Assembly (NCBI GenBank): GCA_028715395.1
Contig: JAQURY010000007.1
Coordinates: forward strand, 1-35,548
DNA length: 35,548 bases
Direction: 5' to 3'
Origin: Minisyncoccota bacterium
GTDB lineage: Bacteria > Patescibacteriota > Minisyncoccia > UBA6257 > 02-FULL-45-10c
Shown here: in pieces, positions 1-35,548 of the stretch
Numbering within the stretch: the first letter of the stretch is position 1
Layout of the letters: each line of letters opens with the position of its first letter
The notes under the pieces: generated by a model
What the model saw: the letters and a program-made list of their open reading frames with translations, nothing else
Databases searched by the model: none
What the model was told of the DNA's origin: nothing
Translations under genes and position numbers: made by a program

Positions 1-270
1 AATATTTTGATTTTGGGAGTTGTGCCATATGCGATGGGGCTGGGATTTATTATGGCGGGCCTAGGATTTATTTCTATATTTCTGGCAAAAATAATCGGCT
101 TAATCGAAAATGTAATTTTGGCTTATATGCTTTTTATAATTGATTTATTTTCGCGTTTATCTTTGCCGATTCCCATGAAATCAATAAGCATTATTTTTGC
201 AGTAGGATATTATGCGTTTTTAATTTGGCTTATTATTAAATATAAAGCGGATGAAAAACGGGTCATTTAA
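1..270 (+). CDS. comEC: C-terminal membrane segment of ComEC/Rec2-like competence protein (5' truncated by window)
   Basis: Open from the window edge; hydrophobic multi-TM peptide followed by an overlapping MBL-fold ORF, as in the ComEC domain order. Confidence 0.6.
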   Translation, partial: NILILGVVPYAMGLGFIMAGLGFISIFLAKIIGLIENVILAYMLFIIDLFSRLSLPIPMKSISIIFAVGYYAFLIWLIIKYKADEKRVI

Positions 271-1093
271 AATAATTTTAGGTTTTCTAATCGCGGTTGA
301 TCTGGCGGTTTGGGGATTAATCGTTTTGCCGCCGGATGTTCGGGGTTCGGAGTTGTATTTTCTAAATGTCGGGCAGGGAGATTCCGAATTGGCAATTTTG
401 CCTGGAGGGATAAAGGCATTAATAGATGCCGGACCGGCAAACGGCCTGGCAAAGAAAAATCTGGAAGAAATCTTGCCTATAAACGACAGATATATTGATT
501 TGGTTTTAATTTCTCATCCGCAGATTGACCATATGGGCGGATTACCCGACATTCTGAAGACTTATAAAGTCGGAGCGGTTATTACCAATGGTGAAAGCAG
601 CGAAAATGATGTTTGGCGTGAAATTCAAAAAATCATTAAAGAAAACAATATCCCGCAAATTTCTTTGGCGGCGGGCGACAAAATAAAATTTAACAATGCC
701 GGAATAGATATTTTGTCTCCGAGCGGGGGAGCTGCAAGCGTAAATGACTCAGGATTGGTGGAGTTGTTAGATATTAATGGCGCAAAGGTGTTATTTACAG
801 CCGATGTCGGCGCTGAAACCGAAAAATATTTGGCGAATAAATACGATTTAGACATAGATATATTAAAAGTCGGCCATCACGGCTCAAAATTTTCCTCAGC
901 CGCAAGTTTCCTGAATAAAATCACGCCCGCGATTTCGGTAATTGAGGTCGGCAAGAACAGCTATGGCCACCCGACCAAAGAAGCGTTAAGCAGGTTGGCG
1001 GATATAGGTTCGCAGATATTCAGAACCGACAAAAATGGAATTGTGAAGATAGCATTCAAAAACAAAGAAATGGTAATTTTCACCCAAAAATAA
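251..1093 (+). CDS. ComEC-type metallo-beta-lactamase fold hydrolase (separate ORF)
   Basis: N-terminal TM, FLNVGQGDSELAILPGG, ISHPQIDHMGG and KVGHHGSKFSS motifs typical of the ComEC C-terminal MBL domain; overlaps the previous ORF by 20 nt. Confidence 0.85.
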   Translation: MKNGSFKIILGFLIAVDLAVWGLIVLPPDVRGSELYFLNVGQGDSELAILPGGIKALIDAGPANGLAKKNLEEILPINDRYIDLVLISHPQIDHMGGLPDILKTYKVGAVITNGESSENDVWREIQKIIKENNIPQISLAAGDKIKFNNAGIDILSPSGGAASVNDSGLVELLDINGAKVLFTADVGAETEKYLANKYDLDIDILKVGHHGSKFSSAASFLNKITPAISVIEVGKNSYGHPTKEALSRLADIGSQIFRTDKNGIVKIAFKNKEMVIFTQK

Positions 1094-1096
1094 TCT

Positions 1097-1130
1097 GTAT
1101 AGTATATGCTAATATTAGCATATACTATAC
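1097..1130. repeat. 34-nt perfect palindrome, copy 1
   Basis: GTATAGTATATGCTAATATTAGCATATACTATAC equals its own reverse complement; identical to copies at 11688 and 12009. Confidence 0.95.
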
Positions 1131-1285
1131 AAAGTTTAATGAGGGGATTTTGTTGGAAGGAGAGTCAATAAGAAGTATTAATGAGAAGCAAAAGAAGCGG
1201 GTTGAAGGTTTTCCAAAAATCGTGATATCATTTTATTTATCACAGTTTCTGGCGTTTAATGCCCAGTTACTAGTGGCTAAAATTC

Positions 1286-2683
1286 ATGAGAACGTTGATT
1301 GCGGATATCGTTAAAAACGAAGGCAAGAAAGTTGAGCTTATGGGCTGGGTGAATGTTCGCCGAGACCATGGCAAAATTATTTTTATTGATTTAAGGGACA
1401 GATCCGGCGTTTGTCAGGTTGTTTTTCTTTCTAAACCGCAGGAACTTTATACTACGGCGACAACTTTGCGTTCCGAATGGGTTGCCAAGATTACGGGAAC
1501 CGTCAATAAGAGGCCGGCCAACATGGTGAACAAAGAAATCACTACGGGAGAATATGAGGTGCTGGCGGAAGAGGTGGTTGTTTTAGGCGAGGCGAAGACC
1601 CCGCCTTTTGATTTGCAGACCGATGGCTATGATGTCGGCGAGGATGTGAGAATGAAATATCGCTATCTGGATTTGCGGCGCGCAAGGTTGAATAAAAATC
1701 TTAAACTCCGCAGCGAGGGTTTGCGTCTGATAACAGATTTTTTGACGGATAACGGATTTATAAATGTTGAAACTCCGATTCTTGGAAAATCCACTCCGGA
1801 AGGAGCCAGGGATTATTTGGTGCCGTCCCGCTTGCATGCCGGAAAGTTTTACGCGCTTCCGCAATCTCCGCAGCAATACAAGCAGCTTTTGATGGTGGCG
1901 GGCATGGAAAGATATTTCCAGATTGCGCGCTGTTTCAGAGACGAGGATACAAGGGGCGACCGACAGCCGGAATTCACCCAGCTGGATTTGGAACTCAGTT
2001 TTACGAATGAAGAAGAGATAATGGATTTAATGGAAAATCTTTTGATTTATTTGGCGGAAAAACTCGTGCCGGAGAAAAAGATTATGAAAAAACCGTTTCC
2101 GCGCCTTACTTATGCGGAAGCGATGAAAAAATATGAAAGCGACAAGCCGGATTTGAGAAAGGATAAAGAAAATAACAAAGAGCTGGCTTTCTGCTGGGTA
2201 ACAGATTTCCCTCTTTTTGAATATTCCGAAACGGAAAAAAGACTGATGGCCAAGCACCATCCTTTTACCAGTCCAAATGAAGATGATTTGAATAAGCTAG
2301 AAAAGAAGTCCGAAGAAGTCCGCGCTAGGGCTTATGATGTGGCTTTAAATGGATTTGAAATAGGCGGAGGTTCCATCCGTATTCATAAGCCGGAATTGCA
2401 GCAAAAAATGTTTAAGGCGCTCGGATTATCGGATGAAACTGTTAAAAACCAATTTGGGCATTTGATAGAAGCGTTTGAAAGCGGCGCTCCTCCGCATGGC
2501 GGAATTGCAATCGGCCTTGACCGGTTGTTCGCTTTGCTTTTTGGAGAACCAAATATCCGAGAAGTTATTGCGTTTCCAAAAACTGGCGATGGCAGTGACT
2601 TAATGATGGACGCGCCGTCAGAAGCGGATAAAAAACAATTGAAAGAATTAAATATAGAAATAATTAAGAAAAACAAAAAATAA
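1286..2683 (+). CDS. aspS: Aspartyl-tRNA synthetase, bacterial-type core lacking the GAD insertion
   Basis: GWVNVRRDHGKIIFIDLRDRSG, YFQIARCFRDEDTRGDRQPEFTQLDLE, GGIAIGLDRL class II motifs; 465 aa. Confidence 0.93.
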   Translation: MRTLIADIVKNEGKKVELMGWVNVRRDHGKIIFIDLRDRSGVCQVVFLSKPQELYTTATTLRSEWVAKITGTVNKRPANMVNKEITTGEYEVLAEEVVVLGEAKTPPFDLQTDGYDVGEDVRMKYRYLDLRRARLNKNLKLRSEGLRLITDFLTDNGFINVETPILGKSTPEGARDYLVPSRLHAGKFYALPQSPQQYKQLLMVAGMERYFQIARCFRDEDTRGDRQPEFTQLDLELSFTNEEEIMDLMENLLIYLAEKLVPEKKIMKKPFPRLTYAEAMKKYESDKPDLRKDKENNKELAFCWVTDFPLFEYSETEKRLMAKHHPFTSPNEDDLNKLEKKSEEVRARAYDVALNGFEIGGGSIRIHKPELQQKMFKALGLSDETVKNQFGHLIEAFESGAPPHGGIAIGLDRLFALLFGEPNIREVIAFPKTGDGSDLMMDAPSEADKKQLKELNIEIIKKNKK

Positions 2684-2685
2684 AC

Positions 2686-3279
2686 ATGGTAAAAAAACTC
2701 AAAGAAGAAAAAACATTAATATTGATAAAACCGGACGGAGTAAAAAGAGGATTGGTGGGAGAAGTTATAAAAAGAATCGAGCAGAGAGGATTAAAAATTG
2801 TCGGACTTCAGATGTTTCAGGCAACGGCAAAAGACATATCCAAGCATTATTCAACCGCGGAAGCCAATCTTAAAAGAATGGGAGAAAAAGCCGTGGCGGG
2901 ATATCAGAAATTCGGAATGGATCCTAAAAAAGAATTGGGAACTGACGATCCGCTGAAAGCCGGGAAAATGGTTCATTCTTGGCTGGTGGAATATTTTACT
3001 TCCGCGCCGATTATTAAAATGGTTATTCAGGGAGTGCAAGCCGTTGAGATGGTGAGAAAACTGGTTGGAGATACGATGCCGGCAAAAGCCGAAATGGGAA
3101 CGATTCGCGGAGATTTTTCAGTTGATTCTTCGGTTTTAGCCAATTCCCAGAAGCGTGCGGTCAGAAATATCGTTCATGCTTCCGGAGAAATTGAGGAAGC
3201 CAAGGAGGAAATATTGCTTTGGTTTAAACCCGAAGAAATTCACGAATATAAGAGAGCCGAGGAGGACATTATGTTTTAA
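2686..3279 (+). CDS. ndk: Nucleoside diphosphate kinase with internal insertion
   Basis: TLILIKPDGVKRGLVGEVIKRIEQRGLKIVG and NIVHASGEIEEAKEEILLWF (catalytic His) motifs; 197 aa. Confidence 0.92.
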   Translation: MVKKLKEEKTLILIKPDGVKRGLVGEVIKRIEQRGLKIVGLQMFQATAKDISKHYSTAEANLKRMGEKAVAGYQKFGMDPKKELGTDDPLKAGKMVHSWLVEYFTSAPIIKMVIQGVQAVEMVRKLVGDTMPAKAEMGTIRGDFSVDSSVLANSQKRAVRNIVHASGEIEEAKEEILLWFKPEEIHEYKRAEEDIMF

Positions 3280-3326
3280 GGGCATTTTAAATAGTTTTTT
3301 GTCTTGACAACTATTCACTTTTTTTA

Positions 3327-3355
3327 TTAACAGCCCGGCTGGTCAGGGGTATAAT
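3327..3355 (+). promoter_or_regulatory. Sigma-70-type promoter of the 6S-like RNA
   Basis: TTAACA (3327-3332) - 17 nt - TATAAT (3350-3355). Confidence 0.75.
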
Positions 3356-3360
3356 TAAAT

Positions 3361-3510
3361 TGAAATCCTGTTTGGTTTCCTGATTAGTCTATGTTAATAG
3401 GGAGAGCGAAGCGAAATGGGCCGTGGCTCGTTTCTGAGCTCACCCACCTAAATTTAGCAGGGACTTCCAACAGGGTTTTGCTAAAGGTGCCGCATGTCGC
3501 GGCATTTTTA
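3361..3510 (+). ncRNA. Candidate 6S-like small RNA
   Basis: About 150 nt promoter-to-terminator unit; long closing stem (AAATCCTGTTTGG with CCAACAGGGTTT, then CCTG/CAGG), large internal open region, inner GAAGCG/CGTTTC hairpin, terminator TGCCGC-N5-GCGGCA-TTTTT. Confidence 0.5.
3488..3509 (+). terminator. Rho-independent terminator
   Basis: TGCCGC ATGTC GCGGCA followed by TTTTT. Confidence 0.75.
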
Positions 3511-3548
3511 TTTGAATCAGCGCGAAACTTTGTGTATTCTGATAAAAA

Positions 3549-3620
3549 CGGACTGTAGTATAACGGTAGTATATGCCCTTGGGGTGGGCACGAACCGGGT
3601 TCAACTCCCGGCAGTCCGAC
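3549..3620 (+). tRNA. tRNA-Pro (anticodon GGG)
   Basis: Acceptor CGGACTG/CAGTCCG, anticodon stem-loop TGCCC-TTGGGGT-GGGCA, T arm CCGGGTTCAACTCCCGG; no encoded CCA. Confidence 0.93.
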
Positions 3621-3698
3621 AATTTCAATTGACTATAATCTTTCTTATAAGATAAGATATATTTTTAGCTGTTTGAAAAACCAAAAAGGAGTTAAAAA

Positions 3699-4262
3699 AT
3701 GGGAGCTATGATAGTCGGAGTATCCGGAGGAATCGCAAGTTTTTCCGAAGAAGCGGCAAGGCGGTATTGCGCCGAACATGAAATACACATCGAAGAGATG
3801 AAGTATCTCATTAATGCGGGCGGCGTTTTAAAGGCCTTGAACGGGGGCCATATCAATCTGGGATTTTTCCCGATTGAAAATTCCAACGGCGGAATAGTTT
3901 ACGAATCAATCCGCGCGATGGGACGGGATGCTTTCGATATCAAAGAATTTTTTGAGATTGATGTCCGGCATTGCCTGATGATAAGGCCAGATGCCAATCC
4001 CAAAAAAATAAAACTGATCGTTTCTCACGATCAGGCGCTCAAGCAGTGCAGGATGTACTTGAGGATAAAATATCCCAAGGCCGAGATTAAGCCGTGGTCG
4101 GATACTGCCAGCGCAGTTAAGGATCTGCGCGAGGGCAAGCTTCCAAAGAATTCGGCGGCTATCGCTTCGTTCAAAGCTGCCAAATATTATGGAATGAAAG
4201 TAGTGGAGAAAAACATCCAGGATCTGAAGTTCAACTTCACCACGTTCCTGGCCGTGACGTAA
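3699..4262 (+). CDS. Prephenate dehydratase-like protein (no ACT domain)
   Basis: FSEEAARRYC, LGFFPIENSNGGIVYESI, IASFKAAKYYGMKVVEKNIQD, NFTTF resemble PDT-domain motifs; stops after the catalytic domain (187 aa). Confidence 0.7.
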   Translation: MGAMIVGVSGGIASFSEEAARRYCAEHEIHIEEMKYLINAGGVLKALNGGHINLGFFPIENSNGGIVYESIRAMGRDAFDIKEFFEIDVRHCLMIRPDANPKKIKLIVSHDQALKQCRMYLRIKYPKAEIKPWSDTASAVKDLREGKLPKNSAAIASFKAAKYYGMKVVEKNIQDLKFNFTTFLAVT

Positions 4263-4267
4263 AATAA

Positions 4268-4300
4268 AAAATCCCTCGATTTCGGTCGGGGGATTTTTAT
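4268..4300. terminator. Bidirectional terminator between convergent genes
   Basis: AATCCCTCGATTTCGGTCGGGGGATT with A-tract upstream and T-tract downstream. Confidence 0.7.
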
Positions 4301-4485
4301 TTTGGAGCTCTTAATTTTCTCAAGCACTTTACGCAAAGCTTAAACCTGCCGGTTTTTCCGGGAATTTTGCCCCACTGCAAGTTGGGCTGCTTTCTGGTCA
4401 TATTGGTCGGATTATAATGGGCGCGCAAAAGTTTTCTGGTGCCTCCCATCAAATACGCTTTTTTACATAACGCGCATGCCTTCAT
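4297..4485 (-). CDS. rpmB: Ribosomal protein bL28
   Basis: MKACALCKKAYLMGG...NPTNMTRKQPNLQW...KLCVKCLRKL. Confidence 0.9.
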   Translation of the reverse strand: MKACALCKKAYLMGGTRKLLRAHYNPTNMTRKQPNLQWGKIPGKTGRFKLCVKCLRKLRAPK

Positions 4486-4566
4486 AGTGTTTTAATATTA
4501 TACGATAAATCGGCACAAATCAAGCGGGCTTAATCTTTTTCTTCTTTTGGATTATATTTTAAGCAT

Positions 4567-6285
4567 ATGAGTTCCGACACAACCCAGCAAATAAAGGAAA
4601 AATTGGATATTGTTGATTTTCTGAAACAGTATCTTGAACTTAAACCGGCGGGAAAAAATTTCAAAGCCAATTGTCCGTTCCACAAGGAAAAAACTCCTTC
4701 TTTTATGGTTTCGCCGGAAAGGCAGACCTGGCATTGTTTTGGCGCTTGCAATGAAGGGGGCGACATCATCAAATTTCTGATGAAATACGAAAATCTGGAA
4801 TTTTATGATGCGCTTAAAATATTGGCGGAAAAAGCGGGCGTGGATATATCCAAAACCGCCGGCCGCGATTACAACATCCACAACATCTTATATAAAATAC
4901 TTGATTCCGCCAAAGATTTTTTTGTTTCGAATTTATATGCTTCCGACTCAGTAAAAAATTACGCCAAAGAACGGGGTCTTAAGGGAGAAACGGTAAAAGA
5001 ATTTGAGCTTGGTTTGGCGCCGGACGGTTCGGATGCTTTAACAAAACATCTTTTGAAACAGGGATTTAATATTAATGACATTGAGCGCGCCGGAATGACT
5101 ATAAAAACCGAAAGAGGAACATATTGGGACAGGTTCCGTTCGCGGCTGATGTTTCCGATTCATAATCACGTCGGAAAGGTGGTCGGATTTACGGGAAGAA
5201 TTTTGCCGGGTGTTGACGACACAAATGTCGGCAAATATGTAAACAGTCCCGAATCGCCGATTTTCCAGAAATCAAAACTTCTTTACGGATTTTACAACAC
5301 CAAGAATGATATTCGCGAAACCAAGCAGGCGGTTTTAGTTGAGGGGCAGATGGATTTTTTGATGGCTTGGCAGGATGGAATTAAAAATATTGCCGCCTCT
5401 TCGGGTACGGCGCTGACCGAAGAACATCTTAAAACTTTAAGAAGAATCGCCGATGAGATTGTTCTGAGTTTTGACGCCGATGAGGCGGGGCAAAATGCCG
5501 CCGAAAGAAGCATTGATTTGGCGGCGGCGCAGGACTTCACGATTAAGGTTCTTGTTATTGACGATAAGGACTTTAAAGATCCGGCGGACATAGCCAAAAA
5601 CAAGCCGGGAGAACTCAAAAAAATGGTTGAAAAAGCCAAGTCGGCGATGGATTATTATTTTCACAAATATCTTTCCGGTTCCGGCAAGGATCTAAAACAA
5701 AAGAAAAATAACATCAGAATCGTGCTTTCAAAAATAAAGCATCTGGCAAGCGCGGTTGAACGCGACCATTGGATAAAAGAATTGGCCGCTAAAACTTATC
5801 TGGACGAAAAAGTCCTTGTGGAAGAAATGGAGTCTGTGAAAGATAGCGCTTTTCCCAGGCCGGTTTCCGAACAGCAGCAGGCAGAGAAAAATAATTCTTC
5901 GCGAGTTGATTTAATTTGTCAGCGGATTCTCGGAATAGTTTTTAACGGCAAGAATGAGGAGTTTAAAAATTTGATGGAGGATTATGTGAAATATTTGCCG
6001 GATTACTACAAAGATATTTATGAGGGCAAAAACGCGGGAGATTTGGAAAGCTTAATTGGATTAATCGGATTGCGTTACAGTTTTGAAAATCAGGAAGCCG
6101 GTCCGGAAGTCATAAAAAACGAATTTTTGATTCTTTTAAATGTTCTCAAAAAAGAATCTTTAAAAAAGAGGCAAACAGAGCTGAAACAGCTGATAAATAA
6201 GCTAGATATTGATGGCGATAAAGAGGGTAGCGCTAAGGCATCTAAGGAGTTTGACACCATATCCAAGGAGATACATAATTTATGA
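4567..6285 (+). CDS. dnaG: DNA primase
   Basis: N-terminal CHC2-type zinc-finger FKANCPFHKEKTPSFMVSPERQTWHCFGACNEGGD; TOPRIM VLVEGQMDFLMAWQDG and LSFDADEAGQNAAERS. Confidence 0.95.
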   Translation: MSSDTTQQIKEKLDIVDFLKQYLELKPAGKNFKANCPFHKEKTPSFMVSPERQTWHCFGACNEGGDIIKFLMKYENLEFYDALKILAEKAGVDISKTAGRDYNIHNILYKILDSAKDFFVSNLYASDSVKNYAKERGLKGETVKEFELGLAPDGSDALTKHLLKQGFNINDIERAGMTIKTERGTYWDRFRSRLMFPIHNHVGKVVGFTGRILPGVDDTNVGKYVNSPESPIFQKSKLLYGFYNTKNDIRETKQAVLVEGQMDFLMAWQDGIKNIAASSGTALTEEHLKTLRRIADEIVLSFDADEAGQNAAERSIDLAAAQDFTIKVLVIDDKDFKDPADIAKNKPGELKKMVEKAKSAMDYYFHKYLSGSGKDLKQKKNNIRIVLSKIKHLASAVERDHWIKELAAKTYLDEKVLVEEMESVKDSAFPRPVSEQQQAEKNNSSRVDLICQRILGIVFNGKNEEFKNLMEDYVKYLPDYYKDIYEGKNAGDLESLIGLIGLRYSFENQEAGPEVIKNEFLILLNVLKKESLKKRQTELKQLINKLDIDGDKEGSAKASKEFDTISKEIHNL

Positions 6286-6383
6286 AGATGGCGATTCTAC
6301 CGCTTTTTGACTTGTTTTTAACCTATGAAAACTAATTAAATAAGATTTATCCATAAGATTCCTCAAAAAGGCATTTTTTTATT

Positions 6384-7553
6384 TTGTTATCAAAACCTAT
6401 GGCGCAAAAAAAGAAAAAAACAAAATCTTTCAAACCAAAAACTTTTAAAAGGAATTTGGGCAAAAAGCTTACGCCTAAGCAGCAAGGCGAACAGCAAGCT
6501 CTTGAAGAATTGATAGCCCGCGGACGCGGACGCGGATTTGTTACGGATTCCGAAGTTATACACTTCTTCCCAAAAATTGAGGATGACGTCAGTTTTTTGG
6601 AAGAGGTATATAACCGCCTTGAAGAAGCGAATATTAAAATTATAGAAACAAGCCATCTTATTGAGCTTCCCAAAGAGGAAGAAATCAGTGAAAAAGAAAT
6701 AAAGAGTTTTAACATAGAGGGGGATTTGCCGGATTCGGTTCAGATGTATCTGAAAGAAATCGGTAAAACGCCCCTTTTGACTTCTGACCAGGAAAAGGAA
6801 TTGGCTAAGCGTTGCGAAAAAGGAGATAGGGAAGCGCGCAATAAATTTATGCAGTCCAATTTAAGATTGGTCGTTTCCATTGCGAAGCGCTATGTTAATC
6901 GCTCCCCGAATCTTGGAATTTTAGATTTGATTCAGGAGGGAAATATAGGCTTAAGCCGCGCCGTTGATAAATTTGATTATCGGCGCGGTTTTAAATTTTC
7001 CACTTACGCGACTTGGTGGATAAGGCAGGCAATTACCAGGGCCTTGGCAGATCAGTCAAGAACCATTAGAATACCTGTTCATATGGTTGAGACCATATCC
7101 AAGTATTCCCAGGCCAAAAGGCGCCTGACGCAGGAGCTTGGCAGAGACCCTTTGCCCGAAGAAATTGCCATAGAGATGGGCATGCCGGTTGAAAAAATAC
7201 ATCACATTCAGAAAATCTCCCAGGACGTGGTATCGCTTGAATCGCCGGTCGGGGAAGATGACGATGACTCCACAATTTCGGAATTTATTCCGGATGAAAA
7301 AAACTTAAGCCCTTCGCAGAACGCTTCTCAAATGCTGCTTAAAGAGCAGATCAAAAAGATTTTAATTGACCTTGCTCCGCGCGAGCAGAAAATATTGCAG
7401 ATGCGTTTCGGGCTGGAAGACGGCGTTACCCATACTCTTGAAGAGGTGGGTAAAGAGTTTGGCGTCACCAGAGAGAGAATCCGGCAGATTGAAGCCAAAG
7501 CGTTGGCCAGAATTAAGGGCCATGAAAAAGCCCATTTGATAGAAGGGTATTAA
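6384..7553 (+). CDS. rpoD: Primary RNA polymerase sigma factor
   Basis: [94 protein letters not shown]. An ATG at 6399 is an alternative start. Confidence 0.96.
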
Positions 7554-7557
7554 AAAT

Positions 7558-8964
7558 ATGAAAAAAATCACTAAAACAATTTTAATATTGGCGGCCGCTA
7601 ATTTATGCTGGCTTAATTTTGCGTTTGCGCAGTCGGAAAATATTTCCCAGGATTTGGGAGTTTCCAAGCCGATGGTTTTGCCGACTAATCCGTTTTATTT
7701 CCTCAAGGAATTTAAGCGCGGAGTCCAGAAAACTTTTGTTTTTAATCCGGTCAAAAAGCTTGAATTGGAGCTTCAGATTGCCAGCGAGAAAATGGCTGAA
7801 TTGGGCAAGCTGGAAGAAATTATCGGACAGGATGACGCGGCTTTGATTAAGGCCATAAATAACTATGAAAATAATCTTGACGGATTAAGCGGGAAAATAA
7901 AAAATATCCAGGAGAATTACAAAAATAATTCCCGCCTGGATTCTTTCCTTGACGATTTTGTTGCCAACGGCGCCAAGCATATTGAATTTCTTTCTTATTT
8001 AAAATCAAAAACAAACGACATTAAAATTTTGCAAAAGCTGGGGGAGGCGCAGGATAAAATAGCGGCGCTGGTAGCGCAAATTTTGGCGGGAACGGAAAGT
8101 GGTGATATTTTGGAATCCCGTCTTGAAAGAGCTTTTAAAAAAACAGGAGTTAATTTAGTTGAAAAATTAAAAGCAATCGGAGCGTTGGATAAAATAGAAG
8201 AAAAATTATCGGCGGAAGAAAAAAACAGAATTCTTGATTTCAAAGAAACGCTGATTATCAATACCCAGAGCGGAATTAAAACCGAAGAAATACAAAATAT
8301 TTTTATTTCAGCTTTTGAAGAATTACAGATGGATTCGCTCAGCAAAATAAGAATTATTGATGAAATAAAAGAGGGCGCAATTAACGATGATATTAAAAGC
8401 GCGCTTAATTCCATAAGGCAGGAAGTTTTGGAACGGGCGCAGAGCGAAAAAGATCTGCAAAAAGTTCAGGCTGAAAATATGGTGAACGAAGCGGATTCAC
8501 TGGTAAATGAACTTATGGAAAAGCTGAAAAACCTCAATCTCAAAAGCGAGTTTATAAATTTGGCGATTTCCAAGGCGGATTTCAATCTTACGCAGGCGAA
8601 GAATTCTTTCCAGTACGGAGATTACGGACAGGTTTTCACATTGGCTTCTGCCGCGGCTTCTGCCGCCCGCTCGGCATTAACGCAGGTCCTGAAATTTGAG
8701 GAGAATACGGGCAATTTTGACAACGATATCCAGAATTTAAAGGAAAAATATGACGAGCTTTCGGAGCGCGCCAGAAGCATGAATTTAGACAAGGTCAGTG
8801 CCCCCGAATTCTTCGAATTTATGAAGCAAAGCGAGTCCTTGCTTGTAAAAATTTCAGATTATGTCAATAAAAAGCTCAAAGCCAGCTCGGATACCATAAT
8901 TTCTTCCATTAAGAACGTAAAAATTCTTTTATCTCAGGCGGAAAACGAGCTGAAACAATATTAA
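7558..8964 (+). CDS. Secreted DUF5667-like helical protein
   Basis: Signal peptide; PTNPFYFLKEFKRGVQKTFVFNPVKKLELELQIASEKMAE matches the DUF5667 pattern known to me; long coiled-coil-like remainder. Confidence 0.65.
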   Translation: MKKITKTILILAAANLCWLNFAFAQSENISQDLGVSKPMVLPTNPFYFLKEFKRGVQKTFVFNPVKKLELELQIASEKMAELGKLEEIIGQDDAALIKAINNYENNLDGLSGKIKNIQENYKNNSRLDSFLDDFVANGAKHIEFLSYLKSKTNDIKILQKLGEAQDKIAALVAQILAGTESGDILESRLERAFKKTGVNLVEKLKAIGALDKIEEKLSAEEKNRILDFKETLIINTQSGIKTEEIQNIFISAFEELQMDSLSKIRIIDEIKEGAINDDIKSALNSIRQEVLERAQSEKDLQKVQAENMVNEADSLVNELMEKLKNLNLKSEFINLAISKADFNLTQAKNSFQYGDYGQVFTLASAAASAARSALTQVLKFEENTGNFDNDIQNLKEKYDELSERARSMNLDKVSAPEFFEFMKQSESLLVKISDYVNKKLKASSDTIISSIKNVKILLSQAENELKQY

Positions 8965-8969
8965 TTTCA

Positions 8970-9641
8970 GTGGATGATATTTACAGCCAGAAATGGCGTA
9001 TATTTTTAAGAAAAATTTGGCCGCTTAGGTTTATTCCTTTTGTTGATTTTGTTTTGACGGCCGGCTCGCTTGCTACCGGCGAAGTCCATAATAATTCCGA
9101 CTTTGATGTTATTGTCGGGGTGAAGCCCGGGCGGATTTTTACAGTCCGCTTTTGTTGTTTTATGGCGTTCGGGCTGCTTGGCTGGCGCAAGAAAAAAAAT
9201 GATACGGAAAAATCGGGAAGCGATAAGATTTGTTTCAATCATTTCATCTCTCCGGCGGCTTACCGGCTTTCCGAGCCGCACAACGAATACTGGAAAAACC
9301 TTTATTCGTCTCTGGTGCCTGTTTTTGGAAATCAGGAAACAATCCAAAAATTTTTCAACGCTAATTCCTACTGGATGGGAAAAAGGCGAATTTATCAAAA
9401 AGATTCAAGGCTTATTTATGAGAAGGGGAATTTTATTGCCGGTTTAAGAGAAAAACTTTTGAGCGGCCGTTTCGGAAATTGGCTGGAACGGATTTTCAAG
9501 CAAGTCCAGATAAGAAAAAATAAAATGAATTTATCTCAGGAGAATACTTATAGGCCGCGAATAATTCTTAATGACAATGAATTGGAATTTCACCCCCACA
9601 CCAAGCGAATAGAAGATTTCTGTGAAAATCAGAAGAAATAA
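8970..9641 (+). CDS. Nucleotidyltransferase-fold protein
   Basis: LTAGSLATGEVHNNSDFDVIVGV resembles the Pol-beta NTase GS...DxD motif. Start codon uncertain. Confidence 0.6.
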   Translation: MDDIYSQKWRIFLRKIWPLRFIPFVDFVLTAGSLATGEVHNNSDFDVIVGVKPGRIFTVRFCCFMAFGLLGWRKKKNDTEKSGSDKICFNHFISPAAYRLSEPHNEYWKNLYSSLVPVFGNQETIQKFFNANSYWMGKRRIYQKDSRLIYEKGNFIAGLREKLLSGRFGNWLERIFKQVQIRKNKMNLSQENTYRPRIILNDNELEFHPHTKRIEDFCENQKK

Positions 9642-9669
9642 TCTTTTAAAGTCCCAAAAAGCTTTTTAA

Positions 9670-9698
9670 AATCCCGTTTGACATAACGGGATTTTTTA
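9670..9698 (+). terminator. Rho-independent terminator
   Basis: AATCCCGTT TGACAT AACGGGATT TTTTA. Confidence 0.8.
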
Positions 9699-9716
9699 TT
9701 TAAAATACTAACTATT

Positions 9717-10019
9717 ATGAATATTAGGCCATTAAACGACCATATATTTTTAGAACCGGTTGAGGTGGAAAAAACCACCAAATCCGGCATTGTCTTGCCC
9801 GATACCGCTGAAAAAGAAAAACCCATCAGGGGTAAAATTATCGCGGTTGGACCGGGCAGAACCGACGAAAGAGGAATCAGAATTCCAATGTCCGTAAAAG
9901 AAGGCGATATTGTTTTATTTAAAAAATACGGACCGGACGAAATTGAAATCGACGGCAAAAAATATTTAGTCGGAGAAGAGGCCGATATATTGGCAATTAT
10001 TAACGAACAAAATGTCTAA
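9717..10019 (+). CDS. groES: Co-chaperonin GroES
   Basis: MNIRPLNDHIFLEPVEVEKTTKSGIVLPDTAEKEKPIRGKIIAVGPG. Confidence 0.95.
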   Translation: MNIRPLNDHIFLEPVEVEKTTKSGIVLPDTAEKEKPIRGKIIAVGPGRTDERGIRIPMSVKEGDIVLFKKYGPDEIEIDGKKYLVGEEADILAIINEQNV

Positions 10020-11661
10020 ACAAATTTTATTTAACGAAAAAGCGAGAGCGGCGATGAAGGTCGGAATAGACAAGCTTTCCGAGGCCGTCAGAATGACTCT
10101 TGGGCCGAGGGGCCGCGCCGTTGTTGTTGAAAAAGGATACGGAACGCCGCAGGTTACTTTTGACGGAGTTACCGTTGCCAAAGAAGTTGTTTTGGAAGAT
10201 AAGTTTGAAAATCTTGGCGCCGATCTGATAAAGCAGGCGGCCGATAAGACCAATGATAATGTCGGAGACGGAACCACCACTTCCGTTGTTTTGGCGCATG
10301 CCATGATAGACGAAGGAGAAAAGATAATCAGAGAAAAAGGGGTGAATGTTATTCGTCTGGCCAATGAGCTGAAAATAAACAGCCAGCAGATAGTTAAAAT
10401 CCTGGAAGAACAAAAAGAAATTATCAGCGATATCAAAAAAATAGAAGAAGTCGCCACTCTTTCCGCTAAAAACGGAGAAACGGGAAAGTTAATCGCCGAA
10501 GTTATGAGCAAAATCGGCAAAGAAGGCGTTGTTTCAATAGAAGATTCAAATACTATCCATAATACATATGAAATCGTGGAGGGAATGCAATTTGACCGCG
10601 GTTATATTTCTCATTACATGGTGACGAATACCGAAAAAATGGAATCCGCTTTGGAAAATCCCTATGTTTTGGTAACCGATAAGAAAATTTCATCCATACA
10701 GGATTTATTGCCTTTATTGGAAAAGCTTATTCAGGCGGGCAGGAAAGAATTGTTTATCGTTGCTGACGATGTTGATGGCGAGGCCCTGACTACTTTAGTT
10801 GTAAATAAGCTCCGCGGAATATTTTCCGTGTTGGCGGTGAAAGCTCCGGGATTCGGAGACAGAAAAAAAGAAATGCTTCAGGATATTTGCGTTATCACCG
10901 GCGCGCAGTTTATTTCCGAAGAACTGGGAAAGAAATTTGATTCCATTACAATTGAGGATTTGGGACAGGCGCACAGAGTTGTTTCCACTAAAGACAACAC
11001 TACAATTGTTGGAGGAAATGGAAATAAGGAAGATATAGATAAAAGAGTGGATCAGTTAAAATCTCAGCTTAAACAGACTGATTCCGGATTTGATAAAGAA
11101 AAATTACAGGAACGTTTGGGCAAGCTGGCCGGAGGAGTGGCTGTGATTAAAGTTGGCGCTCCGACAGAATCGGCGCAGAAAGAATTAAAACAAAGAGTTG
11201 AAGACGCGGTGTCCGCCACTCGCGCGGCAATGGAAGAAGGAATTGTTCCCGGCGGCGGAATCGCTTTATTCAACGCTTGCCGTTCCATAAGGGAAAATCC
11301 GATTAAGGGAGAAATTTCAATTTTTCAAGCCGCTCAGGCGATTTTGCTCCGCGCGGTAAAATCTCCGCTTAAAGCCATTATTGATAACAGCGGCGCGAAT
11401 TCCCAGAAAATAATGGAAGAAATTTTGAGCTTGAAAGACAGATTTAACGATGACTGGACCGGATTCAACGCGATTACAAATGAAATAGTAGATTTAAAGA
11501 AAGCCGGAATTCTTGATCCGCTTAAAGTTGTGAAATTGGCTTTTGAAAATGCAGTGTCTGTTGCCGCCAATTATTTGATTATCGGCGTAGCAATGACGGA
11601 GAAGCCCGAACCAAAAGAGCACAATCACGGAGGCGGAATGCCCGGAGGAATGGATTACTAA
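10012..11661 (+). CDS. groEL: Chaperonin GroEL
   Basis: VRMTLGPRGRAVVVEKGYGTPQVTFDGVTVAKEV, GDGTTTSVVLA, EEGIVPGGGIAL, C-terminal GGGMPGGMDY; overlaps groES by 8 nt. Confidence 0.97.
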   Translation: MSKQILFNEKARAAMKVGIDKLSEAVRMTLGPRGRAVVVEKGYGTPQVTFDGVTVAKEVVLEDKFENLGADLIKQAADKTNDNVGDGTTTSVVLAHAMIDEGEKIIREKGVNVIRLANELKINSQQIVKILEEQKEIISDIKKIEEVATLSAKNGETGKLIAEVMSKIGKEGVVSIEDSNTIHNTYEIVEGMQFDRGYISHYMVTNTEKMESALENPYVLVTDKKISSIQDLLPLLEKLIQAGRKELFIVADDVDGEALTTLVVNKLRGIFSVLAVKAPGFGDRKKEMLQDICVITGAQFISEELGKKFDSITIEDLGQAHRVVSTKDNTTIVGGNGNKEDIDKRVDQLKSQLKQTDSGFDKEKLQERLGKLAGGVAVIKVGAPTESAQKELKQRVEDAVSATRAAMEEGIVPGGGIALFNACRSIRENPIKGEISIFQAAQAILLRAVKSPLKAIIDNSGANSQKIMEEILSLKDRFNDDWTGFNAITNEIVDLKKAGILDPLKVVKLAFENAVSVAANYLIIGVAMTEKPEPKEHNHGGGMPGGMDY

Positions 11662-11687
11662 AGCAAATTTTGAAGCCCCCAAACTTT

Positions 11688-11721
11688 GTATAGTATATGC
11701 TAATATTAGCATATACTATAC
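11688..11721. repeat. 34-nt perfect palindrome, copy 2
   Basis: Identical to copies at 1097 and 12009; right flank AGATATTATTGAGGGGATTTTT. Confidence 0.95.
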
Positions 11722-11810
11722 AGATATTATTGAGGGGATTTTTATTTGCGAAAGCCGATTTTTTGAGTTAAATTAGTTATTAGTCATTAGTCACGGGTTA
11801 TTAGTCGATT

Positions 11811-11897
11811 GGAGGCATCGCATAGCGGTCTAGTGCGCTTGCTTGGAAAGCAAGTTTCTCCGAAAGGGGATCAGAGGTTCGAATCCTCTTGCCTCCG
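11811..11897 (+). tRNA. tRNA-Ser (anticodon GGA)
   Basis: Acceptor GGAGGCA/TGCCTCC, anticodon stem-loop CTTGC-TTGGAAA-GCAAG, long variable arm CTCCGAAAGGGG, T arm GAGGTTCGAATCCTC. Confidence 0.95.
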
Positions 11898-12008
11898 CAA
11901 TAGATTTTCCCTCCGCTTTAGGCGGATCGGAAAATCATTGCTCCGATCATAGCGTCGGAGCGTTCCTTCTAAAATTTTAAAAACCCCATTTTTTTAATTC
12001 TTAAGTTT

Positions 12009-12042
12009 GTATAGTATATGCTAATATTAGCATATACTATAC
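12009..12042. repeat. 34-nt perfect palindrome, copy 3
   Basis: Identical to copies at 1097 and 11688; right flank AGATATTATTGAGGTTTTTTT. Confidence 0.95.
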
Positions 12043-12114
12043 AGATATTATTGAGGTTTTTTTGGTGTATTTAAAGTTATTACGAAAGATAAAAATAGGA
12101 GATTTTACCCTTAC

Positions 12115-12143
12115 TTGACAAAAGCACCAATGTGTGCTATACT
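12115..12143 (+). promoter_or_regulatory. Consensus sigma-70-type promoter of the large ncRNA
   Basis: TTGACA (12115-12120) - 17 nt - TATACT (12138-12143). Confidence 0.85.
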
Positions 12144-12149
12144 ACACAC

Positions 12150-12590
12150 ATATCAAGGTTGGAATGCGTGCCAAGCAGGCCCCTCCAGCCCTCTGATAAA
12201 AGCTGAATATGGGCTCTACAAGATAGTAACAGTAGATTACCCAGAGAGCAGATCGGCTGAATCATCGACCCAACGGGTGATCAGCTTAAATAAGCAGCGG
12301 GCGTTCCCACAGGTTGCCCTTCATTTGTGAAAAGGAACGAAAAAAGCGAAGGGAGAGCAAAATTGGTTGTCCGGACTAGGCAGGCAACCGGTTTAAAAAA
12401 GCCAGCATCTTGTCCAAGATGTCAAAATGGACTTTGCCTATATCTTAAAAACGGTTGCGGATATAGGCGAGAGAAAGAGGACCGCGTCTTGTCCAAGATG
12501 TTACAAAATGGACTTTGTTCTGGCCGGTTGATCGCGGCAAGAGCGAGAAGGATGATCCCCCAGGCACATAGACTTCCTGGGGCTTTTTTT
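12150..12590 (+). ncRNA. Candidate large structured non-coding RNA (about 440 nt), class not recognised
   Basis: Strong promoter and terminator bracket; 5' hairpin GGTTGGA/TCCAGCC; interleaved stems CGTTCC/GGAACG and CCCTTC/GAAGGG (H-type pseudoknot); stem GCCTATATC/GATATAGGC whose loop pairs with an upstream GCAACCG; two repeated CTTGTCCAAGATGT..CAAAATGGACTTTG modules. Confidence 0.75.
12558..12590 (+). terminator. Rho-independent terminator of the large ncRNA
   Basis: CCCCAGG-N11-CCTGGGG-C-TTTTTTT. Confidence 0.9.
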
Positions 12591-12620
12591 ATTTAAAAAT
12601 AAATGTTCTATAATAAATAT

Positions 12621-13130
12621 ATGAATAAATTAATTCCAATTATAGTTGTAGTGGTTGCGGTCGCGGCGGTTGGCGGATATCTTTTATTTGCGAATAAAAA
12701 TGCCGAATTGCCGGAAATAAATGAGGAGGTTAATTCGGAGCCGGCAACAACCGCGGACGGAAAAACAACCTGCGCGTATTTTAATGGATACGGAGATGAT
12801 TTTAAAAATGGCCAGGACAAATTACCAGGCTGGCTTTCAGTAATAAAAAACGGCAATACGCTTTGCGGAACCTATGAGCAGCTTACGGGCACTATCAATG
12901 TTGAAACTGCTTACTACACGACAAATATGTCTACCGAAGAATTGCTGAATATGTACAGGGCGGGAATATCCGCGCACGGCTGCGAAGCGAGCGCGATTTC
13001 CACAACAGAATACGCTCCGGACAGTACTTATATTTACTACTCATGTAGGCCCGGTACGGGGGAAGTTTCCATTAGCACAAAACTTCCGGGAATATATTCC
13101 GTCAGCTACCGGCTTATTAGCGTTCAATAG
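12621..13130 (+). CDS. Membrane-anchored hypothetical protein
   Basis: N-terminal TM MNKLIPIIVVVVAVAAVGGYLLFANK, extracellular domain with Cys residues; the ATG at 12621 is more plausible than 12603. Confidence 0.7.
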   Translation: MNKLIPIIVVVVAVAAVGGYLLFANKNAELPEINEEVNSEPATTADGKTTCAYFNGYGDDFKNGQDKLPGWLSVIKNGNTLCGTYEQLTGTINVETAYYTTNMSTEELLNMYRAGISAHGCEASAISTTEYAPDSTYIYYSCRPGTGEVSISTKLPGIYSVSYRLISVQ

Positions 13131-13146
13131 TAATTGATAAAATAAA

Positions 13147-14079
13147 ATGAAAAAAACTCTTTTATTAATCGCCGTGCTGTCTTTTTTGGTTGTCGGAGCG
13201 GGAATAATAAACGCGGCTGAAACAGCCGCAACAAGTACGGCTGAACTGCCGTCAGTTAGCCTTACCCCCGACAGCCCTTTTTATTTTGTTAAATCCATAA
13301 GAGAATCCATTCAAACTTTTTTCACTTTCGGGGCGGAAAATAAAGCGAAGCAATATTTGCATCTTTCGGAGGTCCGATTGGCCGAATATGAAAAAATGCT
13401 GGAAAAGGGGAAGGCCGAAATAGCCCAGAAAACTTTAGATAAATATAAAAAACAGCTTGATAGAGCGCTTGAGAAATCCAAAGAGCTTAGCGAGGCCGAA
13501 GCAATGGGAAAGGTTAGCGGAGAAATCTTGAAACATCGGGAAATATTGGAAGGTGTTCTGGAAAAAGCTCCCGAAACGGCAAAGCCCGATATTGAAAAAA
13601 TTATAGAAAAAGCGAGAGAGGCGGCGGTTAAAATGGTGGAAGAGGGGTGGAAGGATGCGCCGGCAGAAGTGCAGAAGTGCGTTAAAACATTGGTGAGCGA
13701 AGTAACCGAAAAATTCACCACAAAAGACATCCAAACAACGCTTTTAAACTGCCTGAAGCCCGGAGCAAAAATGCCAACCGAAACAATAACTATAGATGCC
13801 CTGAAAAAAATAAGGGATTTTTATGGAAACAGCTTGCCCGCGAAAGATTTGGAGAGTTTGAATGAAGTAATAGAAAATAAGAGCGGTATAATTCCGCAGG
13901 GAACGGGAATTCCATCTGGTGTTCCAAATCTTAATTTGGAGGAAATAAACAAGGTGCAGGAAGAAGCGTATAAAAATCTCACTCCGGAGCAATTGGAATA
14001 TATAAAAAAGGCGCAGGAGGAAAGCGCAAATAGCCCGCAGCCGTATATTCCCAGCAGTGGTTCGGGAATGGGTTTGTAA
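13147..14079 (+). CDS. Secreted DUF5667-like protein
   Basis: Signal peptide; LTPDSPFYFVKSIRESIQTFFTFGAENKAKQYLHLSEVRLAEYEKM is DUF5667-like. Confidence 0.7.
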   Translation: MKKTLLLIAVLSFLVVGAGIINAAETAATSTAELPSVSLTPDSPFYFVKSIRESIQTFFTFGAENKAKQYLHLSEVRLAEYEKMLEKGKAEIAQKTLDKYKKQLDRALEKSKELSEAEAMGKVSGEILKHREILEGVLEKAPETAKPDIEKIIEKAREAAVKMVEEGWKDAPAEVQKCVKTLVSEVTEKFTTKDIQTTLLNCLKPGAKMPTETITIDALKKIRDFYGNSLPAKDLESLNEVIENKSGIIPQGTGIPSGVPNLNLEEINKVQEEAYKNLTPEQLEYIKKAQEESANSPQPYIPSSGSGMGL

Positions 14080-14127
14080 TTTTGTGATATAATTTAATTA
14101 ATAATTTAATATAATTAAAATAAAAAT

Positions 14128-14868
14128 ATGATTAAGAAAAATTTGTCAGCCATCGTTGCAGTCGGAGTTATTATAATCGCCGGAGTATATTTCTTTGTTT
14201 TCCGGGGCGGAATCGGCATTGGGGGAATAGGCGGAGGAATTAGGGACGACAGCATGATGGGCGCTATGAAAAATCAGGGCCAGGCGGTGATAAGCAAGGC
14301 GGAATTTATAAGTGAATGCTTGAAAGAAACTGATGCCAGCGAGAAAGATACATGCTATGGCTTGGGAGCTTATTATTATCGCGATGCGAGTTTCTGTAAA
14401 TATGTAAAAGCCGCTGAAGCGAAAACCAATTGCACTCAGGAAAATATTGATAAAATGTATGCGGCGCAGCAAGAAATGATGAAAGGGGCGGGAGGATTGC
14501 TTCCCGGAGGAACTCTTCCTCTTTTGCCAGGCGCAGGAGCGCTTCCCGGCTTTGGGGTAACAACTCCCGAAGAAGAAACTCCCGCAGAAACTACTCAGCC
14601 GAAAACAACAACTACAACCGGATCAACCGCAGCAGTAACGGACAAGGATTGTATAGACGTAATGGCGCATGCCTATGGCTATCTCAATTTATTGGAAACC
14701 AATCCGACGGCTGCCGCCACAATACAAGCAAAGGTGAGCGCGATTGTAGAAAAATATATGAATATGACGGAAGATATGTTTAATGACGCCTGCGCGGCAA
14801 AAATGGAAAGCGCAACAGATTTTATGAGTAAGGTAGAAGCAAGAATGAAAGAATTGGGATACGAATAA
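14128..14868 (+). CDS. Membrane-anchored hypothetical protein with Thr/Pro-rich linker
   Basis: N-terminal TM; Cys-containing region; linker TPEEETPAETTQPKTTTTTGS. Confidence 0.7.
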   Translation: MIKKNLSAIVAVGVIIIAGVYFFVFRGGIGIGGIGGGIRDDSMMGAMKNQGQAVISKAEFISECLKETDASEKDTCYGLGAYYYRDASFCKYVKAAEAKTNCTQENIDKMYAAQQEMMKGAGGLLPGGTLPLLPGAGALPGFGVTTPEEETPAETTQPKTTTTTGSTAAVTDKDCIDVMAHAYGYLNLLETNPTAAATIQAKVSAIVEKYMNMTEDMFNDACAAKMESATDFMSKVEARMKELGYE

Positions 14869-14902
14869 TAAATAAAAGGCCGATTAAATTTAATTTTTAA
14901 CT

Positions 14903-15226
14903 ATGACAGAAACAAATCAAACCCCTAAGGGGAAAAATACCGGAATGGCGATTTTGGCTTATTTTATTTTTTTCATTCCGCTTTTAACCGAAGCGAAAAA
15001 CGACTCGTTTGTTAAATATCACGTCAAACAGGGATTGCTTATTTTTATCGCCTGGGTTGCCGTGGAAATATTGAATTCAATTCTTTCTTGGAGGTTTTAT
15101 ACTCTTGAAAGAGTGCTTGAGCTGGCCGTTTTCGTTTTGATGATAATTGGAGTAATGACAGCGGCAAAAGGAGAAGAAAAACCATTGCCTTTAATCGGCA
15201 AATATGGAGAGCAGTTTAAGTTTTAA
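14903..15226 (+). CDS. Small multi-TM protein, DUF4870/Tic20-like
   Basis: AILAYFIFFIPLLTEAKNDSFVKYHVKQGLLIFIAW pattern. Confidence 0.6.
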   Translation: MTETNQTPKGKNTGMAILAYFIFFIPLLTEAKNDSFVKYHVKQGLLIFIAWVAVEILNSILSWRFYTLERVLELAVFVLMIIGVMTAAKGEEKPLPLIGKYGEQFKF

Positions 15227-15253
15227 GGTTAAAATACATTAATTTTTTAAGCT

Positions 15254-15279
15254 GCCGCCTTATGGGGCGGCGGTTTTTT
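15254..15279 (+). terminator. Rho-independent terminator
   Basis: GCCGCC TTATGG GGCGGC GG TTTTTT. Confidence 0.8.
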
Positions 15280-15298
15280 AATTTGGTATAATAAAACT

Positions 15299-15688
15299 AT
15301 GCAAACCTGGTATCAGCAAATAATAAAACCGTCTTGGGCGCCGCCTGCGTATCTTTTTGGACCGGTGTGGTCATTTCTTTATGTTTTGATTGCCGTTTCT
15401 TTCGGCAGGGTTATTTGGCTGTTTGTTAAAGGCAGTATTCCTTTTATCGTTCTTTTGCCGTTTATTTTAAATATCATTTTTAATCTCGCTTTCACGCCGA
15501 TCCAATTCGGCTTAAAAAACAATCTCTTGGCCGGAATAGATATTTTGTTGGTTCTCGGCACGCTTATCTGGGCAATGGCCGCCATTTTCCCATACGCAAA
15601 ATGGATCACCTATATCCAAATCCCGTATCTCCTTTGGGTCTCCTTCGCCACAGTTTTGCAACTGACTATTGTGTATTTGAATAGGTAA
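15299..15688 (+). CDS. TspO/MBR family protein
   Basis: KPSWAPPAYLFGPVWSFLYVLIAVS and N..FTPIQFGLKN signature-like motifs, about 5 TM segments. Confidence 0.85.
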   Translation: MQTWYQQIIKPSWAPPAYLFGPVWSFLYVLIAVSFGRVIWLFVKGSIPFIVLLPFILNIIFNLAFTPIQFGLKNNLLAGIDILLVLGTLIWAMAAIFPYAKWITYIQIPYLLWVSFATVLQLTIVYLNR

Positions 15689-15780
15689 AAGGGAATTTTC
15701 GTCTCACTTCTTTCGTCTTACATCTAGCCTACAGCGGAACATTCCCAAATTAGCTGGATTTTGGTAGGATTTAATTAAAT

Positions 15781-16128
15781 ATGGATAAAATTAAAGAATT
15801 AACTGAAAAAATAATTGCTTTTAGAGACGCTCGAGACTGGAAACAATTCCATAACCCCAAAGATTGTGCTATTTCTTTGTCTTTAGAAGCCTCTGAGGTA
15901 CTAGAACATTTTCAATGGAAATCAAAAGAAGAAATTAACGAATACATAAAAACTCATAAAGAGCATATTGGAGAAGAACTTGCAGATGTTCTTTATTGGG
16001 TTTTATTAATGAGCCACGATCTTGATATCGATATTTTGAATATATCTGATAAAAAACTTGAAAAGAACAATGAAAAATATCCTGTTGAAAAAGCGAAAGG
16101 AAAAAATACTAAATATAATAAATTATGA
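15781..16128 (+). CDS. MazG-like nucleotide pyrophosphohydrolase
   Basis: SLEASEVLEHFQWKSKEEI and EELADVLYWVLLMSHDLDID: EExxE-type and ExxD metal motifs of the MazG/dCTPase family. Confidence 0.85.
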   Translation: MDKIKELTEKIIAFRDARDWKQFHNPKDCAISLSLEASEVLEHFQWKSKEEINEYIKTHKEHIGEELADVLYWVLLMSHDLDIDILNISDKKLEKNNEKYPVEKAKGKNTKYNKL

Positions 16129-17213
16129 TTCCTGATTTTATTAATAAGAAAAAATTATATAAATTTACTGGCCCACCAGAAAATTGGGTAACTGCCATAA
16201 AATTCATGACTTGGGGGCTTGAAGAAAAATATCGTAACCAATGGAAAAATATCATGCCTGGTGATATTTTTTTAATGCATTCCACCTCTACAAATACGAG
16301 AGTTGAGGGGGCAATTTCGGCCGTTATTGGTTTTGGCATAGTAGGGATAAATCCAACAATTAAAAACACACCCCTCTGGTTAGAAGAAATTGAAAAAAAT
16401 ATCAATAAATGGCCATTGCTAGTGCCATTTTCGGAAATTTATTTATTTAGTCCATATTTTGAAAATAATATTATTCCGGAACCTGCTAAAAATAATATTT
16501 CGGAAATTACAGCTGTATCATTAGAAATACTTAAAAATTCAAGAAGACTTTCTACTATAAAAGGTTTTCCCCAAATGGGTTCATTTTCCTCTGTTAAGCC
16601 AGAGGTGGTAGCGCAAATATTTTCTGGAATAACAAAGTTATTTGTTATTGGACAAGAATCTATTTCTTCAGATTATATACCAACTCCATTACTTAAACTT
16701 GATGATGTAAGAGATCAAAATAGATATGGTACTACATTACAAAATTTAGACGTAGTTAAAAGTAAAACTTTTACAGCAAAAGGATCAAATTATAGTAAAG
16801 ACCCCGTATTGCTTGAAAGAGCAGAAAGGGCTCACCAAACAACCTTAGAGAAATTAATGAATATTTTTAAGGAGGCTGGTTATAATACTTATTTTAATAA
16901 ACACGTAGATTTATTTGCTACCAAAGAAGATAAATCATTTCTTTTTGAGGTAAAAAGTAATGAAAATAAGAATTTTTTACCGCAAGTAAGAAAGGGTGTC
17001 GTTCAACTATTTGAATATGAGTATTTTGAAATTAAAAAATTTCAAATAGAAAATAAAACTAAAAATATTATATTCAAAAATTTAGCTTTTTCAACTCAGC
17101 CGACAAATATCGAGTACGCTAATTTTATGAATACATTAAATTTGGGTGTTTGTTATTTTGAAAAAAATAATCTGAAAAGTATAGGCAAGCAAGTCGGTAC
17201 AAATTTTTTATAG
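16125..17213 (+). CDS. PUA/EVE-like domain fused to a PD-(D/E)XK-type nuclease (putative)
   Basis: N-term ENWVTAIKFMTWGLEEKYRNQWKNIMPGDIFLMHST...VEGAISAVIGFGIVG resembles EVE/PUA-like layout; C-term VDLFATKEDKSFLFEVKSNENKNFLPQVRKGVVQLFEYEYFE fits D..EVK nuclease motif; start overlaps mazG stop (ATGA). Confidence 0.5.
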   Translation: MIPDFINKKKLYKFTGPPENWVTAIKFMTWGLEEKYRNQWKNIMPGDIFLMHSTSTNTRVEGAISAVIGFGIVGINPTIKNTPLWLEEIEKNINKWPLLVPFSEIYLFSPYFENNIIPEPAKNNISEITAVSLEILKNSRRLSTIKGFPQMGSFSSVKPEVVAQIFSGITKLFVIGQESISSDYIPTPLLKLDDVRDQNRYGTTLQNLDVVKSKTFTAKGSNYSKDPVLLERAERAHQTTLEKLMNIFKEAGYNTYFNKHVDLFATKEDKSFLFEVKSNENKNFLPQVRKGVVQLFEYEYFEIKKFQIENKTKNIIFKNLAFSTQPTNIEYANFMNTLNLGVCYFEKNNLKSIGKQVGTNFL

Positions 17214-17232
17214 CATAAAAAAGTTTTTAAGA

Positions 17233-17258
17233 AGAGGCAGATAATGCCTCTTTTAATT
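17233..17258 (+). terminator. Terminator-like hairpin
   Basis: AGAGGCA GATAA TGCCTCT TTTAATTTT. Confidence 0.6.
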
Positions 17259-17400
17259 TTCTTAAATTTATGGTATAATAAAAAAAATTCAGGGGCTAAA
17301 ACCCCGACGAGAAACTTATATTTCAAGCTGGGGGAGGATTTGGTTTGTTGCTGAAAGATTAACTATTAATAATGAGTGGAAAGATAAAAATTTAATTGTT

Positions 17401-18666
17401 ATGGCAAGAAAAATTGAGCCAAAAGAAATACTTAAACAAAGCCTTAGAACAAAGAAGGTGTATTTCTACAAGGGCGATGGATTTGAAGTAAAATCACGAG
17501 AAGTATTAAAAAATGGCGTCGAGATACATTTTCCGTTTGATATCCGCGATGGATCTCAAAAATACAAATATATCTCAGTAATTGTTTTCGAAGGTATTTC
17601 TCCAACTATCGTGCACGGAGTTTACAAGAAATGGCAACGAGGACTTGGATTTACGCGCTATTTATCGCCGTTAATTGATTTTTTGGAAAACTATCCTGGA
17701 ATTGGGAAAATAATAATTTCAAAAAAGAAGAACTCTCAATTGAAAACAGTTGAGATCGTATTCAATGTTGATGACATCGAACGCCTTTATCAAAGAATCC
17801 GGCCGTTCCGTGATCAGCAAAGCGAAGAATTAAAAGGATTAACTAGGAACTTATTTGCTGATATTTTTCCTAATAAAGTTCAAAAAGAATCGGCAAGATA
17901 TTATTCGGGACAATTAACTCGTCTAGTCGAGTCCAAATCAATCAAGCCAAGCCAATTATCTTCGAATGATATCCAGGCCATCAGCGGGTTAATTGCGTCG
18001 CTTCCCGCAGAACATCTATTTATTAAACAAGGAAAATTTATAGCGACCAAAGAAAAATTTGATATTGTTTCGATTGAATCTACCTTAAAAAAATATAGAA
18101 AACTTCTTGCGCGAAAAAATGATTCAAAAAAACTCGAGGAAGATTGGCATCAATTTTTCAAAAAACATAGTTGGATTCTGTCTCAAATGTTTGCATCGCC
18201 TATGGTGATATTTGGAGATAAGGCTTATGTGGGAGGGAAAGACCTAAATAATCAGAAAGGAAAGATCGTAGATTTTATATACAAAAATAGTTTTTCGAGA
18301 AGCGCTGCAATTATTGAAATTAAAACTCACAAAACACTCCTTATGATGAAAAGGCCCTATCGTAAACCCGATATATTTTCGACTAGCAAGGAGCTTAGTG
18401 GTGCCATTAATCAAGCGCTTGACCAAAAAGATACGCTACAAAAAAACTACCACACCGTTGCAAGAAATACTGGCGTGGAATCGTTTAATCCAGTCTGCAT
18501 AGTGTTGGCGGGGCAAATTACAACTATGAAGAAAGATTATATGAAATCTTTTGAATTATTCAGAAATAATTCTAAAGATGCAATTATTGTAACTTACGAT
18601 GAGCTTTTAAAACGCATCGAAACCATACTTGAAATTTTTCTAAATAAACCAAAAAAGAAAACATAA
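17401..18666 (+). CDS. sduA: Shedu-type anti-phage nuclease (DUF4263-like)
   Basis: C-terminal EEDWHQFFKKHSWILSQMF...GKIVDFIYKN..SRSAAIIEIKTHKTLLM...SKELSGAINQALDQKDTLQKNY matches the DUF4263/Shedu pattern. Confidence 0.75.
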   Translation: MARKIEPKEILKQSLRTKKVYFYKGDGFEVKSREVLKNGVEIHFPFDIRDGSQKYKYISVIVFEGISPTIVHGVYKKWQRGLGFTRYLSPLIDFLENYPGIGKIIISKKKNSQLKTVEIVFNVDDIERLYQRIRPFRDQQSEELKGLTRNLFADIFPNKVQKESARYYSGQLTRLVESKSIKPSQLSSNDIQAISGLIASLPAEHLFIKQGKFIATKEKFDIVSIESTLKKYRKLLARKNDSKKLEEDWHQFFKKHSWILSQMFASPMVIFGDKAYVGGKDLNNQKGKIVDFIYKNSFSRSAAIIEIKTHKTLLMMKRPYRKPDIFSTSKELSGAINQALDQKDTLQKNYHTVARNTGVESFNPVCIVLAGQITTMKKDYMKSFELFRNNSKDAIIVTYDELLKRIETILEIFLNKPKKKT

Positions 18667-18731
18667 GTAAAGCTTTTAACGAAAACACATTAATATAAAT
18701 ATTAATCAGCAAAAAATCATAAAATAAATTT

Positions 18732-19055
18732 ATGGAAAATAAAGAAAATTATACAAAAGAAGAAATTTTTGAGATAGAAAATATTCTAAGGGAAAAATTA
18801 AAAGGGACAGTTTTCCGAATTAATGTTTTAGATATTATTTATATCGATGATTATCTTTTTGGAGAGAATGGAAATAAGGGAGGGGGTGTATATAAAATTA
18901 CTTTAAATACAACACGCGTTAATAAACCGTATGACTTTGAGCCAGAAGTTATAATAAAAAAGACGGATATTTCTAAAGTTTCATATCATATACTTCATGA
19001 GCTTTGGGCACATGCAAGTGACGAGGATAAAAATATACTATGGAGAAAACTTTAA
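18732..19055 (+). CDS. Hypothetical protein in the defence-like island
   Basis: Open frame of 107 aa with consistent AT-rich coding style; no family recognised. Confidence 0.55.
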   Translation: MENKENYTKEEIFEIENILREKLKGTVFRINVLDIIYIDDYLFGENGNKGGGVYKITLNTTRVNKPYDFEPEVIIKKTDISKVSYHILHELWAHASDEDKNILWRKL

Positions 19056-19067
19056 AAAAATAAATTT

Positions 19068-19547
19068 ATGACAGACCACATTAAATTTTCAAAAGAATTA
19101 ATAAAGGGAAGAATTGCGGAAATTGTGTTTGAACAAATGTTTAGAGAATCTGGTAATTTTACTATTTTAAGATTTGGATATGAATATACATTGCCCGAAT
19201 TAGCGCAATTTCAGCACTCTGTAGAATTGCAAAAAGTTTTAGAGAATATGAGGCATACGCCCGATTTTGTTTTGATATCGCAAAGCAAGAAGGAAGTTTA
19301 TTTGGTTGAGGTGAAATATAGATCTAATTATTATGAAGATGAAATTAAACAAATTGCAGAAGAGACCTTAAAAAAATGGGATCCATCATTTTTGTTTTTA
19401 GCTACTCCCAAAGGATTTTTCTTTGGTCCTTGCAACACAATTGTAACTGATAATGGAAAAATAGGAGTCTTATATGACAAATGGGCAAGTAAAGAAATCC
19501 AAGAAAAATATCTTGAATTACTTAATGAATTTGAACGCAGGGGATAA
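19068..19547 (+). CDS. Small PD-(D/E)XK nuclease-like protein
   Basis: KGRIAEIVFEQMFRE, HTPDFVLISQSKKEVYLVEVKYRSNYYEDEIKQ: E, PD and ExK core motifs. Confidence 0.6.
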   Translation: MTDHIKFSKELIKGRIAEIVFEQMFRESGNFTILRFGYEYTLPELAQFQHSVELQKVLENMRHTPDFVLISQSKKEVYLVEVKYRSNYYEDEIKQIAEETLKKWDPSFLFLATPKGFFFGPCNTIVTDNGKIGVLYDKWASKEIQEKYLELLNEFERRG

Positions 19548-19695
19548 ATAACTCCCAACCCCCATCATCTAAATAGTTAATTGGTGAATTGGTAACTTTC
19601 GAAATAAGAGTCTTAATTTTGTTTGACAAAATAGGCAAATTATCTCAAAATCAAAATAGTATTTTAATGCTTTAAATAAGGGGGGGGGTGAGCTC

Positions 19696-20085
19696 GTGAA
19701 TTACATTACTTATAACGGCCCATTGTGGGAAAGACATGAGCTTACATGCCCGCATTGTGGAAAAAGAAGCGTATATAATTTTCGTCTTGGCTGTGTCTTG
19801 TTTTACGTAACTTGCAGAGAGTGTGGCAAACAGTTCTGGCCGACAGAAATAGAAAACGCCAGGAAAAAGGAAGCTGAAGAGTGGGCCAGGAAAGATAAAG
19901 AAGAAGAGGCTCGGAAAAAAAGAGAATTGCGAGAGGGAAGAGAGGACACGGCGAGAAGCATGGATGTGGGTGGATGCCACGGCAAACTATATGGCAAGCT
20001 ACACGGATGTGAAAAATGCGGCAGCGATTCTTGCAAAGCAGCATATGCCGCAAGCATAGGAAAGAAACACTGGGAATTAGATTAA
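19696..20085 (+). CDS. Zinc-ribbon-like hypothetical protein (GTG start)
   Basis: LTCPHCGKRSVYNF...LFYVTCRECGKQFWP (CxxC..CxxC), Lys/Glu-rich helix, second Cys cluster CHGKLYGKLHGCEKCGSDSC; G-rich tract upstream. Confidence 0.6.
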   Translation: MNYITYNGPLWERHELTCPHCGKRSVYNFRLGCVLFYVTCRECGKQFWPTEIENARKKEAEEWARKDKEEEARKKRELREGREDTARSMDVGGCHGKLYGKLHGCEKCGSDSCKAAYAASIGKKHWELD

Positions 20086-20090
20086 AAAAA

Positions 20091-20114
20091 CCCGATTTAA
20101 CAATCGGGTTTTTT
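20091..20114 (+). terminator. Rho-independent terminator
   Basis: CCCGATT TAAC AATCGGG TTTTTT, preceded by an A-tract. Confidence 0.85.
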
Positions 20115-20122
20115 ATTTTAAA

Positions 20123-20151
20123 TAAAAAAGGAGCTTTTTAAAAAGCTCCTT
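20123..20151 (-). terminator. Terminator on the minus strand
   Basis: Perfect palindrome AAGGAGCTTTTTAAAAAGCTCCTT followed by TTTTTTA on the minus strand. Confidence 0.75.
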
Positions 20152-20361
20152 ATAATTGCACCTTCTCAAATGAAGTAAACTGGTAGGACTTCACCAGAAG
20201 GACGTCCGAGGGCGGACGATTTTGGGGTTTTGTTTGGTAGTTATCTCGTGTGGAAATAACTTTTAGTTCACGGCCTCGTTATACAAGGCCGCTTCCTTCT
20301 GCGTCAGCCAATAATCATCACCACCTTTTTTTGAGGATTTTGATTCCACATCAGAAGGTTG

Positions 20362-20571
20362 TTACGGCCTGATGTGGATCTTCTGGCCGCCCGGGATCTG
20401 GACTGTTACGTGGTCGTCGCCGATGTTTCCTTCCTTATCTACCTTTATGGTCTCGCGAATCTGACCGCCATCAGGCAGATTTTGGATCGGCACAAACCCG
20501 TAACCGCTTCCGTTGTCCGAGGGTATGAAGCTTTTCGAAGGCTTCCCATTTCCCTGCATAATTTGTTTCAC
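20362..20571 (-). CDS. Small hypothetical protein
   Basis: AAGGAGGTG Shine-Dalgarno upstream of GTG (20571)/ATG (20559) starts; own promoter TTGACA-16-TATCTT at 20661-20634; no family recognised. Confidence 0.5.
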   Translation of the reverse strand: MKQIMQGNGKPSKSFIPSDNGSGYGFVPIQNLPDGGQIRETIKVDKEGNIGDDHVTVQIPGGQKIHIRP

Positions 20572-20633
20572 CTCCTTTTCCTTATATAAATTTCGGGTTT
20601 TGTATAAATTCCCGATGTATTAAGGATCTATTT

Positions 20634-20661
20634 TTAAGATACAATAATGCCATTATTTGTC
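20634..20661 (-). promoter_or_regulatory. Promoter with palindromic spacer (putative operator)
   Basis: Minus strand TTGACA - AATAATGGCATTATTG - TATCTT; spacer contains the palindrome AATAATG-G-CATTATT. Confidence 0.55.
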
Positions 20662-20670
20662 AAATCAAAT

Positions 20671-20703
20671 AAAAAAAGCGCCCAGGATTGAATCCATGGG
20701 CGC
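20671..20703 (-). terminator. Terminator of the downstream minus-strand gene
   Basis: Minus strand GCGCCCA-N12-TGGGCGC-TTTTTTT. Confidence 0.8.
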
Positions 20704-20756
20704 CCCGGAAATACGTCTCAAGCATATCGCACTGACTATTTCCGGTAGTTGTCTTG

Positions 20757-21197
20757 TTAAGCGGGAGCGGGAGATGGTTGCCGGAACAGCTTCATTTTCC
20801 TGATTGACTGCCAGGTAATGCCGCTGGTGAATTTCATCTGCCATACCTTTTTCCCTGGCGGATGGATGAATAATCCTATCGGCAACGGATCCACTTGCAG
20901 CTTCCAGTAATCTCTCAGGTCGTCTTCCGAAATTACCGAGAAGGTGCTGTAGTTGGATCTGTCGTAAAGGATTATGTCTCCGGCCTTGATCTCCCTTCTG
21001 TTTTTCCAGGCGATCGGGCCGAACTTCGTGCACATGTAGGGCTTCTTTGTGGTGCCCCTGTTTTTCCAGACCTCATCCGGAACAGGATAGAAGCTGAAGC
21101 AGCTTACTACTTCGGGATGCTCCAGCCATTGGACATTCTGCTCCTTAAACAGAGCCTCTCGTTTTTCGGGATCTTCGGGGATCTCAAATTCTTTCAT
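20757..21197 (-). CDS. Hypothetical protein (146 aa)
   Basis: AGGAGAGGCAAAATG start context; TTGACA-type promoter upstream; terminator downstream; no family recognised. Confidence 0.65.
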   Translation of the reverse strand: MKEFEIPEDPEKREALFKEQNVQWLEHPEVVSCFSFYPVPDEVWKNRGTTKKPYMCTKFGPIAWKNRREIKAGDIILYDRSNYSTFSVISEDDLRDYWKLQVDPLPIGLFIHPPGKKVWQMKFTSGITWQSIRKMKLFRQPSPAPA

Positions 21198-21311
21198 TTT
21201 GCCTCTCCTTGTATTGTTTTATTTTTCTTCTTTTGGCTTGTAAAAAATGCTATCTCTAATTTAGCGGATTTCAGTTTTTTGTCAATGTTTTTCTGTGTTA
21301 TTATTTTAATT

Positions 21312-21956
21312 ATGAATAACGGAGTCATAGTTGTTTTTGAAGTAATTGTTTTAATTTTTGTTGTTATCATCCACGAAGTTTCTCATGGAGCGATGGCATA
21401 TAGGCTGGGCGACAATACCGCCAAAAAAATGGGGCGGCTCACTTTGAATCCGCTGAAACATCTGGACCCGTTCGGTTCGATTTTATTTCCTCTTATGCTT
21501 ATACTTGCCGGAAGCAATTTTGTGCTGGGGTGGGCGAAGCCGGTTATATTTAATCCGTTAAATTTCAAAAACATGAAAAGAGACACCGCCTTAGTTGCTT
21601 TAGCCGGACCGGTCAGCACGGTTGTTCTCGCGGCGGTTTTTGCGATTTTTATCCGCATACTGGCGCCGTTTATAAATTTCGGAATAATCGGCCCTTCATT
21701 AATAGTGTTCCTTAATATAATAGTTCTTATGAGTATCTTATTGGCGGTTTTCAATTTAATTCCGATTCCGCCGCTGGATGGCTCAAGGGTTCTTTTTATG
21801 CTTTTGCCTGACAGATATCTCGCCCTGGAAAGGAAATTGGAAACCTGGGGTTCGTTTATATTGCTTCTGTTTTTGTTCGGGGGAGGGTTTTTGATTATCG
21901 GTCCGATAGCCGAAATTATCTACCGTTTTTTGGTCGGACCATGGGCGATTTTGTAA
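21312..21956 (+). CDS. M50 / site-2-protease family metalloprotease
   Basis: VVIIHEVSHGAMAYRLGD (HExxH) and LLAVFNLIPIPPLDGSRVLF; several TM segments. ATG at 21312. Confidence 0.9.
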   Translation: MNNGVIVVFEVIVLIFVVIIHEVSHGAMAYRLGDNTAKKMGRLTLNPLKHLDPFGSILFPLMLILAGSNFVLGWAKPVIFNPLNFKNMKRDTALVALAGPVSTVVLAAVFAIFIRILAPFINFGIIGPSLIVFLNIIVLMSILLAVFNLIPIPPLDGSRVLFMLLPDRYLALERKLETWGSFILLLFLFGGGFLIIGPIAEIIYRFLVGPWAIL

Positions 21957-22049
21957 ATAACTCGGGGTTGACGATTATTCGTAAAATAGTATAGAATATT
22001 AATCATTGCGTATCTTACTGGAGCGCCAATAAAATAAGACGCTTTCTTG

Positions 22050-22075
22050 CCCGCCGAAGTTTCGACGAAGGCGGG
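22050..22075. repeat. GC-rich inverted repeat in the rpsL leader
   Basis: CCCGCC-GAAGTTTCGACGAA-GGCGGG. Confidence 0.6.
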
Positions 22076-22098
22076 GTACCCGATACTCAAAACAAAAA

Positions 22099-22509
22099 AT
22101 GCCTACAATCAGACAATTATTAAAAAAAGGAAGAAAGCCGATTTCCGGCAAATCAAAATCGCCTGCATTGCAGCGTTATTTTAATTATTTGCAAAACAGG
22201 CCGCTGAAAACTTCTTCTCCGTTTAAGAGGGGAGTTTGCCTGAAAGTTTTTACAACTACTCCGAAAAAACCTAACTCCGCTTTACGTAAAGTTGCCCGTG
22301 TCCGTTTAACTAACGGAATGGAAGTTACGGCGTATATCCCGGGCGAAGGACATAATTTGCAGGAGCACTCCGTTGTTATAATCCGCGGCGGCAGGGTAAA
22401 AGATTTGCCGGGCGTTCGCTATCATATAGTAAGAGGATTGCTGGATACCTCCGGCGTTGATGCCAGAAAACAGCAAAGGTCAAAGTACGGAGCGAAGAGA
22501 CCGAAATAA
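22099..22509 (+). CDS. rpsL: Ribosomal protein uS12
   Basis: [13 protein letters not shown]...[43 protein letters not shown]. Confidence 0.97.
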
Positions 22510-22526
22510 AAATTTAATTTTAAAAC

Positions 22527-22994
22527 ATGCGTAAAAAAAGAAATTATACAAGAGAACACAAAGCGGATTTGAAATATAAGAGCGCTATTTTGGGACGCTT
22601 CATTAATTATTTAATGGAAGACGGAAAAAAGAACGTAGCGGAAAAAATAATGTATGAAGCTTTTGAAATTGTGAAAAAAGAATCCAAAGAAGAACCTTTG
22701 GCGGTTTTTGAAAAAGCCCTGGAAAATATTTCTCCGATGGTGGAGGTTGCGTCCAAAAGAATCGGCGGAGCCAATTATCAGGTTCCGCGCGAAGTCCGTC
22801 CGGAAAGAAAATTCATGCTTTCCGCCCGCTGGCTTATTGAAGCCGCTTCCAAAAAGAAAGGAAAGCCGATGGCTGACAAGTTAGCCGAAGAAATTTTGCT
22901 TGCTTTCAAAAACGAGGGCAATGCGGTCAAGAAAAAACAAGACACTCACAGAATGGCTGAAGCCAACAGGGCTTTTGCGCATTTCTCCAGATAA
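22527..22994 (+). CDS. rpsG: Ribosomal protein uS7
   Basis: [62 protein letters not shown]. Confidence 0.97.
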
Positions 22995-22996
22995 TT

Positions 22997-25096
22997 ATGC
23001 CTCGTCAATATCCCATTGAAAAAACAAGAGATATCGGCGTTGTCGCGCACATAGACGCCGGAAAAACAACGACTTCCGAGCGTATTCTTTTTTATACCGG
23101 AGTTTCCCATAAAATCGGCGAAGTCCACGAAGGAGAAGCCATCATGGACTGGATGGAACAGGAAAGAGAGAGGGGAATTACCATTACTTCCGCCGCTACA
23201 ACTTGTTTTTGGACGCCAACTTACGCTCACGGAGATAAAAGCAAGGAATATCGCATAAACCTTATTGATACTCCGGGACATATTGATTTTACAGTTGAAG
23301 TGAAAAGATCTTTGCGCGTGCTTGACGGCGCTGTTGTCGTATTTGACGGAGTGTCCGGAGTGGAGCCGCAGTCCGAAACAAACTGGCGCTATGCGGACGA
23401 ATATAACGTTCCGAGAATTTGTTTTATAAATAAAATGGACAGAATGGGAGCGAGTTTTGAAAACAGCTTCCAGTCAATCCGCGAAAGATTAAATCCGAAC
23501 GCGATAGCAATTCAGATGCCTATCGGAGCGGAAAGCGCTTTTGAAGGTGTTGTGGATTTGCTTCGCATGAAAGCGTATCACTTTGAAGGAGAGCGCGGAG
23601 AAAAAATTATTGAATTGGAAATTCCGGAAAATTTGGCTAAGGAAGCGAAAGAACGCCGCCACGAACTTATAGAAAAAATAGTTGAGCAGGACGACAAGCT
23701 GATGTCGGAATATTTGGAAGGAAAAGAGCCGTCTCTTGAAGATTTAAAAAGAGTTTTGAGAAAAGCGACGCTGGCCGTGAAATTAATTCCTGTTTTGACC
23801 GGCTCGTCTTTGAAAAATAAAGGAGTGCAATTAATGTTGGACGCGGCCATAGATTTTTTGCCGTCTCCGGCGGACATGCCTCCGACAAAAGGAATAAGTT
23901 TTAAAGGAGATCCGATGGAACGCCATCCGATAGACAGCGAGCCGCTTGCGGCGCTGGCCTTCAAAATTGCCGCCGACCCGTTTGTCGGAAGCTTAACTTA
24001 TTTCCGCGTTTATTCCGGAACTATCAAAAAAGGAAGCTATATTTTAAACAGCACAAAAGATAAAAAAGAAAGAATCGGCCGAATGGTCCGCATGCACGCC
24101 AATCAAAGAGAAGAAGTTGATGAAATATACGCGGGCGATTTGGGCGCCATTGTCGGACTTAAGGACACCACAACCGGAGATTCTTTGTGCGATCCGGAAA
24201 ACCCGATTATTTTGGAAAAAATCGTGTTTCCGACGCCTGTTATTTCAATTAAAATCGAGCCTAAAACAAAAGCTGACCAGGAAAAAATGGGAATCGCTTT
24301 GCGCCGTCTCGGAGAAGAGGATCCGACATTTAAAGTCAGCGGAGATGCCGAAACCGGAGAAACTATCATTGCCGGAATGGGCGAATTGCATTTGGACGTT
24401 CTCGTTGAGCGCATGAAAAGAGAATTCGGCGTTGAATCCAATGTCGGCAGGCCGCAAGTCGCCTATAGAGAAACAATCAGGCAAGAAGCCGATGCGGAAG
24501 GAAAATATATCAAGCAATCCGGAGGACGCGGACAGTATGGACACGTCCGTCTTAAAGTTGAACCGCTGGTTGGCGGCACGGGATTTGAATTTGTTAATGC
24601 CATCAAAGGAGGTTCTATTCCTCAGGAATTTATTCCGGCAATTGAAAAAGGAGTCCGCGAAGCTTTGGATAAAGGAGTTGTTGCCGGATACACGGTTACG
24701 GATGTGAAAGTCACTTTGTACGATGGATCGTTCCACGAAGTCGACTCTTCCGAAGCCGCTTTCAAAATTGCCGCATCGATGGCTTTCCAGGAAGCCGCGA
24801 AAAGAGCCAAGCCGATTATTTTGGAACCGATTATGAAAGTGCAAATTATCGTTCCGGCGAATTTCATGGGCGATGTTACCGGAGATTTGAATTCCAAGCG
24901 CGGAAAAATCGAAGCCATGAATGACAGATTGAATAATAAAATCATCGACGCGAAAGTTCCGCTTTCCGAAATGTTCGGATATGCCACGGGACTTCGTTCC
25001 ATGTCTCAGGGCAGGGGAAGCTTTAACATGGAATTTGACCATTATGAAGGAGTGCCAAACAGCGTGTCGCAGCTGATTATAGAAGGTAAAAAATAA
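22997..25096 (+). CDS. fusA: Elongation factor G
   Basis: [59 protein letters not shown]; 699 aa. Confidence 0.98.
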
Positions 25097-25253
25097 CCCC
25101 CTTATTATCCACATTCAAGACGCTTGACATTCCCCTTATTTTTCATATAAAATCGTTATATTGTCGAAAATTCGTTTCTGGCCCCCGAAGGGCAAGAAAC
25201 CCCGTAAAATACGGGAAAAAATAACAAAAAATAAAATTAATTAAACAAAAATT

Positions 25254-26453
25254 ATGGCTGAGAAAGCAAAATTTGAGAGGACAAAACCTCACGTAAACGT
25301 CGGAACAATTGGACACGTTGACCACGGCAAGACAACTTTGACCGCGGCTATTACGCACGTCCAGCATTTAAAAGGAATGGCTTCCAAGGAGGAAGGTGTT
25401 GATCAAATCGACAACGCTCCTGAAGAAAAAGCCCGTGGTATTACCATTGCTTTGCATCACTCCGAGTATGAATCCGAAAAGAGACATTATGCTCACGTTG
25501 ATGCTCCGGGACACGCCGACTACATTAAAAACATGATTACGGGTGCCGCTCAGATGGACGGCGCAATTTTGGTTGTTTCAGCAGCTGACGGCCCGATGCC
25601 TCAGACCCGCGAGCACATCTTGCTTGCCCGTCAGGTAGGTGTGCCTTACTTGATTGTGTTTTTGAACAAGTGCGATATGGTTGAAGACAAAGAATTAATA
25701 GACTTGGTTGAATCCGAAGTCCGCGAACTTTTGAAGAAATATGAATTTCCGGGAGACACCACTCCGATTATCCGCGGTTCTGCGGTAAAAGCTTTGGCCG
25801 TCAAATCAGCCGACGAAGCCGATGCTAAACCGATTTTGGATTTAATAAACGCTTTGGACACTTTTATTCCGGATCCTGTCCGCGCTATTGATAAGCCTTT
25901 CTTGATGCCGATTGAAGATATCTTCTCCATTGAAGGAAGAGGAACAGTCTGCACAGGAAGAATTGAAAGAGGAATTACAAAAGTTAACGACGAAGTTGAG
26001 CTTATCGGTTTGAAGCCGACAGTTAAAACTGTTGTTACCGGAATTGAAATGTTCCAAAAAACTTTGGACGAAGGAAGAGCCGGAGACAACGTCGGAATTT
26101 TGCTTCGCGGTCTTAAGAAAGAAGATGTTGAAAGAGGACAGGTTATCGCCAAGCCGGGAAGCGTTACTCCGCATACCGAATTTACAGCTGAAGTTTATGT
26201 GTTGAGCAAAGAAGAAGGCGGCCGCCATACTCCTTTCTTTAAAGGATATAAGCCGCAGTTCTATATCAGGACTACAGATGTTACGGGAGAAGTTATCTTG
26301 CCGGCCGGAACAGAAATGGTTATGCCGGGAGATACAGTCCATATTGATGTGAAACTGATCGCGCCTGTTGCTTTGGAAGAAAAGCTCAGGTTCGCCATAA
26401 GAGAAGGAGGAAAAACGGTGGGCGCCGGATCAGTAACAAAAATTACCAAATAA
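25254..26453 (+). CDS. tuf: Elongation factor Tu
   Basis: [95 protein letters not shown]. Confidence 0.98.
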
Positions 26454-26460
26454 AGTTTAG

Positions 26461-26491
26461 AGAGGCGTTGAAAAACGCCTCTTTGAGTTTT
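26461..26491 (+). terminator. Terminator/attenuator-like hairpin between tuf and rpsJ
   Basis: AGAGGCGTT GAAA AACGCCTCT TTGAGTTTTT. Confidence 0.6.
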
Positions 26492-26499
26492 TGGAACAA

Positions 26500-26826
26500 A
26501 TGGCTAAAAAAGACATTGAAAAAGAAAAATTGAGATTGAAGGTTCAGGCGTATGATCATAAACTGATTGACGCTTCTTGTCGGCAGATTATTGAGACCGC
26601 CAAGAGACAGGACGCTGAAGTTGTGGGACCGACGCCGATTCCGGTGGAAATCCGCCGCTATACGGTTAACCGTTCCACGTTTGTTCACAAGAATTCACGC
26701 GAACAATTCGAGCTAAGGGTCCATAAGAGAATCATAGACATACTGAATCCGAATCAAGCCATTATAGAATCCCTCTCCAGATTGAATTTACCCTCAGGAG
26801 TGGACATAGAGATAAAGATGGTTTAA
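26500..26826 (+). CDS. rpsJ: Ribosomal protein uS10
   Basis: LRLKVQAYDHKLIDASCRQIIETAKRQDAEVVGPTPIPVEIRRYTVNRS..VHKNSREQFELRVHKR. Confidence 0.96.
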   Translation: MAKKDIEKEKLRLKVQAYDHKLIDASCRQIIETAKRQDAEVVGPTPIPVEIRRYTVNRSTFVHKNSREQFELRVHKRIIDILNPNQAIIESLSRLNLPSGVDIEIKMV

Positions 26827-26897
26827 CGAAGGGATTAGCCGAAAAATTAAAAAGTAATTCGAGCTAAAGTTCTCGGATTATTTTTTTCTAAAAACAA

Positions 26898-27323
26898 ATG
26901 GAAACAATAAAAGGAGTAAAAATAAAAATGAGCCAGATTTTCAGAGATGAAACCGTGTATCCAGTCTCGGTTATTAAAGTTGATAAAAAAGAAGATTTGG
27001 AACTCCTTAAGGAAGGCGAGAAAGTAAAAGTTACCGGCACGACAAAAGGACACGGATTTCAGGGCGTTGTAAAAAGATGGAGCTTTGGAGGAGGTCCGAA
27101 AACTCACGGACAGAAAAACCGCTTGAGAGCTCCGGGTTCTATCGGCAGCACCGCTCCTCAGCGCGTTATTCCGGGATTGAAAATGGCCGGAAGAATGGGC
27201 GGAAAAACCCAGACAATAAGAAATTTGAAAGTTATCAGCATTGATAAGGAAAACAGCCTGGTATCTTTGCTTGGTTCGGTTCCGGGAAAAAACAGGCAAA
27301 AAGTTAAAATCAAAAAGATTTAA
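26898..27323 (+). CDS. rplC: Ribosomal protein uL3, short form
   Basis: [61 protein letters not shown]-type core; 141 aa. Confidence 0.92.
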
Positions 27324-27328
27324 ATATT

Positions 27329-27940
27329 ATGACGATGGTTAAGGTTTACAACCAAAAAGGGAAAGAAACGGACGAAATGCAGTTTCCGAAATCGCTGATA
27401 GTAGAATGGAATCCTGAGCTCGTGCATCAGGTTGTTAACGCTATTCAGGCCAATAAAAGAAATCCAACCGCCCACACGAAAAACAGAGGAGAGGTCAGCG
27501 GCGGAGGAAAAAAACCTTGGAAGCAGAAAGGAACAGGCCGTGCCAGACACGGATCAATTCGTTCTCCTTTGTGGAAAGGCGGCGGAACAACTTTTGGCCC
27601 GAGATCAGAAAAAGATTATTCCCAGAAAATAAACAAAAAAATGTCCAGAGCGGCTTTGCTTTCGGTTATTTCCAAAAAAGTTTCTGACGGAGAATTGAAA
27701 GTGATTGAATCTTTTGATCTTCCGACAATCAAAACAAAGCCGGCGGCGGAAATCATAAAAAATATTTTGAAAGGAAGTTCGGCGGTTTTGGTGGCGATGC
27801 CGGACAATAAGAATTTTAAAATGGCGGCCCGCAATTTGCCGAAAACTAAAGTTTTGGCGTTCGGAGAGCTGAACGTTTATGACTTGCTTACTCACAAGGA
27901 AATTTTGGTAGATAAAAAAGTATTGGAAAAATATGAATAA
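27329..27940 (+). CDS. rplD: Ribosomal protein uL4
   Basis: NPTAHTKNRGEVSGGGKKPWKQKGTGRARHGSIRSPLWKGGG. Confidence 0.95.
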   Translation: MTMVKVYNQKGKETDEMQFPKSLIVEWNPELVHQVVNAIQANKRNPTAHTKNRGEVSGGGKKPWKQKGTGRARHGSIRSPLWKGGGTTFGPRSEKDYSQKINKKMSRAALLSVISKKVSDGELKVIESFDLPTIKTKPAAEIIKNILKGSSAVLVAMPDNKNFKMAARNLPKTKVLAFGELNVYDLLTHKEILVDKKVLEKYE

Positions 27941-28211
27941 ATTTTTAATGAAAAAACCGATAATTTCCGAAAAGGCCATGAATATGAGCTCTAATGGCAA
28001 GTATGTTTTTTTGGTTGCCGATAAAGCGACGGTTTCAGAAATAAAGAAAATAGTGGAAAAAGAATATAACGTTAAGGTTGTGAAGGCCAATGTTATTAAT
28101 GTTAAAAGCAAAACAAGAAAATTGGGCCGTTCGATTGGCACCAAACCGGGATACAAAAAAATTATTTTAACCTTGAAACAAGGCCAAAAATTGGATATAT
28201 TACCGCAATAA
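27933..28211 (+). CDS. rplW: Ribosomal protein uL23
   Basis: KKPIISEKAM..NGKYVFLVADKATVSEIKKIVEKEYNVKVVKANVINVKSK. Confidence 0.95.
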   Translation: MNKFLMKKPIISEKAMNMSSNGKYVFLVADKATVSEIKKIVEKEYNVKVVKANVINVKSKTRKLGRSIGTKPGYKKIILTLKQGQKLDILPQ

Positions 28212-28217
28212 TAAATT

Positions 28218-29048
28218 ATGAAGAGTTTTAAACCCACAACGCCCAGCAATAGGCATAAAACAGTAGTAGATTACAGATTCCTTTCTAAAGTAAGGCCTTT
28301 TAAGGCTTTGACTCAGAATATCGCCAAATCGGCCGGCAGGAACAATCAGGGAGTGATTACGATGAGGCATCAGGGAGGCGGAGTTAAACAAACATACAGA
28401 ATTATTGATTTTCGCCAGGACAAATATGATATTCCGGGAAAAGTAGAAACTATCGAATACGATCCGTACAGAACGGCTTTTATTGCCTTGGTTGTTTATC
28501 GCGATGGAGAGAGAAGATATATTTTGGCCTGTAAAGATTTGAAAGTTGGAGATGAAATTATTACTTCCGAAGCTGCGCCGTTAAAACCGGGCAACAGGAC
28601 AAAATTGATAAATATTCCGATCGGTTACCTCGTTTATAATGTTGAAATGCTTCAGGGAACGGAAGGAAAGCTGGCGCGTTCCGCCGGTTCTTACGCCGAA
28701 GTTTTGGGACACGAAGGAGATTATGCGAGTTTGAAATTGAATTCCGGAGAAATCAGAAAAGTTAAATCGGCTTGTTTCGCTTCCATCGGCCAGGTTTCCA
28801 ACGAAGACCACAATTTGGTTGTTATCGGAAAAGCCGGACGCACGCGCTGGCTCGGAGTCCGTCCGACAGTCCGCGGTAAAGTTATGAATCCTTGCGACCA
28901 TCCGTACGGCGGAGGTGAAGGAAGAACGCAGAGAGGAACGAGAAGGCCGAAAGATATCTGGGGCAACATTACCGGCGGAAGAAAAACAAGAAAAAAGAAA
29001 AAATGGTCAAACGTATTAATCCTTCAGCGAAGGAATAAAAAGAAATAA
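28218..29048 (+). CDS. rplB: Ribosomal protein uL2
   Basis: [54 protein letters not shown]. Confidence 0.97.
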
Positions 29049-29053
29049 AAATT

Positions 29054-29392
29054 ATGTCCAGAAGTTCCAAAAAAGGTCCTTATGTGGATCAAAAATTATT
29101 GAAAAAGATTTCCAAGCTGAAACCCGGAACCAAAACAGTTATCAAGACTTGGTCCCGCGATTCGGAAATATCGCCCGAAATGGTTGGCTTTGTTTTCGGT
29201 GTTCATAACGGAAAAATTTTCACGGAGGTTTTGATTAAAGAAGAAATGATCGGACACAGACTCGGAGAATTTTCTCTTACCAGGAAATTCGTGAAGCACG
29301 GAGGAAAGATCCAGCGCGAGCTCGAAGCCGCGCAAGCCGCGACCGCTCCAGCGGGCGCCAAACCGGCCGCTCCCGAAGCAGGTAAAAAATAA
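29054..29392 (+). CDS. rpsS: Ribosomal protein uS19
   Basis: [19 protein letters not shown]...[12 protein letters not shown]; Ala/Pro-rich C-terminal tail. Confidence 0.95.
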
Positions 29393-29397
29393 ATTTT

Positions 29398-29916
29398 ATG
29401 ATTAAAGAAACGGTAAAATTGAATGATTTGAGAATGGCTCCGCGTAAAGTGCGGCTTGTTGCCAATCTTATAAAAGGACTTACCGTTAATGAGGCCGAAG
29501 CCCAGCTTTTAGTAATGACCAAGAGAGCCGCGCTTCCGCTTTTAAAGCTTTTAAGGTCAGCGGTAGCCAATGCGGTCCATAATAAGAAGGCTGCGGCGGA
29601 TAAATTGAAGATAGAAACAATCTTAGTCAATCAGGGTCCGTCCTTGAAGAGATTTTTGCCTCGCGCCATGGGAAGAGCTACCCCAATTTTAAAAAGAACA
29701 AGCCATGTAGTTTTGGTTCTGGTTGAAAAAGAAAGCAAATCCGCGCCGAGATTTAACATAATTTCCAAGAAGCCGAAAAAATCCAAAAAAGAAAATACCA
29801 AAAAAATTAAGCCGAAATCTCCGCAGCCGGAAAAGGAAAAAGAGGCTAAAAAGGAGACTAAGCCGAAAGAAAAGGGCGGATTTTTCAAAAAGATGTTTAG
29901 GAGAAAAAGCATATAA
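29398..29916 (+). CDS. rplV: Ribosomal protein uL22 with Lys-rich C-terminal extension
   Basis: LRMAPRKVRLVANLIKG...LVNQGPSLKRFLPRAMGRATPILKRTSHV; extension KKPKKSKKENTKKIKPKS...KKMFRRKSI. Confidence 0.95.
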   Translation: MIKETVKLNDLRMAPRKVRLVANLIKGLTVNEAEAQLLVMTKRAALPLLKLLRSAVANAVHNKKAAADKLKIETILVNQGPSLKRFLPRAMGRATPILKRTSHVVLVLVEKESKSAPRFNIISKKPKKSKKENTKKIKPKSPQPEKEKEAKKETKPKEKGGFFKKMFRRKSI

Positions 29917-29922
29917 AAAATT

Positions 29923-30585
29923 ATGGGACAGAAAATAAATTCAAATTCATTTAGGCTGGGAATTACCAAAAATTGGAATTCGCGCTGGTTCGCCAAAAGA
30001 AGCTTCAAGCAAAGTCTGGAAGAAGATGTTTTGTTGCGCAGGCTTATTAAAGAGAAAATCAGCGCTGCCGGAATAGACAAAGTGGAAATAGAAAAAAGCG
30101 ATTATGTTTACAGGATCTTTATAAAAGTTTCCAAGCCGGGTTTGGTTATCGGCAGGTGAGGACAAGGTATAGAAGACCTGAGGAAGGTTCTGGAAGCGGG
30201 ACTTTTGGAGATATTGAGAAAAAGAAAAATCGCCAAGCCGAAAATCGCCATAAATTTAAATATTGAAGAAGTTAAACGCACCGACATTTCAGCCATGGTT
30301 ACGGCGCAGAGCATTGCCTGGGATTTGGAAAAAAGAATGCCCTACAGAAGGACTATGAAAAAATATTTGGAATCAATTATGCAGAACAGGGAAGTTGAAG
30401 GAGCAAAAATAAAGTTTTCCGGCCGTTTGGACGGAAATGAAATCTCCCGCCGCGAATGGCTGGCGAAAGGAAAATTGCCGATGCAGACATTGCGCGCCAA
30501 CATTGATTACGGAGAAGCCACGGCTTTTTGCACATACGGAGCGATAGGAATTAAAGTCTGGATATATAAAGGAAATATAATTTAA
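29923..30585 (+). pseudogene. rpsC: Ribosomal protein uS3 reading frame with one in-frame TGA at 30157-30159 (interrupted gene, recoding, or sequence error)
   Basis: MGQKINSNSFRLGITKNWNSRWFA...KPGLVIGR[TGA]GQGIEDLRKVLE...REWLAKGKLPMQTLRANIDYGEATAFCTYGAIGIKVWIYKG; a single continuous frame of 221 codons. Confidence 0.85.
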
Positions 30586-30589
30586 AAAC

Positions 30590-31000
30590 ATGTTAATTCC
30601 GAAAAAAGTAAAACATAGAAAATGGCAGAAGGGCCGTTCCCTGGACAGGAAAGTAGAAACCCGCGGCGTAACTTTGGCTTACGGAAATTTTGGATTGAAA
30701 GCTTTGGAAGGCGCCTGGATAACTTCCAGACAGATTGAGGCGGCCAGAAGAACAATCAGCAACTTTATTAAAAGAGAAGGAAGGGTTTGGATAAGAATTT
30801 TTCCCGATAAGCCGATTACCAAGAAGCCGCCGGAGGTTACCATGGGCGGAGGAAAGGGAGATGTGGAATATTTCGTGGCGCCGGTCAGGCCGGGAAGAAT
30901 TTTGTTTGAAATGGACGGCGTAGCGCCGGAAGTCGCCAAAGAAGCGCTCAGATTGGCGGGACATAAATTGCCGGTGAAAACAAAAATAATATCCAAATAA
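30590..31000 (+). CDS. rplP: Ribosomal protein uL16
   Basis: [45 protein letters not shown]. Confidence 0.96.
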
Positions 31001-31001
31001 T

Positions 31002-31199
31002 ATGAAATTAAAAGATTGGGAATTGTTAAAAAATAAGACGGAAGCGGAATTGTCCGACTCCCTGAAAAAAGACAAAGAGCGCTTGTGGAGCCTGCTCGTG
31101 GATTTGAAAGCGGGAAAATCCAACAATATCAAAGAAATCAGGAGTTTGAAGAAAACTATTGCCAGAATCAATACGTTAATCAATAATAAATTAAAATAA
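31002..31199 (+). CDS. rpmC: Ribosomal protein uL29
   Basis: Position between rplP and rpsQ; KDKERLWSLLVDLKAGKSNNIKEIRSLKKTIARINTLINNK. Confidence 0.85.
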   Translation: MKLKDWELLKNKTEAELSDSLKKDKERLWSLLVDLKAGKSNNIKEIRSLKKTIARINTLINNKLK

Positions 31200-31200
31200 A

Positions 31201-31449
31201 ATGGAAAACCAAGAAAACAAAAAAAGAAAATTGGAAGGAATCGTGGTATCCGACAAAATGAAAAAAACTGTCGTAGTTTCCATTGAAAGAATGAAATTAA
31301 ACAAAAAATACAGAAAGTATTTTAAAGTTACCAATAGATTCAAGGCGCACGACGAAAACGGAGAATATCACACGGGAGATAAAGTAATAATTCAGGAAAC
31401 CAGGCCCTTATCCAAGGATAAAAGATGGATAGTGGTTGGAAGAAAATAA
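31201..31449 (+). CDS. rpsQ: Ribosomal protein uS17
   Basis: LEGIVVSDKMKKTVVVSIERMKLNKKYRKYFKVTNRFKAHDENGEYHTGDKVIIQETRPLSKDKRWIVV. Confidence 0.95.
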   Translation: MENQENKKRKLEGIVVSDKMKKTVVVSIERMKLNKKYRKYFKVTNRFKAHDENGEYHTGDKVIIQETRPLSKDKRWIVVGRK

Positions 31450-31453
31450 AATT

Positions 31454-31822
31454 ATGATACAAGAACGTTCAATATTAAAAGTTGCGGATAATAGCGGAGC
31501 CAAAACGGTCCGCTGCTTCCGCGTTCTCGGAGGAGGAAGAAGGAGATATGCCAATGTCGGAGACGTTGTAATTGCGTCCGTACAAAAAGCCGAACCGAGA
31601 AAAGCCGTCAAAAAGAAAGATATCGTGAAAGTTGTTATTGTCAGACAGAGCCATCCGATGCACCGCAAAGACGGATCCTATTTGCGCTTTGATGAAAACG
31701 CGGTTGTTTTGATAGACGATAAAAAAGAGCCGAAAGCCACCCGTATTTTCGGACCATTGCCCAGAGAAATAAAAGAGCTTGGCTATGAAACAATATTTAC
31801 CATGGCCGAAGAAATAGTATAA
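31454..31822 (+). CDS. rplN: Ribosomal protein uL14
   Basis: MIQERSILKVADNSGAKTVRCFRVLGGGRRRYANVGDVVIASV. Confidence 0.96.
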   Translation: MIQERSILKVADNSGAKTVRCFRVLGGGRRRYANVGDVVIASVQKAEPRKAVKKKDIVKVVIVRQSHPMHRKDGSYLRFDENAVVLIDDKKEPKATRIFGPLPREIKELGYETIFTMAEEIV

Positions 31823-31826
31823 AAAT

Positions 31827-32135
31827 ATGAATATCAAAAAAGGCGACACAGTTAAAATAATAGCCGGAAAAGATAACGGGAAAGAAGGGAAAGTTTTGGA
31901 AATCGACAACAAAAATCGCAGAATTTTGGTGGAAGGAATAAATATCGTTAAAAAACATAAACGTCCGACCAAACAAGGCGAAAAAGGAGAAATCATAAAA
32001 ATTCCGAAATCTTTGAATATTTCCAATGTTATGCTCAAATGCCCGAATTGCGGAAAGGGAGTTCGTGTCGGCCATAAATTAAACGGCGATCAGAAAATAA
32101 GGTATTGCAAAAAATGCCAAGCGCCTATTTCATAA
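31827..32135 (+). CDS. rplX: Ribosomal protein uL24
   Basis: MNIKKGDTVKIIAGKDNGKEGKVLEID..LVEGINIVKKHKRPT; CPNCGKGVRVG..KIRYCKKC. Confidence 0.94.
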   Translation: MNIKKGDTVKIIAGKDNGKEGKVLEIDNKNRRILVEGINIVKKHKRPTKQGEKGEIIKIPKSLNISNVMLKCPNCGKGVRVGHKLNGDQKIRYCKKCQAPIS

Positions 32136-32139
32136 AAAT

Positions 32140-32622
32140 ATGATAATAAACAAATTAGACAAAATAGTGGTAAATGTGGGAACCGGACGATTGTCCGCCA
32201 TGCCCGGATTTGAGGACAAGATGCTGCCGGAAATAATAAAGGACATTTCCGCCATAACGGGACAAAAACCGGAAACTCGCCCAGCCAAAAAATCCATTGC
32301 CGGATTTAAATTGAGGCAGGGAACCATAGTCGGACTTAAAACGACTTTGCGCGGAAAAAGAATGGAAGATTTCTTGGTCAGGCTGTTAAGAATAGTTTTG
32401 CCTCGTGTCAGGGATTTTCGCGGAATAGATTTGAAATCTGTCGACCAAAATGGTAATTTAACCATCGGTATCAAAGAACACTTGGTTTTTCCGGAAATTT
32501 TTGCGGAAACCTCCAAGACCAATTTTGGAATCGAAGCAACGATTGTGCCAAAGTTAAGAATACGGAATCATGAAAAGGCCGTGGAATTTTACAGAACCTT
32601 AGGAGTTCCGTTTAAGAAATAA
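32140..32622 (+). CDS. rplE: Ribosomal protein uL5 (short N-terminus)
   Basis: [13 protein letters not shown]...[55 protein letters not shown]. Confidence 0.95.
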
Positions 32623-32626
32623 ATTT

Positions 32627-32812
32627 ATGGCAAAAACATCAGTCATAGCCAGAGCTAATAAAAAACCGAAATATTCAACGCGAATCGTAAGGCGCTGCTT
32701 TAAGTGCGGAAGAAAACACGGATATATGAGAAAGTTCGGGCTTTGCAGAATTTGTTTCAGAGAAATGGCTGCAAAAGGCGAGATTCCCGGAATTAAAAAA
32801 TCAAGCTGGTAA
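32627..32812 (+). CDS. rpsN: Ribosomal protein uS14, zinc-binding type
   Basis: [40 protein letters not shown]. Confidence 0.95.
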
Positions 32813-32821
32813 TATACATAT

Positions 32822-33196
32822 ATGAATCTAGATTTACTGACAAAAATTAAAAATGCCCAAGCGGTAAAAAAAGAATCCGTAAAGGTAAAAGCGTCAAAAA
32901 CCAACGAGGCTATTTTAGACGTGCTTAAAAAGAGGCATTATATAGATTCTTTTTCTGCCAAATCCGGCTCAAGAACCATAGAAGTAAAATTAAAATACCA
33001 GAATAATCAGGGCGCAGTTCACGGAATTAAAATTTTAAGCAAGCCTTCAAGAAGCTTGTATGCGGGATATAAAGATATTGATTTGGTAAAACAGGGCTAC
33101 GGATTTTTGATTCTTTCCACTCCGAAAGGAATTTTGGACGGAAAGGTGGCCAGAAAAGAAAAAGTCGGAGGACAATTATTGTTTGAAATTTGGTAA
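32822..33196 (+). CDS. rpsH: Ribosomal protein uS8
   Basis: LLTKIKNAQAVKKESVKVKASKTNEAILDVLKKRHYIDSF...GYGFLILSTPKGILDGKVARKEKVGGQLLFEIW. Confidence 0.93.
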   Translation: MNLDLLTKIKNAQAVKKESVKVKASKTNEAILDVLKKRHYIDSFSAKSGSRTIEVKLKYQNNQGAVHGIKILSKPSRSLYAGYKDIDLVKQGYGFLILSTPKGILDGKVARKEKVGGQLLFEIW

Positions 33197-33197
33197 T

Positions 33198-33770
33198 ATG
33201 AGCAAAATTGGAAAAAAATTAATAATTATTCCGGCCGAAGTTGAGGTCAAAAAAACCGTCGACAATCTGGAATTTTCGTCAAAAGACGGAAAAAAACACA
33301 TCAAGGTGGAAATTTTGCCGTATATTGAAGCCAAATTGGAAGGAGACAAGCTGACATTTACCATTACCGACGAAAAAAGCATACAGGCAAGGTCAAATTG
33401 GGGAACCATTCGCGCTTTGTCCCAGAATGCTATCGACGGAATTGTAAAAGGATTCAGCAAGATATTGGATATACAGGGAGTCGGTTTCCGCGCAACGGTT
33501 GAAGGAGGAAAAACTTTGGTTTTGAATATCGGATTTTCCCATCCGGTTAAAATGGCTATCCCCGAGGGAATAACGATGTCTGTGGACAAAAATAACAGCG
33601 TTACGATTTCCGGAATTAACAAAGCCGCGGTAGGGGAAATAGCCGCCAAGATCCGCGCGCTGAAGAAGCCAAATCCGTATTTGGGAACAGGTATAAAATA
33701 CAGAGATGAAATTATTAAGAAAAAAGCCGGTAAAAAAGCCGCCGCAGCTTCAGTGGGAGGCGCCGGATAA
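33198..33770 (+). CDS. rplF: Ribosomal protein uL6
   Basis: MSKIGKKLIIIPAEVEV...GFSKILDIQGVGFRA...NIGFSHPVKMAIPEGI...IRALKKPNPYLGTGIKY. Confidence 0.95.
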   Translation: MSKIGKKLIIIPAEVEVKKTVDNLEFSSKDGKKHIKVEILPYIEAKLEGDKLTFTITDEKSIQARSNWGTIRALSQNAIDGIVKGFSKILDIQGVGFRATVEGGKTLVLNIGFSHPVKMAIPEGITMSVDKNNSVTISGINKAAVGEIAAKIRALKKPNPYLGTGIKYRDEIIKKKAGKKAAAASVGGAG

Positions 33771-33776
33771 AAATTT

Positions 33777-34130
33777 ATGAAAAAAATTGATTTAGAAAAT
33801 TTAAGAAAAGCAAGGAGAAAAAACCGCAATCGCGCGAAAATTTTTGGCACAGCCGAAACTCCCAGATTGTCCGTTTTCAGGAGCAATAAAGAAACTTACG
33901 TGCAATTGATAGACGACAATAAAAGCCGCACGGTAATTTCCGCTTCTACGAAAGAAATTAAAGCCAAAGATAAAAAAACAGAAAAAGCCAAGAAACTCGG
34001 AGAGCTTGTGGCGGAAAAAGCCATCAAGGCCGGAATCAAAAAGGCGATTTTCAATAAAGGACAGTATGCTTATCACGGACGGGTGAAAGCGGTAGCAGAA
34101 GGCGCCAGGGAAAAAGGATTAACAATATAA
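33777..34130 (+). CDS. rplR: Ribosomal protein uL18
   Basis: PRLSVFRSNKETYVQLIDDNKSRTVISAST...GIKKAIFNKGQYAYHGRVKAVAEGAREKGL. Confidence 0.95.
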   Translation: MKKIDLENLRKARRKNRNRAKIFGTAETPRLSVFRSNKETYVQLIDDNKSRTVISASTKEIKAKDKKTEKAKKLGELVAEKAIKAGIKKAIFNKGQYAYHGRVKAVAEGAREKGLTI

Positions 34131-34134
34131 ACAT

Positions 34135-34602
34135 ATGATGAGAAATAATCGATCACAAATGCAAAAAAGAGACGACTTGAAAGAAAAAATGCTCGACCTC
34201 CGAAGAGTTACCCGCGTTGTCGCCGGAGGTAAAAGATTCAGATTCCGCGCCACGCTTGTGGTGGGAGATGAAAAAGGAAAGCTTGGAATCGGGCTTGGAA
34301 AAGGATTGGATGTTCAGGCGGCGATAGAAAAAGCCAAAAATAACGCGCGCAAAAATATGATGAAGATTGAATTGAAAGACAGAACAATTTCGCATGAAGT
34401 AGAGGCGAAGTTCAGCGCCGCTCACGTGATTATCAAGCCTGCAGTCAAAGGACACGGACTTAAAGCCGGAGGAGCGGTCCGGGTAGTTTTAGCTCTTGCG
34501 GGAATTAAAGATGCTACGGCAAAATGCCTCGGCAGAACGCCGAATAAATTAACTAACGCGTTAGCAACCATGAGGGCGCTTTCTCAGCTTAAACAATTAT
34601 AA
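34135..34602 (+). CDS. rpsE: Ribosomal protein uS5
   Basis: LRRVTRVVAGGKRFRFRATLVVGDEKGKLGIGLGKG...VIIKPAVKGHGLKAGGAVRVVLALAGIKD. Confidence 0.95.
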   Translation: MMRNNRSQMQKRDDLKEKMLDLRRVTRVVAGGKRFRFRATLVVGDEKGKLGIGLGKGLDVQAAIEKAKNNARKNMMKIELKDRTISHEVEAKFSAAHVIIKPAVKGHGLKAGGAVRVVLALAGIKDATAKCLGRTPNKLTNALATMRALSQLKQL

Positions 34603-34606
34603 AAAT

Positions 34607-35017
34607 ATGCAGTTAAATAATTTAAAAAACAAAAAAAGAAGGGAAAAAAGAGTGGGACGCGGAGGCGCGCACGGAAAAACATCCGGACGCGGAACAAAAG
34701 GACAGAGAGCCCGTTCCGGACACAGAATCCGCCCGGCTGAAAGAGATTTGATGATGAGAATCCCGAAATTGCGCGGTTACAGAAATAAGCCGAAAAGCCC
34801 GAAAAATATGGCTATAAATGTGGGAATTCTGGAAAAGCTTGTGCCGGGAAATGAAGTTAATAAAAAGATTTTATCTTCGGTTTTAAGGCTGGAACGCGCC
34901 ATTCCTTTTAAAATTTTAGGGGATGGAGAAGTTAAAAAGGCCTTAACAGTTACAGGACTCAGGGTTTCCAAAATAGCGAAAGAAAAAATAGAAAAAGCCG
35001 GAGGTAGTGTAAAATAA
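34607..35017 (+). CDS. rplO: Ribosomal protein uL15
   Basis: RVGRGGAHGKTSGRGTKGQRARSGHRIRPAERDLMMRIPKLRGYRNKPKS. Confidence 0.95.
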   Translation: MQLNNLKNKKRREKRVGRGGAHGKTSGRGTKGQRARSGHRIRPAERDLMMRIPKLRGYRNKPKSPKNMAINVGILEKLVPGNEVNKKILSSVLRLERAIPFKILGDGEVKKALTVTGLRVSKIAKEKIEKAGGSVK

Positions 35018-35022
35018 ATATA

Positions 35023-35548
35023 ATGGACAAGATAATATCTTTGCTTAAAACGCCCGAACTGAGAAAAAAAGTCTTGATAGTAGCCGGACTTCTTATAATT
35101 TTCAGAATTTTTGCCGCCATTCCGATTCCGGGAGTTAACGTTGTAAGACTTGGGTCTTTTCTGGACTCAAACCAATTATTTGGATTTTTCAGCATGTTTT
35201 CCGGGGGAGCAATGGATAAATTATCCATTGTTATGCTTGGTGTCGGACCATACATTACCGCTACCATCATAATGCAGCTTTTAACAATGATTTTTCCGAC
35301 CCTTAAAGAATATTATTATGAACAGGGAGAAATCGGACGCGCGAAATTCAACCGGATTTCAAAATATATAACGGTTCCGTTGGCGGCAATGAACGGATAT
35401 GGATTTTTGAATCTTTTGAAATCTCAGCAGGTTATTTCCAATCTTACATTTGCCGATGAAATGATAAATGTTCTGGTGGTAACCGCCGGTTCGATGTTTT
35501 TGGTGTGGATAGGAGAATTAATAAGCGAACAAAAAATTGGAAACGGAG
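35023..35548 (+). CDS. secY: Preprotein translocase subunit SecY (3' truncated by window)
   Basis: MDKIISLLKTPELRKKVLIVAGLLIIFRIFAAIPIPGVN...FSMFSGGAMDKLSIVMLGVGPYITATIIMQLLTMIFP; open to the window end, absent from the ORF list because it has no stop. Confidence 0.93.
   Translation, partial: MDKIISLLKTPELRKKVLIVAGLLIIFRIFAAIPIPGVNVVRLGSFLDSNQLFGFFSMFSGGAMDKLSIVMLGVGPYITATIIMQLLTMIFPTLKEYYYEQGEIGRAKFNRISKYITVPLAAMNGYGFLNLLKSQQVISNLTFADEMINVLVVTAGSMFLVWIGELISEQKIGNG

Follow-up and report, generated by a model that had tools for sequence, protein, structure and literature searches.

A candidate lineage-specific non-coding RNA gene beside a tRNA-Ser gene in a Patescibacteria genome

Introduction

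Does a GC-rich stretch between a tRNA gene and an orphan protein gene of a Patescibacteria genome encode an RNA, and if so, of what kind? Patescibacteria have small genomes, and the literature searched says little about non-coding RNAs in them. It would be worth knowing of a 430-nt RNA gene retained by such a compact genome, and the locus is currently an orphan candidate for one. It lies in a 35.5-kb window (the whole stretch of DNA analysed here), which is contig C21 of a 0.7-Mb genome (G000).

A preliminary description of this DNA had proposed a multi-pseudoknot RNA gene of no recognised class, possibly restricted to the CPR. It was right about the non-coding unit and the lack of a known class. 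On pseudoknots and CPR-wide occurrence it was wrong or unsupported.

The gene order is groES-groEL, tRNA-Ser(GGA), the candidate RNA, an orphan gene, a DUF5667 gene, and then accessory genes, one of which encodes a Shedu SduA-like protein. The main features of the locus are as follows.

11811-11898: tRNA-Ser(GGA), 5' of the candidate RNA region, preceded by groES-groEL
12115-12143, + strand: promoter TTGACA-17-TATACT with extended -10 (TG), 11 of 12 consensus positions
12150-12590, + strand: predicted RNA transcript of about 430-440 nt, its 5' end placed from the promoter
12558-12590, + strand: intrinsic terminator CCCCAGG-N11-CCTGGGG-C-T7, -12 kcal/mol, hairpin at 12558-12582
12603 or 12621 to 13130: orphan gene of 169-175 codons, 3' of the candidate RNA

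The protein of the 12621-13130 gene is secreted or membrane-anchored in appearance. Searches with 12621-13127 give no family match, no toxin family is recognised, and viral contigs hold no match. The window encodes two DUF5667 proteins (7558-8964 and 13147-14079).

Transcription signals

The promoter and terminator that were said to bracket the region are both present. The TTGACA box occupies 12115-12120 and TATACT 12138-12143, with a 17-nt spacer. In this genome, 51 kb of intergenic strand length contains 13 sites that match at least 11 of the 12 positions, whereas 512 kb of coding sequence contains 10. Such sites are enriched in intergenic DNA, and the promoter exceeds chance. The terminator combines a GC-rich stem of 7 bp and a loop of 11 nt with a tract of seven T; the terminator scan missed it because a loop of that length is outside the scan's range. 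A sigma-70-type RNA polymerase would start at about 12150 and stop near 12590, giving an RNA of about 430-440 nt.

Only about 30 nt, without a gene, separate the end of the terminator from the ATG at 12621. The region could in principle be a long cis-acting leader of the 12621-13130 gene, similar to a riboswitch or attenuator, in which the terminator serves as the off switch. This reading is improbable. The role of a leader is unsupported because the downstream gene is an orphan with its own TATAAT at about 12610 (located by eye), which could serve a leaderless start. Moreover, inspection by eye found no anti-terminator complementary to CCCCAGG, and 440 nt is long for a leader.

Base composition and intergenic survey

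The transcript region is 48% GC, compared with 31% in the adjoining intergenic DNA and 40% in the window, and the promoter and terminator enclose exactly this GC-rich part. Long, ORF-free intergenic regions of raised GC in AT-rich genomes are candidates for non-coding RNAs (GC-IGR candidates), and the locus has these properties. Selection by GC and length has uncovered structured RNAs in AT-rich genomes elsewhere, and a large portion of the regions so selected are reported to be without homologues, in some cases even among close species (PMC8632094).

Genes were called and long GC-rich intergenic regions listed over 486 kb of this genome and, in the sister species, about 359 kb. Apart from a few regions below 370 nt that contain large open frames, those listed correspond to 16S, 23S and 5S rRNA, to RNase P RNA and tmRNA, to regions bearing tRNAs, or to reading frames missed in gene calling. 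In the 486 kb of this genome, the two clearest leftovers are the candidate locus and a 565-nt region on contig C28, here called RNA B.

Two observations concern the rRNA genes themselves. The 3' end of 16S rRNA is GGATCATTTTATTAGAG, without the usual anti-Shine-Dalgarno CCTCC (L163:8150-8200, G000:C8). The 23S rRNA gene contains a group I intron match (L212:625-825, G000:C37).

Coding potential

Open frames of 71 and 89 amino acids exist at 12115-12330 and 12327-12596, and either could be a small-protein gene. This is scarcely credible. The 71-aa frame begins inside the -35 box, and the 89-aa frame passes through the terminator. Their coding scores are -0.39 and -0.28, against +0.2 to +0.4 for typical genes. 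Codon-usage scores of the locus are negative in all frames, and those of most window genes are positive; the exceptions with atypical codon usage are found mostly from about 15300 onward, in the accessory segment. Nine longer pieces of the six-frame translation have no Pfam match, the longest of them have no PHROGs match either, and tblastn finds no match to the 89-aa frame in plasmids. With neither a coding signal nor a family match in these frames, the non-coding nature claimed for the region is upheld.

Known RNA classes

When the entire window is run through cmscan with Rfam 15, two tRNAs are the only matches. In a relaxed search of 12050-12640 (E up to 10), the best match is to a CRISPR-repeat model at E 0.41, far under its cut-off. 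Within the region there is no covariance-model match at gathering score to SRP RNA, 6S RNA, OLE, GOLLD, ROOL or other Rfam 15 families, nor to RNase P RNA (RF00010) or tmRNA (RF00023), and no tRNA-like ends or tag frame. The genuine tmRNA and RNase P RNA of this genome are found elsewhere (C28:5886-6204 and C23:2896-3248, respectively), and therefore the locus is not a diverged form of one or the other. Even with the thresholds relaxed, no Rfam family fits, as expected of an RNA said to belong to no recognised class.

Predicted structure

The stems quoted in the preliminary description (GGTTGGA/TCCAGCC, CGTTCC/GGAACG, CCCTTC/GAAGGG, GCCTATATC/GATATAGGC and CGGTTGC/GCAACCG) are all where it placed them. 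The predicted elements, in order, are as follows.

12151-12198, + strand: 5' hairpin TATCA/TGATA plus GGTTGGA/TCCAGCC, mean pair probability 0.90-0.96
12210-12243, + strand: hairpin TGGG-TCTAC / GTAGA-CCCA, pair probability 0.95-0.98
12255-12286, + strand: hairpin GGCTGA-ATCATC / GGTGAT-TCAGCT, pair probability 0.83-0.85
12302-12353, + strand: possible H-type pseudoknot CGTTCC/GGAACG with CCCTTC/GAAGGG, uncertain; stems perfect, nested fold z 0.09
12360-12394, + strand: 12-bp hairpin AAATTGGTTGTC/GGCAACCGGTTT, pair probability 0.82; z -3.1 for 12355-12400
12404-12436, + strand: module copy 1 (AGCATCTTGTCCAAGATGTCAAAATGGACTTTG), direct repeats D1 and D2
12433-12471, + strand: 13-bp hairpin TTTGCCTATATCT/GGATATAGGCGAG, tip of the long arm, pair probability 0.87
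12485-12517, + strand: module copy 2 (CGTCTTGTCCAAGATGTTACAAAATGGACTTTG), predicted to pair with copy 1 into one long arm
12514-12547, + strand: 3' hairpin TTTGTTCT..GCCG / CGGC..AGAGCGAG, pair probability 0.84-0.99

Compared with its own shuffles, the whole region folds with a z of -2.8 on the + strand and -1.4 on the complement. Without the terminator tail the value is -2.3, and 15 of 110 random 426-nt windows of the genome (mean z -0.77) are as low or lower. The tmRNA and RNase P RNA of the same genome reach -5.2 and -5.6. The folding of the region, in which the preliminary description saw dense RNA-like complementarity, is thus unexceptional for this genome.

Individual elements do exceed chance. 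These are the 9-bp hairpin with its flanks (12430-12475, z -4.1, none of 200 shuffles as good), the 12-bp hairpin at 12360-12394 and the module duplication, in addition to the promoter.

The proposal of several pseudoknots is not supported: interleaved stems are no more frequent than chance would give, and each module copy is predicted to pair with the other. One H-type pseudoknot is observed against a shuffle mean of 1.7, with as many in 197 of 300 shuffles. A 6+6-bp pseudoknot of this type arises in 35 of 300. For the GCAACCG segment there are three possible partners (12312-12318, 12363-12369 and 12452-12458), of which 12363-12369 is favoured. Five occurrences of GGTTG were considered as a signal and rejected, as 39 of 500 shuffles equal that number.

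The duplication of a module of about 30 nt, at 12404-12436 and 12485-12517, is confirmed. Each copy is nearly self-complementary, and the predicted pairing between copies (p about 0.93) encloses the 13-bp hairpin. It consists of helices 12404-12412/12494-12502 and 12415-12422/12484-12491 (p 0.93-0.94). The only change between copies inside the module palindrome is A to G, which keeps the pair. Two local pseudoknots would be an alternative to the long arm with similar energy, according to the author's estimate rather than a pseudoknot model. Overall, the RNA would probably fold into a row of hairpins and one long arm, formed by the paired module copies around the 13-bp hairpin.

Conservation

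The candidate RNA occurs in one species among about 600 related genomes searched. Its own genome gives the only match, and no homologue is found in the 17 family genomes or the sister species. Using blastn, no second copy was found in 61 relatives, in the 246 genomes sampled from the order or in the 389 from the phylum. It was likewise not found in phages or plasmids, or by a search for two DNA patterns in viral contigs. Matches near E 0.01-0.001 occur in about the number expected by chance over that many genomes. Nearly all of the borderline matches checked fall in reading frames of other genes and were rejected as homologues.

Single-sequence covariance models were built for 12355-12530 (R1) and 12150-12298 (R2). 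R1 finds nothing in the family or phylum and R2 nothing in the order, and neither adds anything in stretches of this and the sister genome. As a control for sensitivity, a search with the tmRNA of this genome recovers its sister counterpart at 87% identity (E 1e-106), with weaker matches through much of the family. The candidate RNA is therefore absent from the sister species or changed beyond recognition. Without a homologue there is no covariation for it, and the suggestion of a class shared across, and restricted to, the CPR fails in these 17 family, 246 order and 389 phylum genomes.

Genomic context

The contig and the sister genome are collinear as far as groEL, and again from about 20767 onward; groEL and the ribosomal-protein block match between the two. 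Between these points, tRNA-Ser of the sister genome (94% identical) is preceded by a radical-SAM gene, LemA and others and followed by a GreA-like gene. The genome studied here carries tRNA-Ser, the candidate RNA and about 8 kb of accessory genes. The candidate RNA is missing from the position after tRNA-Ser in the sister species. No integrase family is present among the proteins scanned, and tRNA-Ser has no attachment-site repeats of 12 nt or more.

The candidate RNA lies in a segment that differs from the sister genome, a position as compatible with an accessory gene as with one in decay. The locus could be non-functional or decaying accessory DNA: a GC-richer remnant behind tRNA-Ser, produced by gain and loss, with a chance promoter and the terminator of a lost gene. 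Its absence from the sister at the same place and the lack of homologues agree with decay, as do a fold z within the genome's distribution and pseudoknots not above chance. However, the GC-rich part is framed exactly by a promoter matching 11 of 12 positions and a terminator, the six frames hold no trace of a protein family, and the local hairpins are very stable. In addition, the only change in the palindrome of the duplicated module preserves pairing. Decay is thus a serious alternative, although an unlikely one.

An accessory block with atypical codon usage at 15299-20085 encodes TspO, a MazG-like protein and a zinc-ribbon protein, together with the two features listed below. The block is absent from the sister genome between tRNA-Ser and rpsL.

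17401-18666: Shedu SduA-like nuclease
19068-19547: TnsA-like endonuclease fragment

A repeated palindrome, TGTATAGTATATGCTAATATTAGCATATACTATACA, is also found in this genome, with at least 7 copies (91-100% identical) in 281 kb. It is REP-like or MITE-like. Two copies flank tRNA-Ser, and diverged copies exist in the sister species.

Window 11685-11745, 12006-12056 and 1096-1151: copies of the palindrome
L163:5062, L162:7506 and 2340, L175:17416: further copies

RNA B

RNA B (G000:C28:12493-13057, L172) is a 565-nt ORF-free, GC-rich unit with a promoter, a terminator and no Rfam match, flanked by ileS and a nitrilase gene. The sister species has a relative (G001:C7:145-450; L191, L222) that is 74% identical over about 220 nt (E 4e-36). 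The two copies show two-sided compensatory changes at 3 of 47 consensus pairs and vary strongly in length, about 510 nt compared with only about 290 nt in the sister. This relative permits comparative testing. As a possible new RNA, RNA B is more promising than the locus itself.

RNA B and the candidate RNA are the same kind of transcription unit, both without an Rfam match. They differ in that RNA B is conserved with covariation in the sister species, and the two have no alignable sequence. As a special case of a stand-alone non-coding RNA gene, the candidate could be a diverged copy of RNA B. Both are long, GC-rich and TTGACA-driven, their terminators share CCCAGG/CCTGGG, and a weak common motif, GATAGnAACAGTA, gives a covariance-model E of 0.009 over 591 nt. 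However, mutual blastn is at chance (best E 0.27, in the terminator), and the motif is differently placed in the two RNAs. The common terminator was rejected as a sign of kinship: among all 165 perfect-stem terminators, unrelated loci commonly share cores. Descent from a common RNA is accordingly quite doubtful. Equally doubtful is the broader idea that both are diverged members of a novel class of stand-alone structured RNAs in this genus, one that evolves extremely fast. Such a class would be too variable for sequence or covariance search, and would have internal duplications of modules and its own function.

Interpretation

The locus is probably a lineage-specific stand-alone non-coding RNA gene. 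This reading is preferred because transcription signals bracket the GC-rich part, coding scores are negative, the survey leaves the region over, local hairpins are present, and folding is biased towards one strand. These signals, the GC contrast, the lack of coding signal, the absence from relatives and the local hairpins are direct observations. Points against it are the lack of a homologue or covariation in relatives and a folding energy that is ordinary for the genome.

Action in trans, through base pairing or by holding a protein, is a tentative proposal that falls somewhat short of even chances. The product would then most likely be a structured regulatory RNA, pairing through exposed loops or holding a protein. 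Complementarity of the candidate RNA to 16S rRNA is not above that of shuffles.

Comparison with known systems

tmRNA. The candidate RNA has a similar length and promoter strength, and tmRNA itself has pseudoknots in series. It differs in having neither tRNA-like ends nor a tag frame.

Large ornate bacterial RNAs. OLE, GOLLD and ROOL are also long stand-alone structured non-coding RNAs. These classes are conserved across many genomes, whereas the candidate RNA is confined to one species and matches nothing in Rfam at a useful score.

Type III toxin-antitoxin systems. In systems of the ToxI type, repeated hairpin or pseudoknot modules precede a terminator and a gene of about 170 codons. The candidate RNA likewise has repeated modules, a terminator and then a gene of about 170 codons. 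Here, however, there are just two module copies, 81 nt apart, and the downstream protein matches no toxin family; family searches of 12621-13127 find no ToxN-like endoribonuclease.

Orphan GC-rich intergenic regions. The candidate RNA resembles the regions described in other AT-rich genomes (PMC8632094) in being long, GC-rich and ORF-free, grouped with known non-coding RNA genes, and without homologues. It differs from them in being bracketed by a promoter that matches 11 of 12 consensus positions and by a terminator.
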